From the NCBI GenBank assembly GCA_016342415.1, contig JAEIOD010000006.1, forward strand, positions 1 to 64,000: a DNA stretch of 64,000 nucleotides, written 5' to 3'. The translations under genes and the position numbers were made by a program. The stretch's first letter is position 1. Every line of letters begins with the position of its first letter. Origin of the DNA: Clostridiales bacterium (GTDB lineage: Bacteria; Bacillota; Clostridia; Peptostreptococcales; Acidaminobacteraceae). A model generated the notes under the pieces. It was given only the letters and a program-made list of their open reading frames with translations, did not search any database and had not been told where the DNA came from. Below are positions 1 through 64,000 of this stretch, in pieces.

Positions 1-181
1 CATACTGCTACAAAGTCCTAGGCAAGAACAGGTTTTTCATGCCCCTTGCTAAACGTTGTGATGAGTGCGACGATGAAACAAATACCCTAGAGGTATAAAA
101 ATGGTAGGACATACATCTCTAAAGTCCTAAGCAAGATTTGATTTCATCTTATCCTTGCTAAAGATCGTAATGAGTACGATT
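1..181 (+). ncRNA. Tandem structured-RNA candidate, two 109-nt units
   Basis: Two units repeat with a 109-nt period (GTCCTA at 15-20 and 124-129); the first is cut by the window edge. Each can form three helices. P1 pairs TAGGAC with GTCCTA around a 13-nt loop (complete in unit 2, 105-129). P2 pairs GCAAG with CTTGC (22-26/45-49 and 131-135/154-158). P3 is a 6-bp stem with a 7-nt loop ending in ATGAGT (54-72 and 163-181). The P3 stems differ in sequence but both pair (CGTTGT/GCGACG versus GATCGT/ACGATT), which is compensatory change. The G-U pairs in unit 1 only pair on the plus strand, which fixes the orientation. A terminator follows at 238-275 with no open reading frame between. I do not recognise the family. 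Confidence 0.5.
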
Positions 182-237
182 AATAAAACTATGTGACTAT
201 CAAATAGATTCTAAAATAGTTAATATTTATGAGTTAA

Positions 238-275
238 AAAGCCGTCTAATAATCGAATTAGACGGCTTTCTATTT
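238..275. terminator. Bidirectional intrinsic terminator
   Basis: A 13-bp perfect stem (AAAGCCGTCTAAT at 238-250 with its complement at 257-269) is flanked by an A-run on the left and T-rich sequence on the right. It can end the plus-strand RNA carrying the tandem units and the minus-strand diguanylate cyclase gene. Confidence 0.8.
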
Positions 276-316
276 ATTTGTTTTAGGATTACTAGAAACA
301 TTACATATGATCAAAA

Positions 317-1387
317 TCAAATAGAACTTAAAACAACACAATTGCGACCTTTATTCTTAGCTTTATACAGTGCTTTGTCTGATACTCTCATCATCTCATC
401 AAAAGTACTATATTCTCGTGTGTACTGCGTCACGCCGATACTTATTGTGATTTTCACTTCAATATCCCCTACTATAAATGCTTCATTTTCTACTACCGAT
501 CTGAGTTTTTCAGCAACTTCCATACCGCTCTCCCATGTCGTTTTCCGAATAATTATAGCAAACTCCTCTCCACCGTGTCTTGAAAAAGTATCTTCCTTAC
601 GAATATGTTGACGGATAACTTGAGTCAACTGAATCAGGATTTCATCTCCAACAGGATGTCCAAAGGAATCATTAATAAATTTAAAATGATCAATATCAAG
701 TTGAATCAAAGTAAATTCATGAGCATATTTATATGCTAACATCACCTCTTTTTTCCCTTGTTCAAAAAGAACTCTACGATTCGTCACTTGAGTTAACGCA
801 TCGGTGTTTGCTAAATGTCTGAGTTCATTTTGTTTCATTGAAAGATCTATCGTATATCTGTAGAAAATAAAAGTTGCTGGGAGAATTGTCGAAATAATTG
901 TAAGTGTGTGTATGAGTGTTTCTATTTCAGGGTCTAATACATACAAGTAAATATCCATACTATAAACGACACTCCCTAAAAAGAATAATGTCGCGATAAC
1001 AGATAATGAAAAAGCTAAATAACGTTCCCATGTTTTATGTACATCAATGGTTAAAAAAGCTGCAATTGGTACCATATAGTAAAACAGATTATAACCAGTT
1101 GTCACAGGAAACCATAAATAAACTGCTAAAGTAAGTTGTACTATAAAGGTTATCAAGATACTAAATTTTACAAATAAGTACTTCTTCTTTTTAACGAAGT
1201 ATAATAGACTCACATGAAATAAAATGTAAACAAGGTGTACAATTATTGCAGGTTTAAAAGGAGCAAATAATATATAGATACCCAAGAATACAGACGATGA
1301 TACTATTACAAGCAATATCAGTAAATACAGGATTTTTATTTTATAATCCATGTCTAAGTTCTTTTCTGCATTAAGAATATTTTTCAT
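317..1387 (-). CDS. Membrane diguanylate cyclase (GGDEF)
   Basis: This predicted enzyme makes cyclic di-GMP from two GTP. The 356-residue protein has about six hydrophobic segments in residues 19-180 forming a membrane sensor, followed by a GGDEF domain from about residue 190. The active-site loop reads GGEEF at 272-276, a common active variant. An inhibitory-site motif RxxD (RKED, 263-266) sits the usual five residues upstream, so product inhibition is likely. The ATG follows a GAGGAAGG ribosome binding site. It stands alone between gaps. The signal sensed cannot be told; the membrane part is not a recognised sensor family. Confidence 0.88.
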   Translation of the reverse strand: MKNILNAEKNLDMDYKIKILYLLILLVIVSSSVFLGIYILFAPFKPAIIVHLVYILFHVSLLYFVKKKKYLFVKFSILITFIVQLTLAVYLWFPVTTGYNLFYYMVPIAAFLTIDVHKTWERYLAFSLSVIATLFFLGSVVYSMDIYLYVLDPEIETLIHTLTIISTILPATFIFYRYTIDLSMKQNELRHLANTDALTQVTNRRVLFEQGKKEVMLAYKYAHEFTLIQLDIDHFKFINDSFGHPVGDEILIQLTQVIRQHIRKEDTFSRHGGEEFAIIIRKTTWESGMEVAEKLRSVVENEAFIVGDIEVKITISIGVTQYTREYSTFDEMMRVSDKALYKAKNKGRNCVVLSSI

Positions 1388-1725
1388 ATAAGCCCTTCCT
1401 CGTCAGTTGTTACAGTTGGAGTATTCATACCCCGTTGTTTCAGAAAATAACGATTTAACCATTTTTTATATCCACTGTAAAAGCATAATAATCGAAGTAA
1501 TAAACAAGTTGGACAGAATATACAAGATAACCATAAGATTATTTATATTATGACACGTAGGAAAAATATTTGTATGAGTCACTTAACCCATAATGAGATA
1601 CCTACCAAAATAGACACTACAATAAACATCACAATTTAAGCAAGTCTTAATTATATTTTTCAAACTAATTTACCTGATCTTTCAGATCTATTTCTTATGA
1701 ATTATAAGATGAAGTTTTGCTTATA
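1388..1725. other. Intergenic region, AT-rich
   Basis: This is the divergent spacer between the GGDEF gene (minus) and the effector-domain gene (plus). It should hold both promoters, but I see no convincing -35/-10 pair, repeat or coding remnant. Confidence 0.5.
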
Positions 1726-2127
1726 ATGGCAATTATTTTGAACACCAATCATAAAAGCAAACATACCGATATTCCAAAACATTGGAATAATTACCATAAG
1801 AAATACAAAAGCAAACTTCAAAAATATGATTATGGACTATTGAAGATTCATAACGATAACTCATATTCATATTGGATTGGTAGAGAGAGTTCGAAAGCTA
1901 ATAAACTCCTTATAATACCTGCAGGATGGTACTTAAAGTTTGATACTCCATTAGCTGACGCGTTCACTTTTGTAGAAAGCATTCATCAAGCATGGGAAGA
2001 AATATATAGATATATAAAGGAAAATAACATTACTCAAAAAGGCCCATTTGCCTTTGAAAGATATATCGAAGCTTCAAGAACATTCTCGGAAGAAATATTT
2101 ATACCTGTGGAAGGAGAAAAAATATGA
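1726..2127 (+). CDS. GyrI/AraC-type effector-binding domain protein
   Basis: The 133-residue protein resembles the C-terminal effector-binding (GyrI-like) domain of AraC/MerR regulators: a conserved IPAGWYLKF strand near the middle and a closing FERY...EEIFIPVE segment. It has no helix-turn-helix, so it is either a stand-alone ligand-binding protein or a truncated regulator. The ATG at 1726 is preferred over an in-frame TTG at 1717; neither has a strong ribosome binding site. Its stop overlaps the next start as ATGA, so translation of the next gene is probably coupled. The family assignment rests on motif resemblance only. Confidence 0.6.
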   Translation: MAIILNTNHKSKHTDIPKHWNNYHKKYKSKLQKYDYGLLKIHNDNSYSYWIGRESSKANKLLIIPAGWYLKFDTPLADAFTFVESIHQAWEEIYRYIKENNITQKGPFAFERYIEASRTFSEEIFIPVEGEKI

Positions 2128-3036
2128 GAAATAGTATGATGAAAGAATATGGCTTAATTCATTCCTTTGTCAAATCGCTAAAGACTGCAACTTATGATCT
2201 CAATGATCTAACTATTGAGGATTATGCAGTATTATCAGGATTTGCCTTAAGAACAATTGTCCATAAAGATTTATGTCCTAGTGCTATGAATGTCTTTGAC
2301 TGGTACTTACTTCAAAATGCAGCTGAAAATATCGGCTTTCAAGTTGAAGTAATCAGTAGACTGTGGCACGAAGAACAATTAGAAGTAGAAAGAAGAGAGA
2401 AAGCTTGTCACGTTATCGAAAATAGCCTTAATAAAGATAGACCTGTAATTGTCTGGGATTTATCTATACCAGAATGGGAAGTTATAACAGAGTCGAATGA
2501 AACACACTATAAAAGGTATTTCTGTCACTGGACAAGATGTTCAATTGAGTAAAGAAAAGTTAGGCAGGCGTGAAATTCCACTCCTTCATATCATGAGTAT
2601 TAATAACTGGGCTCCAGATAATGAAGAAGATAGTCATAAGAAAATATTAAATATAATAATAAATCATAATGAAGAAAATGAATCTCTACCTGATTCAGAT
2701 TACAAAGAAGGTTATAAAGCATATGATTTATGGATTGATAAAATGTCTGAAATAAATGAAGATGATTGGGAGTCAAGATATTATCTAGAAACTTATGGAG
2801 CTATGAAAAAACTTGCTGCAGTATTCTTTAAGAACCTAGCTGAGGATTATTCAAAATGGCATACAATTTCTTTCTTATATAAAGAGTTAGCAGATATATA
2901 CGAAAATATGATCAATCTAAGAAACAATCTCGATTATCCAAATAATGTTCAGCTAATACAAAACTCTCTTAAAAATGCCAAGGTACAAGAAAAAGCAATC
3001 TATGAAGAGGCTAAACTATTATTGAAAACTATTTAA
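2124..3036 (+). pseudogene. BtrH-like protein, single-base frameshift
   Basis: Two reading frames together make one protein of about 303 residues. The first (2124-2552) gives an N-terminal half with a VFDWYLLQNAAENIGF segment and a DRPVIVWDL...PEWEVIT strand, as in BtrH N-terminal / C39-like proteins. The second frame continues as KGISVTGQDVQLSKEK and runs to a stop at 3036 through a helical C-terminal part. Removing one A from the four-A tract at 2511-2514 joins them as THYKGISVTG. The first half alone would end in an unrelated tail. This is either a real recent inactivation or a sequencing error in a short homopolymer. It is coupled to the upstream effector-domain gene by ATGA with a GGAAGGAG site at 2109-2116. 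Function is unknown. Confidence 0.72.
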
Positions 3037-3066
3037 TCCTTAACCACGCTACATTACTTTATCAAA

Positions 3067-3117
3067 TAAAAGAAGAGGAATCTGATCATTATAATTAGAC
3101 CAGACTGCTCTTCTTTT
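3067..3117 (+). terminator. Terminator, copy 1 of a repeated sequence
   Basis: AAAAGAAGAG pairs with CTCTTCTTTT around a loop, followed by T-rich sequence. It ends the two-gene unit at 1726-3036. A near-identical copy, including the flanks, lies at about 4693-4743. Confidence 0.7.
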
Positions 3118-3186
3118 TACTTCTTACCTACTTTTATATTTTCAGGGATTAACTATTTTACCAAACAAGATTTTTAGGACAAAAGA

Positions 3187-3218
3187 AAAGTCGGAACTAA
3201 GATATTCGCTCCGACTTT
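3187..3218 (-). terminator. Terminator of the secreted-protein gene
   Basis: AAAGTCGGA (3187-3195) pairs with TCCGACTTT (3210-3218). On the minus strand the stem is followed by a T-rich run just past the 3229 stop codon. Confidence 0.75.
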
Positions 3219-3228
3219 ACTTTGTTTA

Positions 3229-3876
3229 TTATTCTTCTGGCATTTCTTCAACAAGTTCTAAGCTACCAAATCCATTTGGAACTTCACCATCTAAGTACTC
3301 CTCGTTTAGTTCCTCAATTTCCTCATATCCCCAAATTTCTTCAAATTCATCCTCTATAGTTAAAGGATCATCTGGAATTGTACCAATAACTTTCCACTCA
3401 TAAACTTTAAGTTCTGCATGGAAAATGTACCATACATAACCGATTACTTCTTCACCCTCATATACTTCTTCTGGTCTAAATTTAACTGTAATCACACCTT
3501 TATAAGTTGGAGATTCCGTAATGTCATCTTTAAGAATGAAATTTTCACCTGTCAACTCTTCTGAATATCCTACAATAGATAAATGTAAGTACTGAGATTT
3601 TATTTTCTTACCATTACCTACTTTAAAATTGCCAGTAGGTGTAAATAATGATTGATCTTCAAGAATCGCTAATGCATCTTCTTCGTCAAAAATCTGTAAA
3701 CCTTCTCCAGTTTCAAGGTTGATACTTCCATCTGGTGTTACACCTTTTGAGAATCTCCAGCTAACGAAAAATGTTTCATCCTCTGTTACTTCCACTGTAG
3801 TTGAATTACCTGCCGAAACTAGGCTAGTACTCAATACAAGCATAAGGATAAGTATTAAACTTATTATTTTTTTCAT
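3229..3876 (-). CDS. Secreted acidic protein, unknown function
   Basis: The 215-residue protein starts with a classical signal peptide (MKK, a hydrophobic stretch of about 15 residues, then a likely cut after LVSA-G around residue 22). The mature part is strongly acidic, rich in Glu and Asp, with predicted beta-strand character, and ends in a Glu/Pro tail. It has no cysteine, lipobox or sorting signal, so it is probably released or loosely bound. A strong AGGAGG site precedes the ATG. A perfect 25-nt hairpin lies 28 nt upstream of the start, in the likely leader. No family is recognised. Confidence 0.7.
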   Translation of the reverse strand: MKKIISLILILMLVLSTSLVSAGNSTTVEVTEDETFFVSWRFSKGVTPDGSINLETGEGLQIFDEEDALAILEDQSLFTPTGNFKVGNGKKIKSQYLHLSIVGYSEELTGENFILKDDITESPTYKGVITVKFRPEEVYEGEEVIGYVWYIFHAELKVYEWKVIGTIPDDPLTIEDEFEEIWGYEEIEELNEEYLDGEVPNGFGSLELVEEMPEE

Positions 3877-3903
3877 GAAAAACCTCCTAAATATAGTATT
3901 GTT

Positions 3904-3928
3904 AAATAGGTTTATGCTAAACCTATTT
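3904..3928 (-). promoter_or_regulatory. Perfect 25-nt hairpin in a gene leader
   Basis: AAATAGGTTTA (3904-3914) and TAAACCTATTT (3918-3928) are exact reverse complements around TGC. The dyad lies between any promoter and the ribosome binding site of the secreted-protein gene, with no T-run right after it on that strand, so it is more likely an operator or mRNA element than a terminator. Confidence 0.4.
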
Positions 3929-4692
3929 CTTATACTGTTTATTCTGGAGCAGCGCTCTGTTTTCAGCCTCGCTTTTTGGTGAGCGTGGTTAACCTACCAA
4001 CTTTAGCCTTTGTATTAACTCAATCACCTCCATATTATATACTATACCTCTGCCCTTTTTTCTTTTCATTTTTACCTATATCGCTAAGTTACTTAGTTAT
4101 TTTATTTCAACAGACTAGGAGTTATAATACTCCCATGCTCAACATCATCGATTTTGACTATTCCTGAGCCGGTTTTGATAGTGGTAATGTATCGATAGTT
4201 GATGTGTACGAAAATAAAAAAACATTTAAACAATCACTATTTATGAGTATGCCTCTTCATTCAATGACTCCCTTTCTTTAACATTCCACTCAATATAGTA
4301 TACAAAGGAGCGAGAAATTTTAGGGACTAAAAGTAAAAAAAAATCATCTTTTATTCATTGTTTTCTGTGTGTATAGTGATAATAATGTTACATATTACTT
4401 ATATAGTTACTTTAAAGCCAACACACTAGTGTTAATGGTATTTTTTTCTTGATTTAGTCTTCTAATATATCAACTGTTAGTACAAATTCTCTGCTAAAAT
4501 ATTACTGATTACTTTTTTTTCATTGTACTAAATTTCAGTCAAATCCTAAAAACATATTTCGTGAGATGGTTTCCACTAAGAATCTGAATTCAAGAAATTG
4601 TCATTAGGTTGTATTTAATTAAATGACATACAGCACAACAAAGTAACCTTTGAAAAAACGATTTTCACACAAAATCGTACAATATAATCAAA

Positions 4693-4743
4693 TAAAAGAA
4701 GAGGAATCTGATCCATTTATTAAACCAGACTGCTCTTCTTTTT
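4693..4743 (+). terminator. Terminator-like repeat, copy 2
   Basis: The same AAAAGAAGAG...CTCTTCTTTT hairpin as at 3067-3117, with the same flanking words before (TCAAATAAAAG) and after (TTTACTTCTTA). No intact plus-strand gene ends just before it, so it looks like what remains of a duplicated or deleted gene. Confidence 0.55.
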
Positions 4744-4871
4744 ACTTCTTAGCTCCCCTACTTTCCAGAACTTATAGAGTAACTGTATTTTATACTTGCA
4801 ACCCACTTCATATGTAGGTTTTGCCGTAAGCAAGTTGGGTACCGAGAAAGAACAAAAGTGAAACGAACAAG

Positions 4872-4901
4872 AAAAACGTTAGTCGAAATAACTAACGCTT
4901 T
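4872..4901 (-). terminator. Terminator of the small membrane-protein gene
   Basis: CGTTAGT and ACTAACG pair around a 7-nt loop with A-runs on the left and T-runs on the right, giving a bidirectional-type terminator about 35 nt past the stop at 4938. Confidence 0.6.
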
Positions 4902-4937
4902 TTTATAGTGTTATTTTAAAATCATAGGATGATTATC

Positions 4938-5342
4938 CTAAATTTTTATTCTTTTACTCTTTCCAAATTCATTTAATAGCACAAATACCAATAGAAGACA
5001 CAATGCAGTGTCCAAAGGAATAATTATTGCAAACGGCTTTCCATAAGTATACTTCATAGCGAATATACATACGACAACAAGGTACATCTTCTCAAGTATC
5101 GCAAACAAAACCAAAGGGATTCTCCACTTTTCATTAAACGCTGATATAACCAGTAACACACCCAAAATAAATACACTCGCACTCCAATGCCTTATGATAA
5201 TATCATAAGTTTGAATATAGTCCAATTTAAAGATCTTTTCTAGGAAAAACTCAGGCGAAATTGAAATTCCCCCTAAACCTGCGGTCACCAAACCGCATAA
5301 AATAAGTATCAATTTTGTGCTTCGTTCAAATTTTTTTCTCAT
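4938..5342 (-). CDS. Small integral membrane protein, four segments
   Basis: The predicted product is 134 residues starting MRKKFERST. This ATG is chosen because AGGAGGA lies the right distance upstream; a longer frame reaching 5510 has no such site and its extra N-terminus looks non-coding. The protein has four hydrophobic segments, a short basic N-terminus and a basic C-terminal tail. I do not recognise a family. It is monocistronic, with a terminator downstream and a 737-bp gap upstream. Confidence 0.6.
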   Translation of the reverse strand: MRKKFERSTKLILILCGLVTAGLGGISISPEFFLEKIFKLDYIQTYDIIIRHWSASVFILGVLLVISAFNEKWRIPLVLFAILEKMYLVVVCIFAMKYTYGKPFAIIIPLDTALCLLLVFVLLNEFGKSKRIKI

Positions 5343-6079
5343 GTTCTTCCTCCTAATTATCACTTCACTCTTTGGATTATTCTCCCGAAAAACGGTCTTC
5401 CAAAAACCCTCCATACGCAAGAACTCATCAAGATGCTCAAAAATATATTTATTAGAACTGGGTAAAGCACTTTCCTTGTTCATCACGCAACAAATCGAAT
5501 ATTTCTTCATTGCCTCATACTTTCTTGTAACATCTTTTACATCCTAAACAACGAATACATCCGCTAAAGCGGTAATCCTTATCAAGAAGCATATCTACAT
5601 TTACAAATGTAAATCGAACCCTTTTACCTCATTCATATTTCTGAATAACAGGCAGAACCATCATTATTATACCCAAACATAAATCTATAAACCGTTAATT
5701 CTGGATATACCGTTATCAACGGCTAAAGACCAGCTATGTAGGAATCTACCTGCTATTTCCTCACCCTAATATTTGTTATGGATCCTTAATTAAAATGCTT
5801 TTTATCGAAAAACAATGTTACCTTTTGTTTGAGTCACAATAATTTAAACGGCACCATTTCAATTGAATAAAAGAATATATGTAATCCTCCTGTCGGTAAG
5901 TAAATCATGAAAAGGAAGCGCATGACCGTTTGAAATTAAAGCTTACTTTTTTTCTACTTTATTTTCGAAGTTGTATTTATATCAACTACCGCAAATTTAG
6001 CAAATAAAAATGCCTACGGTATCAATTCCCATAGACAGTACAACACTCAATTATCAGTATTAAATTTTACTAGTGAACA
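5343..6079. other. Intergenic region, AT-rich
   Basis: This 737-bp gap holds no gene I can support. A 16-bp dyad, TACATTT-AC-AAATGTA, lies at 5596-5611 and could be a regulator site. The part next to 6080 is downstream of mocA but contains no clear terminator. Confidence 0.4.
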
Positions 6080-6682
6080 TCATTCATTATCATCTTTTCC
6101 AAATTCTCTTTTTAGGTGTTGGTACATCGCTTCGTCATCAATGTCCTTTAGAAATAAATCATCTGATATTTCCATAAAACAAACTTGATCAAGATTGTTT
6201 TTTAAAATATCTCTACCCCCTTTATCCCCTTGGATTTGATCGAGTTCTTCAAACCAATTATTTCCAAACAACACTGGATTTCCTCTTTGATTGTTATATG
6301 TTGGTACAACAATACTACATGTACACTCATAAAATTTATGAATAATATCATTGATAATTTCTGTTTTTATCAAAGGTTGATCCCCCATAATAAAAAGAGC
6401 TCCATCTGTACAATCATCAACTTCCAGTATGCCTGTTTTTACAGATGTACTTTGTCCCTTTAGAAAATCAGAATTTATAACGGTTCTGACATCAAATCGT
6501 TCTAAAATTTTCTCAATATCTTTCGCATCATTTCCTAAAACAACAATAATATCATCGACTTGACTCTTTGAAACTTTCTCAACGACATGTTCAATGACGC
6601 TTTGTTTACCCAAAGGAAGCAATAACTTGTTTTTTCCCATTCTAGAGGATAATCCTGCAGCTAGAATTATGGCACTTATCAT
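6080..6682 (-). CDS. mocA: MocA-like molybdenum cofactor nucleotidyltransferase
   Basis: Enzymes of this family add CMP to molybdopterin-molybdenum, making the cytosine dinucleotide cofactor used by molybdenum hydroxylases. The 200-residue protein opens with the nucleotide-binding loop LAAGLSSRMGKNK (residues 7-19) and has the GDQP motif of the family. It is the last gene of the minus-strand series after yqeB and xdhC. The ATG at 6682 is chosen over a TTG at 6685 because GGAGGG is five bases upstream of the ATG. A GTP-specific MobA role is less likely given the hydroxylase genes nearby. The cytosine specificity is inferred from context. Confidence 0.88.
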   Translation of the reverse strand: MISAIILAAGLSSRMGKNKLLLPLGKQSVIEHVVEKVSKSQVDDIIVVLGNDAKDIEKILERFDVRTVINSDFLKGQSTSVKTGILEVDDCTDGALFIMGDQPLIKTEIINDIIHKFYECTCSIVVPTYNNQRGNPVLFGNNWFEELDQIQGDKGGRDILKNNLDQVCFMEISDDLFLKDIDDEAMYQHLKREFGKDDNE

Positions 6683-6730
6683 CAAAACCCTCCAACTAAT
6701 AATCTTTTTTATATCATAAGATCTTCGAGA

Positions 6731-7528
6731 TCATTCATTTAATAAAATTAAAATGGCTTCGAGTACCCCACCGGCAATATTTCGTCCTTTGTCACTGATT
6801 GTAAAACAGTAATCATATGATCCGCGAGGATCTACATCACCTATCTTAAGCCCTTTATTAACTGTAACACTCGGATGAATCAGCCCTCGTATGACCCCAT
6901 TTATCTGAGATTTCACAGGTTTCCCATTCACAGTTAAGATGATTTCATCCTTCTTTACTGTATCTCCAATTTTTTTTAGCGTTTCAATCTTTCCATCACA
7001 AGGCGCTCTTAAAACCCGTTCTTTTCCATAACCATCAATAAAGCCTGGGATTGATGTATTGGGTTTGGCAACACCATCAAAGATCAAACGACCTAAATCA
7101 TGACCTCTGCAGGTCTCTATGACAATATCAGCATCTCGTCCAGCGATAATTTCAGGTCCAAGCCCTATGACTATAGGCATGTATCCTTTATCATAAGTGA
7201 CCGGCTTCTTAGAAAGTGTTGCATCAATAAAAATATCCGGTTTATACACTTTTATTATTTCTAATTCTGAATCAGTAACAACAGGTATTAGCTTTTGTTC
7301 TAAATACAGTGATATGTCTTTTAGATCTTTAACATGAACAGCTCTAATGCCCTCTACTTCATAGTCGCCTTCATAAACGGCATTGGAAAATGAAACGGTT
7401 CTTCTAACCATTTGGGGTTGTTCTAGTTCACTGATAACTATCTCAAATCCACATCTATAGAGTTTCTGAACCACGGCAGATGCCAAGTCGCCACCACTTC
7501 TTACCAATACCCTTTTGCTTACAGTCAT
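6731..7528 (-). CDS. yqeB: YqeB, selenium-dependent Mo hydroxylase accessory protein
   Basis: The 265-residue protein matches the EF2563/YqeB family: it begins VLVRSGGDLASAVVQKLYRCGF, a Rossmann-like glycine region, and continues with the conserved ISELEQPQMVRRTVSF stretch. The family is found only with selenium-dependent molybdenum hydroxylases and is thought to help mature their labile selenium-containing cofactor; the exact reaction is not known to me. It follows xdhC by ten bases and has an AAGGAGG site. Together with yqeC and mocA in the same window it suggests the hydroxylase here carries selenium. Confidence 0.87.
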   Translation of the reverse strand: MTVSKRVLVRSGGDLASAVVQKLYRCGFEIVISELEQPQMVRRTVSFSNAVYEGDYEVEGIRAVHVKDLKDISLYLEQKLIPVVTDSELEIIKVYKPDIFIDATLSKKPVTYDKGYMPIVIGLGPEIIAGRDADIVIETCRGHDLGRLIFDGVAKPNTSIPGFIDGYGKERVLRAPCDGKIETLKKIGDTVKKDEIILTVNGKPVKSQINGVIRGLIHPSVTVNKGLKIGDVDPRGSYDYCFTISDKGRNIAGGVLEAILILLNE

Positions 7529-7538
7529 TTAGACCTCC

Positions 7539-8345
7539 TTATAAGTCCTTCATAAAAGATCCAGACTTATTGTATTTCACAGCTTGTATTTCCGCGAGGA
7601 TTGCCAAGGCAATTTCAACTGGTGTTTCACCACCAATATCAATACCTATTGGAGCATACACTTTTGATAACATCTCTTTAGAGACACCCTCTTTTTCCAA
7701 CTCATCAAAACAATGTTTTATTTTTGTTTTACTACCTATCATTCCGATATAACGCGCATCAGAATCCACAACCGCCCGAAGTGCTTCTAAATCAAATAAA
7801 TGGCCATGTGTGATAATGACTACACTGGTATGATGATCTATTTTGGTATTTTCAAGATGTTCTACCATATCTCCGCATAAAACACTATCCACATGACTGA
7901 ATCTAATATCATTTGCAAAATCCTCACGGTGGTCAATCACGACAACACGATAACCGAGTGTTTTAGCAAACTTACTTAATTCAAGACCGATATGACCACC
8001 ACCAGCAATAATTAACTGGTCTACATTTTTAAAAACTTTTACAAAAACATCTACAACACCTCCACAAGCCATATGCAAAGAACTTTCTGTTTCTTCTAAA
8101 GTCAGTTCATAATGAAAAGATTTTGAGATGTTTTCTCGTAGACAGATAACAGCATCTTTTTTTGCTCGTTCTTCAATACCGCCACCTCCTACTGTACCAT
8201 AAAGAAGGTCACCTGTCGCATCAACAAGCATCATGCTCCCATTTCCTCTTGGACCACTTCCTGCTTTATTTGTAACTGTTACCAAAGCAACTTCTTCCCT
8301 CTTTTCTATCATTTCATGGAGATGTTTAATCAATAAAGCATCCAT
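7539..8345 (-). CDS. xdhC: XdhC/CoxI family Mo-cofactor maturation protein
   Basis: XdhC proteins bind molybdenum cofactor and help its sulfuration and insertion into xanthine-dehydrogenase-type enzymes. The 268-residue protein has the N-terminal XdhC/CoxI motif (TNKAGSGPRG...GTVGGGGIEE) and a C-terminal Rossmann domain starting LIIAGGGHIGLELSKFA, ending with GMIGS and PIGIDIGGETPVEIA motifs. It lies between the CoA transferase and yqeB with ten-base gaps, so it is probably in the same transcript. It has a clear AGGAGG site. Confidence 0.9.
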   Translation of the reverse strand: MDALLIKHLHEMIEKREEVALVTVTNKAGSGPRGNGSMMLVDATGDLLYGTVGGGGIEERAKKDAVICLRENISKSFHYELTLEETESSLHMACGGVVDVFVKVFKNVDQLIIAGGGHIGLELSKFAKTLGYRVVVIDHREDFANDIRFSHVDSVLCGDMVEHLENTKIDHHTSVVIITHGHLFDLEALRAVVDSDARYIGMIGSKTKIKHCFDELEKEGVSKEMLSKVYAPIGIDIGGETPVEIALAILAEIQAVKYNKSGSFMKDL

Positions 8346-8355
8346 TTCAAACCTC

Positions 8356-9540
8356 CTATAATATACCCTCTTCGATCATCTTGTCCACTTCGGCTTCAGA
8401 ATAATCAAAGAACTCTTTTAACAGTTCTTTATTGTGTTCACCCAATAGCGGTGCACATGTTTCTATCGCTCCAGGCGTTTCACTGAGTTTAATAGCTATG
8501 CCAGGCATTTTCAAAGGACCTGCAACAGGATGATCGACTTCTACAATCATGTCTCGTGCAAGTACTTGCTCGTTTTCTATCACTTTATCAACTGAATTTA
8601 TCGGTCCATTGGGTACACCAGCATCGTCTAATATTTTACCCCATTCATCAGTTGTCTTTTTAAGCATCTGCTTTGCAACCAACGGTCTAAGGGTATCGTA
8701 ATTTTCATTCCTTTTAGGGTTTGTCTTAAATCTATCATCATCGACAATATCATTCAAGTCAGCGACACCACAAAATCTTTTCCATATGCCATCATTTCCG
8801 GCAGCCACAACAATTTTTGAATCCAAAGTGTCAAATGGTTCAAACGGCACAATTGATGTATGTCTATTACCTGCTGGTTTTGGTATATCTTTTGTGACCA
8901 CATATCTGGCAATGGCATTTTCAAGCATTGCCACCTGACAATCCAACATAGCCACATCAACTTTCTGACCAATACCAGTTAAGTTCTTATGATTTAAAGC
9001 AGCAAGAACACCAATTGCTGTAAACAATCCTGCCGCAATATCTCCAATCGATGGTCCAACTCTCATGGGTTCGCCACCTTTAGCACCTGTTATACTCATG
9101 ATACCACCCATAGCTTGTACAACACCATCATAAGCTGGTTTTTTACTATAAGGTCCTGAATGACCAAATCCGGAAGAAGCCGCATAAATAAGTTCTGGAT
9201 TTAAAGTTTTTAAGGTCTCATAACCCAATCCCAACTTTTCCATTGTACCAGGTCTAAAGTTTTCGATGATTATATCTACTTTTTTAACCAGTTCTTTTAA
9301 GAGAGTTTTACCGTGTTCATTTTTTAAGTTTAAAGTCATCGACCGCTTGTTTCTATTCAAACTCATAAAATAAGCACTTTCGCCATTTTGATAAGGTCCA
9401 AAATGTCTAGAATCGTCTCCTGTAACTGGCATTTCCACTTTTATGATATTCGCCCCTAAATCACCTAGTATCATTGTACAGTATGGACCAGCCAATACTC
9501 TAGTTAAATCCAATACTTTTAAACCTTCTAATGGTCCCAT
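8356..9540 (-). CDS. CaiB/BaiF (class III) CoA transferase
   Basis: Class III CoA transferases move CoA between carboxylic acids through an aspartyl-CoA thioester. The 394-residue protein begins GLKVLDLTRVLAGPYCTMILGDLGA and has the catalytic Asp in SIGDIAAG at residue 167, matching the position in formyl-CoA transferase. The ATG at 9540 has a strong AGGAGG site; a longer frame to 9573 lacks one. It sits in the catabolic cluster after the cyclase-family gene. The substrate is not visible in the sequence. A short dicarboxylate such as oxalate or malonate would fit the pathway, but that is inference. Confidence 0.85.
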   Translation of the reverse strand: MGPLEGLKVLDLTRVLAGPYCTMILGDLGANIIKVEMPVTGDDSRHFGPYQNGESAYFMSLNRNKRSMTLNLKNEHGKTLLKELVKKVDIIIENFRPGTMEKLGLGYETLKTLNPELIYAASSGFGHSGPYSKKPAYDGVVQAMGGIMSITGAKGGEPMRVGPSIGDIAAGLFTAIGVLAALNHKNLTGIGQKVDVAMLDCQVAMLENAIARYVVTKDIPKPAGNRHTSIVPFEPFDTLDSKIVVAAGNDGIWKRFCGVADLNDIVDDDRFKTNPKRNENYDTLRPLVAKQMLKKTTDEWGKILDDAGVPNGPINSVDKVIENEQVLARDMIVEVDHPVAGPLKMPGIAIKLSETPGAIETCAPLLGEHNKELLKEFFDYSEAEVDKMIEEGIL

Positions 9541-9604
9541 AACGCCTCCTAATTTATAACTTAAAGTTATCACTACTCACTTAAACATTTACTCTGGAAA
9601 GTTA

Positions 9605-9634
9605 AAAGAGTCACCCACACGGGGTGAGCTCTTT
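9605..9634 (-). terminator. Internal hairpin between cyclase and CoA transferase genes
   Basis: AAAGAG-TCACCC pairs with GGGTGA-GCTCTTT around a short loop. On the minus strand a TTTT run follows. It may end part of the transcripts, making the regulatory/carbamoyltransferase genes and the CoA transferase-cofactor genes differently expressed. Confidence 0.55.
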
Positions 9635-9640
9635 ATAAAA

Positions 9641-10435
9641 TTACTCTTGTTCTTCAAATGCAACGATTCTACAGAAAGCAGATTCACCATCCTGGAATTT
9701 CCAAGGGAAACAACCAATCACCAATCGTTTATTTAAAACTTCCTTAATTTGTCCACCAACATTTTCAGCATGAATGATTTCATCTGGTTTTGGGAAGACA
9801 TGAATATGCATTGCCTGATATGTTTTTGGCCATTCATAAATCTCATTCAAGCCTTTTCCATATTTCTTTTGCATGTACTCATCACACGCTTTCGCCTCAC
9901 CTGGTTCCCAGTCACGAATCTTGGTATTCATCGGGTGATCTGCTGATCCACAGTCCACACCAATCCAGCTGATTTGCATATCCTTACACCATTGTGGGAA
10001 GTCCATAGATGGTCCTGGATGCCTTAACATATATCTTCTTTCATCTGCTTCAGGTTGATCCCATCCATACTTGTGATACCCTGTATTAATGATTAAAATA
10101 TCACCTTTTTTAACTTCTACTCGATCCATAATATCTTGTGGTGTATAGATACCAAAATCTTCAGCTATATCTGATAAGTCAACAACAACACCAGGACCAC
10201 ATAATTTTTCCAATTCCAATGACGCAATGTCTCTACCTGATGTATCAAAATGTAAAGGACCATCTAAATGAGTACCAATATGATTAGATGTTGTAATCAA
10301 TTGGCCATTGGCACCATTTGGAGAAAGTCTCTTAAAAAACTTAACTTGAAGCGGTTCATATGTAGGCCATGGTGGCGTTAAAATACTTGTGTTTTGAGTT
10401 AAATCATACATTTTAATCTTGTTCCAAAAATTCAT
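9641..10435 (-). CDS. Cyclase-family metal-dependent amide hydrolase
   Basis: This PF04199-type family includes kynurenine formamidase and isatin hydrolase, manganese or zinc enzymes that cut amide or cyclic amide bonds. The 264-residue protein carries the signature NHIGTHLDGPLHF (HxGTHxDxPxH) and a later GVDCGSADHP segment, both typical of the metal site. The ATG at 10435 is chosen because AGGAGG lies six bases upstream; the frame opens at 10456 without such a site. The gene lies between allG and the CoA transferase. Ring opening of a hydroxylated N-heterocycle is the role I would infer from context; the substrate is not known. Confidence 0.85.
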   Translation of the reverse strand: MNFWNKIKMYDLTQNTSILTPPWPTYEPLQVKFFKRLSPNGANGQLITTSNHIGTHLDGPLHFDTSGRDIASLELEKLCGPGVVVDLSDIAEDFGIYTPQDIMDRVEVKKGDILIINTGYHKYGWDQPEADERRYMLRHPGPSMDFPQWCKDMQISWIGVDCGSADHPMNTKIRDWEPGEAKACDEYMQKKYGKGLNEIYEWPKTYQAMHIHVFPKPDEIIHAENVGGQIKEVLNKRLVIGCFPWKFQDGESAFCRIVAFEEQE

Positions 10436-10468
10436 TGTATCCTCCTTAGTAGTCATTACTTTACCTTA

Positions 10469-11734
10469 TTAATCTATCATACCCTCAGACGCCATCAGCT
10501 CCACAAAAGCTTCCAAAGCATCTTCAAAACATTTCATTGGAGGACGTACAATACCAGCCCCCACTTGACCAACACCAGGATCTTTATGAGCGATTCCAGT
10601 ATTGATGATTGGTAATATTTGAGTTTCAATTACCTTTTGAATATCTATACCAGTAGGTGTGCCCCTAAAATTCATAGTAGGCATTTTATACGCATTACTT
10701 TCTTCTTCCGTAATTTCATACATACTGGTTGTATATAAAATGGCATCTTGTGGTGTGCCACCTACAAACTGAACAATTGCAGGCGCTGTCGCCATTGCAA
10801 AACCACCAATACCTGTCGTTTCTGTAATAACAGAATCTCCGATATCAGGATTTGCATCCTCTTTATCATAACCAGGGAAGAACAGTCCATCGATTATTTC
10901 TGCAGGTGCTGTGAACCATCGATCTCCTAAACCAGAAACTTTGATGCCAAATTCCGTACCATTTCTAGCCATAACGGAAACGATTGTCGAATACTTGATA
11001 TCAGCATTTGGATCAATCGCCGCTTTACAGGCAGGCATCGTCAGATTCAAGAAGAAATGGTCATTCGAATGCATGAACTTTAGGACATCTGATTTCTCCT
11101 CATTATTAAAATCAGTTAATACTATATAAGGTGCCAACTCACGAATAAACAATGAGGTACCCGCTTTATTTCTGTTGTGACCTTCATCACCCATCTGAAC
11201 GACTTGGGCTATCATTGATTTTAGATCAATTTCTCCTCTCAAACTTAGAGCAGCCTTCAAAACAGGTGCCAGTACTTTTTCTATCCAGTTAAGACGTTCT
11301 ATTACTTCTTCGCTGAAAGCACCATATCTTAAAACTTTACCCAATCCTTCGTTCAAGGTGCAATACGCCATATTTCCAAAGGCTTTGTTTTCTATAATCC
11401 ATACCGGCATAGATGATGTTACAACACCTGCCATCGGACCGACAGTATTATGATGATGACAAGGTTCAAACTTGATTTCACCCGATGCGGCAAGCATTCT
11501 AGCTTCCGCTTCATCAGATGCCAAGCCTTCATAAATTAAACCACCAATCACAGCACCTTTCAGTGGACCACTCATATTGTCCCATGTGATGGGTGGACCA
11601 GCATGTAAGATCGTTTTCTTATCCATGTTTGGAATATCTTTTAAAGCAACACCTATACCCATAAGCGTAGGTTGAGCATTTTGCAGATTCTCTAATGCCT
11701 GCTTATTCGCTTTTTTGATTAAATCTTGCAACAC
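10469..11734 (-). CDS. allG: AllG-type oxamate carbamoyltransferase subunit (DUF1116)
   Basis: The protein belongs to the YlbE/DUF1116 family. In E. coli AllF (FdrA), AllG (YlbE) and AllH (YlbF) together form the oxamate carbamoyltransferase that converts oxalurate and phosphate to oxamate and carbamoyl phosphate. The 421-residue protein shows family segments such as AGPPITWDNMSGPLKGAVIGGL, EPCHHHNTVGPMAGVVTSSMPV and DEGHNRNKAGTSLF. The start is GTG at 11734 with AAAGGAG five bases upstream. It follows a 59-residue FdrA-domain gene in the same direction. A related carbamoyl donor other than oxalurate is possible. Confidence 0.85.
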   Translation of the reverse strand: MLQDLIKKANKQALENLQNAQPTLMGIGVALKDIPNMDKKTILHAGPPITWDNMSGPLKGAVIGGLIYEGLASDEAEARMLAASGEIKFEPCHHHNTVGPMAGVVTSSMPVWIIENKAFGNMAYCTLNEGLGKVLRYGAFSEEVIERLNWIEKVLAPVLKAALSLRGEIDLKSMIAQVVQMGDEGHNRNKAGTSLFIRELAPYIVLTDFNNEEKSDVLKFMHSNDHFFLNLTMPACKAAIDPNADIKYSTIVSVMARNGTEFGIKVSGLGDRWFTAPAEIIDGLFFPGYDKEDANPDIGDSVITETTGIGGFAMATAPAIVQFVGGTPQDAILYTTSMYEITEEESNAYKMPTMNFRGTPTGIDIQKVIETQILPIINTGIAHKDPGVGQVGAGIVRPPMKCFEDALEAFVELMASEGMID

Positions 11735-11744
11735 GTCATCTCCT

Positions 11745-11924
11745 TTACTTTTTTGTTTTTAGTCTATCCAATAAAGCCATCATCTTTTCATTGCCACCAG
11801 CAGTTGGTCTCCAGTTCATCTGAATGGAATCGACCTCCTGACTCTTCAAATCCTTATGAAAAGATTCCAATCCCATATTGATTACTTTTAGTTCTTTTGA
11901 AAAGAGTTCATTGATTTTATTCAT
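11745..11924 (-). CDS. Small FdrA-domain protein (59 residues)
   Basis: Reading the gap between fdrA and allG gives an intact 59-residue frame, MNKINELFSKELKVINMGLE to a TAA at 11745-11747. It has a strong GGAGGG site, its ATG overlaps the last bases of fdrA by eight, and its stop is ten bases before the allG start, so it is tightly packed in the operon. It contains VINMGLESFHKDL and NWRPTAGGNEKMMALLD, which I recall from short proteins annotated as fdrA domain proteins next to DUF1116 genes. It may be a small structural subunit of the carbamoyltransferase. Its function is inferred from position only. Confidence 0.75.
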   Translation of the reverse strand: MNKINELFSKELKVINMGLESFHKDLKSQEVDSIQMNWRPTAGGNEKMMALLDRLKTKK

Positions 11925-13482
11925 TGCTCCCTCCTGACAATTTACCCATAAAAGCTTTTACCAATCGTACAGCTTGTGCATTGGAAGGCATGACGATAAT
12001 GCCAGCTTCTTCAAGTGTTTGTGTGGATTCAACCAATCCCTGAGGATCACTGGCTGTACCAGTAATCGATGCAACGACAAATATATCTTTATTATCTTTG
12101 GCCAAGTTCTTTCGAACAGATGTAATTGATGTTGCCACTTCAGATGCTGGATCTAAATGCGATCCATAACCTAAAACAACATCTACTAAGACAACTGCAA
12201 CTTCACCATCAATATCGGTTACAAATCGATCTGAACGGGTTGATGGATCTATCATCGGATGAGGTCGACCAACAGTGAACTGATCTTCTCCTAAATCTAA
12301 ACAAACATGTCCCGTTAACTCATTTAAACTCTTCAATTCATATTTCGGTTCTAAAGGAATATTGGAGTAAATACCTCCAAATGTATTGCCTAACATTTTC
12401 ATTGCTTCATCTGCTAAAGTACCCCCAGTATAAAGTCCTCTAAGATATTTTTGATCCGATTTGATTTTTTTAAGTCCTGATGTCAACAGGTTGTCTATCA
12501 CATCACTTTCAATTGTAAAGCCCTCAAACTCCTCAGGGACCTCACCTTTAGATAAGGCAACGGCCTTCAATGCAGCATCTTCTAATGTTGTACAAGGGTA
12601 TGCACCAACCGACTTAATAATCGACTGATCACCACCTATAAAGTCTACCACGACTGGTTTGTCTGTCTTTTTAGTGAGTTGAAGGATCTTTTCAGCAACT
12701 TCTGGTGCTGGAGGTTTTGAAATTAAGACTATAACATCTGTTGAATCATCTGCCATCAAAGCTTCCATGGCTTGAATCATCATCAATCCACCTATTTCGG
12801 ATTTCAAATCACGTCCCCCAGTTCCAATAACTTGAGAAACACCTGCTCCCATTTGATCGATTAAACAGGTCACTTCTTGAGTCCCTGTTCCAGAAGCGCC
12901 TACAACACCAATGTTTCCCTTTTTTACAACATTGGCAAACGCCAAAGGAATGCCATTAATGATGGCAGTACCACAATCAGGTCCCATCATCAAAAGTCCT
13001 TTTTCGACTGCTTTTTGCTTCAATTGCAGTTCTGTTTCAATCGAAACATTATCTGAAAACAACATAACATTTAGATTGTTATCCAAAAGTTTGTTCACTT
13101 CTTCTTCTGCATATTTACCCGGTATCGAAACCACAACCATATTGGCCTCTGGCTGCATCTCTAAAGCAGCGCTTAAGGAAACCGGCTGATATTCTGATCC
13201 TGATTCCACTTTTTTCTTTGTAAGAAGTTCATCAACTGTACGAATCACGACTGCCATAACCTCTTTGGAGCCAACATTTGCAGCAATATAAAAATCATTT
13301 GCAGAGATCTCATTCAATTGATCTGTCATTAAGTTTAAATTCGTCGTTAATTCTTTATTTAATTCTGTACCCATTCCAACCAAAGCCTCAGTAACACCAT
13401 CAATGTTTTTAATTTCTTTGGAAATCAACATGAGTGTTACCGAATCATAATACGCATTCTTTCGAATATCATATTTGATCAT
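11917..13482 (-). CDS. fdrA: FdrA/AllF, carbamoyltransferase subunit related to succinyl-CoA synthetase
   Basis: The 521-residue protein is an FdrA-family member built from succinyl-CoA-synthetase-like domains. A CoA-binding-like Rossmann region includes LMMGPDCGTAIING (near residue 170) and GNIGVVGASGTGTQEV, followed by a ligase-like flavodoxin-fold domain with VIVLISKPP and VGRPHPMIDPSTR. In E. coli FdrA (AllF) is part of oxamate carbamoyltransferase. It starts one base after the allH stop, and AAGGAGG lies in the allH end. It was once annotated as an acyl-CoA synthetase; current knowledge and the neighbours favour carbamoyl transfer. Confidence 0.88.
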   Translation of the reverse strand: MIKYDIRKNAYYDSVTLMLISKEIKNIDGVTEALVGMGTELNKELTTNLNLMTDQLNEISANDFYIAANVGSKEVMAVVIRTVDELLTKKKVESGSEYQPVSLSAALEMQPEANMVVVSIPGKYAEEEVNKLLDNNLNVMLFSDNVSIETELQLKQKAVEKGLLMMGPDCGTAIINGIPLAFANVVKKGNIGVVGASGTGTQEVTCLIDQMGAGVSQVIGTGGRDLKSEIGGLMMIQAMEALMADDSTDVIVLISKPPAPEVAEKILQLTKKTDKPVVVDFIGGDQSIIKSVGAYPCTTLEDAALKAVALSKGEVPEEFEGFTIESDVIDNLLTSGLKKIKSDQKYLRGLYTGGTLADEAMKMLGNTFGGIYSNIPLEPKYELKSLNELTGHVCLDLGEDQFTVGRPHPMIDPSTRSDRFVTDIDGEVAVVLVDVVLGYGSHLDPASEVATSITSVRKNLAKDNKDIFVVASITGTASDPQGLVESTQTLEEAGIIVMPSNAQAVRLVKAFMGKLSGGSNE

Positions 13483-13483
13483 T

Positions 13484-14401
13484 TTAAAGCCTCCTTAATT
13501 TTTCTGTATTGATCATTGCCATACAGTAAACACCAAATAGAAAATCTGTTCCTGAAGAAGAACCTATTTGTATCACCTTGTGGACTGCTTCTGTAATATC
13601 ATCTTTATTGTTGTCAAACAAGATTTCAATAAAATACTTATAACTTTCTGGTACATAACCCAGTGTGGCATGTCTGATCATCTCTTCACTTATTTTTGTC
13701 GTCTTGCCTGCACACAAGATATTGATATCATTTAATAGATCTTCAATCTCAGTTGGATTCAATGAGTTCATAATAGTTATAATACCCGTAAGAAAATCAT
13801 CCGTAGAAGGTGTTAATCCAGGTCCAAAACCAACCGTTTTCTGTATGGCACTTTTAAACAGTTCTATATTCTCATTTAGAATTGTGTTTATCAGGTCCAA
13901 CAATCGGTCTTTGATGAAATCACTGTACTCATTTATTTCAGCACTCTTTAAATCCATATAGGATGCCACATCTTTTATCTCAATGTATTTGATTAATTCA
14001 GAAATACCAGCCAAAGAGCCATCGCTTATGATGATATTTTTTAAATGATTTAATTTTGACTCGGAGATGTCGTGACGTTTATTTTGAATATCACTTAGAG
14101 ATAAACTAATTACCTTTGGATTTGAAGTGTTGATTTTTAGTTTAGAGTTTTGAAAATGAATTGCATCCTCAGTAAATTCACATAAATGTCCTTGTACTAT
14201 TGACTTATGGTTAAATGACTGACAATTCACGATCATACTTAATGGAGATAAATCCTTATCAGTTGACAAAATACCAATTAACCGCCCCTTTGAATCGATG
14301 ATATTAAATGCACCGTCAAAGACTGAATGTATTTGTCCGATTTCTCCTTTATGACCTTTGATGTAGTCCCGCAAACGATCTGTAATCCTTAGCGCTTCCA
14401 T
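13484..14401 (-). CDS. allH: AllH-type DUF2877 carbamoyltransferase subunit
   Basis: The 305-residue protein belongs to DUF2877 (YlbF/AllH). The diagnostic segment is VGFGPGLTPSTDDFLTG near residue 190, a glycine-rich loop that could bind phosphate or nucleotide. A second loop, GSSSGTDFLFG, is near the C-terminus. It overlaps pucR by 13 bases and is followed one base later by fdrA, so the four genes are translated as a block. A strong AAAGGAG site precedes the ATG. Sequence conservation with the E. coli protein is expected to be low, so the assignment rests on the motif plus the fdrA/allG neighbours. Confidence 0.82.
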   Translation of the reverse strand: MEALRITDRLRDYIKGHKGEIGQIHSVFDGAFNIIDSKGRLIGILSTDKDLSPLSMIVNCQSFNHKSIVQGHLCEFTEDAIHFQNSKLKINTSNPKVISLSLSDIQNKRHDISESKLNHLKNIIISDGSLAGISELIKYIEIKDVASYMDLKSAEINEYSDFIKDRLLDLINTILNENIELFKSAIQKTVGFGPGLTPSTDDFLTGIITIMNSLNPTEIEDLLNDINILCAGKTTKISEEMIRHATLGYVPESYKYFIEILFDNNKDDITEAVHKVIQIGSSSGTDFLFGVYCMAMINTEKLRRL

Positions 14402-16122
14402 GTTGACTCCTTTTCATTTTTTTCAATTATGATATTATCCAGGTTTATGACATCAAGAATTTTCAGAGCAATATGAACATTTAAGGAAACATTAGGATCT
14501 GAAAAATCAATATTTCCAATTTCTTTAATTCTTTGAATTCTATAGATGACAGTATTATAATGTGTGTACATTTCTTCTGAAACTCTTTTTAAATTACAGC
14601 CACAAGCATAGTACATCTTTAGTGTTTCCAATAATTCTGCATCTTTTTCTCGATCATATGCGACAATATTTCCAAGAGTTTCAATAAAAAACTGTTGGAT
14701 TTCTGGTTGTACTTCTTCATTTGATAGGATTCTATAAATACCCAGTTCATCAAAGTGCAAGATCTTATTATCCTCTTTGCTTAAACCAATCTTATGAACG
14801 GATCTCTGTGCTTCACGATAACTCTTGTAAAGATCTTTATAATCACCATAAGTTCTTCCAAGTCCAATGGATATTTTATTATGTATATTTTCAAGCCTAG
14901 CAAATTTTAACAGCTCTTCACCGACTTGTAGCATGTTCTTTTTCATACACGTTTCATCAACGGACTGATCATAACCCAATAAAAATATAACTCGATCACT
15001 TTTGTTACCATAAATCATTTCACCTTTATAAAATCGATGTAATCTTTCAACCACACTGATAAGTTTTGAGTTCAGTTGTTTCAGCATTTTTGCATTATTC
15101 GGAGTTATGGCTACTTCTGTATATGTTTTATCAATCGATACCAATAAAACACCATAAATATGACCAATATTAAAATCAAAGTATGAAGCTTTTTCAACGG
15201 CTCTCATCTGTTGTGTCTCTTGACTTGATAAAAGCTCTTCAATAAAATCAATCTTATGTTTATTCTCATTTTCATAAACCGATAATTTCTTAGACGAGTT
15301 TAAGGCAATCAACGACGTTGCAGCTTCAATCATCACCAGTGTTGCATCGGGTATGTTGTTATTAACATCCCAAATGATGACATAACCATATGAAATATCA
15401 TCTGAATAAATCGGAATCATCAACCGTTTAATAGTTACACCATCAATAATATCCTCATGTTCTTTTATGTCGTTCCTTCCATACCCCTGTCGGGATTTTG
15501 AAGTTTTTTTTATAAATATCGATTCGATTATATCGTTTAATGCCGTCCGATAACGATCTTCTGCCACACAAACATAATCCTTGAAAATCTCTTCATATAT
15601 AGCAACCGGAGCATTGACTACACCCTCAATCATTAAGGCGATTTCATTCAGCTCGCCACCCCTTAACATGATTTCTTTTAATCTTGTATTAAATTCATCA
15701 ATTTGTACCAGTACTTTCATTTGTCTATTAACTACAGATGTTAAAATATTTGAAATGATATCGCCAAAAGATAAATCCAACGGAATGCTGATTACCGGTA
15801 AATCATGTGCATTGGCCGTATCTAAGACACTTTGCGGTAACTTTTCTATATAACGTTTGGTCTTTATACCTAAACCTGCCACTCCTATACGTTTCATGAC
15901 AGGGATTAACTCATTGAGTTTTAAAATATCATCCTTAATTGAATATGCTGTGGTTAATAAAAATTCTCCCGGTTTGACCCAATCAATGATATCGGGTACT
16001 TCCATAACATTTACTTTTGCGATGTAATTGTCTAAACCTTTTTCTCCACACAATACTATCGCATTTTTAAAAAACTCCAACTCTAGAATTTCACTTACTT
16101 TAACACCAACTTTATTTTGCAT
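14389..16122 (-). CDS. PucR-family transcriptional regulator
   Basis: PucR regulators control purine and related nitrogen catabolism. The 577-residue protein has the N-terminal PucR domain (VSEILELEFFKNAIVLCGEKGLDNYI...VKPGEFLLTTAYSI), a central GAF-like and GGDEF-like region, and a C-terminal PucR helix-turn-helix with LKRVSEEMYTHYNTVIYRIQRI. The ATG at 16122 follows GAGGT by seven bases; a GTG at 16131 is the alternative. It is the first gene after a terminator that follows the permease, so it probably has its own promoter and is co-transcribed with the carbamoyltransferase genes. The effector could be the pathway substrate. Confidence 0.88.
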   Translation of the reverse strand: MQNKVGVKVSEILELEFFKNAIVLCGEKGLDNYIAKVNVMEVPDIIDWVKPGEFLLTTAYSIKDDILKLNELIPVMKRIGVAGLGIKTKRYIEKLPQSVLDTANAHDLPVISIPLDLSFGDIISNILTSVVNRQMKVLVQIDEFNTRLKEIMLRGGELNEIALMIEGVVNAPVAIYEEIFKDYVCVAEDRYRTALNDIIESIFIKKTSKSRQGYGRNDIKEHEDIIDGVTIKRLMIPIYSDDISYGYVIIWDVNNNIPDATLVMIEAATSLIALNSSKKLSVYENENKHKIDFIEELLSSQETQQMRAVEKASYFDFNIGHIYGVLLVSIDKTYTEVAITPNNAKMLKQLNSKLISVVERLHRFYKGEMIYGNKSDRVIFLLGYDQSVDETCMKKNMLQVGEELLKFARLENIHNKISIGLGRTYGDYKDLYKSYREAQRSVHKIGLSKEDNKILHFDELGIYRILSNEEVQPEIQQFFIETLGNIVAYDREKDAELLETLKMYYACGCNLKRVSEEMYTHYNTVIYRIQRIKEIGNIDFSDPNVSLNVHIALKILDVINLDNIIIEKNEKESTWKR

Positions 16123-16241
16123 GCATGTCACCTCTATATTAATTATACTAAATATTTAGAATATTGTGTTATCTTTCTTTTAGTACTTAACAACAAAGAT
16201 TTTGGTGTTTTGAGACCGTTATTTAGTTTGCAGTAATAAAT

Positions 16242-16271
16242 AAACCGGTAAAAGACATCTCCTACCGGTTT
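16242..16271 (-). terminator. Terminator after the permease gene
   Basis: AAACCGGTA (16242-16250) pairs with TACCGGTTT (16263-16271), followed on the minus strand by a modest T-rich tract. It separates the hydroxylase-permease genes from pucR. Confidence 0.65.
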
Positions 16272-16292
16272 GTAGATTAGTGAGATTTTGTT

Positions 16293-17513
16293 TTACTCAG
16301 GTAATACAATATTTAAGAAAATACCGGCGATAGCCGCCAAAGCCATTCCCTCGATACTAACACTTATTTCACCAATGTTGATTGGTAAAGTAGCGCCACC
16401 AAGCCCTAATACCACGATTGTTGCAGTGATAATTAAGTTTCTTGATTTATTGAAGTCAACCTTATGTTCGACCAATGTTCTAGCTCCGATAGAAGCAATC
16501 ATACCAAATAATATAATTGAAATACCACCGATAATTGACACTGGAATTGTGGAAATTAAGCCACCCAGTTTAGGAATCAATCCTAAAACAATTGCAAATA
16601 CTGCTGCAATTCTCATGATTAAAGGATCCCATGCTCTGGTTAAAGCCAAAACACCTGTATTTTCAGAATAAGTCGTATTGGCTGGTCCACCGAAGAATGC
16701 TGAAACTGCAGTAGCAATACCATCACCCATAAGTGTTCTAGGTAATCCTGGTTCTTCCAAGAAATCTTTGTCAACAGTTGCACCGATTGCAATAACATCA
16801 CCAACATGTTCAACCATTGTTGCCAATGCGATTGGAGCAACGGTTAAGATTGCACTCAAGTTGAATTTTGCAAACTCGAATGCAGGGATACCAATAAATT
16901 CTGCATCTTTAACTGCAGTAAAATCAACTTCACCCATTATAATTGCAATTATGTAAGTACCGATTAGTCCGATAATGACAGGTATAACTTTTAAAAATCC
17001 TTTTGCAAAAACACTAACAATTGTAACAATGGAAAAAGCGATTAGGGCCAACAACCAGTTCGCTGAAGCCATATCGATTGCTACCGGCGCCAACTTCAAA
17101 CCAATAACAATGATAATCGGACCTGTCACGACTGGTGGAAAATACTTAATAACCCGGTCAGTACCAAAGATCTTCATCAAACCAGCCAGTACCAGATAAA
17201 TTAAACCGGCAACGACAATACCACCTCTCGCATATTCAAGACCATGAGACGCAGCAACAGCCAACATTGGTGCAATAAAAGCAAATGACGAGCCTAAGAA
17301 AGCTGGTACTTTGCCTTTTGTGATAAAGTGGAATATTAATGTACCCACACCCGCAAGCAACAGTGAAACTGAAATATCCAAGCCCGTAATTATCGGTACT
17401 AAGACAGTTGCACCAAACATGGTGAAGGCGTGCTGCAGACCAAGTGTCATCATTTTAGGAACACCTAGTTCTTTAACTTCGGTAATAGCATTCAAGTTCT
17501 TTTGTGCTTCCAT
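16293..17513 (-). CDS. NCS2 nucleobase (uracil/xanthine) permease
   Basis: NCS2 permeases import nucleobases by proton symport. The 406-residue protein has the LGLQHAFTMFGATVLVP opening typical of the family, about 12 to 14 hydrophobic segments, the ATMVEHVGDVIAIG motif in the substrate-binding region, and an NTTYSENTG segment close to the family consensus. These features fit both UraA-like and xanthine-type members, so uracil versus purine cannot be decided. AAAGGAGG precedes the ATG. It follows the molybdenum subunit gene by 35 bases, which ties transport to hydroxylation. Confidence 0.88.
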   Translation of the reverse strand: MEAQKNLNAITEVKELGVPKMMTLGLQHAFTMFGATVLVPIITGLDISVSLLLAGVGTLIFHFITKGKVPAFLGSSFAFIAPMLAVAASHGLEYARGGIVVAGLIYLVLAGLMKIFGTDRVIKYFPPVVTGPIIIVIGLKLAPVAIDMASANWLLALIAFSIVTIVSVFAKGFLKVIPVIIGLIGTYIIAIIMGEVDFTAVKDAEFIGIPAFEFAKFNLSAILTVAPIALATMVEHVGDVIAIGATVDKDFLEEPGLPRTLMGDGIATAVSAFFGGPANTTYSENTGVLALTRAWDPLIMRIAAVFAIVLGLIPKLGGLISTIPVSIIGGISIILFGMIASIGARTLVEHKVDFNKSRNLIITATIVVLGLGGATLPINIGEISVSIEGMALAAIAGIFLNIVLPE

Positions 17514-17548
17514 TCATTCCTCCTTTTGATAATATGATGTTTCTCTCA

Positions 17549-19864
17549 CTAATCTTTTTTTTGTATTGCCTTAATTGCCGTTAGAACTTTTTCAGCAGTT
17601 AAAGGCATGGTATTTAAACGAATACCGGTTGCATCATATATAGCATTCGCAATAGCTGGAGCTGAGGGTACCATAGCAGGTTCAGCAACCCCCCTAGCAC
17701 CAAAAGGTCCTGTTTCTTCAGGATTCTCAACAAATTTTATAATCATCTCTGGCATATCATCCGCTGTGGGGATTTTATAATCCACAAAGGATGGATTCAT
17801 CACTTTACCATCTTTTAACATCAGTTCTTCAAAAAGGGCTGTACCCATTCCTTGAACAATTGCACCTTCAATTTGACCTTCCAACAACTGTGGATTCATC
17901 ACTTTTCCGACATCAAAACATGAAGCTACCTTTAGTACTTTTGTTTGTCCGGTTTCTAGATCGACTTCAACTTCAACGCCTTGAACACCATACGTCCAAA
18001 ATACAACAGGATGGTCTCCTAGACCGGTCTTCTTGTCAGCATTTCTTATATTTGGTGGTATAAAAGAACCCCTACCTATAATGGGTCCATGTATCGCTGA
18101 ACCATCATCAAAATTCAATCCAATTGCCAAATCAGCAATGGCTACTTTTTTATCTGGATATATTTTTGAAACCACATACCCATCTTTTAGTTCCAAGTCG
18201 CGTTTATAAACACCTAATTTGATCTGAGACAGTTCTAACAGTTGATCTCTAGCATCCTTTGCTGCTTCAACCACTGCACGACCAGCTGAATAAGTAATTC
18301 TTGATGCCACAGTTTGCCATTCATACGGTGTATGATCCGTGTCACCTGTTTTGATAGTGATTTTTTCAGGTGAAATAGACAATACCTCTGCTGCAATTTG
18401 TGTCATGACAGTATCAGACCCTTGACCGATATCTTGTGCACTGACCAGCAAGTGTGCTGATCCATCTTCATTTAGTTTGATAATGGCTGAAGAGGCTGCA
18501 TTGTTAGGCATCGATGGTGCTTTCCAGCCACAGGCGATACCTTTACCTCTCACTTTATTTGGTTTAGAAGGTTTCGATTTTTCATTTAGTTTAATATCAA
18601 TCGAAACTTGTTCCAAACATTCCTGAAGTCCCGATTGACTCACCACTTCTCCCGTACCCGTTGTACCACCAGGTTTCATACCATTGATTCTTCTAATGTC
18701 AACGGGTGAAATACCCAACTTTTCTGCGATAATATCTAAATTTTGCTCTATACCAAAATGAATCTCACACATACCGAATCCACGGTAAGGTCCCCCAACA
18801 GGGTGATTGGTATAAACACAATACGAGTCAGTCCATACATTTTCAATGTCATACGGTCCCGCAGAAGCATACCCTGCCGCTTTTGCAATGTTTACACCAT
18901 ACTCATTGTAAGCACCACCATCCCATATAAATTCATTTTGCACTGCAATTATTTTACCGTCTTTGTTAACACCGGTTTTAATCGTCGCGTGTAATCCTTG
19001 ACGAACATATGCGTTTTGAAACTCATCTTCTCTTGAATACGTCAGCTTAATAGGACGACCCGGATTCCTTTTTGCAAGCGGCACCAAAATACCTTCCAAG
19101 GTTGTACCTGCTTTAGAACCAAAGCCTCCACCAACTGCCGGTGATAAAACTCTCAGTTTATTCAAAGGAATGTCAAAAGCTTCAGATAACGCTTGTCTCA
19201 CTGCATAAGGCGATTGACAGGATGCCCATATTGTACAAGTGCCATCTAGATCCATTTGAGCAATAGCGGTATGCGGCTCTATTGGAACGTGTTGGACATG
19301 GGGTACATAAAATTTATTTTCAACTGTGTAATCTGCATTTTCAAACGCTTGAGGTGCATCACCTTTTCGAAGAGTGTAATGATTTGAGATATTCGATCCT
19401 GGTTTAGGATAGAAGACCGGTACCCATTTATAATCTCCTAGATCTGGATGAACCAAGGGCGAACCTGGCTTCATGCCTTCTTTTGCATTAGTAACCGCTG
19501 GTAGTACCTCGTACTCAACATCTATTAACTTAAGTGCACGCTGGGCGATTTCTTCGGAAATTGCAGCAACGGCCACAACTGCTTCACCTCTGTATCTTGC
19601 TTTACCAACTGCCAAAAAATTCTTATCTTCTAAATACAGTCCACCTCTTTTTTCAAAGTGCTCTCCAGTGATAACATCTTTAACACCTTTATAAGCCAAC
19701 GCTTTATCGATATCTATCTTAACAATCCTGGCATGTGGATGTGGACTTCTTTTAACCGCAGCATATAACATTCTAGACATTTTAATATCATCAACGTATT
19801 TTAAAGCGCCTGTTACTTTTTTGATACCATCAACTCTTTTTACGCTTTTACCTACAAATTTCAC
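17549..19864 (-). CDS. Molybdenum hydroxylase, Mo-cofactor-binding large subunit
   Basis: This is the catalytic subunit of a xanthine-dehydrogenase-family enzyme, which hydroxylates a carbon next to nitrogen in a heterocycle using water. The 771-residue protein has the N-terminal aldehyde oxidase/xanthine dehydrogenase hammerhead domain (residues about 15-130), the GGGFGSK loop (245-251), the PYRGFG loop with Arg361 and the cofactor-site segment GARGVAEPA with the likely catalytic Glu728. The start is GTG at 19864 behind an AAGGGGGG site. It follows the Fe-S and FAD genes. Substrate could be a purine, a pyrimidine or another azaheterocycle. The yqeB/yqeC neighbours suggest a selenium-containing cofactor, not selenocysteine. 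Confidence 0.9.
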   Translation of the reverse strand: MKFVGKSVKRVDGIKKVTGALKYVDDIKMSRMLYAAVKRSPHPHARIVKIDIDKALAYKGVKDVITGEHFEKRGGLYLEDKNFLAVGKARYRGEAVVAVAAISEEIAQRALKLIDVEYEVLPAVTNAKEGMKPGSPLVHPDLGDYKWVPVFYPKPGSNISNHYTLRKGDAPQAFENADYTVENKFYVPHVQHVPIEPHTAIAQMDLDGTCTIWASCQSPYAVRQALSEAFDIPLNKLRVLSPAVGGGFGSKAGTTLEGILVPLAKRNPGRPIKLTYSREDEFQNAYVRQGLHATIKTGVNKDGKIIAVQNEFIWDGGAYNEYGVNIAKAAGYASAGPYDIENVWTDSYCVYTNHPVGGPYRGFGMCEIHFGIEQNLDIIAEKLGISPVDIRRINGMKPGGTTGTGEVVSQSGLQECLEQVSIDIKLNEKSKPSKPNKVRGKGIACGWKAPSMPNNAASSAIIKLNEDGSAHLLVSAQDIGQGSDTVMTQIAAEVLSISPEKITIKTGDTDHTPYEWQTVASRITYSAGRAVVEAAKDARDQLLELSQIKLGVYKRDLELKDGYVVSKIYPDKKVAIADLAIGLNFDDGSAIHGPIIGRGSFIPPNIRNADKKTGLGDHPVVFWTYGVQGVEVEVDLETGQTKVLKVASCFDVGKVMNPQLLEGQIEGAIVQGMGTALFEELMLKDGKVMNPSFVDYKIPTADDMPEMIIKFVENPEETGPFGARGVAEPAMVPSAPAIANAIYDATGIRLNTMPLTAEKVLTAIKAIQKKD

Positions 19865-19875
19865 GTCGTCCCCCC

Positions 19876-20346
19876 TTACGCATTATTGTTTTCAGCCACA
19901 AATTGAATGGCTTCGATTATTTTTTTATATCCTGTACAACGACATAAGTTGCCACTGATGCCTTCTTTGATCTCTTCAACAGTCGGATTAGGATTTTCAT
20001 TTAAAAGTACTTTTGCTGTCATAATCATACCTGGAGTGCAATACCCACATTGCAGTGCTGCATTTTCTATGAATGATACTTGCAAAGGATCAAGCACACC
20101 ACCAACTGCAAGCCCTTCAATGGTTGTTATATCACACCCATTTGCCTCTACTGCCAATACCAAACATGCATTGACAGCTCTGCCATCCATGATAATTGTA
20201 CAAGCACCACATTCACCTGCACCACAGCCCTCTTTAGCGCCTGTTAAATCAAACTCCTCTCTTATCATATGTAATAATGTTATATGTGTATCAACCGCAT
20301 GTTCAATCTCTTCACCATTTAATGTAAAATTTATGATAACCTTCAT
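19876..20346 (-). CDS. Molybdenum hydroxylase, [2Fe-2S] subunit
   Basis: The small electron-transfer subunit of the hydroxylase. The 156-residue protein has a plant-type ferredoxin cluster motif (Cys41, Cys46, Cys49, Cys61 in CGAGECGACT...C) and the C-terminal cluster motif of the family (Cys100, Cys103, Cys135, Cys137 in CGYCTPGM...CRCTGY). All eight ligands are present, so it should be functional. Length is usual for the CoxS class. It lies ten bases after the FAD subunit gene and 11 bases before the large subunit. Confidence 0.93.
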   Translation of the reverse strand: MKVIINFTLNGEEIEHAVDTHITLLHMIREEFDLTGAKEGCGAGECGACTIIMDGRAVNACLVLAVEANGCDITTIEGLAVGGVLDPLQVSFIENAALQCGYCTPGMIMTAKVLLNENPNPTVEEIKEGISGNLCRCTGYKKIIEAIQFVAENNNA

Positions 20347-20356
20347 TACATACCTC

Positions 20357-21184
20357 CTATAACCATTCCAATAAAGAATTTCTCAACATCACTTTCACCA
20401 TTTCACGCCTATAACCTTCAGTCGCTCTCAAGTCACTAATTGGTTTTACTTCTTTTGATGCCATTAAACATGCTTCGTCAATCAGATTTTTGGTCAGAGT
20501 TTTACCCTTAAGAAAAGCCTCTGTCTTTTCAAGTCTTATTGGTGTTGGTGCTACAGCACCACAACTGATGTTGTAAACGTCGTCCTTTTTTATAACCGTA
20601 GAACAAACCGTCGAAAGATCAACTTCCTTACGTCTGGATGTTTTTGTAAATATCCCCAGTACGTCATTATCTTCAAATGAGATTCCTGTTACAATTTCGC
20701 CATGTTGTAATACCGTTTTTCTAACAAATACAAAAAAATCGGATAACAAGATTGTTCTTTCACCAGCAGCGCTATACACATGAACTTTCGCATCTAGTGC
20801 CAGTAAAGGTGTTGCAGTATCCGCGAGAGGTGAAGCATTACATATATTGCCAACACACGTCGCTCGATTTCTGACTTGTTTTGAGCCTATAGAAAGTGCA
20901 GCTTGTGCTAGAAACGGGTACTTTTTCTGAATGATTGGATGTAATCCCAAATCATTTAACAATACAGTCCCACCTATCATCACACGTTTGTTTTGAAATA
21001 TTATCTTATCTAAACTATCAATTTTTTTGATATCAACTAAACAATCTGCGTTCAAAAGACAATCTCGCATACGTACGATGATGTCTGTGCCACCGTTTAG
21101 AATAAAAGCCTTTTCACCTTTTTCATTTAGAATATCTACAGCTTTTTTTAAAGTTGTTGGTGCAAAGTACTCAAATCTATTCAT
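20357..21184 (-). CDS. Molybdenum hydroxylase, FAD-binding subunit
   Basis: The medium subunit passes electrons from the iron-sulfur clusters to the acceptor through FAD. The 275-residue protein has the FAD-binding signatures LNGGTDIIVRMRD and RNRATCVGNICNASPLADTATPLL, and the CO-dehydrogenase flavoprotein C-terminal domain. The ATG at 21184 is chosen because GGAGGG lies four bases upstream; the in-frame ATG at 21196 overlaps that site. It is the first gene of the minus-strand hydroxylase operon, facing the VWA gene across a 325-bp divergent region. Confidence 0.9.
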   Translation of the reverse strand: MNRFEYFAPTTLKKAVDILNEKGEKAFILNGGTDIIVRMRDCLLNADCLVDIKKIDSLDKIIFQNKRVMIGGTVLLNDLGLHPIIQKKYPFLAQAALSIGSKQVRNRATCVGNICNASPLADTATPLLALDAKVHVYSAAGERTILLSDFFVFVRKTVLQHGEIVTGISFEDNDVLGIFTKTSRRKEVDLSTVCSTVIKKDDVYNISCGAVAPTPIRLEKTEAFLKGKTLTKNLIDEACLMASKEVKPISDLRATEGYRREMVKVMLRNSLLEWL

Positions 21185-21509
21185 ATTTCCCTCCATATAA
21201 TTATAAAAGTTAAAGCTTATATCTATTTGTAAAAACTGTATAATACACAGTTTAAATCACTCTTTTGGTACTCTAATATGGTTCCATCTTTAATTGTGCG
21301 AAAATTCCAAAAACTCTTCTATTCTATTATAATCTGTAATCGCATCACTCTGTTTGTTGTAATTAACCAAATATTCTGATAATATCACATATCTATTTAG
21401 TACCCAGTTACAATACAGTTTATTCTGTGCAACTTATAAATAAAAACATTTGTAAAAATTTTATTTACGATATAAGAAATGGAGTATAATTAGTATATGG
21501 AGGTGCTGT
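21185..21509. promoter_or_regulatory. Divergent promoter region, hydroxylase and VWA/MoxR operons
   Basis: This 325-bp spacer must drive both operons. A TATAAT at 21485-21490 is 20 bases before the plus-strand start, without a good -35. Near the minus-strand start lies the dyad AAACTGT-N7-ACAGTTT (21233-21253); the half site ACAGTTT recurs at 21415-21421, followed by CTGT. These are candidate regulator sites, possibly for the PucR protein. Confidence 0.45.
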
Positions 21510-23549
21510 ATGTCAAACTTATACGTTGAACATAATGCTTTGGATTCAATTCTATTCTACGATTTAATCAATAGTTCCGTATTACTAAAAAGATACCAAA
21601 AAGAAGGCACGCATCACTTTGACGATTTTGATTCATTACTCCAAGATGTTTTCCATATCCATTTCAAACACACCATTTATTTAGCCCGTCCGATATCAAT
21701 TACAGTGAATTATGAAATTATTCATGAGATGCTTCAAATCAGTCAGATTTTAAGTTTACGAAAAAGAACTGTCGGTTCACTTTATAATACTTATTTGGCA
21801 TTCAAACTCATCATCGATGGATTGTTCGAATCATTAAGAGGTCGATCGTTGATTCAAGATATCGTAGATACTCTTGACACACTAAATACCATGAACGCTC
21901 TAAAAGGTTTTGTAGATAAGTTAATGGAAATGTCCGTTACAATAGATTTAAAGAGTATCTTGTCCAAAAATGAGCAAACGCTACTTATAAAATACGTAGA
22001 ACTTCTCAATGATAACAACACAATTTCCATTACTGAAAATAAATGGTTCAAAAGTCTCATCGATGAACTGTATAACGATTCAGAACCATTAGGCAAAACT
22101 CTTTTTCAGAAGGCAATCAAAACAGCTTTAGACAGGAGCACAATCGAAGAAAACAGCTCAGCACTAGAAACACTCTTAGAAAACTTACTGAGTCAACAAG
22201 AAGATGAACTCAATAACGATGCTCTTGAAGCTCAAACAGAGATAGAAAAAAACGATAGGGAAACAAGTGACGATTTTAAGGAGCATCTAAAAGATGAATT
22301 AGAAGAAAAGTTTGCTCCTTATCTCAAAGAACAATTCTTATCAAAAGGACAGAAACACCCCAGTCAGAAACGTTTGATTTCTGAGTTAGACACTTCAGAT
22401 CCAAGCAACAAGAACATTATTAGAGATGGTAAAACAAGCACTTCAGAACAGGCAATTCAACATACTGTACACAAGATATCCAGTACTCAGGAAAATCGAC
22501 TTAGACAAAAGCAATTTGGCCATTCATCAACGACGGACCTTTCAAGCCATATTAAGATACCCTTTTCAGATGATGACTTCAAATTACTTGAGAAAAATTT
22601 GAAAACTATGATTAAAAAGTTGAACTTGCCCAGAATCTTTTCTCAAGCCATAGAAAGTGTTGATGCATTTAATAACACTACAAAAATTCTAGGCATCAAA
22701 GAAAACTCTCTTGACAATTTAACCTTTGACGAAATTATTAAGATGCATAAAAGATATATACAACCCTCGTTTGTGAAATTTGTAAATAAGGTTGGAAAAA
22801 ACAAACTCTATGCCAGCCGGATTCAATATAAAAAAAAGAAAGAACATTCCATTCCAATTGATAAAATCAACAGTTCACACAATCTCGACTTGTTAATCGA
22901 GGATGAATATATTGGATTGGCCTTGGGAATCGAAGCATTTGAAAACGACTTTTACGATCGATATTTACGTGATGATTTGCTGACAATTGACATGATTCGA
23001 AAGTACGATAAAAGAAAAGGACCCATCATCTTATGTTACGACGGATCAGGCTCTATGGAAGGTGCTAAAATCCATGAAACTCAAAGTCATATTTTGGCCA
23101 TCATTGAAATTGCCAAAATTCAAAAGAGACACTTAGTTTTAATTCAATTTGCATCAGCCTCTGAACCTTTATATATCAAAGAAATCAATCCATCAAAAAT
23201 CACAGCTCAAGATGTACTTGATGTGCTTGATGAATTCATATGCGGTGGTACTGATTTTGAAAAACCGTTATCAAAAGCCATCGAATTTATTAAGGCAGAC
23301 CAACACAAAAAATCCGATATCCTTTTTATCACAGATGGTCAATGTGAAATCAGAGAAGCCTTTAAAAAGACTTTTCTACAACTGAAAAAACAAAGAGATT
23401 TTAAACTATATACCATCATCATGCATGCGTATACATATCATGATTATGGTGATATCGGAGACATATCCGATGAAGTATTGGAAATTAAAGGACGAGACAT
23501 CGGGAATTGGAATGAAGCAACCAATAAAAAACTCTACTCACTGATTTAG
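21510..23549 (+). CDS. VWA-domain protein, ViaA/CoxE-like
   Basis: The 679-residue protein has a long helical, charged N-terminal region and a C-terminal von Willebrand A domain. The metal-ion-dependent adhesion motif DGSGS is at 511-515, followed by GGTDF and a DILFITDG strand. ViaA and CoxE proteins pair with MoxR-type AAA ATPases and act as adaptors in metalloenzyme maturation. Here the ATPase gene follows after six bases. The position divergent from a molybdenum hydroxylase operon recalls coxD/coxE next to CO dehydrogenase genes and suggests a role in cofactor insertion. A GGAGGTG site precedes the ATG. Confidence 0.82.
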   Translation: MSNLYVEHNALDSILFYDLINSSVLLKRYQKEGTHHFDDFDSLLQDVFHIHFKHTIYLARPISITVNYEIIHEMLQISQILSLRKRTVGSLYNTYLAFKLIIDGLFESLRGRSLIQDIVDTLDTLNTMNALKGFVDKLMEMSVTIDLKSILSKNEQTLLIKYVELLNDNNTISITENKWFKSLIDELYNDSEPLGKTLFQKAIKTALDRSTIEENSSALETLLENLLSQQEDELNNDALEAQTEIEKNDRETSDDFKEHLKDELEEKFAPYLKEQFLSKGQKHPSQKRLISELDTSDPSNKNIIRDGKTSTSEQAIQHTVHKISSTQENRLRQKQFGHSSTTDLSSHIKIPFSDDDFKLLEKNLKTMIKKLNLPRIFSQAIESVDAFNNTTKILGIKENSLDNLTFDEIIKMHKRYIQPSFVKFVNKVGKNKLYASRIQYKKKKEHSIPIDKINSSHNLDLLIEDEYIGLALGIEAFENDFYDRYLRDDLLTIDMIRKYDKRKGPIILCYDGSGSMEGAKIHETQSHILAIIEIAKIQKRHLVLIQFASASEPLYIKEINPSKITAQDVLDVLDEFICGGTDFEKPLSKAIEFIKADQHKKSDILFITDGQCEIREAFKKTFLQLKKQRDFKLYTIIMHAYTYHDYGDIGDISDEVLEIKGRDIGNWNEATNKKLYSLI

Positions 23550-23555
23550 GAGAAA

Positions 23556-24767
23556 ATGATGGATAAAAAGAAACTAAAAAAGATCAGTCAAACCTTACAT
23601 CAAATCAACGACTTCATCAACTCACAGTATTATGAAGTTGAAGATTATACACTTTGTATTTTATTGTCCATGATTTCTAGGACCAATATGATTGCACTTG
23701 GTCAGCCTGGCATTGCAAAATCTGCAATTTTAAGAACTTTTGTTGACGCCATCGATTTTGAAGATTTGGAAGGTACACCCTATTTTCATATTCAAATGGG
23801 TTCTGATATCTCACCCAACAATGTTTTTGGTGCTCCTGATATCGAGTATTTTAAAAAGAACGGTATCATCAAAAGACATTACAAAGGATTTCTCCCTGAT
23901 GCCGTCATTGCATTTTGTTCCGAGTTTTACCGTGTGAATGATCAGGTGGCAAACTCCGGTCTGCTCACCATACTTAATGAGGGTGAGTTTAAAAACGGTA
24001 CTGATACTGTCAAAACAAAGCTCCGTTTTTTTATGGCTGACACAAATTTCTTTCCAAAACAAGTTGATGATTTGGATGTAGAAGAAACCGATTTAAAACT
24101 TCAGGCACTGCATGACAGATTTCTTTCTCGTGTTTTTGTGAAACCTTTAGTGGATACCGAGAACAAACTGAAAATGATCCTTATGGACAACTCACTTAAA
24201 AGCGAGTTTAAAATATCCATTTATGATATCATCTATATCCAGGACCATCTTTACATGATAGAAATTGGAGAGGATATTGCTAGATTGATGATTGATATAG
24301 CGAGCGAACTAGAAACAAAACATAATATTTTCATTTCACCAAGACGTTTGAAACTCAGCGGTAACTTAGTTCGAGCACATGCGCTTTATAACAACAGAGA
24401 TTATTGTTTAACAGATGATTTGATTGCACTCCAATTTACATTCTGGCAGAAGGAAGAGGATTTACTCAAAGTACAGGATTTAATATTTGAAAAGATGGAT
24501 TTACCCAATATCAATGCGGAAAAATATTTATCTTTGTTATCCTCTATACAGGAGGAACTGGATAGAAATATCAACAATCATAGAGATTTCTATGAAAACG
24601 ATACGGATACCCTTTATGAACAAGCCATCAGTAATATAATGACTCTAATGGAACGTATAGAACTTGAATATCCTCAAAAAGAGAAATACGACACTATCGT
24701 AAACTGTTTTAATCAGATAGACAGGTCTTATCAAAGGCTCATGCAAGAAAGAGCTTTACTAAAATAA
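23556..24767 (+). CDS. MoxR/RavA-family AAA+ ATPase with odd Walker B
   Basis: MoxR-class AAA ATPases act as chaperones with VWA partners. The 403-residue protein has Walker A GQPGIAKS (49-56), a sensor-1 Asn (ADTN, 161-164), the pre-sensor segment NSGLLTILNEGEFKNG and Arg-finger-type residues in HDRFLSRV. The Walker B position reads VIAFCSEFYR (117-126), so the usual Asp before the Glu is Ser. The catalytic-type Glu is retained. ATP hydrolysis may be weak or metal binding different. The C-terminal half is helical. The gene is translationally close to the VWA gene and ends at a strong terminator. Confidence 0.83.
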   Translation: MMDKKKLKKISQTLHQINDFINSQYYEVEDYTLCILLSMISRTNMIALGQPGIAKSAILRTFVDAIDFEDLEGTPYFHIQMGSDISPNNVFGAPDIEYFKKNGIIKRHYKGFLPDAVIAFCSEFYRVNDQVANSGLLTILNEGEFKNGTDTVKTKLRFFMADTNFFPKQVDDLDVEETDLKLQALHDRFLSRVFVKPLVDTENKLKMILMDNSLKSEFKISIYDIIYIQDHLYMIEIGEDIARLMIDIASELETKHNIFISPRRLKLSGNLVRAHALYNNRDYCLTDDLIALQFTFWQKEEDLLKVQDLIFEKMDLPNINAEKYLSLLSSIQEELDRNINNHRDFYENDTDTLYEQAISNIMTLMERIELEYPQKEKYDTIVNCFNQIDRSYQRLMQERALLK

Positions 24768-24775
24768 ACTAAGAA

Positions 24776-24811
24776 AAACACCAACCAAAGCGACTTCGGT
24801 TGGTGTTTTTT
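24776..24811. terminator. Bidirectional terminator
   Basis: AACACCAACC pairs with GGTTGGTGTT around a GC-containing loop, with A-run and T-run flanks. It serves the convergent MoxR (plus) and amidase (minus) genes. Confidence 0.85.
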
Positions 24812-24813
24812 AA

Positions 24814-26277
24814 TTAAATTAGTGGTGCTTGACGAACTTTTGAAACTTTCTCATAAGCATATGCAATTTCAATTAAAATACCTTCACTAAAAGGTCTGCC
24901 CAGGATTTCCATGCCTATTGGCACACCAAGTTTTGCATCTTCAGTCGGATCACTAAATCCTGCGGGTACACATATGGATGGAAATCCAGTTACCGATGCC
25001 AAAACACCATTTCTTTCATTTTGTGATCCACCGACTTTACAGACCAGCTGCTTTTGATGCGGATAGACAATGGCATCCAATTGATACGATGCCATCAACT
25101 GCATCAGACGATTCTGAATCGCTGTTCTTTTAATCAGACGTTCATTATAAATCGATGTACCCGTTGAAAGCTCATTGGCTTTTTCTAAGTTTTCTTTGAT
25201 ACCTTCATGGTGTTTACCACTTGAAAGGATTTCTGAAACACTATGTACAGGTGCTATTTCAGGTAAGTCAGCTAAATAAGCATTCAAATGATCTTTCAAA
25301 TCATAGAGATGCACACTAACATTTTGTACAAGGTCGTAAGAATCAAATACCTCATCAAGATCAATCATGGTAGCCCCATTTTTTTCTAATATATTGATGG
25401 CTTTATACACTTCACGGGTTGTTGTCTGATGAATTTCTTTTTGACCGAAAAAGTCTTTTAGAATGCCAATTCTCTTATTTTCCAATCCTTTTTCATTTAA
25501 AAAGTCCATATACGATGGATTGGCTCGTCCCACCGACCAAGCCGTTTTAGGATCTTTTGAATCATAACCACATATGACATCTAATAACTTAGTGGCATCT
25601 TCAATGGTTCTAGCAATCGGTCCTATGACATCTTGAGTATTTGAATAGGGTACTACGCCAAACTTACTTATCAAACCAATGGTTGGACGGATCCCTACCA
25701 AACAATTTGCTGATGATGGTGATCGAATGGAATTAATGGTATCTGTTCCAATACCAATCAGTCCAAAGTTAGCAGCAACCGATGCACCAGTGCCGCCACT
25801 TGATCCACCTGGTGTACGAGTCAAATCATACGGGTTTAGCGTTTGACCTTGTATTGAACTAATCGTTTCACCCCAAATGGCAAATTCATGTAGATTCGTT
25901 TTTGCAATAATCAGAGCCCCTGCCTCTTTCATTCTTTTAACAATCGTAGCATCCTCATCTGAAAAGAATCCTTCAAGACTTTTACTGCCTGCGGTTGTGG
26001 GCATATCGAGGGTATGGACATTGTCCTTCAACAAAATAGCCACACCATGTAAAGGACCTTTTAATCCATGACTTTTATAATAGATATCCAAAGCTTCAGC
26101 TTCTTCAATAACATTTTCGTTGATGCAGATAATTGAATTTAATTTCGGACCTTGTTGGTCATAACTATATATTCTTTCTAAATAAGCTAAAACAAGTTTT
26201 TTAACCGTTAGCTCACCTGATTGTAATGCTTTATGGAATTTTTCTACAGTTAATTCCATGATATCAATTTTTTCCAT
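24814..26277 (-). CDS. Amidase-signature family hydrolase
   Basis: Amidase-signature enzymes hydrolyse amides with a Ser-cisSer-Lys triad. The 487-residue protein shows Lys84 in ILLKDN, the GGSSGGTGAS region with the cis-Ser at 159/160, and the nucleophile Ser183. The usual GTDTGGSIR around the nucleophile reads GTDTINSIRSPSS here, a variant I recall in some family branches. It is transcribed towards the MoxR gene and has AAAGGAG upstream of its ATG. The location next to the catabolic cluster makes a role in amide hydrolysis, such as of oxamate or malonamate, possible but unproven. It lacks the GatB/GatC neighbours expected for GatA. Confidence 0.82.
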   Translation of the reverse strand: MEKIDIMELTVEKFHKALQSGELTVKKLVLAYLERIYSYDQQGPKLNSIICINENVIEEAEALDIYYKSHGLKGPLHGVAILLKDNVHTLDMPTTAGSKSLEGFFSDEDATIVKRMKEAGALIIAKTNLHEFAIWGETISSIQGQTLNPYDLTRTPGGSSGGTGASVAANFGLIGIGTDTINSIRSPSSANCLVGIRPTIGLISKFGVVPYSNTQDVIGPIARTIEDATKLLDVICGYDSKDPKTAWSVGRANPSYMDFLNEKGLENKRIGILKDFFGQKEIHQTTTREVYKAINILEKNGATMIDLDEVFDSYDLVQNVSVHLYDLKDHLNAYLADLPEIAPVHSVSEILSSGKHHEGIKENLEKANELSTGTSIYNERLIKRTAIQNRLMQLMASYQLDAIVYPHQKQLVCKVGGSQNERNGVLASVTGFPSICVPAGFSDPTEDAKLGVPIGMEILGRPFSEGILIEIAYAYEKVSKVRQAPLI

Positions 26278-26677
26278 AGTCTTTCTCCTTTTAGTCGTCT
26301 ATATATAAATTCTTTACCATTTTTACCCTGAATCATTTGTCATCACTCACTAAAAAGATGGTATTACTTTTGTTAACCTACGATATGTACACAAGTGACC
26401 ACTCACTGATGCCGTTTCGTTAAAAATAAAGAATTCCATACAAACACCTTATCTGATGGCAGTTAAAGATTAGTAATCATCGTTTGTAACTTCTACTTCT
26501 ATAATACTCCAAAATAATGGTCAATAAATAATAATAATCACTGTTCATAAGGAAAGAATCTTCTTCATTTAATTACCATCCCAATTTTCTGTTATACTAT
26601 TAGTAAGTTGTTGTGGATTCTCTTATTTACATAAGGTAATCAAAGCATTAATCATAAAAATGAAAAGCGGGATAAGT
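26278..26677. other. Divergent intergenic region (400 bp)
   Basis: The spacer between the amidase (minus) and yqeC (plus). A TATACT at about 26594-26599 could be a -10 for yqeC. I see no repeat, operator or coding remnant. Confidence 0.4.
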
Positions 26678-27457
26678 ATGAAAAACAATTATCTAATCAA
26701 TGAAATTCATAACATTAAAAAAGAACATCCTTCTGTCTTAATCTCAGTTGTGGGTGCTGGCGGGAAAACTACAACGGTATTTCAACTGGCAAATCAACTT
26801 AAAAAAGATGCTTCTATACTAGTAACTACTACCACAGCGATGTTTCATCCTCATGATAAAGTTGATTACATCTACTATAAGACTTTACCAATTAAACACC
26901 ACAATAGTAACGAAGTGACTGCTCTCTTTGATAACTACAAAGAATCAAAGGATAAAGTAAGCGGCATTGAGGATCAGTTGGTGAATCAAATCACTCAAGA
27001 CAAAATATTTGATTACATTATAAATGAAGCTGATGGTGCAAGAAGAAGACCTCTTAAGTGTTATGCACCACACGAACCAGCCATACCTGAAACCAGTCAT
27101 ATTGTGTTGGTCGTTATAGGAGCAGATGCCATCGGTAAAGTATTATCAGAAAATATCGTTCACCGTATCGATCAATTTTGTGAAGTTGCAAAAATAAAAA
27201 TTGGTGACATCATTACAACGGATGCTTTGATAAATCTCCTGACTCATAAAAAAGGATTTTTAAAGGGTTTACCTAAAAATTCGTCTGTCTATGTCTTGAT
27301 CAATAAATCACTAAGTCATCCTGTTGATTTTGATAAAGTGATGTTTTCAAATAAAATATTCTCAATAACCAATCGTTATCAAGCCATTATATTTTCAGAG
27401 ATGATGACCTTTGAACTTGATGCGGTTTTCGAAAACAATTATAACGACTCTCGTTAA
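26678..27457 (+). CDS. yqeC: YqeC, selenium cofactor biosynthesis protein
   Basis: YqeC-family proteins occur with yqeB and selenium-dependent molybdenum hydroxylases and are thought to take part in making the selenium cofactor. The product (259 residues from this start) has a P-loop VVGAGGKTTT near the N-terminus, the strand LVTTTTAMFHP, and the family hallmark INEADGARRRPLKCYAPHEPAIP followed by VIGADAIG. The start is uncertain: ATG at 26678 has a weak GGGA upstream, and an in-frame ATG at 26660 has none. Convergent with the YD-like gene across a shared terminator. Confidence 0.85.
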   Translation: MKNNYLINEIHNIKKEHPSVLISVVGAGGKTTTVFQLANQLKKDASILVTTTTAMFHPHDKVDYIYYKTLPIKHHNSNEVTALFDNYKESKDKVSGIEDQLVNQITQDKIFDYIINEADGARRRPLKCYAPHEPAIPETSHIVLVVIGADAIGKVLSENIVHRIDQFCEVAKIKIGDIITTDALINLLTHKKGFLKGLPKNSSVYVLINKSLSHPVDFDKVMFSNKIFSITNRYQAIIFSEMMTFELDAVFENNYNDSR

Positions 27458-27467
27458 TTTTATAAAA

Positions 27468-27499
27468 AAAACAGCCTTCTATGAAAAGTAGGCTGTTTT
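27468..27499. terminator. Bidirectional terminator
   Basis: AAAACAGCCT (27468-27477) pairs with AGGCTGTTTT (27490-27499). It lies between convergent genes. Confidence 0.85.
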
Positions 27500-27505
27500 A
27501 TCAGT

Positions 27506-28012
27506 TCAATAAGTTTTGTTTAGATTTATCGTATTGATCAGTAGACTGTCTTCATCATATTGATACTCTTCTTTTATACCTTTAGAATCTTCATAGTAAA
27601 TAAGATTATTCTTTTGGTCATACTTAGAGTTAGACCAATAACCATCTGAATCTTTGTAAGTCGTATTATTATTATTCTCAAAAGTTCTTGTTTCCCAGTA
27701 CCCATTTGAATCCTCATAATACACTAAATTATTCGATGAATCATAATCGTGTTTTTCCCAATACCCTCTAGAATCTTCATGGTATATCTTATTCCCTCTT
27801 ATATCGTATTCATTCTTAGCCCAATAACTTTCACTATTTAAGTATTCAAAGTACACTTCATTACCACTCTTGTCATAAATCCATTTTTCCCAATGACCTT
27901 CTGAGTTTTCATAATAGATTTTATTACCATTTTGATCATATGCAACTTTCTCGTTTTCTGAGTTATATTCAAGGGCATCTAAATCTACGCCTTGCCACAC
28001 GTTCTTTGTCAT
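27506..28012 (-). CDS. Tandem YD-like repeat protein
   Basis: The 168-residue protein is made almost entirely of about six repeats of 20 to 23 residues following the pattern YD-x2-GN-x-(I/V)-Y-(Y/F/H)-E-(D/N)-S-x-GYWE. Aromatic positions (Tyr, Trp) and the YD pair are the best kept; the fifth unit is the most degenerate, opening FENNNN. The pattern is close to Rhs/YD and MORN-like (YwqK) beta-hairpin repeats. There is no signal peptide or membrane segment, so it is probably cytoplasmic. A strong AAAGGAG site supports the start. Its function is not known; it has no toxin domain. Confidence 0.7.
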   Translation of the reverse strand: MTKNVWQGVDLDALEYNSENEKVAYDQNGNKIYYENSEGHWEKWIYDKSGNEVYFEYLNSESYWAKNEYDIRGNKIYHEDSRGYWEKHDYDSSNNLVYYEDSNGYWETRTFENNNNTTYKDSDGYWSNSKYDQKNNLIYYEDSKGIKEEYQYDEDSLLINTINLNKTY

Positions 28013-28674
28013 AAGTTACTCCTTTCTGATTATTAGGCTTTATATACAACGTATTATTTTTATTTTATTAAAAGATATTAAGCCTATACCCTGTTTTGAT
28101 ATCCTTAATTGAATAAATGAAAAAGTATGCTGAATTTATCCGAAAAACAAAAAAGAACTCAAAATTCTGGTTCCTTCAATAGAATTATTCAGTTAAGGTC
28201 TTATACAAGTTACTACAGAGATTGAGAGCTGATTCATCTTTTGAGTTGAAGCTGTTTCAGTCTGGCTCATTTCTGAATTTTCTGATGTCGCCTCGGTTTG
28301 ACTCTCATTGGTATTAAAAGAAGACTCGTCAGCGATATTTTCAACTGAATTTTCTATAGTTACTTTGAATTCATTGTTTGATCACATGCTAAAAGACTTA
28401 TACAAACTATAAAAATTATTGTTAATTTCTTTATCATATTACCCCCTTCTTTTATACTTGCATCTACTTTGTATTATCACAAACCATATATCTTCTCCAA
28501 ACCATCTGAATAAGAGCATTGTAGCCAATTGTTAATGTATTACAGTTGCTTAATGCAGTCAAAACAGTGACGAAAGAAAAATCTACAAAATAAAAACACC
28601 AATATAGTTGATGTTTCAGACTGTAGAAAATTAGATTTTATTTAATCCTTTTTTGATTCAATATATATATTATA
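28013..28674. other. Intergenic region containing a broken gene
   Basis: This 660-bp stretch contains the frameshifted lipoprotein gene at 28193-28437. The rest is AT-rich without support for a gene. Confidence 0.5.
28193..28437 (-). pseudogene. Frameshifted small lipoprotein gene
   Basis: A GGGGG site precedes ATG at 28437, and the frame gives MIKKLTIIFIVCISLLAC, a textbook lipoprotein signal with lipobox LLAC, then stops after eight more residues. The next frame continues without a stop as EFKVTIENSVENIADESSFN and a Ser/Thr/Glu/Gln-rich tail to a TAA at 28193-28195. Adding one base near 28383 joins the two as CDQTNEFKVTIENSV. The intact protein would be about 80 residues, a small lipoprotein with a low-complexity hydrophilic tail. 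A sequencing error is the alternative. There is no recognisable domain. Confidence 0.55.
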
Positions 28675-29451
28675 TTAAAGTCTCTTTTGCACCATTTTAC
28701 TGACTCTATTACTTATGAAACGAAGTCTTGCTTTATCCACCATCTTCACTTTTGCTGGATAAAAATAATCAGAATCAAACCATCCGTTTTTAAGCCAGTA
28801 ATCATAATCTGCAGGATAGACGCTCTTTGAGTATCTATTCTTTGCCTGCCATTTTGTAAAATGAAAAAGTTCATTAAATTTAGGCTCTGGCATGCCCTCC
28901 ACTTTTAACTCATCGGCAAATTTCTGCGCTGCCTTTTTAAGTTTATTAGAAATCTTTAATTGATATGACACATTCTTCTTATAGGGAATAGCATATGCTC
29001 CTAATGTACCAACCGTTCTCATACCCATTGTATTTAAAATATATGTCATATATTTACCCGTAAGAGTTGCACCGCCAAGATCTGTGCTTGCAAAGAATAC
29101 AGCAGGTTTACCAATAAGTGACGGTCGATGGTAAAGATAGGTAATACGGTCCAAAAAGGTTTTTAATTGTCCAGAAATGTTCAAACCATAGACTGGTGAT
29201 ATGAAGACTACTCCATCTGCAACTTTCATCTTCTCAACAATCATCTGAACATCATCTTTACATGGACAAGCCGTTTCACCAACTTTAAAACACACTGTAC
29301 ATCCTCTACAATATTCAATTCTATTATAAGACAGATGCACTGTTTCAAAAGCATAACCCAGAGTACTGAAGTTCGTTTTAAAGGTATCTAGAAGATCTAT
29401 TCCGGTTCCCTTTTTTCTATGACTACCTGAAATAACCAAAATCTTTTTCAA
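28675..29451 (-). CDS. Flavodoxin-type NADPH-dependent FMN reductase
   Basis: The product (258 residues) starts MKKILVISGSHRKKGTG, the phosphate-binding loop of flavodoxin-fold reductases. A cysteine motif, CRGCTVCFKVGETACPCKDD, follows as in iron-sulfur flavoproteins and related quinone reductases, and then SPVYGLNISGQLKTFLDR, a family signature. I choose the TTG at 29451 because GAGGAGG lies six bases upstream and it gives the family-typical N-terminus; the in-frame ATG at 29466 overlaps that site. It directly follows the tetR gene, overlapping its end in the longer reading, so TetR probably controls it. Substrate is unknown. Confidence 0.8.
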   Translation of the reverse strand: MKKILVISGSHRKKGTGIDLLDTFKTNFSTLGYAFETVHLSYNRIEYCRGCTVCFKVGETACPCKDDVQMIVEKMKVADGVVFISPVYGLNISGQLKTFLDRITYLYHRPSLIGKPAVFFASTDLGGATLTGKYMTYILNTMGMRTVGTLGAYAIPYKKNVSYQLKISNKLKKAAQKFADELKVEGMPEPKFNELFHFTKWQAKNRYSKSVYPADYDYWLKNGWFDSDYFYPAKVKMVDKARLRFISNRVSKMVQKRL

Positions 29452-29452
29452 T

Positions 29453-30079
29453 TTATGCCTCCTCATCAGTCATTGCTGACTTAATCATATTAACAGCTTT
29501 AATAGAGAGTTCTTTAAGCGCATTAATATGTAACTCCTCACTAGATAAGTTTTCGTTGTCTTGAAGTAACCATTGATTTATCGTAATTGTCATATTGAAA
29601 TGGATGCTGAATAGAAACTCTTTTGGTAAATCTGTTCTTATATAACCATGCTTATAACCGTATTCAAATATATCGTTAAAGCCTTTCATAAGTTTATTTC
29701 GACCTTCCAACTCAATTGCATCTTTAGATAAAAGTACCCTCTGAAAGAGTTTCATATATCTAGGATGGGTAATATTGAGTTCAAAACGTTTTAAAACAAG
29801 TTCAGTTATGCCTTCCCAATAGCCATATGTTTCAAATAACGTTTCTATTTCACCAAAAAGGTTCCATAGTTCTCTTTGGGCATAATCCAGTGTTGTATTA
29901 AAAAGGTCTTCTTTGTCTTGGAAGTAATAATAAAGAGCGCCTGCACTTAAACCAGCATTTTTACTAATTTTATTTATAGAAGCAACTTTGAAACTGTTTT
30001 CGATAAAAGCATCTAAAGCAGTTTCTAATATAATGGTTTTCTTTTCTTCATTTACTTGATCAAATCTGCTAAATGGCAT
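29453..30079 (-). CDS. TetR-family repressor
   Basis: The 208-residue protein has an N-terminal TetR helix-turn-helix (ALDAFIENSFKVASINKISKNAGLSAGALYYYFQDKEDLF) and a helical ligand-binding C-terminus. It is followed directly by a flavodoxin-type reductase gene, the likely target. A GGAGG site precedes the ATG. Upstream, the minus-strand leader contains repeated TGAATA/TTGAATG words near 30105-30120 that could be an operator, but no clean dyad is visible. Confidence 0.85.
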   Translation of the reverse strand: MPFSRFDQVNEEKKTIILETALDAFIENSFKVASINKISKNAGLSAGALYYYFQDKEDLFNTTLDYAQRELWNLFGEIETLFETYGYWEGITELVLKRFELNITHPRYMKLFQRVLLSKDAIELEGRNKLMKGFNDIFEYGYKHGYIRTDLPKEFLFSIHFNMTITINQWLLQDNENLSSEELHINALKELSIKAVNMIKSAMTDEEA

Positions 30080-30224
30080 CTGTTCCTCCTTTTGAACACC
30101 TATTCAAAATATACATTCAAATTATAACTCATTTCTCACTATTGTCAAGATAAACTTCTACAGTCTATTTTCCCTCGCCTATTTTGAAGCACTAAAAGAT
30201 GATTATACTAGTGTAACAAAAATC

Positions 30225-30270
30225 AAAACTATAGAAAACAACATATCGTTTTGCTGGTTTCTATAGTTTT
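30225..30270 (-). terminator. Terminator after the DUF2177 gene
   Basis: AAAACTATAGAAA (30225-30237) and TTTCTATAGTTTT (30258-30270) are exact complements. It ends the minus-strand DUF2177 gene. Confidence 0.8.
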
Positions 30271-30278
30271 CCTATTCA

Positions 30279-30680
30279 TTAATTAAATATATCTAAAACA
30301 AAAAATGTAATCATCGATACAAGACCTCCTAATGCAGTCCCCCATATCAGATCAATTATTGTTATTACCACCGGCCAATCCTTTAGGGTTGCTAGATTGG
30401 TTAAATCATAAGTTGCATATGTTACAAATCCAAAAAACATACCAACCCATAAAGCATATCGCCAACTGCCTTTTGCTTGTGCTGGATTAATGACAAAGAA
30501 CACCAAACCGACAATAAATATTAAGTAAAATATTATTGCTGCCCACCAATTTGGTTTTGAACTCATGATGAACCCTAATTTGTTCTGATACAATTTTTTA
30601 GCAACAAGAGCCAACCATAAAATATCAACACTAAAAAATACAATCAATGCAACCATATATGTTCTTATATGACCTAACAT
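30279..30680 (-). CDS. DUF2177 family membrane protein
   Basis: The 133-residue protein has four hydrophobic segments and the family-like segments FFSVDILWLALVAKKLY, FFGFVTYATYDLTNLATLKDWP and DLIWGTALGG. DUF2177 proteins are small bacterial membrane proteins of unknown function. The gene follows uvsE by 12 bases in the same direction and has GGAGGAG upstream, so the two are probably co-transcribed. The pairing with a DNA-repair gene recalls light or UV-stress clusters, but no function can be assigned. Confidence 0.78.
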   Translation of the reverse strand: MLGHIRTYMVALIVFFSVDILWLALVAKKLYQNKLGFIMSSKPNWWAAIIFYLIFIVGLVFFVINPAQAKGSWRYALWVGMFFGFVTYATYDLTNLATLKDWPVVITIIDLIWGTALGGLVSMITFFVLDIFN

Positions 30681-30692
30681 AACTCCTCCTTC

Positions 30693-31592
30693 TTATTGAC
30701 TATGGCTCAAATCTGCCATCAATTTCAGTGCTGCAAACTCTTTCTTTTTGGCTTCTACCATAACATCCACTGAATGAACTGAATATATATCTGATAAAAT
30801 TCGACTGTCATCTACCGAGATATAATCATGATGTCGTCTATCCTTTATATCCGTTTTACCCGAACTTATATGCATTTTTGGTGTTTGGCCTTGCCAAGTA
30901 TTTTCAATATGCTGAATCAAGTCATTTGTAACTTTAACACCACTCAGACATCGGTGGTGGTGATAATCAAATACAACTTTTACACCCGTTAGCTCCGATA
31001 TCTCAAGTACATCAAAAATAGTGTACGATTTATCATCATTTTCAATTCTAATTAAATATTTGATTTCATCACTAAGTAAACGATACTGATTGATAAATCT
31101 TTTTCTTGATTCTACTTTATCACCATAAACACCACCTACGTGTATGATCAAATCACTGCCTCCCATCAAACTCAGAAGTTTTTCATGATACTCTAAGTAA
31201 CTGATACTCGCCTTAACAACTTTTTCTCGAGGACTGTTGAGTACTGTAAATTGATCGGGGTGCATAGAGAGCCTTATTTGATTCATCATTACAAATTCAT
31301 TGATAGATCTTAAACGGTCTAAAATTTCATCATCATAAAACCAACGCCAATCATCTAACTCAAGAATATCTCTGTGGGTAACTAAAGGCATCAAATCACT
31401 GGTGGCTCTATACATGAATATATTATTTTCTATATTCCAATTTAATATGTTATAGGTCAACTCCAGATTATGAAGTATGATTGTTCTTAAATATTTAATT
31501 CCTTTTTCCTTTATGGTTTTTAAGCGACAACTTTTAAATGTTTCCGGTTTAAAATGTTCATTAATACATGCGTATCCAACTTTATTAATCAT
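30693..31592 (-). CDS. uvsE: UV DNA damage endonuclease UvsE
   Basis: UvsE (UVDE) nicks DNA 5' to UV photoproducts and starts an alternative excision repair. The 299-residue protein has a TIM-barrel layout with family motifs: NLELTYNILNWNIENNIFMYRATSDLMP, RLSMHPDQFTVLNSP, IIHVGGVYGDK and IENDDKSYT, which contain the His, Glu and Asp metal ligands. Length fits the bacterial enzyme. An AAAGGATGA site precedes the ATG. It is followed by the DUF2177 gene. Confidence 0.92.
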   Translation of the reverse strand: MINKVGYACINEHFKPETFKSCRLKTIKEKGIKYLRTIILHNLELTYNILNWNIENNIFMYRATSDLMPLVTHRDILELDDWRWFYDDEILDRLRSINEFVMMNQIRLSMHPDQFTVLNSPREKVVKASISYLEYHEKLLSLMGGSDLIIHVGGVYGDKVESRKRFINQYRLLSDEIKYLIRIENDDKSYTIFDVLEISELTGVKVVFDYHHHRCLSGVKVTNDLIQHIENTWQGQTPKMHISSGKTDIKDRRHHDYISVDDSRILSDIYSVHSVDVMVEAKKKEFAALKLMADLSHSQ

Positions 31593-31700
31593 ATGTCATC
31601 CTTTAATAGTCTATACTCTTCATTATGAACCATTAAATCATAGGAGTACCCAATTTCTACACCTACAATGTGTTACGGCAATAATCATACTATTTTTTCA

Positions 31701-32675
31701 TCAAAGGTTATCTTTGGATTTCTTTTTTATAATCCCAAATACACTTTGACCTAGAAATACAATTGCAAATACTACTCCATATTCAATGATCGGAATCCAA
31801 GTAATCTGATGAATATCCTGAAGTGTTTTACCAGCAAGCTCTCCACCAAAAACGAAAAGGGCTCCAATAAGATATAATACTTGAATTCCGGTTCTATAAA
31901 ATGTTTTCAATTTCAAACTATATATTTGAGTAAAAACAGCTATAAATGCAAAACCAAATCCGAACATCGGCCACATGTTATTCGCTTGACCAACTGCAAC
32001 AGTGGTTCCATGAAACAAGACTATTATTTCAAGTATAAAACCCCAAGTTCGATTGCCATGAATTTTAGTTTTAGCAAATGATGCTTGTATAAAGAGTAAA
32101 AACATATATAAAAATCCGACTAAATGGCCACTCGTACTAACCATAGGATGATACCAGAAGGTATAAGTGATTGCCCATGCAATATAATAGCCATGATACC
32201 TCAAAATAAAATTTTGAATGTCTTTGAAACCTTTAACTTTTTTTCCTAAGAATATACCTCTTCTTCTATTTTCCATAATAAGAATCAAAACAAGCATACC
32301 AATTACTGAACCTTGTGACGAAAAGACTGGTACATCCTGAGCCAAACCATCATACCAAATATGGGTTTGTAGAAAATGTAACAGTATAAAAACTAAATTC
32401 ATAATAAGCAATCTTTTATTCCACTCAGTTTTATTTTCTTTGTCATTTTTAATTTTATATATGCCATACCACAAAAAAAGTTGATGTAAAATATAACCTG
32501 TCCATGCTGTCATTCTAGGTAACCATTCTTTGGTTGGTAACTTCCAATAATACCAACTGGCTCCTTTATCTTCTAACAAGACAATCTTCTCCAACGAACC
32601 TCCAAAAGCAGAAGTAATTAAAATCAAACAGGCTGCTACAACTAAACTCGATATAAACCACTTTTTCTCTTTCAT
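31701..32675 (-). CDS. Polytopic membrane protein, unknown family
   Basis: The 324-residue protein has about nine hydrophobic segments, a basic lysine-rich C-terminus and several conserved-looking aromatic and His-containing loops (for example RYHGYYIAWAITYTFWYHP). A GAGGG site lies upstream of the ATG. The gene is 108 bases before uvsE in the same direction and may share its transcript. I do not recognise a family and see no catalytic motif or signal peptide that would reveal its role. Confidence 0.65.
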   Translation of the reverse strand: MKEKKWFISSLVVAACLILITSAFGGSLEKIVLLEDKGASWYYWKLPTKEWLPRMTAWTGYILHQLFLWYGIYKIKNDKENKTEWNKRLLIMNLVFILLHFLQTHIWYDGLAQDVPVFSSQGSVIGMLVLILIMENRRRGIFLGKKVKGFKDIQNFILRYHGYYIAWAITYTFWYHPMVSTSGHLVGFLYMFLLFIQASFAKTKIHGNRTWGFILEIIVLFHGTTVAVGQANNMWPMFGFGFAFIAVFTQIYSLKLKTFYRTGIQVLYLIGALFVFGGELAGKTLQDIHQITWIPIIEYGVVFAIVFLGQSVFGIIKKKSKDNL

Positions 32676-32856
32676 CTGCCCTCATTCCCTCTCTAGTAAT
32701 TCCCTGAATCTTCTCTTAAATCCAAATTCTTTTGCTATTTTTATACCCCAATTATGACACGCTAAAAGTTTTTCCAATATTAGTCATTATGTTTTAACCA
32801 GCATTTATGAAACTCATTAAAGCATGGGATGAAGAAATATTTGGTAATAACGATTA

Positions 32857-32885
32857 AAAACCAGTAAGTTCAACTCACTGGTTTT
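32857..32885. terminator. Intrinsic terminator without an intact gene
   Basis: AAAACCAGT (32857-32865) pairs with ACTGGTTTT (32877-32885). It lies directly after the stop of a 16-codon plus-strand fragment and downstream of the FAH-family gene on the minus strand, and could serve either. Confidence 0.7.
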
Positions 32886-32955
32886 AATCGTCTATTTGGA
32901 TTTCTGTATATTACCATGATGATGGCTTATGAATTTGAAACCACGAGTTCATCTT

Positions 32956-33066
32956 TTAGTCAAGTGCTGATTGTCTCTTGCTAATAAACTCTTGTAATAC
33001 GATATGAAGATGAGGCACTTCTATACCGTACTTTTCATCACAACAAATAACTTGTGATGAAATCAT
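32956..33066 (-). other. Possible small Cys-containing frame downstream of the FAH gene
   Basis: An open minus-strand frame runs from an ATG at 33066 to a TAA at 32956-32958 (36 residues, MISSQVICCDEKYGIEVPHL and on). It is open a little further upstream with more cysteines (IDCCDHLNC). There is no ribosome binding site before the ATG. It may be the remnant of a longer gene or chance; I would not call it a gene without homologues. Confidence 0.2.
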
Positions 33067-33098
33067 TTCAAGACAGTTCAAATGATCACAACAGTCAA

Positions 33099-34100
33099 TT
33101 ACTCTATTTTATTTGTTAAAGTTCCTATCCCATCAATTTCTACACTGATAACATCACCAGAATTCAGTAAATAAGAATTCTCCATACCACAACAATTTGG
33201 TATCGTACCAGATCCCATGAATTCTCCTGCGTAAACACGTTCACCCTTAGAGGCATATGCTACAGCGCTTCCTAATGAATGATAGAACTCGTTGAGTTGT
33301 CCTTCTGTAATCAACTCGCCATTGATTACAACTCTAGCTTTCAATTCATCAATTTTAGGAAATATCTCATCTGATGTAACAACAACAGTTGAAATTGCAT
33401 TTGCAAAATCCTTTGATTTACATGGTCCAAAACCAGTTAGCTTCATTTCATCTAACTGTACGTTTCGAGCACTAAAATCATTGAATACACAAAAGGCACC
33501 TATTGCATTTAATCCTTCTAATTCTGTTGCATCCATCACGTCGCTTGTTATAATCATGCCTAATTCCAGCTCATAATCCTTCAATGTTGCATATTGAGGA
33601 AATTTTATGGTTTCACCATGACCAACAAATGACATGACACTTCCTTTATAGTAAATTGGATTATCATACCAATCTTTTTGAGGTTTTAACTTAGGGAACG
33701 TTTTATCAGTCAGTTTTTCATAAGTTTTTACAAGCGGCCACATTTTTGGCATCATACGTTTGACGAATCCTCTCGAACTGTTGATTACATGTTTTTCAGA
33801 AAGCATAAAGTCTCTGTATTGTAATGGCTTAAAAGGAATTACATCATATCCCTCGTTATCAAGAGTTAATCCCGCATTATAAGCGGTTCTGATTATCTCA
33901 TAAAGTTTTGTTTCTAGGTACTTTCTAGTTTTTAGAAATCCAATTAAGTCATCACTAACATTTTGAAGTGCTGTTCTTTCTTTAGATCCATCATCAGGCA
34001 CAGCTTCTAGCAATGAGTTGAAGCATATCCATTCTTCCTCATGTAAGACACATAATGAGTAGACGTCCTTATTCTTTAACTTTATTCGTTTTAACTTCAT
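33099..34100 (-). CDS. Fumarylacetoacetate hydrolase (FAH) family protein
   Basis: FAH-family enzymes cut or decarboxylate beta-keto or diketo acids at a Mg or Ca site. The 333-residue protein has the family core: YYKGSVMSFVGHGETI, a metal-site ELELG segment (DYELELGMII), and NDFSARNVQLDEMKLTGFGPCKSKDFANAIS, ending with GSGTIPNCCG. The ATG at 34100 follows GAGGTG by eight bases; the TTG two codons earlier is less likely. It lies 132 bases after the 6-oxocamphor-hydrolase-like gene in the same direction, so the two probably act in one pathway that cleaves cyclic or linear diketones. Substrate is not visible. Confidence 0.85.
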   Translation of the reverse strand: MKLKRIKLKNKDVYSLCVLHEEEWICFNSLLEAVPDDGSKERTALQNVSDDLIGFLKTRKYLETKLYEIIRTAYNAGLTLDNEGYDVIPFKPLQYRDFMLSEKHVINSSRGFVKRMMPKMWPLVKTYEKLTDKTFPKLKPQKDWYDNPIYYKGSVMSFVGHGETIKFPQYATLKDYELELGMIITSDVMDATELEGLNAIGAFCVFNDFSARNVQLDEMKLTGFGPCKSKDFANAISTVVVTSDEIFPKIDELKARVVINGELITEGQLNEFYHSLGSAVAYASKGERVYAGEFMGSGTIPNCCGMENSYLLNSGDVISVEIDGIGTLTNKIE

Positions 34101-34232
34101 GATCAATTCACCTCATTTAACTTTATTATTGTATAAAAATGTAGATACTCTACGGTCACTTAATTTCTGAAATTCATCTGGAAACCACTATTACACCTAG
34201 TTAGCATCCTGATTATTTCAGACTTGTTTTAC

Positions 34233-35144
34233 TTACTCAGCTTCAAATTTCATTCCATCTTGACGGCCTTCTTTCAAGAATGCGAATCTCTCTTCTTTTT
34301 CGATAATTGCTTCCATTTTTTCATCAGAATGACGCTCTTCAACTGCTAGATCTACATACATTTCCATACCAAAAGCACCATCTAAATCATCAACAATTCT
34401 TTGCTTCCATTTTCGACGGAATACTTGAGTTGTAATACGTCTTGTATGACGAGGTTGTGACATCAATCTATCTGCAATTTCATAAGCACGTGTTATCAAG
34501 TTATCTTTCGGAACAATTTCACTAACCATGCCCCAATCCAAAGCCTTTTTAGCATCAATCATTTCACCCATCCACATTGCATAAGTTCCTCTTCTTAAAC
34601 CACAAAGTTCCATAAAGCAACTGTGAATACCATCTCCAGGTACAAGGCCATATCCATAATGGTTATCAATGATGATTGCATCATCAGAACAAATAGCGAT
34701 ATCCATACATAAACCGATTTCTGAGTGGAAACCAAAACCTGGGAAAGCACAAATTGTTGGGAATTCAATATCATGAATTAAAGAAATCAGCATTTGTCTA
34801 CCATCATAGAACATATTTTCATAAGTTGCTTTTTCCTGATTACCACCATGATTAGGATCTTCTATTTGCGCCCAACTAGCAGTATCGAAACCTTGCATCC
34901 AGTTATTACCTTTAGCAGTAAAAATTAAAACTTCATTTTCAGGATCAGAACCAATAGTTCTGAATAACTGCCAGATCGCTCTATGAAGTTCTGCATTCCA
35001 TTGTACTTCGCCACCACATGTGTGCATACATACGAATAAAACACCGTCTTCTCTTCTTTCCATTTCGAAGTGACCTTTAAAAATTTCTTTGTAATCTTCA
35101 AATTTTGGTGTTGGGATCCAATTACCTAATGATTTGGTTTTCAT
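34233..35144 (-). CDS. Crotonase-family enzyme, 6-oxocamphor-hydrolase-like
   Basis: The 303-residue protein is an enoyl-CoA hydratase/isomerase-fold member. The segment VPGDGIHSCFMELCGLRRGTYA...GEMIDAKKALDWGMVSE (from residue 168) closely resembles 6-oxocamphor hydrolase, a crotonase that cleaves a beta-diketone by a retro-Claisen reaction. PGDGIH is at 169-174 and an NHYGYG segment lies just before. Simple hydratase function is the alternative. The ATG at 35144 has AAAGGAG upstream; the frame opens at 35336 but that extension overlaps operator sites and is not coding. It is followed by the FAH gene and preceded by a TetR gene with matching palindromes. Confidence 0.82.
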   Translation of the reverse strand: MKTKSLGNWIPTPKFEDYKEIFKGHFEMERREDGVLFVCMHTCGGEVQWNAELHRAIWQLFRTIGSDPENEVLIFTAKGNNWMQGFDTASWAQIEDPNHGGNQEKATYENMFYDGRQMLISLIHDIEFPTICAFPGFGFHSEIGLCMDIAICSDDAIIIDNHYGYGLVPGDGIHSCFMELCGLRRGTYAMWMGEMIDAKKALDWGMVSEIVPKDNLITRAYEIADRLMSQPRHTRRITTQVFRRKWKQRIVDDLDGAFGMEMYVDLAVEERHSDEKMEAIIEKEERFAFLKEGRQDGMKFEAE

Positions 35145-35295
35145 ATTATTTTCTCCTTTTAGTTTGGTATCATTCTTCTTCTTACATAACATTATGTTTC
35201 TATTTGTCCATTTTGCGTCCCTCATTTTATACTTCATTGCACCTACTATATATTTTAGTGATACAAACGCAGCATAATTATCATCACCTCCTTTT

Positions 35296-35313
35296 ATTTG
35301 AACATGTTCAAAT
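35296..35313. promoter_or_regulatory. Operator candidate O1 (TetR)
   Basis: ATTTGAACATGTTCAAAT is an 18-bp perfect palindrome. The same core appears at 35351-35364 and, with one change, upstream of tetR at 36093-36108. Confidence 0.75.
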
Positions 35314-35350
35314 GACTTTAAAATAAAATCCGACAACCAGCATACAGTTG

Positions 35351-35364
35351 TTGAACATGTTCAA
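35351..35364. promoter_or_regulatory. Operator candidate O2 (TetR)
   Basis: TTGAACATGTTCAA is a 14-bp perfect palindrome just after the tetR terminator on the minus strand, where the crotonase promoter is expected. Confidence 0.75.
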
Positions 35365-35375
35365 TTGTTTATAAA

Positions 35376-35405
35376 AAAAAGTATCAATAACTATCAATAC
35401 TTTTT
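35376..35405 (-). terminator. Terminator of the tetR gene
   Basis: AAAAAGTAT (35376-35384) pairs with ATACTTTTT (35397-35405), followed on the minus strand by a T-run. It lies 24 bases past the tetR stop. Confidence 0.65.
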
Positions 35406-35428
35406 ACATAACAAATTTATAACTAAAT

Positions 35429-36070
35429 TTATTCTACAAAAGTGTGGTTTATAAGACTATTCACAATTTCAATGATCTCTGGTGTCATATTATTAATGGT
35501 TTCTTTTATCTCTTCAATTTCATCCGGATTGATATTGTACATAGGCAAACTCAAATCAAGATATGTGTTGATCATTGTATCATATGATAGGTCTTCTGCT
35601 ATATATCGTGTGGCAATATAATTCCTCATCACCCCTACAAGTCCAAGGGTTCGTAGGAAGTGTTCTTTTTTAGTTAATAGAATATTGTCCTGAAATAGTC
35701 TTTTAGATCTTTCGGCAGCATGAGTAACCAGCTTATGCATGACGCCATTCATGCTGTATGCCTGATAAAACATCTCACAAATTTGCTCATTCATATCTGA
35801 TGCTTTTAACTCAACAGCACTTAGAATTGCATATTGCAACGGTGGGCTTAAATCCCTTCCACATTTCTCAACTAAATAATTGTCAGCAATATCAAACATA
35901 CCAAGAATTATAGATTGAAATATTTCCTCTTTATTCTTAAAGAAGTAATAAATACTTCCAATTAGAATACCGGACTCATCTACAATCTGTCTGATTGTTG
36001 TCTTTTTATAGCCCTGATTAATAAATAGCTTTTTTGCTGTTGCTATGATAGTGTATCTTACGTCATTCAA
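35429..36070 (-). CDS. TetR-family repressor of the crotonase/FAH genes
   Basis: The 213-residue protein has a TetR helix-turn-helix (LFINQGYKKTTIRQIVDESGILIGSIYYFFKNKEEIF) and a helical C-terminal ligand domain. The start is TTG at 36070 with GGGGTGA four bases upstream; the nearby ATG is out of frame. A palindrome GTTTAACATGTTCAAC lies upstream at 36093-36108 and two matching ones lie before the crotonase gene, so it very probably represses both itself and the crotonase/FAH genes. The inducer may be the pathway substrate. Confidence 0.87.
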   Translation of the reverse strand: MNDVRYTIIATAKKLFINQGYKKTTIRQIVDESGILIGSIYYFFKNKEEIFQSIILGMFDIADNYLVEKCGRDLSPPLQYAILSAVELKASDMNEQICEMFYQAYSMNGVMHKLVTHAAERSKRLFQDNILLTKKEHFLRTLGLVGVMRNYIATRYIAEDLSYDTMINTYLDLSLPMYNINPDEIEEIKETINNMTPEIIEIVNSLINHTFVE

Positions 36071-36378
36071 TATATCACCCCAAGTTGCTTTCGTTTAACA
36101 TGTTCAACAAGGAAATCTTACTATATCTTCTGCTTCTCTGTCAAGTACTTTTATAAAAAACTAAATAATGAAATAAAATGATATTCTCATAAAACAAGTT
36201 TTAATGGTTCTCAAATCAAGTATTTGACTCAATAACAATACAACTCATTTTCATAAAAAAATACGTCTTTATTCACCCACAGATACTTTATTATCTCTGA
36301 TCTTATCAAAATATACTCTAGACTATATGGATTATTCTGCTATAATAATAAGGCAATCTTAAAATGAAAGGAACTGAA
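36071..36378. other. Divergent spacer, tetR and DEAD-box genes
   Basis: The spacer holds the third TetR palindrome at 36093-36108. TATAATAATAA at about 36340-36350 is a candidate -10 for the helicase gene. Nothing else is seen. Confidence 0.45.
36093..36108. promoter_or_regulatory. Operator candidate O3 (TetR autoregulation)
   Basis: GTTTAACATGTTCAAC shares the AACATGTT core and both flanks with the two perfect palindromes at 35296 and 35351, with one position off symmetry in each arm. It lies 23 bases upstream of the tetR start. Confidence 0.7.
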
Positions 36379-37608
36379 ATGTCATTTAGTGAATTAGGAC
36401 TAAAGAGTGAATTAATAGATGCACTATTAAGTTTAAATATATCAGAACCTACTCCAATCCAAACTTTAAGCATTCCAGCAATCTTAAACGGAATGGATAT
36501 AATCGCTGAAGCGCAAACCGGCACTGGAAAAACCTTTGCTTTTTTACTGCCTATGTTTCAAAATATTGATAATAACAACAACAATATACAAGGTCTCATT
36601 ATTGCACCGACTAGGGAACTGGCTTTACAAATAACGGATGTGGCTAAGAGTCTATCAAACATCACTCCCCTCAATATTCTTGCAGTCTATGGAGGACAGG
36701 ATGTTAAAGCGCAACTCCACAAACTTAAGGGAAATGTACAGCTAGTAATTGGCACTCCAGGTCGTTTACTTGATTATCTAAGACGTGGATTGATTGATTT
36801 TACTCATCTTCAGACACTTGTTTTGGATGAAGCAGATCAGATGTTAAACATAGGATTTTTAGAAGAGGTCAACAGCATCATCAATCAATTACCAAATTCA
36901 AAACAAACCTTGTTTTTCTCAGCAACAATTAATAGAGATGTAAACAAGTTCGCCTATAGATATCTGAGTTATCCAATGAGTGTAAAAGCACCCAAAGAAC
37001 AAATCACACTTGATAACATCAAACAAATTGTTATAGAAACTTCAAATCTAAATAAACTTGATGATTTCAAGAAACTGTTGAATAAAATTTCACCAAAGAA
37101 AGCTATTATATTCTGTAGATCAAGAAAAGTAACACATTCTTTATACGAAGAACTATTGAAGGTTGGTTATAATGTCGATGTCTTACATGGTGCTTTAACC
37201 CAAGCAAAACGAGAATCAACAATGAATGATTTTAAGAACAATAAAATACAGTACTTAGTCGCGACTGATATCGCATCAAGAGGTCTGGATGTTGATGGTG
37301 TCTCTCATGTATTCAATTACAATTTACCTGATGATACCGAAACCTATATCCATAGAATTGGTAGAACTGGACGCGCTGGAAATGCTGGTGTTGCATATAC
37401 TGTCTTAACTAAAAGAGATGAGAAACGTTTAGATGCTATAGAGGAGTTTATAAAATTGAACGTTGAACGTTTAAGATACTCTGAATATGAAATAGACGAA
37501 GTAAAAACTCCTAAAGAAAAAAAGAAAGTTCACAAGCATGTCAAAAGAACAGAAAAACCTTCTCAAAAGAAAAGGAAACGAAAAACTAGTAAACCTCGCA
37601 TACAATAA
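36379..37608 (+). CDS. DEAD-box ATP-dependent RNA helicase
   Basis: DEAD-box proteins unwind short RNA duplexes in ribosome assembly and RNA decay. The 409-residue protein has all core motifs: AQTGTGKT (45-52), PTRELALQ (77-84), GTPGRLLDYL, DEAD (150-153), SAT, and the C-terminal HRIGRTGRAG. A strongly basic Lys/Arg tail of about 35 residues ends the protein, as in CshA/RhlE-type members. The ATG at 36379 is chosen because AAAGGA lies six bases upstream; the ATG at 36364 contains that site. It is monocistronic with its own terminator. Confidence 0.92.
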   Translation: MSFSELGLKSELIDALLSLNISEPTPIQTLSIPAILNGMDIIAEAQTGTGKTFAFLLPMFQNIDNNNNNIQGLIIAPTRELALQITDVAKSLSNITPLNILAVYGGQDVKAQLHKLKGNVQLVIGTPGRLLDYLRRGLIDFTHLQTLVLDEADQMLNIGFLEEVNSIINQLPNSKQTLFFSATINRDVNKFAYRYLSYPMSVKAPKEQITLDNIKQIVIETSNLNKLDDFKKLLNKISPKKAIIFCRSRKVTHSLYEELLKVGYNVDVLHGALTQAKRESTMNDFKNNKIQYLVATDIASRGLDVDGVSHVFNYNLPDDTETYIHRIGRTGRAGNAGVAYTVLTKRDEKRLDAIEEFIKLNVERLRYSEYEIDEVKTPKEKKKVHKHVKRTEKPSQKKRKRKTSKPRIQ

Positions 37609-37636
37609 GAAGCGTGTCTTTCCAGACACGCTTCTT
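37607..37636 (+). terminator. Terminator of the DEAD-box gene
   Basis: AAGAAGCGTGTC (37607-37618) pairs with GACACGCTTCTT (37625-37636). The stem starts within the last bases of the gene's stop codon region. Confidence 0.85.
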
Positions 37637-37774
37637 ACTTGTATGAGTTAACATTTTTAATGTAACTTAAATTCATCTCTTGTCATACAAATAACACTTC
37701 ATCATGATAATACCCAAATGAAAGAAACATTATAGAGTATATACCATGATGTACAAGTCGTTACAATCCTCATA

Positions 37775-38007
37775 TTATGGAAAGCCTTCTTGTCTGTAGA
37801 TATTTAAAGCATCATTGTCTTTTGAAACACAAAACTGAATTTTTTATTAGCATGTACAAAGGCATAATCCATTAGCTTTTTTCCAATGCCTCGATGAAGA
37901 AAACCAGAATGTACTCCAATTAACAGCATTCTTGTATTTAAGTATTGTCGTTTCTCCTGTTTTTTACTTTGCAGTTTGATGTGATTTATACCTTGCTGAA
38001 ATAATCC
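37775..38007 (-). pseudogene. GNAT acetyltransferase remnant with frameshift
   Basis: The minus strand reads LFQQGINHIKLQSKKQEKRQ, then LLIGVHSGFLHRGIGKKLMDYAF, which is the GNAT acetyl-CoA loop (RGIGKK). After a shift near 37822-37835 it continues VSKDNDALNIYRQEGFP to a stop at 37775, which is the GNAT C-terminal motif. One base added in the GTTTC region joins the halves. The N-terminal third is missing: in-frame stops precede position 38007. It is therefore both truncated and frameshifted, next to two intact acetyltransferase genes, which suggests a decayed tandem copy. Confidence 0.7.
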
Positions 38008-38040
38008 TTAATCATACTTTTACTCATCAACGATTCCTGC

Positions 38041-38793
38041 TTAGTTATAAGTATGCCTTACCATTTTCGATAACGAATAAATTAGTTTATATCCATTGTC
38101 CTTACAAGTTTTCATTAATTTTTGATCTGAAAATATAATCTTGAATGTATTGCAATCTGGGCTTAAATATTCTACTAACGAAGCCAACGACTCGTCCAAA
38201 TGATCACTTGCATTTTCCAAGTAATAGTTGGAACATCCTGGAAAATTGGCATCCAACTGACACGCGCCTATTACTTCTCCTGATTCTAAAACAAACCGAA
38301 TATCATATCTATGTTCATTCGATTCATAATCATTAGATAGATTAACCGCTGTTATAGAATTATTTTTAATTTTCTTTATCACTTCACCAACTGCTATAAT
38401 AAATTGGTGTTTTTCTCCCGATTTCTTAAAATGATATTTCTGATAAAGTTTAATAGCTGGCATGTTATTTTCTTTAACTGACAATGTTATTTTATTTGAT
38501 CCTATTTTTGAACTGAATTCTATTATCTCTTCTAGAAGTTTTTGACCTATATTATTTCTACGATATTCGTTTGATATGGCAATTCTTGAAATATGTACTT
38601 GCCCTTCTAGCATGTTAACATATGCAAATCCGATTGGAGTGTTTCTTGCAACCACTATCCAATAATGTAGTTTCAACATTTCAGTAAATAAAGTATTATT
38701 GTACGGTTCTTCCGGGAAACAGTTCAAATTCAATTTCTCCATTTGATCTAGAGTAATATTCTTTGGATTTTTAAGAATTTCATATTTTATCAT
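38041..38793 (-). CDS. GNAT acetyltransferase with C-terminal extension
   Basis: The 250-residue protein has a GNAT domain in its first 150 residues: VHISRIAISNEYRRNNIGQKLLEE is motif A with the acetyl-CoA loop, and SVKENNMPAIKLYQKYHFKKSG is motif B. The C-terminal 100 residues are a separate region of unknown function, perhaps a second degenerate acetyltransferase-like fold. GAAAGG precedes the ATG. It is the middle of three acetyltransferase genes in a row (the pseudogene follows). The substrate cannot be inferred. Confidence 0.8.
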   Translation of the reverse strand: MIKYEILKNPKNITLDQMEKLNLNCFPEEPYNNTLFTEMLKLHYWIVVARNTPIGFAYVNMLEGQVHISRIAISNEYRRNNIGQKLLEEIIEFSSKIGSNKITLSVKENNMPAIKLYQKYHFKKSGEKHQFIIAVGEVIKKIKNNSITAVNLSNDYESNEHRYDIRFVLESGEVIGACQLDANFPGCSNYYLENASDHLDESLASLVEYLSPDCNTFKIIFSDQKLMKTCKDNGYKLIYSLSKMVRHTYN

Positions 38794-38834
38794 AAGAAGC
38801 CTTTCATTTAATACAATTGATATGCCTTAACAAA

Positions 38835-39377
38835 CTAAAGTTCATATTCCATTTGAACATCATACGGCTCCAATTCTTTTGCAATTGGATATATCCACTT
38901 AGCTTGAATACAACCCTGATTTCTGTAAAAAAGTTGTGACTCATATGCCGAGTGTGCAGAAAGATAGAGTTTTTTAACCCCCATTACTTCAGCCTTATTA
39001 ATTGCATGTTGGAATAAAATCTTACCTAAACCCATATTACGAAATTCTTCTGAGACATGAAGCATGGTTAATTGAATATACTCGTTGTATTCACCAATAG
39101 GATTACAATCCAATGATAAGAATGCTATCAAATCAGAATCAGAATATATTCCAGCATTGTATCCATTATTAGCAGTTGCATTTATAAAATACTCATCTAC
39201 TATCCTGTGTTTCTTCTCAATGCTCCAATCATCTGTAAAACTAACATCTTCTATCAGTTCTTCACCATTTTTTATACTGAATCTTTGTTTGACCTTTTGT
39301 TTCCTAGTAAATTTATCTAACATATTAAAGGAGATTTTCTCATCATTAATTTCCACTACTTCAAATTGTTTTTTCAT
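38835..39377 (-). CDS. GNAT acetyltransferase
   Basis: The 180-residue protein has the GNAT core: LTMLHVSEEFRNMGLGKILFQHAINKAEVMGVKKLYLSAHSAYESQLFYRNQGC. The acetyl-CoA loop is RNMGLGK. A predicted N-terminal extension of about 75 residues precedes it. A strong AGGAGG site precedes the ATG, and a small inverted repeat (ATCGGTT-TAT-AACCGAT, 39396-39412) lies just upstream and could be regulatory. Substrate unknown. Confidence 0.85.
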   Translation of the reverse strand: MKKQFEVVEINDEKISFNMLDKFTRKQKVKQRFSIKNGEELIEDVSFTDDWSIEKKHRIVDEYFINATANNGYNAGIYSDSDLIAFLSLDCNPIGEYNEYIQLTMLHVSEEFRNMGLGKILFQHAINKAEVMGVKKLYLSAHSAYESQLFYRNQGCIQAKWIYPIAKELEPYDVQMEYEL

Positions 39378-39395
39378 TAATCCTCCTAAATCACT

Positions 39396-39412
39396 ATCGG
39401 TTTATAACCGAT
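39396..39412. promoter_or_regulatory. Inverted repeat upstream of a GNAT gene
   Basis: ATCGGTT and AACCGAT are exact complements around TAT, 19 bases before the GNAT start and just upstream of its ribosome binding site. It could be an operator or a leader hairpin. Confidence 0.35.
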
Positions 39413-39594
39413 TGATAATCATAACTCAATAAATAGTTCTACCCTTTTCATTGTACAAGTTTTTAATTACATAATAAAAGGTATTATTTACTTAAATTTA
39501 AATTCTCATAAATCGAATCAGAAAAAAAAATCCGCCTTATATAATAAGATGGACTGTAATCAAACTCTCATAGTGTTTTTCTTGTGATGCCACT

Positions 39595-40725
39595 CTACTT
39601 TAATTCCTTTTTCTTATTCTTTTGAATATACATTTCCGTATCAGCTAGTTTTATCAGTTTATCAACGGTGTTATTTTCAGTTCCATTTGAAGAGGATACA
39701 CCAAAAGAAAAATCACAATTAAAAGGACAGTTTGAATCTCTTAGGCTGGTATGTGCTTTTGTTATAAGTTCCTTTGCCTTACTCGGATTACAATCATAAA
39801 ACACTATTATAAACTCATCCCCACCCATTCTGACAATAAAATCAGAAGCTCTAATTACATTTTTTAAAACTTCAACTATTTTTTGAAGATACTTATCACC
39901 TATAGCATGTCCATACAAGTCATTGACTTTTTTTAACCCATCTACATCTATGTAACATAAAGTTAGCATTGTGTTATCACGTTGTGCCTTCTTCAATTCT
40001 ATATCAATCATACCAATGCCAACATTTCTTGTATAGACACCCGTCATCTCGTCGATAGTTGCCATAAGCCTCAATTCTTTGTTTAAGTCGATATTCTTCT
40101 CAAGCTCTTTTTTATATTTATATCTAGACTTGAATTCATCAAAGTGAACATATTCTTGATAAAACGCTCTGACTGTCAGTAAAATCGCAATAAAGATGAA
40201 GTTACTCAGAAAAAGTAAACTTGATCTAAACTCTAGATTTGGATTTGTAAGCATTGTAAAAATCAACATTATATTGGGTACACCGATTATTAAGTGTAAC
40301 CACCTAGAACTGATTCCTGCAAATGTAAAAACTACAAATGTGTTAACTATTAAAGCACCTAAAGCACCTCTAGAATAGATATCAATTTCAACATTTAAAG
40401 AAATCGTATAATTGATCATACCAACACTCATCAATAACAATGACAACAATAAAAAACTATGAGTCCATTCGACAACAATCCTTTTTGTTGATTTCACAAC
40501 AAAAATACTGATCATATACAATATATATGGGAAGATAAAAATTAAACGATATCTAAATAATCCTGATAATTCAACAACAAAAAAATCCTGATATATAAAA
40601 AATGCCAGAAGTGGTATCCCGATTAATGTCAGATATTTAGAAAAAACGATTGTCTTAGCTGATAACTCTTCGAGATATAAATCATACTCTTCAAAATCCG
40701 AATTTCTTATTTTTCCAATATACAT
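39595..40725 (-). CDS. Membrane diguanylate cyclase (GGDEF)
   Basis: The 376-residue protein has about six hydrophobic segments (residues 28-185), a short linker and a GGDEF domain. The active-site motif GGDEF is at 301-305 and the inhibitory RxxD site is RASD at 292-295, so it should be active and feedback-inhibited. The layout matches the other cyclase at 317-1387, but the sequences differ enough to be separate genes. AAAGGAG precedes the ATG. It is likely transcribed alone. Confidence 0.9.
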   Translation of the reverse strand: MYIGKIRNSDFEEYDLYLEELSAKTIVFSKYLTLIGIPLLAFFIYQDFFVVELSGLFRYRLIFIFPYILYMISIFVVKSTKRIVVEWTHSFLLLSLLLMSVGMINYTISLNVEIDIYSRGALGALIVNTFVVFTFAGISSRWLHLIIGVPNIMLIFTMLTNPNLEFRSSLLFLSNFIFIAILLTVRAFYQEYVHFDEFKSRYKYKKELEKNIDLNKELRLMATIDEMTGVYTRNVGIGMIDIELKKAQRDNTMLTLCYIDVDGLKKVNDLYGHAIGDKYLQKIVEVLKNVIRASDFIVRMGGDEFIIVFYDCNPSKAKELITKAHTSLRDSNCPFNCDFSFGVSSSNGTENNTVDKLIKLADTEMYIQKNKKKELK

Positions 40726-40915
40726 AATTCTCCTTTATATGTGTTTTTAAAAAGACATAATAAAGCCCAAAATACATTTCACATGATAATTATACCCAAT
40801 TATAACGCATTAAAATCAATACAACTGACAAAGCTAATTACTAACTTGTCTTCATTTGTATATTAATACCCAATTTAAAGAAATAGCCATTTCAAAATCC
40901 CTAACACAAGAAAAA

Positions 40916-40935
40916 AGTCTAGAATGGTCTAGACT
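40916..40935 (-). terminator. Terminator of the YfcE-type gene
   Basis: AGTCTAGA (40916-40923) and TCTAGACT (40928-40935) are perfect complements with a T-rich tract on the minus strand, just past the stop at 40941. Confidence 0.7.
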
Positions 40936-40940
40936 CTTTC

Positions 40941-41486
40941 TTATTTTAAATTAATTTCTTTAATAATATTACCTTCTAGGTCTTTAATCATAAAATGATC
41001 ATTCTCTAGTACAGCATAACTGTTCGGATTATTCTCTTTTGGGAGTGTTATGGAACCTGGATTCAAATAATAAATATCCTCTAACTTTTCAGCCATTGGT
41101 AAATGGAAATGACCATGTATAAAAACATCTCCTTTATTCAGTTCAGGCATCTGATTTTTATTATATAAGTGGCCATGCGTCATAAAAATCTTATAGCTTT
41201 CTTTCATGATCATATGATAGTCACCCATCATTGGAAAATTTAAAACCATTTGATCTACTTCACTGTCACAATTACCTCTAACAGCAACAATCTTAGTTTT
41301 ATAACCATTCAAAAGGTCGGCTACTTTCGCAGGATTATAATCTTTTGGGAGTGGGTTTCTTGGACCATGATACAACACGTCTCCAATAATCATCAGATGA
41401 TCTGCCTGTTCCTCCTCAAATTTTTCTATCGCCTTTTTAGCATAGAAAAAAGATCCATGTATATCTGATACAAACATCAATTTCAT
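40941..41486 (-). CDS. YfcE-family metallophosphodiesterase
   Basis: This is a small calcineurin-fold phosphodiesterase. The 181-residue protein has FVSDIHGS (Asp8, His10), GDVLYHGPRNPLP, RGNCDSE, MTHGHLYN and HGHFHLP, all the metal-site motifs of the family; GPRNPLP and the length match YfcE closely. It hydrolyses artificial phosphodiesters in vitro; the cell substrate is not established. An AGGAGG site precedes the ATG. It is divergent from the xpt operon across the riboswitch region. Confidence 0.88.
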   Translation of the reverse strand: MKLMFVSDIHGSFFYAKKAIEKFEEEQADHLMIIGDVLYHGPRNPLPKDYNPAKVADLLNGYKTKIVAVRGNCDSEVDQMVLNFPMMGDYHMIMKESYKIFMTHGHLYNKNQMPELNKGDVFIHGHFHLPMAEKLEDIYYLNPGSITLPKENNPNSYAVLENDHFMIKDLEGNIIKEINLK

Positions 41487-41642
41487 ATTTAATACCTCCT
41501 AAGGTTATTTTACCAAATGTTATTTAATTAATCCAGACGTCATTTTCATGGTAAAAATACACAAACGTTCGGATATGGTTGATAATTTAACATAAAGAGA
41601 ATGATAAAACGCTGTTTTGGGTATAAAACTCGAATGTTTTTC

Positions 41643-41671
41643 TTGTTATTTAGAAAAAAGTACACTATAAT
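41643..41671 (+). promoter_or_regulatory. Sigma-A promoter of the xpt operon
   Basis: TTGTTA (41643-41648) and TATAAT (41666-41671) are separated by 17 bases. Transcription would start around 41678, just before the riboswitch. Confidence 0.75.
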
Positions 41672-41690
41672 GTAGTTAAATTAATAAACA

Positions 41691-41758
41691 TTCGTATAAG
41701 TTTGACAATATGGGTCATTCGTTTCTACAAACTACCGTAAATAGTTATAGGCTACGAG
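41691..41758 (+). promoter_or_regulatory. Guanine riboswitch aptamer
   Basis: The purine-aptamer consensus is clear: TTCGTATAA at 41691-41699, loop 2 AATATGG, the junction word CGTTTCTAC, loop 3 CCGTAAAT with an AACTA/TAGTT stem, and closing GCTACGAG. The C in GCTACG is the specificity base, which points to guanine (or hypoxanthine/xanthine) rather than adenine. P1 pairs TCGTA with TACGA. Confidence 0.92.
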
Positions 41759-41803
41759 TTCACTTTTTATAGATATTTCTATACATTTTTTTTGTAAAAT
41801 TGA

Positions 41804-41829
41804 ACTCTGCTAGCGCAGGGTTTTTTTTT
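41804..41829 (+). terminator. Riboswitch-controlled terminator
   Basis: ACTCTGC pairs with GCAGGGT around TAGC, followed by nine Ts. TGAACTC at 41801-41807 is also the exact complement of GAGTTCA at 41756-41762, the 3' side of P1. When guanine holds P1 closed the terminator forms; without ligand the antiterminator wins. The logic is transcriptional OFF. Confidence 0.88.
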
Positions 41830-41853
41830 GAAATATCACCAAAGGAGATATCT

Positions 41854-42426
41854 ATGCAGTTACTTAAAGAAAAAATTTTAAAAGAAGGCAGAGTCGTTGG
41901 AGAAGAAATACTTAAGGTTGATTCATTTTTAAATCATCAACTGGATGTCGCTCTACTCCAAGAAATCGGTAAGGAATTTAAACAACGATTTTCAAGTAAG
42001 AAAGTCACTAAACTCTTGACCATTGAAGCCTCTGGCATTGGCATTGCTGCTATTGCAGCACAATACTTTAATGTACCAGTTGTTTTTGCAAAGAAAGTTG
42101 CTTCTAGAAACTTAGACAATGAAACTTACAAAACCGAGGTCTATTCTTTTACGAAACAAAAAAATTACGATGTCAGAGTTTCAAAACGTTATTTAAATGA
42201 GGATGATCATATCTTAGTATTAGATGATTTTCTAGCAAATGGACGTGCTGCTCTGGGTTTGATTGACCTTGTGGAACAATCAGGCGCAACACTTAGTGGT
42301 GTTGGTATTGTAATTGAAAAATCCTTCCAAGAAGGTGGGCAACTGTTAAGGGACAAAGGCATTCATCTAGAATCACTAGCAAAAGTAAATCGATTTATAG
42401 ATGAACAAATAACATTCGAAGCATAA
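41854..42426 (+). CDS. xpt: Xanthine phosphoribosyltransferase
   Basis: Xpt salvages xanthine (and some guanine) with PRPP to make XMP. The 190-residue protein has MQLLKEKILKEGRVVGEEILKVDSFLNHQ at the start and the PRPP motif VLVLDDFLANGRAA. Length is the usual 190-odd residues. The ATG follows AAAGGAG; an in-frame start at 41800 would be inside the riboswitch terminator and is not used. It is the first gene of the operon, under the guanine riboswitch. Confidence 0.95.
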   Translation: MQLLKEKILKEGRVVGEEILKVDSFLNHQLDVALLQEIGKEFKQRFSSKKVTKLLTIEASGIGIAAIAAQYFNVPVVFAKKVASRNLDNETYKTEVYSFTKQKNYDVRVSKRYLNEDDHILVLDDFLANGRAALGLIDLVEQSGATLSGVGIVIEKSFQEGGQLLRDKGIHLESLAKVNRFIDEQITFEA

Positions 42427-42470
42427 TGTTTTATTGTAACGTTTATAGGTAACGTTTGTAGGAGGAAGAA

Positions 42471-43538
42471 ATGAAGAAATTATTGGTGTTATTACTTAGT
42501 TTAGCTTTAGTAATCGGTGTGTTTGTTGGATGCGAATCGTCAAGTGATGAATTCGTAGTAGGTTTTATTTATGTCGGACCAGTTGGAGACGGTGGTTGGA
42601 CATATGCTCATGATCAAGGTCGTTTAGCACTTGAAGAGCAATTAGGCGTTAAAACACTTTACAAAGAATCAGTACCTGAAACTCAAGAAGTTGAAAATGA
42701 AATCAGAACAATGATTGATCAAGGTGCTAAAGTAATCTTTGCAACAAGTTTTGGATATATGGATTTCGTAGCAAATATTTCTGCAGAATTCCCAGAAGTA
42801 AAGTTCTATCACTGCTCAGGTTACAAAACTACAGATAACATGACAGCTTACTTTGGTAGAATGTATGAAGCACGTTACTTATCTGGTATCGTTGCTGGTT
42901 TAAAAACTGAATCAGATCAAATCGGTTATGTTGCTGCATTCCCAATTCCAGAAGTTGTTAGAGGAATCAATGCATTTGCTTTAGGTGTACAATCTGTAAA
43001 TCCTGATGCAACGGTAGAAGTAGTTTGGACATCTACATGGTATGATCCTGCTAAGGAAAAAGAAGCTGCAGTAGCACTTTTAGATAAAGGTATAGATATT
43101 ATTGCACAACATCAAGATACAGCTGGTCCTCAGCAAGCGGCTGAAGAAGCTGGTGCTTTCTCAATCGGTTACAATACAGATATGAAAGAAACTGCTCCTA
43201 ACGCTTACATGACAGCTCCTATCTGGAACTGGGCTCCTTACTACATAGAACAAGTAAAAGCTGTACAAGAAGATAAATTCGAATCTCACTCTTACTGGGA
43301 AGGTATGAATGATGATATCGTTGAGTTAGCAGAATTAACAGACTTGGCACCTGCTGAATCTAAAGCAAAAGTTGCTGATGCAACTGCTGCAATCTTAGAG
43401 GGTTCATTATTCGTATTTGAAGGACCTATCACAGATCAAAATGGTAACGTAAAAGTTGAAGCTGGTCAAAAAATGAATGACGGTGACATGTTAAGCATGG
43501 ATTGGTTTGTTGAAAACGTAATTGGTAACATCGAATAA
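42471..43538 (+). CDS. BMP-family nucleoside-binding lipoprotein
   Basis: This is the substrate-binding protein of a nucleoside ABC transporter. The 355-residue product has a lipoprotein signal with lipobox FVGC (Cys21) followed by a Ser-rich linker, then the BMP/PnrA fold with VGFIYVGPVGDGGWTYAHDQGR, an early DQGR motif and YVAAFPIPEVVRGINAFALG. It follows xpt by 44 bases. The linker to the ribosome binding site holds two near-identical 13-nt words (TAACGTTTATAGG, TAACGTTTGTAGG). Given the riboswitch, guanosine or inosine is the likely ligand. Confidence 0.92.
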   Translation: MKKLLVLLLSLALVIGVFVGCESSSDEFVVGFIYVGPVGDGGWTYAHDQGRLALEEQLGVKTLYKESVPETQEVENEIRTMIDQGAKVIFATSFGYMDFVANISAEFPEVKFYHCSGYKTTDNMTAYFGRMYEARYLSGIVAGLKTESDQIGYVAAFPIPEVVRGINAFALGVQSVNPDATVEVVWTSTWYDPAKEKEAAVALLDKGIDIIAQHQDTAGPQQAAEEAGAFSIGYNTDMKETAPNAYMTAPIWNWAPYYIEQVKAVQEDKFESHSYWEGMNDDIVELAELTDLAPAESKAKVADATAAILEGSLFVFEGPITDQNGNVKVEAGQKMNDGDMLSMDWFVENVIGNIE

Positions 43539-43553
43539 TAAGAGGTGACTATT

Positions 43554-45068
43554 GTGACGCAAGAAGTATTTGTAAAAATGAAAGAAATATGCAAATCTTT
43601 TGGTAGTGTAAAAGCGAATCACAATGTTAACTTCCAAGTGAATAAAGGTGAAATCCACGCCCTTCTCGGTGAGAACGGTGCTGGTAAAAGTACTTTAATG
43701 AACATGCTATCAGGTTTCTATAAACCTGATAGCGGTTCTATTTTTATTCACAATAAAGAAGTTAAGATTCATTCACCAAAAGATGCTATAAAACATGGTG
43801 TTGGTATGATCCATCAGCATTACAAACTAGTAGATGTTTTGTCTGCGAAAGAAAATATAATCATTGGACAAAAAGGAAATTTTTTCATGAACCCTCAAAA
43901 AATTTCCACTGAAATAAAAGCAGTGGCTGATAAATATGGTTTACCGGTTGATCCGGATAAAAAAATTTATGATATGTCTATTGGTGAAAAGCAATCTGTA
44001 GAAATTCTGAAAGTGTTGTATGCAGGTGCTGATATTTTAATTATGGATGAGCCAACAGCTGTTTTAACACCACAAGAAACAGAAAAATTATTTAAAATTA
44101 TGAAAAAAATGGCGAGCCTTGGGTGTGCCATTATTATCATTACACATAAACTGAATGAAGTAATGAGCGTTTCCGATCGAGTTACAATTCTTCGTAAAGG
44201 TGAAACCATTACCACAGTACAGACTAAAGAATCATCTCCTAGTTCATTAACCGACTTAATGGTAGGAACTTCTGTCAACCTATCGATTGATAGACCGATC
44301 GTTAAACGTGGTAAAGAAGTCTTAAAAGTTAATGACTTGACAGCAGTAGATCATGAAAAAGTAAAAGTACTTAATAATATGACCTTTTCTATGTACGAAG
44401 GTGAAATTCTCGGTGTTGCTGGTGTAGCCGGTAGTGGTCAGAAAGAGCTCTGTGAAGCCATTGCTGGTTTGTATCCTATCGAATCGGGTTCACTTCTTTA
44501 TAAGGATGAGAGTTTGGTTGGTTTATCCCCTGCTCAAATTATTCAAAAAGGCATTTCAATGAGCTTTATCCCTGAAGATCGTTTGGGTATGGGACTTGTA
44601 GCTTCAATGGATATGATTGACAATTATTTAATTAAAGATCATCATAATCAGGAAGGTTTATTCTTAAAGAGAAAACCAATTGAAAAAATCTGTGAAACTA
44701 TGATTGAAGCTTTGGATATCAAAACACCTGGTATTCATCATCCAGTTAAACAATTGTCTGGTGGTAATATACAGAAAGTACTTATTGGTAGAGAAATAGA
44801 AACCAATCCCCATATTTTAATCACAGCTTATGCCGTTAGAGGATTAGATATTAACGCATCACATACGATTTACGATTTAGTCAATGACCAAAAGAAAAAA
44901 GGTGTTTCAGTCTTATTTATTGGTGAGGATTTGGACGTGTTACTCGAATTATGTGATCGAATAATGGTTGTTTGTGAAGGGAGAATCATTGGTACTGTGA
45001 AAGCGTCAGAAACAACAAAAGAATCTCTTGGTCTAATGATGGCTGGTCAGGAGGTTTCAAATGTTTAG
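43554..45068 (+). CDS. Nucleoside ABC transporter, ATP-binding protein
   Basis: The 504-residue protein has two nucleotide-binding domains. The first has Walker A GENGAGKST (39-47) and a standard signature/Walker B. The second has the degenerate loop GVAGSGQKEL, the signature LSGGNIQKV and the YAVRGLD motif typical of NupO/YufO and sugar-type double ATPases, where the second site is often weak. The start is GTG at 43554 with AGAGGTGA upstream; a GTG at 43545 is inside that site. It overlaps the next permease gene by eight bases. Confidence 0.92.
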   Translation: MTQEVFVKMKEICKSFGSVKANHNVNFQVNKGEIHALLGENGAGKSTLMNMLSGFYKPDSGSIFIHNKEVKIHSPKDAIKHGVGMIHQHYKLVDVLSAKENIIIGQKGNFFMNPQKISTEIKAVADKYGLPVDPDKKIYDMSIGEKQSVEILKVLYAGADILIMDEPTAVLTPQETEKLFKIMKKMASLGCAIIIITHKLNEVMSVSDRVTILRKGETITTVQTKESSPSSLTDLMVGTSVNLSIDRPIVKRGKEVLKVNDLTAVDHEKVKVLNNMTFSMYEGEILGVAGVAGSGQKELCEAIAGLYPIESGSLLYKDESLVGLSPAQIIQKGISMSFIPEDRLGMGLVASMDMIDNYLIKDHHNQEGLFLKRKPIEKICETMIEALDIKTPGIHHPVKQLSGGNIQKVLIGREIETNPHILITAYAVRGLDINASHTIYDLVNDQKKKGVSVLFIGEDLDVLLELCDRIMVVCEGRIIGTVKASETTKESLGLMMAGQEVSNV

Positions 45069-46122
45069 AATGGTCAAACGTACAAATGTCTCTAGTAAAC
45101 AATCCGCTATGATTCGTTTATTGGCAGTCGTTTTAGCACTTTTATGTTCATCACTTTTCATTCTTCTTATGGGACATAATCCGATTAAAGTATATGTCAG
45201 TATGTTAAATGGTGCTTTTGGTTCTAAATTCAGACTCATAGAAACCATGAAGGTTGCCATACCAATTATCATAGCATCTATTGGTATCATGGTCGCTTTC
45301 AAAATGAAGTTTTGGAACATCGGAGGTGAAGGTCAAATCCTTATGGGTGCCTGTGCTGCAACGTATTTTGCACTTTACTTCAATCATCTTCCAAAACCAC
45401 TATTACTTCTTTTAATGTTACTTGGAGGATTTGTTGGTGGTGGACTTTGGGCGTTAATCCCTGGACTACTTAAGATAAAATACGATACAAATGAAACCAT
45501 CATTACTTTGATGCTTAACTATATAGCAATTAAATGGGTGACATATTTACAGTATGGTCCTTGGAAAGATCCAAATGCCATGGGTTTCCCGAAGATAGCC
45601 AACTTTGAAGATGCTGCTGTACTACCAAAAGTTTTTGGTTTGCATATCGGATGGATCATTGCCATTGTTATTGTTGTCATTATTGGTATTATGATGAAAT
45701 ACTCTAAATGGGGTTATAATATTTCTGTTATCGGAGAAAGTATTGATACGGCTAGATATTCAGGCATGAATATAAAGAAAGTCGTCTTAACATCAGTCTT
45801 GGTCTCTGGTGGAATATGTGGTATTGTCGGATTTATTCAAGCTTCTGCAGTTGATCATACTCTAACGTCACAACTGTCTGCTGGTTATGGTTTTACAGCC
45901 ATTATCACGACATGGCTATCAGCTTTAGTCCCTATAGTGATCATTCCAGTTTCGATTTTGTTTGCTGCTTTAGTAAAAGGTGGCAGTTACATTCAAACAG
46001 CTTTCCAAATTCCTAACTCTGCTTCTGATATTATACAAAGTATGATTTTATTCTTTGTAATTGGTAGTGAGTTCTTTGTGAAGTATGCATTGGTATTTAG
46101 AAAAGGAGGAGCTCATGATTAA
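45061..46122 (+). CDS. Nucleoside ABC transporter permease 1
   Basis: The 353-residue membrane protein has about ten hydrophobic segments and the family segment GEGQILMGACAATYFAL with an NETIITLMLNYIA motif, as in NupP/YufP. It forms the channel together with the second permease. An AGGAGG site lies inside the end of the ATPase gene, and its stop overlaps the next start by eight bases, so the transporter genes are coupled. Confidence 0.9.
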   Translation: MFRMVKRTNVSSKQSAMIRLLAVVLALLCSSLFILLMGHNPIKVYVSMLNGAFGSKFRLIETMKVAIPIIIASIGIMVAFKMKFWNIGGEGQILMGACAATYFALYFNHLPKPLLLLLMLLGGFVGGGLWALIPGLLKIKYDTNETIITLMLNYIAIKWVTYLQYGPWKDPNAMGFPKIANFEDAAVLPKVFGLHIGWIIAIVIVVIIGIMMKYSKWGYNISVIGESIDTARYSGMNIKKVVLTSVLVSGGICGIVGFIQASAVDHTLTSQLSAGYGFTAIITTWLSALVPIVIIPVSILFAALVKGGSYIQTAFQIPNSASDIIQSMILFFVIGSEFFVKYALVFRKGGAHD

Positions 46123-47035
46123 GTTTCTAATTTCAGTTGTTATAGCAGCGACTCCCCTTCTATTTGCAACACTAGGTGAATTGATCACAGAAAAATCAGG
46201 TCATTTAAATCTCGGTGTTGAGGGGATGATGCTGATTGGAGCTGTTGCAGGTTTTGGAACCGGTATTGCAACATCGAATCCCATATTGGCGCTTGTAGGA
46301 GCTATCGTAGCAGGAGCACTAGGTGCTTTGATTTACGGTTTTTTAACCATCAGCCTAAGAGCCAATCAAGTTGTTTCAGGTTTAACACTAACGATATTCG
46401 GTACTGGCGTTTCTAGTTATTTGGGAACAAGCTATATCGGTCAAAAAATGCCTCAGGAAATCATCGAGTTTTATAAACCCATTGCACTTCCTGTATTGTC
46501 AAAAATACCTTATATAGGTGAAATACTGTTTACTCAAGATATATTTGTCTACTTGGGATATATAGTCACTATTGTATTGGGAGTTTACTTATTCAAAACA
46601 AGAATAGGTTTAAACCTTAGAGCCGTTGGAGAAAATCCTTCAGCAGCTGATGGTGCTGGTATCAACGTTACTCTATACAAATATGTTCATATATTGCTGG
46701 GAGGCGCACTTTGTGGCTTAGGCGGTGCTTACCTTTCTGTCGTTGAAGTACCTGCATGGCAGGACAATATAACAGCTGGTAGAGGTTGGATTGCCATTGC
46801 TTTAGTTATATTCTGTAAATGGAATCCATTTAAAGCAATATTGGCAGCTTTCTTATTTGGTGGATTGAGTATCGTAGGGTTTAGATTACAACATCTGAAT
46901 ATATCACAGAATTTATTAGATGCCCTACCCTATCTATTTACCATCATTGTTCTGGTAATCAGTTCGATGAAACAATCCAAAGAAAATGCACCACCAAAAG
47001 GTTTAAGTCAACCTTACTTTAGAGAAGAACGATGA
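46115..47035 (+). CDS. Nucleoside ABC transporter permease 2
   Basis: The 306-residue protein has eight to ten hydrophobic segments and the conserved SGHLNLGVEGMMLIGAV and RAVGENPSAADGAGI motifs of NupQ/YufQ permeases. The ATG at 46115 follows GGAGGAG; the longer frame to 46085 lacks a site. It is the last gene of the operon, before a strong terminator. Confidence 0.9.
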   Translation: MIKFLISVVIAATPLLFATLGELITEKSGHLNLGVEGMMLIGAVAGFGTGIATSNPILALVGAIVAGALGALIYGFLTISLRANQVVSGLTLTIFGTGVSSYLGTSYIGQKMPQEIIEFYKPIALPVLSKIPYIGEILFTQDIFVYLGYIVTIVLGVYLFKTRIGLNLRAVGENPSAADGAGINVTLYKYVHILLGGALCGLGGAYLSVVEVPAWQDNITAGRGWIAIALVIFCKWNPFKAILAAFLFGGLSIVGFRLQHLNISQNLLDALPYLFTIIVLVISSMKQSKENAPPKGLSQPYFREER

Positions 47036-47036
47036 T

Positions 47037-47065
47037 TAAAAGATGCTGAAAAGCATCTTTTTATT
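47037..47065 (+). terminator. Terminator of the xpt-transporter operon
   Basis: AAAGATGCT pairs with AGCATCTTT around GAAA, followed by T-rich sequence. Confidence 0.85.
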
Positions 47066-47130
47066 TGTTTTATCATAGTCAATGATTTTCATAAATGATA
47101 AACTGATAAGGTATCTTAAAAGGAGGTTCA

Positions 47131-48033
47131 ATGATAAAATTCGCAGTTTTTACAGATCTACACTATGATTTTATTCCAGACGGTCAAGAGCGACTGAATA
47201 CTTTTCTTTATGAAATCAAAGATAAGAATCTTGATTTTATTATGAATTTAGGTGATTTTTGTTTACCGATACCAGAAAACAAACATGTTTTAAATCATCT
47301 AGAAAGTTTGAGAGTACCTTGTTATCACGCCTTGGGCAATCATGATTCAGACACGTTTGAAAAATCTCAAGTATTTGATTTTCTTAATCTCAATAATAGT
47401 TATTATACTTTTACTTACAGCAATACAAAATTCATTGTTTTAGATGCTTGTTTTACAGAGGTTAATGGCGTTTACACTGCTTATAATCGTAAAAATTTTA
47501 AATCATCTAACGGAAAATATCCCATCATTCCACCCGAACAGTTGGAATGGTTGAAGCATGAGTTGAATGATACCTACAGTCATTATGTTTTATTTTCCCA
47601 TCACAGTCTGGAAAATGACTTTGCCAATCGAGGTATTCATAATCGTTTAGAAGTACAAGAAATATTATCTGAAGTGACTGAACAGGGTAAAAGAATAACT
47701 TGTTTTAACGGTCATGATCATGCAGATTCAAATGTAAAAATTGATGATACTCATTATATCGGAATCAATGGCATGTCTTACATTTGGTTTGGAGACTTCT
47801 GTACACTCAGACCCTATTCTTTGGACATGTACAAAATGTATCCTTTGTTAAAAGACATCGTGTTATATGACAAAGGCCTATATGCGGTTGTAACGATTGA
47901 TAATAATGAAGGTCTTGTAATCGACGGTATGACATCTGGTTATAGGAATATATCGCCAGATGACTTAGGTCTAAACGACAGTTGGAATGGACGAAAACTC
48001 TCTTCTGTGATTTCCTCAGTCCAAATTAAATAG
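47131..48033 (+). CDS. Calcineurin-like phosphoesterase
   Basis: The 300-residue protein has the metallophosphoesterase motifs FTDLHYDF (Asp9, His11), NLGDF, LGNHDSD, SHHS and NGHDHADSN in order. These coordinate two metal ions. It has no signal peptide, so it is cytoplasmic. It is preceded by AAAGGAGG and shares a convergent terminator with the next minus-strand gene. The substrate (nucleotide, phosphodiester or protein) is not evident. Confidence 0.85.
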   Translation: MIKFAVFTDLHYDFIPDGQERLNTFLYEIKDKNLDFIMNLGDFCLPIPENKHVLNHLESLRVPCYHALGNHDSDTFEKSQVFDFLNLNNSYYTFTYSNTKFIVLDACFTEVNGVYTAYNRKNFKSSNGKYPIIPPEQLEWLKHELNDTYSHYVLFSHHSLENDFANRGIHNRLEVQEILSEVTEQGKRITCFNGHDHADSNVKIDDTHYIGINGMSYIWFGDFCTLRPYSLDMYKMYPLLKDIVLYDKGLYAVVTIDNNEGLVIDGMTSGYRNISPDDLGLNDSWNGRKLSSVISSVQIK

Positions 48034-48053
48034 AACAACAACAATTAACGATA

Positions 48054-48089
48054 AAAATCCTTGAACATCAATTCTCAAGGATTTTTTTT
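48054..48089. terminator. Bidirectional terminator
   Basis: AAAATCCTTGA pairs with TCAAGGATTTT, followed by a long T-run. It overlaps the final codons of the minus-strand hydrolase gene and serves both convergent genes. Confidence 0.8.
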
Positions 48090-48802
48090 ATGATGTCATT
48101 TAATTGTTCTGGAGCTTCATAAGGAATACCATGTGCTGTCTTTTCAATACAGATATAATGACTACCCTTTATGAGTTCAGCATTTTGCTTCGCTGAAGTC
48201 AACATGATTTTCTTCTCTTTACTCCCTACTATAAAAGTAATCTTATCTTCTTTTACATCAGTCTGTTTAAATCTAAAAGTCATATTTTCTTTTAGAATAT
48301 TAGCAAGTGTTGTTTTTGAGATTTTTAAAGAATCTCGATAATAATTTTCAAACATCGATTCAGGCAATGATAGTTCTTTAGATTGCAATTTAGAAAACCA
48401 TCTCTTTTTAATCAACGGCATACTCAATGAAACCGTTGATGAAATAAGCGGAACAGCCCATTTCATGGATTTGTTTAAACCGCTGATAACCACTGCATTT
48501 TCAACATAACCATTATGATGTTCTAAAATATGCATAATGATTTGTGCGCCAATGGAATGGCCGACAAAAGTTATCTTATCAATATCTTCACAATCTAAAA
48601 TTTCCAGTATGTTTAAGACACACTCCTCAATGGTTGTAAAATCAAGATGACTGTTGTCACCATGTCCAGGCAAATCAAATAATATGAGTTTATTATCAAG
48701 AGCATTGATCTGATGTTGCCACATCCATTTACCGATACCTGCACCGGTTATGAAGATAAGACATTTTTCTTTTTCAGGATTGATCACTTGATAATTTAAC
48801 AT
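48068..48802 (-). CDS. Alpha/beta hydrolase
   Basis: The 244-residue protein has the alpha/beta-hydrolase layout: FITGAGIGKWMW oxyanion-region segment, LFDLPGHGDN, and the nucleophile elbow GHSIGAQ with Ser83; the catalytic His is probably in KTAHGIPYEAPEQL near the end. It starts one base after the tetR stop, with its ribosome binding site inside tetR, so it is the TetR target. Possible activities are esterase, lactonase or thioesterase. Confidence 0.85.
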   Translation of the reverse strand: MLNYQVINPEKEKCLIFITGAGIGKWMWQHQINALDNKLILFDLPGHGDNSHLDFTTIEECVLNILEILDCEDIDKITFVGHSIGAQIIMHILEHHNGYVENAVVISGLNKSMKWAVPLISSTVSLSMPLIKKRWFSKLQSKELSLPESMFENYYRDSLKISKTTLANILKENMTFRFKQTDVKEDKITFIVGSKEKKIMLTSAKQNAELIKGSHYICIEKTAHGIPYEAPEQLNDIIKKILEN

Positions 48803-48803
48803 A

Positions 48804-49418
48804 TTACTCTCCTTTCAAACCACTTAGAACCACTTCTTTTAATTTCAGTAAGTCACTAAAATATCCTTCCAAATCATAAAAATCATCGCCGCTTAAAAGT
48901 TGTAACAATTTCATATTGATGCCCATAAATACCGTAGTTACATAATTTATAACCATTTCTTTAGATTGATTGTACTGTTCCCAGTTTATACCTTCGAGTA
49001 ATAACGGTTTCTGTTCTATCAACATAGCATCCCTTAAATAGAGTAGCTGTTCATAACACGGTGAATTGTAATCTATACTCCCTTGAATCATCAACTTAAA
49101 ATACTGGGGATAGTCTTCATAAAAAAATTGACTCTTTATCACCATATCAAAGGTTCTTGATACAAAACAGTTTTCATTTTTATCAATATGTTTATTTTGA
49201 TTGTCAAAGAAAACTTTTAGTGCGATCTCAAATACGTGCAAATAAAGTTCACCTTTATCTTCTATGTACTTGAACATCCCACCTTTGGAGATCCCAGAGA
49301 TCTTTATGATATTGTTAAGAGATGCTTCGTTATAAGATGAATTTGAAAATTCATTTATCGCTGCGTCCTCTATTCTTTTTTGTTTCTCTTCTGCTATTTT
49401 GTAGTATGCTGCTTTCAT
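48804..49418 (-). CDS. TetR-family repressor of an alpha/beta hydrolase
   Basis: The 204-residue protein has an N-terminal TetR helix-turn-helix (FSNSSYNEASLNNIIKISGISKGGMFKYIEDKGELY) and a helical ligand domain. Its promoter (TTGACA-17-TACTAT) and an 18-bp palindrome overlapping the start of transcription lie immediately upstream, so autoregulation is very likely. The hydrolase gene follows one base after the stop. Confidence 0.88.
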   Translation of the reverse strand: MKAAYYKIAEEKQKRIEDAAINEFSNSSYNEASLNNIIKISGISKGGMFKYIEDKGELYLHVFEIALKVFFDNQNKHIDKNENCFVSRTFDMVIKSQFFYEDYPQYFKLMIQGSIDYNSPCYEQLLYLRDAMLIEQKPLLLEGINWEQYNQSKEMVINYVTTVFMGINMKLLQLLSGDDFYDLEGYFSDLLKLKEVVLSGLKGE

Positions 49419-49428
49419 TATTCCTCCT

Positions 49429-49446
49429 AGAGACTAATCAGTCTCT
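49429..49446. promoter_or_regulatory. TetR operator palindrome
   Basis: AGAGACT-AATC-AGTCTCT is an 18-bp dyad directly upstream of the tetR ribosome binding site and at the predicted transcription start, so a bound repressor would block its own promoter. Confidence 0.8.
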
Positions 49447-49448
49447 AT

Positions 49449-49477
49449 ATAGTATCATAATCATTCATTTATGTCAA
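49449..49477 (-). promoter_or_regulatory. Sigma-A promoter of the tetR-hydrolase operon
   Basis: On the minus strand TTGACA (49477-49472) and TACTAT (49454-49449) are 17 bases apart. The -35 lies in the T-run of the terminator of the upstream peptidase gene. Confidence 0.82.
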
Positions 49478-49483
49478 AAAATA

Positions 49484-49512
49484 GGTAGAAAGTATCTTAG
49501 ATACTTTCTACC
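49484..49512 (-). terminator. Terminator of the M42 peptidase gene
   Basis: GGTAGAAAGTATC and GATACTTTCTACC form a 13-bp stem. The following T-run on the minus strand (TTTTTT then GACA) also forms the -35 of the tetR promoter. Confidence 0.82.
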
Positions 49513-49527
49513 AGAATCATCTATTTA

Positions 49528-50520
49528 TTATATTTCAAATTTCTTTTCTGAAACCTTTGCAAGTAATTTAATTGCAGCTTCTACGTCATCTTTAGATACC
49601 GTTTCATGGGCACTGTGTGCATATCTCGTTGGAATAGATAAACAACTTGCAGGCACACCTTCACGTGTTAAACTGATACCACCAGCATCTGTACCACCGA
49701 ATTCAAGTACTTCCATTTGATATTTAATTTCTTCTGCTTGACATGTTTCCACTAATACTTTGTTTACTTTAGGATGTGAAAGAAGTGAGTTGTCTCTTAC
49801 TTTAATTGCAACTCCTTCATGTAAACCTATTTTAAATCTCTTTGAGCCTGGCATATCTCCTGAAGAAGTGATATCAATTGCTAATCCAACATCTGGATCT
49901 ATTTTATAAGCTGAAGTTTTTCCACCTCTGATACCAACTTCTTCTTGTACTGTAAATACAAAGTAACAGTCGTTTTCAACAGTACCCATGATTTTTAATG
50001 CTTCCATCATCACAAAACAACCAATTCTATCATCTAAAGCACCAACACTTACCTGGTAGTCTGTTTCATCAAAAATCGATTGATAAACACATACATCACC
50101 AATATTTACTTTTTTTGTTGCTTCTTCTTTATCTTTAGCACCTATATCAACATATAATTTGTCTAATTTAAGTTTACCCATATCTGCAGTTTGTTCAGCA
50201 TAAGCGATACCAACTGTACCATCTTTGAATATAACTCTTTCGCCATGAGTAATATGGGGATTAATACCACCAATATTAGTCAGTCTTACAAATCCTTTAT
50301 CATCTACATCTGTTACCATCATACCGATTTGATCCATATGGCCTGCTACCATTAACTTAGGACCATCACCTTTTTTTCTTGCAATAACGTTGCCTAATTT
50401 ATCAACTGTGATTTCATCTACAAATGGTTTTATTTCTTCTATAATATACTCTGCTACTAAATTTTCATATCCTGACGGACCATAAATGCTTGTTAATTTT
50501 TTTAATCCTTTTATGTTCAT
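49528..50520 (-). CDS. M42 family metallo-aminopeptidase
   Basis: M42 (glutamyl aminopeptidase/PepA-like) enzymes are cobalt or zinc peptidases that form cytoplasmic tetrahedral complexes. The 330-residue protein has VAGHMDQIGMMV (His61, Asp63 metal ligands), ALDDRIGC, VQEEVGIRGGKT, DITSSGDMPG and a C-terminal GGTDAGG and RYAHSAHE, which complete the active site. GGGGG lies upstream of the ATG. It is monocistronic. Confidence 0.9.
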   Translation of the reverse strand: MNIKGLKKLTSIYGPSGYENLVAEYIIEEIKPFVDEITVDKLGNVIARKKGDGPKLMVAGHMDQIGMMVTDVDDKGFVRLTNIGGINPHITHGERVIFKDGTVGIAYAEQTADMGKLKLDKLYVDIGAKDKEEATKKVNIGDVCVYQSIFDETDYQVSVGALDDRIGCFVMMEALKIMGTVENDCYFVFTVQEEVGIRGGKTSAYKIDPDVGLAIDITSSGDMPGSKRFKIGLHEGVAIKVRDNSLLSHPKVNKVLVETCQAEEIKYQMEVLEFGGTDAGGISLTREGVPASCLSIPTRYAHSAHETVSKDDVEAAIKLLAKVSEKKFEI

Positions 50521-50610
50521 CTTATCCCCCTTAGTTAGTGTACCGAAATATCCTCTTCTATTATATATGAGATTCTAGATGAATTAAAGAATAATACGTT
50601 TTTTTAACAT

Positions 50611-50638
50611 TTGACTTTAACAGCAAAAAAAGTATACT
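50611..50638 (+). promoter_or_regulatory. Candidate sigma-A promoter of the ECF operon
   Basis: TTGACT (50611-50616) and TATACT (50633-50638) are 16 bases apart. The -10 lies in a 20-bp perfect palindrome of A7-GTATAC-T7 (50625-50644). Confidence 0.55.
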
Positions 50639-50652
50639 TTTTTTATAAAGCT

Positions 50653-50680
50653 AAAACTTTTTTAACTCTTGAGGAGTCTA
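50653..50680 (+). promoter_or_regulatory. Candidate ECF-sigma autoregulatory promoter
   Basis: AAAAC (50653-50657) and GTCTA (50676-50680) are spaced about as in ECF promoters (AAC, about 16-18 bases, CGTC-type -10). This would let the sigma factor drive its own operon; the match is loose. Confidence 0.35.
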
Positions 50681-50700
50681 ATCTATGAAAGGAGCAACAC

Positions 50701-51189
50701 ATGTCTAGACACAAAAAAATGTATATATTACTAGTAGATTATATCCAAAACAATCAAGAAAAATTTTATAAAGTTGCTTTCAGTTATTGCAAATCCAAAG
50801 AAGATGCTTTAGATATAGTACAGGACTCTATTTATAAGGCTTTAAAATCTTATAAGGGTGTTCAATCTGAACAATATCTCTCCACTTGGTTTTATAGAAT
50901 TCTCATCAATACCAGCATCAGTCATCTGAGAAAAAAGAAAGAACTGCTCCCTTTTGATACGCTCATAGAAGGGACGACTGAAGATAAAGAGTATTTGGAT
51001 CTATACGATGCCATAGATGAATTAGTGCCAGAGGATCGAACGCTTATAATTCTTAGGTTCTTTGAAGATCTTAAAATCAAAGATATCGCAACTATTTTAG
51101 AACTCAATGTGAATACGGTTAAAACACGTTTGTATAAAATTCTAAGAAATATGAAACTACAACTTGATTGGGAGGTGGAACATGAATAA
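50701..51189 (+). CDS. ECF sigma factor, SigV-like
   Basis: ECF sigma factors direct RNA polymerase to stress genes and are held by an anti-sigma. The 162-residue protein has sigma region 2 (FYKVAFSYCKSKEDALDIVQDSIYKALKSY) and region 4 (LVPEDRTLIILRFFEDLKIKDIATILELNVNTVKTRLYKILRNMK). The anti-sigma gene overlaps its end by eight bases. The pairing with an RsiV-like protein suggests the SigV group, known for responding to lysozyme; this is inferred from the partner. Confidence 0.88.
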   Translation: MSRHKKMYILLVDYIQNNQEKFYKVAFSYCKSKEDALDIVQDSIYKALKSYKGVQSEQYLSTWFYRILINTSISHLRKKKELLPFDTLIEGTTEDKEYLDLYDAIDELVPEDRTLIILRFFEDLKIKDIATILELNVNTVKTRLYKILRNMKLQLDWEVEHE

Positions 51190-52003
51190 AAAATATGACG
51201 ACATCATCATACCAAAGGAGTTAGAAGTTATGATTAACAACACAATAAAAAAAGAAAAGAACAAAAAGAAATTATGGACATCACTTGCAACAACTGCAGC
51301 AGCTCTAATTATATTTACAACATCACTTAATGTATCGCCTGCATTTGCAGAGTCTTTAAAAGATATTCCTGTGATTAAAAATATCGCTGCTGTACTAACA
51401 TTTACAAGTTATGAAACCGAGTCAGATGAACTTTTTGGAGAGATCACAGTACCAGAAGTGATCATTGAAGATACAAATCTTGATGAATTTATCAATGAGA
51501 CCATCCAATCACAAGTTTCTATAGTATTAGAAGAAGCACAAATCAATGCTGAAGGTTACAAAGAAGCATATTTGGCTACCGGCGGTACTGAAGAAGGCTA
51601 TGAAAACAAGAATATGACTGTTTCAGTGGATTATGAGATTTTTACACAAGATGAGGAGTATCTATCTTTTCGTGTTTACTCACATGAGTCATTGGCTGCA
51701 GTTTATGCTTCCAATCTTTATTTTACAGTAGATTTAAAAGAAAAGAGACTTTTAACATTAGAAGACTTACTTGGAAATGATTATATCAATATTATGACGA
51801 CAACAGTCTTAGAAGCAATTGAGAAAGACGCAAAAGATAATCCAAATAAATACTTTGATGACTATAAAACCCCAGAGTTTAAAGTCAGAGGAGATATTGA
51901 TTTTTACTTAACAACAGATCATAAACTGATGATTGTTTTCCAAAAGTATGAACTGGCACCAGGTGCAATGGGTCGATTGGAATTTGAAATACCAATGAAC
52001 TAA
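51182..52003 (+). CDS. RsiV-like anti-sigma factor
   Basis: The 273-residue protein has a short cytoplasmic, basic N-terminus with the KKEKNKKKLW segment, one membrane segment (WTSLATTAAALIIFTTSLNV), and an extracellular domain with the DUF4163/DUF3298 layout (YLSFRVYSHES and LLTLEDLLGND), as in RsiV. In B. subtilis RsiV binds lysozyme and is then cut to release the sigma factor. The ATG at 51182 follows GGGAGGTGG in the sigma gene. The frame opening at 51164 is not used. Whether lysozyme is the signal here is unknown. Confidence 0.85.
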   Translation: MNKKYDDIIIPKELEVMINNTIKKEKNKKKLWTSLATTAAALIIFTTSLNVSPAFAESLKDIPVIKNIAAVLTFTSYETESDELFGEITVPEVIIEDTNLDEFINETIQSQVSIVLEEAQINAEGYKEAYLATGGTEEGYENKNMTVSVDYEIFTQDEEYLSFRVYSHESLAAVYASNLYFTVDLKEKRLLTLEDLLGNDYINIMTTTVLEAIEKDAKDNPNKYFDDYKTPEFKVRGDIDFYLTTDHKLMIVFQKYELAPGAMGRLEFEIPMN

Positions 52004-52041
52004 ATTATATGATATATTATCCTTATAGAAAGGGTGATTAT

Positions 52042-52587
52042 ATGAGCAGAATAGAACAAAAACCAAGCACGATGGTGTTTCCGGCACCTGCAGTGATGGC
52101 CACTTGTGGTGACAATAATATTATTACCATTGCATGGACAGGCACCATTAATTCAGTACCTCCAATGACTTATATTTCAGTGAGAAAAGAAAGACATTCT
52201 CATAAACTTCTGAAAGAAAACATGGAATTTGTCATCAATTTAACAACTGAAGACTTGGCGTATGAAACAGATTTTTGTGGCACACATTCTGGTAAAGATA
52301 TAAATAAATTTGAAGCCTTAAATCTTACACCAGTTAAAAGCAAAAAAGTAAATTGTCCTAGTATCAAAGAATCACCAGTCAGTATCGAGTGTAAAGTCAC
52401 TCAAATCGTTGAACTCGGCTCTCATGATATGTTCATGGCAGAAGTCATTGGTATAACTGTAGACGATTCTTATACAGATGAAAATGGTAGATTTGATGTC
52501 AACAAATCGAAACTGATATGTTACAGTGCAGGAAAATATTTTAGCCTAAATGAATTTATCGGCCATTATGGTCATTCAAAAAAATAA
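52042..52587 (+). CDS. Flavin reductase family (FMN-binding) protein
   Basis: The 181-residue protein has the split-barrel flavin reductase fold: FPAPAVMATCGDNNIITIAWTGTINSVPPMTYISV at the N-terminus, with an early PAP and a catalytic-type NLTTEDLAYETDFCGTHSGKD segment. It probably binds FMN and reduces it or a bound acceptor. The ATG at 52042 follows a GAAAGGG site. It lies 38 bases after the anti-sigma gene and may be read from the same promoter, but a separate unit is possible. Confidence 0.82.
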   Translation: MSRIEQKPSTMVFPAPAVMATCGDNNIITIAWTGTINSVPPMTYISVRKERHSHKLLKENMEFVINLTTEDLAYETDFCGTHSGKDINKFEALNLTPVKSKKVNCPSIKESPVSIECKVTQIVELGSHDMFMAEVIGITVDDSYTDENGRFDVNKSKLICYSAGKYFSLNEFIGHYGHSKK

Positions 52588-52613
52588 CATCTCAAAATGA
52601 GATGTTATTTTTA
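52581..52613. terminator. Bidirectional terminator
   Basis: AATAACATCTC pairs with GAGATGTTATT around AAAAT with T-runs, at the end of the flavin reductase gene; the minus-strand gene ends at 52611. Confidence 0.85.
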
Positions 52614-52898
52614 TTGAAAAATCTGTTGTGCAATTGTATATAAACCAAAGAAAATTAAAAAGAAGTTCATATACAATACGAAGTTTTCGAACTTCTTATT
52701 GTCTTGTCCTTTAAGAGCAGCTCTATTGATAAATGCATAAGACTTAATCTTAAGTCCAATAGCACCTGAAATTACAAGACCTGCTGAAACGAATAACAAG
52801 CATATCTTTAAATCCACTAGATAAATTCCTGCTGCTATAGCAAAAAATGCCAGTACAATAAAAAATGCACTTTTTTTATTTACACCTTCAAATTCCAT
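52611..52898 (-). CDS. Small membrane protein, three segments
   Basis: The 95-residue protein has three hydrophobic segments. The ATG at 52898 is chosen because GAGGTGG lies four bases upstream. It overlaps the end of the preceding kinase gene by 19 bases and is translationally coupled to it. No family is recognised. Confidence 0.65.
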   Translation of the reverse strand: MEFEGVNKKSAFFIVLAFFAIAAGIYLVDLKICLLFVSAGLVISGAIGLKIKSYAFINRAALKGQDNKKFENFVLYMNFFLIFFGLYTIAQQIFQ

Positions 52899-54307
52899 GT
52901 TTCCACCTCTTCTACACATTTTAAATACCACGATGGTATTGTTGTTTTGAATCCATCATATGTCTTATATATTTCAAGATAATTATCTTTCATAACTTGT
53001 ATATCTTCTTCGCCAAATGGAATTGCCCAAGGGATACCTGCCAAACAGTTCAGTGCTGCATACACAGCCACAACTTCAAAAAAATGACCGGGCACCGTGT
53101 CAAAATATCCATGTAATTGACCAAGTGCAAAATAAGGACTGATACGATAAGTAAAAATAAAACGATCGTATTCTTCCCAGGGATCACCTTCACTTGACCT
53201 GTTAAAATCTATTATACCAACATGTCCGTCGGGTGTATAGAGCATATTGCCGAGATGATAATCTCCATGTTGAAAAACAATAGGCCTGTCTTTTAAAACA
53301 CCCATATTGTCAATAAGATAGTCTATGATAATATCATCCTCAGGCATTTTTATACCGCAGTTCTGATAGGCATCAATAATTCTATATATTTTCTTTGAGT
53401 ATTTATCATACCAATCAAAGTTATTACCTTCATGTCTATGTATATGCTTTTGAATTTGCCCAGCTTCTATTCCCAAATCATATTGCTCTTTTGCAGTCAA
53501 CTTTTCAATTTGAGTTTCCAAATCATCACCCTCTAACCATTCATAAAGTTCTATTGTATGGTGATTAGAAGAAAATAAAACGGGCTTAGAGATTTTAACC
53601 TCATCTGAAATGAATCTCATTTTTTCAAAGGTCTGACGTTTTCTTGCAGCATGCCTTTTAGGTGTTTGTCTGATCAGATAAGTTTTTTGAGCGGTTCTAC
53701 CAATAACTTTGATATCCTCAGACCACCCTTTTTGAAAATAGGACATAGTCATCAAATCATAAGACTCAATTAATTTCAAATCATTTGACCAGCCAAGATC
53801 CAAAAGCTCTTGATCGGTCATATCTTCTATTTCAAATAAAGCTTTATATGCATTGCCATAGAGTCCCAATAAAACACAAAATGCAGGCTCAGTCTTTAGT
53901 CCTTTTCTTTTTAACGTTAAGACTTCTTCTTTGAATGATTTTCCAAATAAGTCCAAAACTCTCTTTTCAACTTCTAAATGTCTATAACTATTTAACGTAT
54001 TTATTGGTTCATGAGACGCATAAAGTTCTATTTTATACCCATTCTTCTCAAATCTGCAGATAACAACATCTTGTAGTTCAACTGTAAAATTTGTTTCATG
54101 AGAGAAAAGAGATAGTTCTTTTATATAGTCCTCATAATTCTTTACCATTAAAATAATATCAATATCACTACCCTGAACTTGAATATCAATAGGATAAGTA
54201 CCAACGATTGTAGGTTGGTACTTATCAAAAGGTTTCATTATTTCATCTATCAGATGATAAATTTCTTTATGGAGTTCATTATTTAAATTCAAAAACTGTT
54301 CTATCAT
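52880..54307 (-). CDS. DUF4269-nucleotidyltransferase / aminoglycoside-phosphotransferase-like fusion
   Basis: The 475-residue protein joins two domains. The first (about 1-175) is a nucleotidyltransferase-fold DUF4269: IVGTYPIDIQVQGSDIDIILMV, with GSDID at 46-50 as in Pol beta-type active sites. The second is an APH kinase: ATP-region strands, the catalytic loop HGDYHLGN (347-354) and the metal-binding DFN (Asp367). The tail ends in a basic-aromatic segment. The start overlaps the stop of the next upstream gene as ATGA. A resistance role is possible, but such kinases also act on other small molecules, and both halves could act on one substrate. Confidence 0.85.
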   Translation of the reverse strand: MIEQFLNLNNELHKEIYHLIDEIMKPFDKYQPTIVGTYPIDIQVQGSDIDIILMVKNYEDYIKELSLFSHETNFTVELQDVVICRFEKNGYKIELYASHEPINTLNSYRHLEVEKRVLDLFGKSFKEEVLTLKRKGLKTEPAFCVLLGLYGNAYKALFEIEDMTDQELLDLGWSNDLKLIESYDLMTMSYFQKGWSEDIKVIGRTAQKTYLIRQTPKRHAARKRQTFEKMRFISDEVKISKPVLFSSNHHTIELYEWLEGDDLETQIEKLTAKEQYDLGIEAGQIQKHIHRHEGNNFDWYDKYSKKIYRIIDAYQNCGIKMPEDDIIIDYLIDNMGVLKDRPIVFQHGDYHLGNMLYTPDGHVGIIDFNRSSEGDPWEEYDRFIFTYRISPYFALGQLHGYFDTVPGHFFEVVAVYAALNCLAGIPWAIPFGEEDIQVMKDNYLEIYKTYDGFKTTIPSWYLKCVEEVETWNLKV

Positions 54308-54909
54308 AACGGGTTCTTTTCCTTATACAACTCTGTCATTGCAGCTTCATCTGTAATGACGTTTAGTTCAATCAGTTCATCCAATATATGCTGGAATAAT
54401 TCTATTAAGTTTCTGATGTCAGTTTCATCTTTAAGGATATGAGCGGTTAAAAAAGATAAACCACTTTCACCCTCTTTACATTTCAAACCCATTTGATTCT
54501 TTTTGATCAAATCTAAATGAAATCCCTTATGAAAATTAATTCTTGATTTAACTTCATAACTATTTAAAAGACGGGTTGCCATCATATCATCATTTGATTT
54601 AACAACAAAATGTTCGTCAAATTCATGGTCGCCTATTTTTATATTTTGTTCACCCAATACTTTACCAATTTTAGAAAAAACACCTTCTTTTGATACTTTC
54701 AACTCAAATGCTGACGGATTTTTAAAAACAGTTCGTACTCTCGTATAAGTTATGGCACTTTTACCGGTACTAACCACAAAGTAATCTAAAACGATATGCC
54801 AATTTTTATATGACAATTCCAAATAAGGTCCTTTTCCCCATCTTCCTTCTATGAGTTTACCTCCAAATATTTCATGCCATGATTCCATACCTTTTTTTCT
54901 AGTCCACAT
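54304..54909 (-). CDS. Conserved-looking cytoplasmic protein, unknown
   Basis: The 201-residue protein has no signal peptide, membrane segment or recognised motif. It is mixed alpha/beta, with a start MWTRKKGMESWHEIFGG and a repeated Lys/Glu pattern. Its stop overlaps the DUF4269-kinase start by four bases (ATGA), so the two are coupled and may work together. It is downstream of the YbaK-type gene. I do not recognise the family. Confidence 0.6.
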   Translation of the reverse strand: MWTRKKGMESWHEIFGGKLIEGRWGKGPYLELSYKNWHIVLDYFVVSTGKSAITYTRVRTVFKNPSAFELKVSKEGVFSKIGKVLGEQNIKIGDHEFDEHFVVKSNDDMMATRLLNSYEVKSRINFHKGFHLDLIKKNQMGLKCKEGESGLSFLTAHILKDETDIRNLIELFQHILDELIELNVITDEAAMTELYKEKNPL

Positions 54910-54918
54910 AAAAACCTC

Positions 54919-55389
54919 CTAAATCATTTGAATCTTATAGCCTAATGCCTCTATAAAGTTAATGAGTTCTTTTGTATTTATGACAATGGTGCTCGTATTG
55001 ATATTAGGGTGAAATGCTGTTTCCTCAGCATCAAATAAATGCTTATCAAAGTAAACCTTCACATGCCTTGTTTCATCATTTACAAGACCTAAAGGGCTCA
55101 CAGAACCAGGTTCTAATTTTAAATACTTGTATAGTCTCTCTTCTGATGCAAAAGAAAGATTTTTCGCTCCAATCAATTCCGACAACACGCGTAAATCAAC
55201 TTCTCTGTCTTCTTCTAAAACAATTAAATAATGCTGTTTACCGTTTCGATTTCTCAAAAATAAGTTTTTACAATGGACACCGGGTATGTCCCCGGTCAAT
55301 CTTTTTGCTTCTCCCACGGTATATACCGGTTTATGTTCATATACTTTATATTTGATACCTTCTTTAGTTAAAAAATCTAAAGGATTCAT
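54919..55389 (-). CDS. YbaK/ProXp-type aminoacyl-tRNA deacylase
   Basis: Such stand-alone editing domains clear misacylated tRNA, typically Ala-tRNA(Pro). The 156-residue protein has the YbaK/ProX fold with the conserved catalytic Lys in GVHCKNLFLR, an EDREVDLRVLSELIG segment and the GSVSPLGL motif; these match prolyl-tRNA synthetase associated proteins. Its ATG overlaps the GNAT gene's stop (ATGA-type), so it is translated in a coupled run. The exact mischarged substrate cannot be told. Confidence 0.85.
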   Translation of the reverse strand: MNPLDFLTKEGIKYKVYEHKPVYTVGEAKRLTGDIPGVHCKNLFLRNRNGKQHYLIVLEEDREVDLRVLSELIGAKNLSFASEERLYKYLKLEPGSVSPLGLVNDETRHVKVYFDKHLFDAEETAFHPNINTSTIVINTKELINFIEALGYKIQMI

Positions 55390-55781
55390 TCTACACCTCT
55401 ACTTTTAGTCATAAACTTTTCAGTTTCCTTTTGAAATCCATACTGTTCATATAAGCCATGAGCATCTTTTGTTGCTAAAATGCCTTTTAAATCTTTATAA
55501 TATTCTAACGTTTTTATATGATTTAGTATCATCTTACCAATACCTTGACCTCTAAATTCAGGATCCACAACAACATCACAAATCCAAAATACCGTAGAAT
55601 AGTCAGTTACAATTCTTGCAAATCCTATGATAAGACCACCATTATAAACCGCAACACATTCAGATGTACTGATACTTTTTATTACAGTTGAATGAGTTCT
55701 ATCAGAAGCCCAGTAGGTTTGATTTAACAGTGCATGTATTCTTTTGCTATCCATCTTTTCCTTGTTCATAGAAATATACAT
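55386..55781 (-). CDS. GNAT acetyltransferase (small)
   Basis: The 131-residue protein has the GNAT core: VFWICDVVVDPEFRGQGIGKMILNHIKT with the acetyl-CoA loop RGQGIGK and the C-terminal KDAHGLYEQYGFQKE. It begins with a strong AAAGGAG site. It ends in an ATGA overlap with the deacylase gene. Substrate unknown. Confidence 0.85.
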   Translation of the reverse strand: MYISMNKEKMDSKRIHALLNQTYWASDRTHSTVIKSISTSECVAVYNGGLIIGFARIVTDYSTVFWICDVVVDPEFRGQGIGKMILNHIKTLEYYKDLKGILATKDAHGLYEQYGFQKETEKFMTKSRGVE

Positions 55782-55851
55782 ACTATCTCCTTTTTATAAC
55801 TCCAAAACTATTTGATTTGTCACAACTTATCTAAAAGGAGCATTTTAGTTA

Positions 55852-56388
55852 TCAAACTACATATCTATACACTACAACATCTTCATTGTAAATATTGCTG
55901 TTTTTAGTATAAATCATGCCAATTTTTTTCATGACTGCAATTGAGCCTCTATTGGCTGGTACGGCAACTGCCTGTATTTGAGAAATATCCAGTTTTCTAA
56001 TATATTCCAATAAACCTTTACAAGCTTCTGTTGCATATCCCTTATTCCATTCACTTTCCTTTAACCTATACCCAAGTTCATAACTTTCTAAATCACTATT
56101 GTATTTCAAAGAAATCCAACCAATCGTATCAGCAGTTGTTTGTATCATCCAAAGTCCAAATCCCTGAAATTTCTTATAGTATTTTTTTTGGTTATGAATA
56201 GATGTTAATTCGATTTCTGCAGAAGTAGGATTAAATCCAGATGTTGTTATATATTTCATTACATTTGGATTATTGTCCATCTCAATTAAATGAGATACAT
56301 CCCCCTCCTTTATTTCTCTTATAATCAATCTTTCCGTTTTATATTTCACGGATGTTTTTTCTTTCAATCCAGCCAACCCTTCCATCAT
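55852..56388 (-). CDS. RimJ/RimL-like GNAT acetyltransferase
   Basis: The 178-residue protein fits the RimJ/RimL group: TERLIIREIKEGDVSHLIEMDNNP, GWISLKYN, LGYRLKESEWNKGYATEACKGLLEYI and VPANRGSIAVMKKIGM. The start is uncertain: the ATG at 56388 overlaps the previous gene by 50 bases and lacks a good site, whereas a TTG at 56367 follows GGAAGGG by eight bases. A shorter start is therefore possible. It acetylates an N-terminal or small amine by family knowledge. Confidence 0.78.
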   Translation of the reverse strand: MMEGLAGLKEKTSVKYKTERLIIREIKEGDVSHLIEMDNNPNVMKYITTSGFNPTSAEIELTSIHNQKKYYKKFQGFGLWMIQTTADTIGWISLKYNSDLESYELGYRLKESEWNKGYATEACKGLLEYIRKLDISQIQAVAVPANRGSIAVMKKIGMIYTKNSNIYNEDVVVYRYVV

Positions 56389-57382
56389 ACTTTATCAAAG
56401 CATACAAACCATAATAATCGATAAGTTTGCCTTGAGTATTTTTTTTACCATTTATGAAATAACAAACATAATCCTCAAAATTGACGTCTATAAGTTCATT
56501 CTTGATTAAAAAATACTCCTGAGTTGACACTTTTTTTGCTAAAGAAAACTCAGGTCTAACTTCAATTACTTCAAATGCTTTGTCATCATAATCTAATTTT
56601 ACAATCCAATCATTTGTCACTTTTACATCTTCTAAGAGTATGATAGATGGAAGCTCATCTATTGCTACAGTCTCAAAAATATCTGTAATAATCAATGCAT
56701 TTAATTGTCCACATTTTTTGATACCTAAACCACCATCTATACCAATGATTCGCTTTTGATGATCCACTCTTATATCACCACATAAGCTTTGATGATCATA
56801 GTTTTGTAACGGCCAATGTCCAACAACAACATAGCCTTCATACATATGGTTGGCTTTCATAAACTCCGGAAAAGATAGTTTGGACCAAGTATCTGAGTTC
56901 TCATAAGTGCCGTCAATCCCTCCATGAATGAACAAGAAGTTGTTGACCTCCAATGCATGAGGCAATTCTCTTAAAAACTCCAATGCGTCGTATTTGTCTT
57001 TTTTAAGATTACTTTGTATATTTTCAACCGAAAGATTCTCTGTAGACAACCACTCTCTGATCAAACACCCATAATGAATATTCTTTAAATGATAATCGAG
57101 TCGATCAATATATTTGGTCTCTAACAATGAACACACATAATGTTCATGATTGCCTGACAGTATGAAGATGTTCTCTTTTTCAGACCAATATATCATGCGT
57201 TTCAAAGTTTCTTCATTATGAAAACCTCGCTGCAAAAAATCACCCAATATAATTAAGATATCATCTTCACAATAGTTTATTTTCTCAAGCAACTTATCTA
57301 ATAAATGAATATTGCCATGGATATCTGATATCGCAATAATTCTCTTATCAGTCTGTTCCAGTTTTATGTATTTATTCAACAT
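56339..57382 (-). CDS. PPP-type metallophosphatase (Ser/Thr or diadenosine-type)
   Basis: The 347-residue protein has the PPP-family motifs ISDIHGN (Asp20, His22), LGDFLQRG (47-53) and SGNHE (77-80), then HGGIDGTY and VVGHWPLQNYD. The spacing matches bacterial PrpE/PPP-type phosphatases that cut diadenosine tetraphosphate or protein phosphate. The C-terminal 130 residues are a separate region without a known motif. It overlaps the next upstream gene by 11 bases and ends 50 bases into the acetyltransferase gene. Confidence 0.82.
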   Translation of the reverse strand: MLNKYIKLEQTDKRIIAISDIHGNIHLLDKLLEKINYCEDDILIILGDFLQRGFHNEETLKRMIYWSEKENIFILSGNHEHYVCSLLETKYIDRLDYHLKNIHYGCLIREWLSTENLSVENIQSNLKKDKYDALEFLRELPHALEVNNFLFIHGGIDGTYENSDTWSKLSFPEFMKANHMYEGYVVVGHWPLQNYDHQSLCGDIRVDHQKRIIGIDGGLGIKKCGQLNALIITDIFETVAIDELPSIILLEDVKVTNDWIVKLDYDDKAFEVIEVRPEFSLAKKVSTQEYFLIKNELIDVNFEDYVCYFINGKKNTQGKLIDYYGLYALIKYDGRVGWIERKNIREI

Positions 57383-57824
57383 GGTTTACAAACTCAAATG
57401 GCATTCCCATCATTTCAGAAATGGTTATGTCAGTATGATCCTTTCTAAGTCTTCTAACAACGGCCTCTAAAGGTTCTCCTATTTCAATTATATGCCCGTC
57501 CATATCGTAAAATCTAAAAACACGTTGCTGCCATGGTTGTACTTTAATCCCATGAACAAACTCATATTTATCGATTATCAATTTCTGATAAACACCTTCA
57601 ATATCATCTTCTTCAAAATACAGTTCATGCGAATGGTGATTTCTTGATGATATTGTTGTATCAATCAATGATTCAAAGTGTTTTTTCAAATGAAGTGATA
57701 AACCACAAGTAAATGAAATGTTTTCTCCTAGATCATGTTCAATTGTCAATCCTAAAATTTCTTGATATAAATCCAAAGATCTTTTTAGATCATTGACTAC
57801 AATGAGTGTACATATATATTTCAT
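57372..57824 (-). CDS. VOC-family (glyoxalase-like) protein
   Basis: The 150-residue protein has the vicinal-oxygen-chelate repeat: VVNDLKRSLDLYQEILGLTIEHDLGE at the start and VFRFYDMDGHIIEIGE near residue 110. Its His and Glu positions can bind a metal. AGGAGGG lies before the ATG. It overlaps the phosphatase gene by 11 bases. The substrate could be a dihydroxy compound, an antibiotic or a glutathione/bacillithiol adduct. Confidence 0.82.
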   Translation of the reverse strand: MKYICTLIVVNDLKRSLDLYQEILGLTIEHDLGENISFTCGLSLHLKKHFESLIDTTISSRNHHSHELYFEEDDIEGVYQKLIIDKYEFVHGIKVQPWQQRVFRFYDMDGHIIEIGEPLEAVVRRLRKDHTDITISEMMGMPFEFVNHVE

Positions 57825-57856
57825 AGTATCCCTCCTACCTCTAGTTTAACATGAAA

Positions 57857-57889
57857 AAAAAGATGCTAATAGAATATCAGCATCTTTTT
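57857..57889 (-). terminator. Terminator of the subtilase gene
   Basis: AAAAGATGCT pairs with AGCATCTTTT around an AT-rich loop, just past the 57895 stop on the minus strand. Confidence 0.82.
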
Positions 57890-57894
57890 ATGTT

Positions 57895-60800
57895 CTATAA
57901 TAACTTCAAAAGAATTAATAGCTTTTTGATTACAATTGCAGCTTCAGCTCTTGTTGCACCATTTTGAGGATTAAATAGATTATTATCATCTCCAACAATT
58001 AACTGTAATTGATACGCCTGTCTCACATCCTGTCTGAAATGAGATGAGACTTGATCCTCATCTAAGGCAAATTCTACTGCGTTAACCAATTGATCCTCAG
58101 GTTTTGTTCTTGAGTAATAGAAGTAAGCATCCATAAGCAAACTTGCCATTTCTTCTCTTTTTATTGGCGCATTCGGATCCATTTGAACTCCAAAAGTATT
58201 GATTAAAAGCCCTGCACCGTGTGCTCTTCTAAAGAATGGTTCATACCAATCTCCAGAATGAACTTGACTGTAGTTCAATGGACCATCATAATCCGCTAAA
58301 CCCAATACTTTTGTAAGAAGTACAACAAACTCAGCATTTGTTAAAGTTTTATTCGGAGCAAATTCTGTTTCACTGATACCACTGGTTATTTCTCTAGAAG
58401 CCAATGTTTCTATGGCATCTTTCGCCCAATGCGTTTGGATATCTTCAAAAGTTTTATTGTTTTCTCTAATGGCATACTTCGTAAAATGCCTTGCTTCAAA
58501 ACTAATTTCGTTATTGTCTCCTAATTTACCACCAACATACACCCATGCTTTCGTCTCTTCACTATAATAATATATCGCAAGATTCTCAGCATTTCCTATT
58601 TTATTTTGATCGTATATTAAAACAATTGGAATTGGTATATCAAAGTCCAGCTTCCTTGTACCATCCATTATATCTAACTCATAAATATCCGATACAACTT
58701 TCTGATCATCAGCAGTTGGAGCGACTGACTCAAATACAATATTAAGTGTACCTTCAACATGTAGACCTCCAATAATTTCTGGTGTCATTTTAAAAGTCAC
58801 ATCATTATAAGTTATTTCTAACGGTTTGTTGCTTTCAGCAACTGCTTTTAAGATATCTGGTGTCAATGTGACTTCTACAGCTTCTTTTGACGTAACAATT
58901 ACAGTTACTTTATCCACTGCATCATCTTCAATATCTAAAAGAACTCTTTCTTCTGAAACCGTAACAACTGATTTTTCTGTACCATCTTCAAAAACGGTTA
59001 CAACGACTTCATCTTCAGGAATCGTAGGCGTCGTCTCTGCAGCTGGTGTGCCACTTGGTGGTGGCGGTGGTGGTGGTGAACCTCCACTAGACGGTGTAGA
59101 GCTTCCACCTGATGAACCACTAGCGTCTGCTGCTCTATTAACAGTTACAGTATAAGTTGTTTGAGAACTATCTTCTGCAGTGACAACCACTGGAATTGCA
59201 TTATCCCCAACTGCCAAACTGACATTTAAAGTACTTACTGCCGAACCTTTGATTGTCATTGATGCATAAGAACTGTTCTTAGTCCCTTGGACAGTCACAG
59301 AAGTAACTGAATTAGAAACACTTAAACTATAACTTAATGTGCTTGGATTAAAAGTCGGTGACAACGAGTAACCATTGATACTCAGACTACTTAAAGTACT
59401 ATCTGTACTCATAGCTCTTTCTGTGATGTTAAATGTATAAGTCTTGTTTTCTGAGGCAATAGGACTATCTACAACTAATGTAATAACTGAAGGTACGTCA
59501 AAGGCGATGAGTTGTTCACTACCATCTGAATAAGGATGAAGTGTAACGGGATCCGTAGTTGCACCATCTACTGTTAATACCATCTCACCATAAGTTGTAT
59601 TTGCCTTGACAGCTCTAAACTTTAGCTGAGTTGTACCAGTTAATGCTTCTAAGTTATATGTTGTATTTTCTGGATCAAAAGTCAAAAGATCCGTATCATC
59701 AGCTTTCAGATATATACTGGAAAGCTTAGTACCGCTGACTACTTTTATAGAGTAAGTATAGGTTTTAATCAAGTAATCTGATTGCCCAAAGGTGCCAAAC
59801 TCATTTTTAACAATAACAACGTGATCACCTGTAGATAAGTTTATATTTATCGTTGAATCAAATGTTTGAGTTGTATCAGAATTTACTTTAATCGATGAAA
59901 TGGATGTTGCTTCTACTTGACTCACATCAAATTTCAAATGATTTAAGTCATCTGAAATTTCCAAGGTATAATCAATTGTATCAGGATCATAGGCATATGA
60001 GGTATACAAGAGTATTTCTGTAGTCTCATCACTATAAGCCGTTAAATTGATAGCTGAAATATCAGCACTACCAGGTCTATTGATCGTAAGGTCATAATCT
60101 CTTGTAGTATAATCAGCTTCTCCCAATGTACCATTTTCAACTCTAATCACAATATTATTTATCCCGAACTCTAAATCTAGAGTATTGGTTGTCATAAACT
60201 CCGAACTGCCAATTTTATAGGATACTCTTCCGCCTCCTGCTTCGATTGTCGGTTGCAACGTAACTTTGTTTTCTACATATAAAACATCATGAGCAATCGA
60301 AGACAACTCTGTATAATGAGTGGTTGTTTGTTCAGTTGCATCTATCATTGGTGTGATATCTAAAGCCGTTAAATCAACACCATCATCCCTATTAAATTCA
60401 ACTCGGTATATTTTAGAATAAACGCCTTTTGTCACTTTAATATCTATCGTATTTGTTACTTCAGGAATTCCTGTAAATACAGATGTTTCAGTATAGTCTT
60501 CACCATTTATTGAATAGGTTACCGTTGCTAAAGCATCTGATTTTATCCCAACAACTGAATAATCTGCATTATACTCCAATACACCTAAATCATATGATGT
60601 ATCAGCAGAATCAAATTCTGAGATACCAGCTCCTCCCAATGTGATATCACTTAATAAAATACCATCACTGTCATTACTCAAATGAAGATGATATTCGGAG
60701 GTAATAGAATTATCCGGCGTATAGGTCAGTTCAATCACTGTATCAATATCACCACCTGAGAATGAGTAGTCTTTTGAAATACCAACGACTTCACCTGCAG

Positions 60801-62469
60801 TGCCAGGATCTATGATAACCGATGCATCTGTGACAGTTAGTGTTAAAGTCACATCCGTTAAGTCCTTAGAAAACATCAAATTGTGATTTAGATTATTCAC
60901 ATCAAATGTAGTACCATCATCAAAGCTGGCAGTATCCAGTTTAGGAACAAATTTATTAATTGTAAAAGTATAAGTCTTTGTATTAATACCATATGAACCA
61001 ACAAGTGTTACCGTTGTTTCATCACCGGTTATTGTAATTTCCTGATTCAATTCTGTGATAGTACTTCCATTTAGTGTCATGGTTGTACCATTGATCTTCT
61101 GAATACTCATTGTTATTGCAGTTGTATCATTAGGAATAACCATTGTATAATTCAAGGTTTCAGCATCAAAGGAATAATTTGAAACACCTGTAAAAGTAAT
61201 GTCTTTAAACAGATGTAAATGATAAGCCGCTTTAACATCCATTAACCCTTGACCTATCATATCAGATTCCGTCACATCTGTTTCATCCGCTTTTTGGATG
61301 CCAGTAGGAAACTCAATACCTGGATTATAAGCCGTCTCGCGTATCAATGTTCTGATTTGAGAAGGTGTTAGATCTGAATATTCATTTTTTATAAGTGCGG
61401 CTAATGCTGCCACATGAGGTGTTGCCATAGAAGTACCTGACATAATTTCAGTAGTATCATCAGACTCATTCCAACTGACAATGCCTTGTCCAGGAGCAAC
61501 CACATCAACAACTGTATTGATGCTGTCTCTCGTTCCCGCTACATTAGAAAAGTCTGAAATACCAATTTTATCTTCGGTTGAATGTTTTGTAACAGATCCA
61601 ACCGCCAACACAGTCTCAAATGCTGCTGGATAAGTAACAATAGTAGCACTTTGTGTCGGTCCATTATTTTTTATATTTATATTATTATAATCAGAAGTAT
61701 TCAACCATAAATTACTGTCATTCGCCGTTGCCGCAACAACCACAATACCTTTTGTTTCAGCTTGAGCAATCAAGTCTTCGATAATCGAATTGGTACCACC
61801 ATAACTTAAACTCATATTGATGACATCTACATCCGCTTCATCGGAAATAGCATATTCAAGTCCAGCTATTAAAGTGGCTGTTGTACCACTTCCAGCATCA
61901 TTAAATACTTTTATAGGTACAATATCAATACCAGGAGCAATACCATCTATATCATCTCCTGATAATTTTGATCCAATAATTCCAGCCACATGTGAACCAT
62001 GTCCATAACCGTCATCATAATCAGTTTCTAAACCGCCTGAGAAATTTTTACCCGAAACAATATCAATTTCTCCTGATAAACTTGTATTGATACCAGAATC
62101 AATTACAGCAACTCTTATTGGGCTATCGGCAATATCGGTCTCAATGCCAGACAGTATATCGTTCACATGCACGTAAGAAAAGCGCCAACTATCATAGTTA
62201 CTGGTTTGCCCAGTAACTTCCATTCTTAATGGAACAATAGTTGTCGCCCTTATAATTTCAGTATCAAAAGTTGCATTTATAACTGCTTTTTCTGCATCAG
62301 ACATAACAGATAGCGTTCTTAGTCCTAACTCATTTGAAACATATTGAGATACAGGCCTCAGTTCATATGTACCATCTGTTAATTCCACCATAATCATTTC
62401 TTCTGATTCTTCAGCATAACTAAATGATAAAAAACATATCATAATAAGAATCATAATCAACTTTCTCAT
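57895..62469 (-). CDS. S-layer-anchored S8 subtilisin-like protease
   Basis: The 1524-residue surface protein has a signal peptide (cut near residue 20), a pro-region, and a subtilase domain with Asp124 (IRVAVIDSGI), His157 (GHGSHVAG), Asn250 as the oxyanion residue, and Ser347 (SGTSMATPH). About residues 415-1115 are a run of cadherin-like beta-sandwich domains of some 80-100 residues each. A Pro-rich linker (about 1128-1136) leads to another beta domain, and three SLH-type repeats (from about 1338) bind the cell wall polymer. So it is a cell-surface protease with a stalk. GTAAGGAG precedes the ATG. The substrate is unknown. Confidence 0.9.
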   Translation of the reverse strand: MRKLIMILIMICFLSFSYAEESEEMIMVELTDGTYELRPVSQYVSNELGLRTLSVMSDAEKAVINATFDTEIIRATTIVPLRMEVTGQTSNYDSWRFSYVHVNDILSGIETDIADSPIRVAVIDSGINTSLSGEIDIVSGKNFSGGLETDYDDGYGHGSHVAGIIGSKLSGDDIDGIAPGIDIVPIKVFNDAGSGTTATLIAGLEYAISDEADVDVINMSLSYGGTNSIIEDLIAQAETKGIVVVAATANDSNLWLNTSDYNNINIKNNGPTQSATIVTYPAAFETVLAVGSVTKHSTEDKIGISDFSNVAGTRDSINTVVDVVAPGQGIVSWNESDDTTEIMSGTSMATPHVAALAALIKNEYSDLTPSQIRTLIRETAYNPGIEFPTGIQKADETDVTESDMIGQGLMDVKAAYHLHLFKDITFTGVSNYSFDAETLNYTMVIPNDTTAITMSIQKINGTTMTLNGSTITELNQEITITGDETTVTLVGSYGINTKTYTFTINKFVPKLDTASFDDGTTFDVNNLNHNLMFSKDLTDVTLTLTVTDASVIIDPGTAGEVVGISKDYSFSGGDIDTVIELTYTPDNSITSEYHLHLSNDSDGILLSDITLGGAGISEFDSADTSYDLGVLEYNADYSVVGIKSDALATVTYSINGEDYTETSVFTGIPEVTNTIDIKVTKGVYSKIYRVEFNRDDGVDLTALDITPMIDATEQTTTHYTELSSIAHDVLYVENKVTLQPTIEAGGGRVSYKIGSSEFMTTNTLDLEFGINNIVIRVENGTLGEADYTTRDYDLTINRPGSADISAINLTAYSDETTEILLYTSYAYDPDTIDYTLEISDDLNHLKFDVSQVEATSISSIKVNSDTTQTFDSTININLSTGDHVVIVKNEFGTFGQSDYLIKTYTYSIKVVSGTKLSSIYLKADDTDLLTFDPENTTYNLEALTGTTQLKFRAVKANTTYGEMVLTVDGATTDPVTLHPYSDGSEQLIAFDVPSVITLVVDSPIASENKTYTFNITERAMSTDSTLSSLSINGYSLSPTFNPSTLSYSLSVSNSVTSVTVQGTKNSSYASMTIKGSAVSTLNVSLAVGDNAIPVVVTAEDSSQTTYTVTVNRAADASGSSGGSSTPSSGGSPPPPPPPSGTPAAETTPTIPEDEVVVTVFEDGTEKSVVTVSEERVLLDIEDDAVDKVTVIVTSKEAVEVTLTPDILKAVAESNKPLEITYNDVTFKMTPEIIGGLHVEGTLNIVFESVAPTADDQKVVSDIYELDIMDGTRKLDFDIPIPIVLIYDQNKIGNAENLAIYYYSEETKAWVYVGGKLGDNNEISFEARHFTKYAIRENNKTFEDIQTHWAKDAIETLASREITSGISETEFAPNKTLTNAEFVVLLTKVLGLADYDGPLNYSQVHSGDWYEPFFRRAHGAGLLINTFGVQMDPNAPIKREEMASLLMDAYFYYSRTKPEDQLVNAVEFALDEDQVSSHFRQDVRQAYQLQLIVGDDNNLFNPQNGATRAEAAIVIKKLLILLKLL

Positions 62470-62479
62470 AAGTCGCTCC

Positions 62480-63217
62480 TTACAGTTGTAAACAAATACT
62501 CTCCTTACATTTTAATCCTCCACCATGGTGTAACAGTTTTTCATTTTCAAACTCAACCATTATTTCAAATAAATCATTTATAATCGTTATTTCGGGATCA
62601 CTATAATGACCTGACAAAATTCTCTTTAATTTAAACTCTTTAATACCTTTTATAGATTCAAATAGATCTTTTGGATCTGTGCTTTCATAGTGACAATAGA
62701 TTGTACCTTCATATAATATATCACCAGAAAACAGTATTTCATTAAACTTATCATATAAACAAACCGATCCCGGTGAATGACCTGGTGTATGGATTATATT
62801 TATACCCATAAAATCAAACTCCAAAATGTTTTGTGCATTCTTATGATACAATGGCGGGTATGCAAATCCTTCTAAAAAAGCTTCATCCACATTCTTTAAC
62901 ATCATTTCTTTAATAAATGATTCTGGAACCGGCAGTCCCTTTTGAACCCAGTTCAAATCCAACTGGTGTACATAAACATTTTCAAACTCATGAATATTAC
63001 CCATATGATCCCAATGCGCATGAGTTAAAACCACATCAATGGGTTTGTTGTCAATCTCAGTCAAAACTGATTTTAGAGGTTTAATGCCTGTCCCAGTATC
63101 AATTATAAGGTTTCTTTCTTTACCAATCAGATAATACATATTGGTTTTTTCCCAATGTTTATTTTCTGATATTTTATACAGAGTGTCATTAATTTTCTCT
63201 ATTAAATACCAATTCAT
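62480..63217 (-). CDS. Metallo-beta-lactamase-fold hydrolase
   Basis: The 245-residue protein has the zinc motif HAHWDH (66-71) after VVLTH, a later HTPGHSPGSVCLY with the GHSPGS loop, and FSGDILYEG. These are typical of MBL-fold hydrolases of the glyoxalase II/YycJ type. No signal peptide is present. The start overlaps the GNAT gene's stop by four bases (ATGA), so translation is coupled. The subtilase gene begins 11 bases after its stop, so it may be co-transcribed. Confidence 0.87.
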   Translation of the reverse strand: MNWYLIEKINDTLYKISENKHWEKTNMYYLIGKERNLIIDTGTGIKPLKSVLTEIDNKPIDVVLTHAHWDHMGNIHEFENVYVHQLDLNWVQKGLPVPESFIKEMMLKNVDEAFLEGFAYPPLYHKNAQNILEFDFMGINIIHTPGHSPGSVCLYDKFNEILFSGDILYEGTIYCHYESTDPKDLFESIKGIKEFKLKRILSGHYSDPEITIINDLFEIMVEFENEKLLHHGGGLKCKESICLQL

Positions 63218-63747
63218 TCTACCAATAACCCCATTCTAATGCCATCATAATACCGGCCTTCAATTTTAAAATGCCTTTGCATCAAACCTTCTCTAAAAAA
63301 TCCCAGTTGATTGTATAATTTGATTGCTGCTCTATTGTCTTGATGCACCAATAACTCCAACTTTGTTAAAATGGGATTTTCTACTGAATACTCTATGATA
63401 ACTTCCATCATCTTTTTGCCAATACCTAGTCTCCAAAATCTCTTAGCTACTGTGATACCAATATTACCTCGATGAGCGACACGCTCTTTAGATCCACCGG
63501 ATAAAGTAGCAACGGCAACTATTTCATTCTTAAAAACAGCAACTAAAAACAGACAGTTAGGTCTTTGATCAAACATCTCGATGATCTTTTCTTCATCCTG
63601 AAGGCAAATCTTATAATCATTTGCGCCATAAGTATGATAATCAACTTCTCCAGTGACCCAATTTTTAAATTCAACAATCTCTTTAGCATCATTTACATGA
63701 GCTTCTCTAATCTCTATAGTGCCTATTTGTGTTTCTAATTCTGTCAT
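63214..63747 (-). CDS. GNAT acetyltransferase (RimI-like)
   Basis: The 177-residue protein has the GNAT core: NIGITVAKRFWRLGIGKKMMEVIIEYS with the acetyl-CoA loop RLGIGKK, and LLVHQDNRAAIKLYNQLGFFREG. An AGGTGA site lies before the ATG and overlaps the previous gene's stop region. It lies upstream of the MBL gene. The substrate is unknown. Confidence 0.87.
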   Translation of the reverse strand: MTELETQIGTIEIREAHVNDAKEIVEFKNWVTGEVDYHTYGANDYKICLQDEEKIIEMFDQRPNCLFLVAVFKNEIVAVATLSGGSKERVAHRGNIGITVAKRFWRLGIGKKMMEVIIEYSVENPILTKLELLVHQDNRAAIKLYNQLGFFREGLMQRHFKIEGRYYDGIRMGLLVE

Positions 63748-63755
63748 TAAATCAC

Positions 63756-64000
63756 CTAATCATCTTTTCTCTTTTTTCTGCTTAGTGAAATACCACCAAA
63801 ACCACCTATAATTGCTATATAGAATCCGAATTCATACCAAAATCCGCTATTGATCACTTCAAACATTTTAACATTGCCTTTAAACAAAGAAACAACCAAA
63901 GAAATCGGTGCGATCCATCCATGAAGTATACCTGTGAAGAAACCTGCTGGTTTATCACCTTCTACTTTATCTCCTGGGAAACAACTTGTTAATGATACAA
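63756..64000 (-). CDS. Membrane protein, cut by window edge (C-terminal 80 residues)
   Basis: The minus strand has an open frame that enters at the window edge and ends at a stop at 63756-63758. The visible part is 80 residues: CFPGDKVEGDKPAGFFTGIL, then WIAPISLVVSLFK and a second hydrophobic segment before a basic KKRKDD tail. I recall similar GDKPAGFF-TG-HGWIAPISL sequences in small bacterial membrane proteins of unknown role. The CF start of the visible part suggests a preceding Cys, possibly a lipid-anchored N-terminus. Its stop is nine bases before the GNAT start. Confidence 0.65.
   Translation of the reverse strand, partial: VSLTSCFPGDKVEGDKPAGFFTGILHGWIAPISLVVSLFKGNVKMFEVINSGFWYEFGFYIAIIGGFGGISLSRKKRKDD

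What the first reader, a model, noticed from the sequence alone, without database searches (positions are those of the whole stretch)
1..236. Tandem structured RNA with compensatory base changes, family not recognised
Two 109-nt units share three helices and the loop word ATGAGT. P3 differs in sequence but pairs in both units, and the G-U pairs of unit 1 require plus-strand transcription. A terminator follows without an open frame. This could be a tandem aptamer, a 3' element of a gene outside the window, or part of a larger noncoding RNA.
Basis: seen in the sequence. Interest (0 to 1): 0.68.

Follow-up and report, generated by a model that had tools for sequence, protein, structure and literature searches.

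The report
Tandem array of three-hairpin RNA units
The window starts inside a string of repeated, structured RNA units that matches no RNA family in the library searched, was found in only three related bacteria, each time behind a tiny gene, and probably works as a multi-copy binding RNA whose partner is still unknown.

Summary
Window 1-184 is the 3' end of an array that continues on contig C11, whose last 77 bases equal the window's first 77. The array has at least four units (period 108-109) and a terminator-like hairpin (window 238-269). A unit holds hairpins P1, P2 and P3; the P1 loop is ANACNNCTNNAAA, the P3 loop RATGAGT. Homologous arrays were found in two relatives: G011 (3 units of about 90 nt) and G002 (6 units of 62 nt). 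Over 7 units, 96% of pair cells pair and 8 of 18 pairs show two-sided changes (0 of 500 shuffles). Of 221 cells, 21 are G-U and none A-C, so the plus strand is the RNA. No Rfam family fits (four searches). No other array turned up in samples of 41 family, 393 order, 391 class and 398 phylum genomes. In all three carriers the array follows a 42-59-codon ORF beginning MF, with a promoter-like site and a terminator-like hairpin; other neighbours differ. In two of three loci the next gene is convergent, which speaks against a riboswitch; none has a toxin-like gene. Best reading: a free-standing, multivalent decoy RNA under leader-ORF control. The fold is shown; the decoy role is inferred.

The parts
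1..72 (+). Unit 1 of the window (third unit of the array): P1 3' strand 15-20, P2 21-26 with 45-50, linker 51-53, P3 54-59 with 67-72, P3 loop GATGAGT 60-66. Its first 7 bases lie on contig C11
   Evidence: cmsearch R2 75 bits at 1-75
82..96 (+). Linker hairpin ATACC-CTAGA-GGTAT, in the first three units of G000 only
   Evidence: Sequence; fold of the unit at L005:8703-8811
103..181 (+). Unit 2 of the window (fourth, last unit): P1 105-110 with 124-129, P2 130-135 with 154-159, linker 160-162, P3 163-168 with 176-181, loop AATGAGT 169-175
   Evidence: cmsearch 86 bits at 103-184; folded with its 3' flank it gives these hairpins, P3 with one more pair and a 5-nt loop
238..269 (+). Intrinsic terminator-like hairpin (13 pairs) that ends the array
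   Evidence: The upstream parts (leader ORF L005:7896-8075, its terminator-like hairpin L005:8141-8169, second promoter-like site L005:8252-8281, 5' segment about L005:8286-8594, units from L005:8595, 8703 and 8812) lie on contig C11, outside the window

Best explanation
A stand-alone, plus-strand noncoding RNA made of 3 to 6 or more tandem copies of a three-hairpin unit (P1 with a 13-nt loop, P2 of variable length, P3 with a 7-nt RAUGAGU loop) that ends at a terminator-like hairpin. Shown by sequence comparison: the fold, the strand, the tandem array, and a short MF-starting ORF with promoter-like site and terminator-like hairpin upstream in three of three carriers. Inferred: the near-invariant P1 and P3 loops and the RAA linker are the face read by a partner, P2 is a spacer, and the repeated units form a multivalent decoy that titrates an RNA-binding protein (as CsrB-type RNAs titrate CsrA, but with another motif and so another partner). 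Also inferred: output is set by the leader, directly in G002, where the scan found no plus-strand promoter-like site between leader hairpin and array, and less directly in G000 and G011, which have a second promoter-like site there.
For: Fold: MAFFT alignment of 7 units, 96.0% of 126 cells paired, 8 of 18 pairs with two-sided change, 0 of 500 shuffles as high on either measure, slid controls at most 42%; 14 rows give 95.2% and 9 pairs. Strand: 21 G-U, 0 A-C of 221 cells in 13 units; the G-U cells lie in 11 of 17 pairs. Loops: in 13 units the P1 loop is invariant at 8 of 13 positions, the P3 loop at 6 of 7, the linker at 2 of 3, while stems change by compensation. Copy number differs: at least 4, 3 and 6. 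Leader: TTGAC(T/G)-17-TATACT, MF start and a following terminator-like hairpin in all three loci. Next gene convergent in two of three loci.
Against: No partner, no expression data, no phenotype. The structure was written down after seeing the alignment, and A3 was fitted to model R1. The weakest covariation measure, further pair types, was reached by 13 of 500 and 31 of 500 shuffles, and two-sided pairs by 2 of 500. Nine of the 21 G-U cells come from one pair, and units in one array are not independent. The pair 4-26 is unpaired in 9 of 13 countable rows. Minimum-energy folds give all three hairpins in 5 of 7 single units, not in L009:1327-1408 or L027:7718-7779, with z-scores -0.1 to -2.2. 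The G002 leader was not found by the DNA search with the G000 leader; its likeness rests on layout and an alignment. The 5' segments of G000 and G011 share no sequence, and G002 has none. In G002 a same-strand gene follows. The loops could equally be read by an RNA.
Confidence: 0.42

Rival explanations
1. Multivalent base-pairing RNA: the exposed RAUGAGU loop (and the P1 loop) pair with an mRNA or sRNA, so the array is an sRNA sponge or a repeated antisense regulator, as the repeated C-rich loops of RNAIII do (recalled).
For: The 7-nt loop is presented in a hairpin and is nearly invariant in 13 units; tandem copies raise the effective dose.
Against: No target was searched for beyond the leaders: the loop complement ACTCAT occurs once in the G000 leader and not in those of G011 and G002. 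Invariance over three genomes with diverged stems fits a protein at least as well.
Confidence: 0.24
2. Type III antitoxin-like RNA: the units are processed and bound by a ribonuclease toxin encoded elsewhere.
For: Tandem RNA repeats with variable copy number and a terminator after the array, as type III systems are described (passages of PMC5086642).
Against: No toxin-like ORF directly follows the array in the three loci: convergent GGDEF, convergent phosphate transporter, ABC ATPase (the ATPase also matches AAA_21, a model that names a type IV toxin, most likely a cross-match among ATPases). Units are 62-109 nt against 34-36 nt for the ToxI and antiQ repeats quoted there. The genomes were not searched for type III toxins.
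Confidence: 0.09
3. Tandem aptamer or riboswitch (cis-regulatory).
For: Compact, conserved loops and tandem arrangement; in G002 a same-strand ABC-type gene follows the array and its end hairpin.
Against: In G000 and G011 the array ends in a terminator-like hairpin and the next gene is convergent. Three to six or more copies would be unusual (recalled).
Confidence: 0.07
4. DNA-level element: hairpin repeats used in recombination or as a mobile element.
For: Neighbouring genes differ in the three genomes, and the locus beside the G001 homologue of the left-hand gene lacks the cassette.
Against: G-U but no A-C departures (21 to 0) show that one strand is selected as RNA (or as single-stranded DNA of that sense). 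No common end sequences were seen by eye; the end hairpins differ. No blastn match of L005:8280-8895 in phage or plasmid records.
Confidence: 0.05
5. Element tied to a translation or ribosome-rescue response: in G011 a 65-aa basic ORF between leader and array ends inside a long hairpin, a layout like that of arfA (recalled).
For: ORF at L011:7151-7348 minus; hairpin over its stop codon. In G000 an 11-codon ORF lies directly before a two-part hairpin of 25 pairs.
Against: The 65-aa ORF has no Pfam hit above cut-off, no NCBIfam hit and no PDB match better than E 1.2, and among 41 family genomes it was found only in G011 itself. G002 has no such segment.
Confidence: 0.05

Closest known systems
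CsrB / RsmZ-type decoy RNAs
   Same: Free-standing RNA with repeated hairpins that show the same loop motif; proposed titration of a protein.
   Different: No GGA in the P1 and P3 loops of 13 of 13 units; GGA occurs in 6 of 13 units, in the P1 stem, and in none of the six G002 units. The units are tandem duplicates with three hairpins.
Type III antitoxin RNAs (ToxI, CptI, TenpI, AntiQ)
   Same: Tandem RNA repeats with variable copy number, and a terminator.
   Different: No toxin-like gene directly downstream; units about two to three times longer than the quoted ToxI and antiQ repeats; the ORF lies upstream.
Large ornate bacterial RNAs (GOLLD, ROOL, OLE)
   Same: Long structured RNA of unknown function.
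   Different: No Rfam match; here the length comes from tandem repeats of one short unit. Papers on them were seen only as a listing with abstract starts.
Guanidine-II (mini-ykkC) riboswitch and other tandem hairpin aptamers (recalled)
   Same: Repeated small hairpins with conserved loops.
   Different: No regulated gene follows in two of three loci; no Rfam match; loops differ (recalled).

Membership tests
Any Rfam 15 family | Score at or above the family's gathering score | tested here: not met
   Whole window at gathering: only a purine riboswitch at 41672-41774. Window 1-400 at E up to 5: 12 sub-threshold matches, 11 overlapping the terminator hairpin, the last a 21-nt piece at 74-94. L005:7500-8895 at E up to 2: none. 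L011 and L027 at gathering: none.
CsrB / RsmZ-type decoy RNA | Repeated GGA in hairpin loops | tested here: not met
   P1 and P3 loops hold no GGA in 13 of 13 units; the variable P2 loops were not tested apart
CsrB / RsmZ-type decoy RNA | Binds and titrates CsrA/RsmA | not testable with these tools
   Needs a binding assay
Type III toxin-antitoxin | Tandem RNA repeat array followed by an intrinsic terminator | tested here: met
   the G002 hairpin is seen in the fold but was not called by the terminator scan
Type III toxin-antitoxin | Toxin ORF of the ToxN/CptN/TenpN kind directly downstream | tested here: not met
   Next genes carry GGDEF, PHO4 and ABC_tran domains, the first two convergent
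Riboswitch / cis-regulatory aptamer | Located in the 5' leader of a gene it can regulate | tested here: not met
   Next gene convergent in 2 of 3 loci. In the third, G002, a same-strand gene follows the end hairpin, so that locus alone leaves it open
tRNA / tmRNA | ARAGORN hit | tested here: not met
   None in L005, L011, L027, L001
Hammerhead ribozyme array | CUGANGA, GAAA and the three-stem junction (recalled) | tested here: not met
   UGAUGA spans the last P3 stem base and the P3 loop of a covarying hairpin and is preceded by G, not C; 5 of 6 G002 units lack GAAA, the sixth has it in the P2 loop
Protein-coding repeat | Period divisible by 3 with an open frame | tested here: not met
   Periods 109 and 62; no plus-strand ORF of 60 aa or more overlaps window 1-341

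The most novel reading that the evidence does not exclude
A previously undescribed regulatory cassette: a leader peptide that senses the state of translation opens a terminator and releases a multi-unit decoy RNA whose strength is set by the number of tandem three-hairpin units, which differs from genome to genome.
Probability: 0.25. Interest if true: 0.75.

Novelty: new variant of a known kind. Interest (0 to 1): 0.52.

Why it matters
It appears to be a new RNA family with good covariation and a repeated, near-invariant loop signature, small enough to be tested directly: a pull-down with one 62-nt unit should name the partner. If the decoy reading holds, it would be a titrating RNA built on a motif other than GGA, with dose written in tandem copy number. 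It also shows how contig ends hide such arrays.

Tried and rejected
Rejected: riboswitch, type III antitoxin as such, hammerhead array, tRNA-like element, coding repeat (see Membership tests). Kink-turn C/D box idea: RUGAUGA is there but no CUGA partner was seen; only read by eye. Loop-loop pairing of P1 with P3 in the unit: read by eye, at most two invariant pairs, dropped.

Single pattern hits were scored with model R2, not counted as homologues. Order search: 8 genomes with one hit each, against one hit of the reversed control pattern, so singles exceed that control; all 8 loci were scored (L030, L032-L038). Class search: 6 genomes with one hit, 5 of them new, control 0; the 5 were scored. 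The best score in these 13 loci was 16.9 bits, against 67 bits or more for the 12 complete units. I looked at the sequence around 7 of the 8 order hits. Phylum search: one single hit outside G000 (G774), not scored, against control hits in several genomes. Viral contigs: pattern 1 gave 0; pattern 2 gave 91 stretches, of which the 80 held were scored, best 17.1 bits; pattern 3 gave 11, all scored, best 20.6 bits, 8 of the 11 matching P1 only. The genome-collection scan gave one stretch, in Massilia, 14.5 bits.

The order search with R2 scored only 11 first-look candidates per genome, so it was repeated with a pattern. The family leader search gave matches at E up to 0.1 in 16 of 41 genomes; besides G000 only G011 was strong (9e-27), and the G002 leader itself was not among the listed matches. 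Weak Pfam hits to two of the four small ORFs are below cut-off and not used. Literature: seven searches; no listed title or abstract start describes this RNA. That covers only the held open-access library and those terms.

Not done: no RNA-RNA target search beyond one loop word in the leaders, no search for type III toxins or CsrA in the genomes, no protein structure prediction, no metagenome scan; the organism was not identified.

Full report
What is in the window. The window is contig C49 of genome G000 from its first base. A DNA search of the same genome placed 82-84% identical copies of window 1-179 and 1-180 near the end of contig C11. C11 ends at 128,894 and its last 77 bases equal window 1-77. 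The two contigs therefore adjoin in the assembly; an exact overlap of that size is typical of an assembly k-mer (inference). Read together they give units starting at L005:8595, 8703 and 8812 (C11; the third is unit 1 of the window) and at window 103, spaced 108, 109 and 109. Since assemblers break at repeats, four is a lower bound (inference). The assembly is reported at 9% contamination, so strain mixture is possible.

Homologues. A DNA search of 61 genomes found one array in G011 of the same family. A covariance model from 7 units (R1) searched in 41 family genomes found 3 carriers: G000, G011 and G002 of the same genus. G002 has six units of exactly 62 nt, with P2 reduced to 3-4 pairs, and a possible degenerate seventh at L027:8052-8111 that scores only 9.4 bits, E 2.4. 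Model R2 found no further carrier in 393 order genomes (with few candidates scored per genome). A pattern found multiple hits only in those three among 393 order genomes and only in G000 among 391 class genomes. Another pattern found G000 plus one single hit among 398 phylum genomes. The class and phylum samples did not list G002 or G011. Handles run from G000 to G1144, but different queries were used, so sensitivity is not uniform. G001, of the same genus, had no model hit and one unrelated-looking pattern hit; beside its homologue of the C11 left-hand gene (50% identity) lie genes that read like molybdenum-cofactor genes, and no array (gene names from reading, not tested).

Structure. On the MAFFT alignment of 7 units, with the structure that I wrote down after looking at it, 96.0% of 126 cells pair, 8 of 18 pairs have a two-sided change and the covariation score is 0.429 against 0.240 in shuffles (0 of 500 on these three); further pair types were reached by 13 of 500. 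With G002 added (14 rows, fitted to R1 and so leaning to it) 95.2% of 231 cells pair, with 9 such pairs (2 of 500 shuffles) and further pair types reached by 31 of 500. Row window:1-75 repeats part of L005:8812-8893; I dropped it for the strand count. There, 17 pairs in 13 units gave 182 Watson-Crick, 21 G-U, 0 A-C, 2 other, 16 gaps; the G-U cells fall in 11 pairs, nine of them in one. In 13 units the P3 loop is RAUGAGU (A instead of G once), the P1 loop ANACNNCUNNAAA and the P2-P3 linker RAA. The pair 4-26 beside P1 is not standard in 9 of 13 countable rows, so P1 is best drawn as four pairs plus an outer U-A. Alone, 5 of 7 single units fold into the three hairpins. Identity within arrays averages 0.81 (G000), 0.62 (G011) and 0.90 (G002), and between arrays 0.65-0.77, which suggests repeated duplication within lineages.

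Surroundings. In all three genomes the array lies downstream of a short ORF with a promoter-like TTGAC(T/G)-17-TATACT, a GGAGG-type ribosome site, a start MF(K/N), 59, 49 or 42 codons, and a terminator-like hairpin. The counts of promoter-like sites mean little (8 against 6.4 in shuffles for G000, 2 against 4.0 for G002, 7 against 3.6 for G011); the argument is their shared place and sequence. Terminator-like sites were 3 against 0.6, 1 against 0.5 and 4 against 0.9. G000 and G011 share 78% identity over about 147 bases at the end of the leader through its hairpin, but the same search did not find the G002 leader. G000 and G011 then carry a second promoter-like site and unrelated 5' segments with a long hairpin; G002 goes straight from leader hairpin to array with no plus-strand promoter-like site between. 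Other neighbours differ: in G000 a cell-wall hydrolase and a GGDEF protein, in G011 a solute-binding protein and a phosphate transporter, in G002 an FMN oxidoreductase and an ABC ATPase that reads like ABC-F ('ABC-F' is my reading). The next gene is convergent in G000 and G011 and on the same strand in G002.

Known families. Rfam gave no family in four searches. L005:8280-8895 had no blastn match in phage or plasmid records. Type III antitoxins are described as repeat array, terminator, toxin ORF (passages of PMC5086642); the toxin ORF is missing here. CsrB-type RNAs were seen only in a listing with abstract starts.

Reading. What is shown by comparison: a plus-strand structured RNA in tandem units, an end hairpin, and a leader-like ORF upstream in three of three carriers. 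What is inferred: transcription, partner and purpose. Near-invariant loops on compensating stems, free copy number and, in two of three loci, no gene to regulate in cis point to a trans-acting, multivalent RNA. I prefer a protein decoy because the loop sequences stay fixed while stems and neighbourhoods do not, but an RNA partner is not excluded.

Noticed in passing
window 41672-41774 +: Purine riboswitch (Rfam RF00167, 64.1 bits) ahead of an ORF at 41800-42426 that reads like a phosphoribosyltransferase, then a lipoprotein-like ORF and an ABC-ATPase-like ORF (names from reading).
   Followed up: partly
L011 7151-7348 - (G011): A 65-aa basic ORF whose stop codon lies in a long hairpin, between leader and array, found only in G011 among 41 family genomes; layout recalls arfA.
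   Followed up: partly
L005 8050-8107 and the matching part of L011: Two small hairpins conserved between G000 and G011 at the end of the leader ORF and after it (CGGTATGC..., GCGT...ACGC), with changes that keep pairing by eye.
   Followed up: partly
window 2124-3036: Two overlapping plus-strand ORFs (2124-2552 and 2497-3036) behind a Cass2-like effector-binding ORF (1717-2127); possibly one gene broken by a frameshift.
   Followed up: no
L027 7110-7259 - (G002): A 49-aa helix-turn-helix ORF (HTH_8 match just below its cut-off), perhaps a transposase remnant (guess), beside the G002 leader.
   Followed up: no
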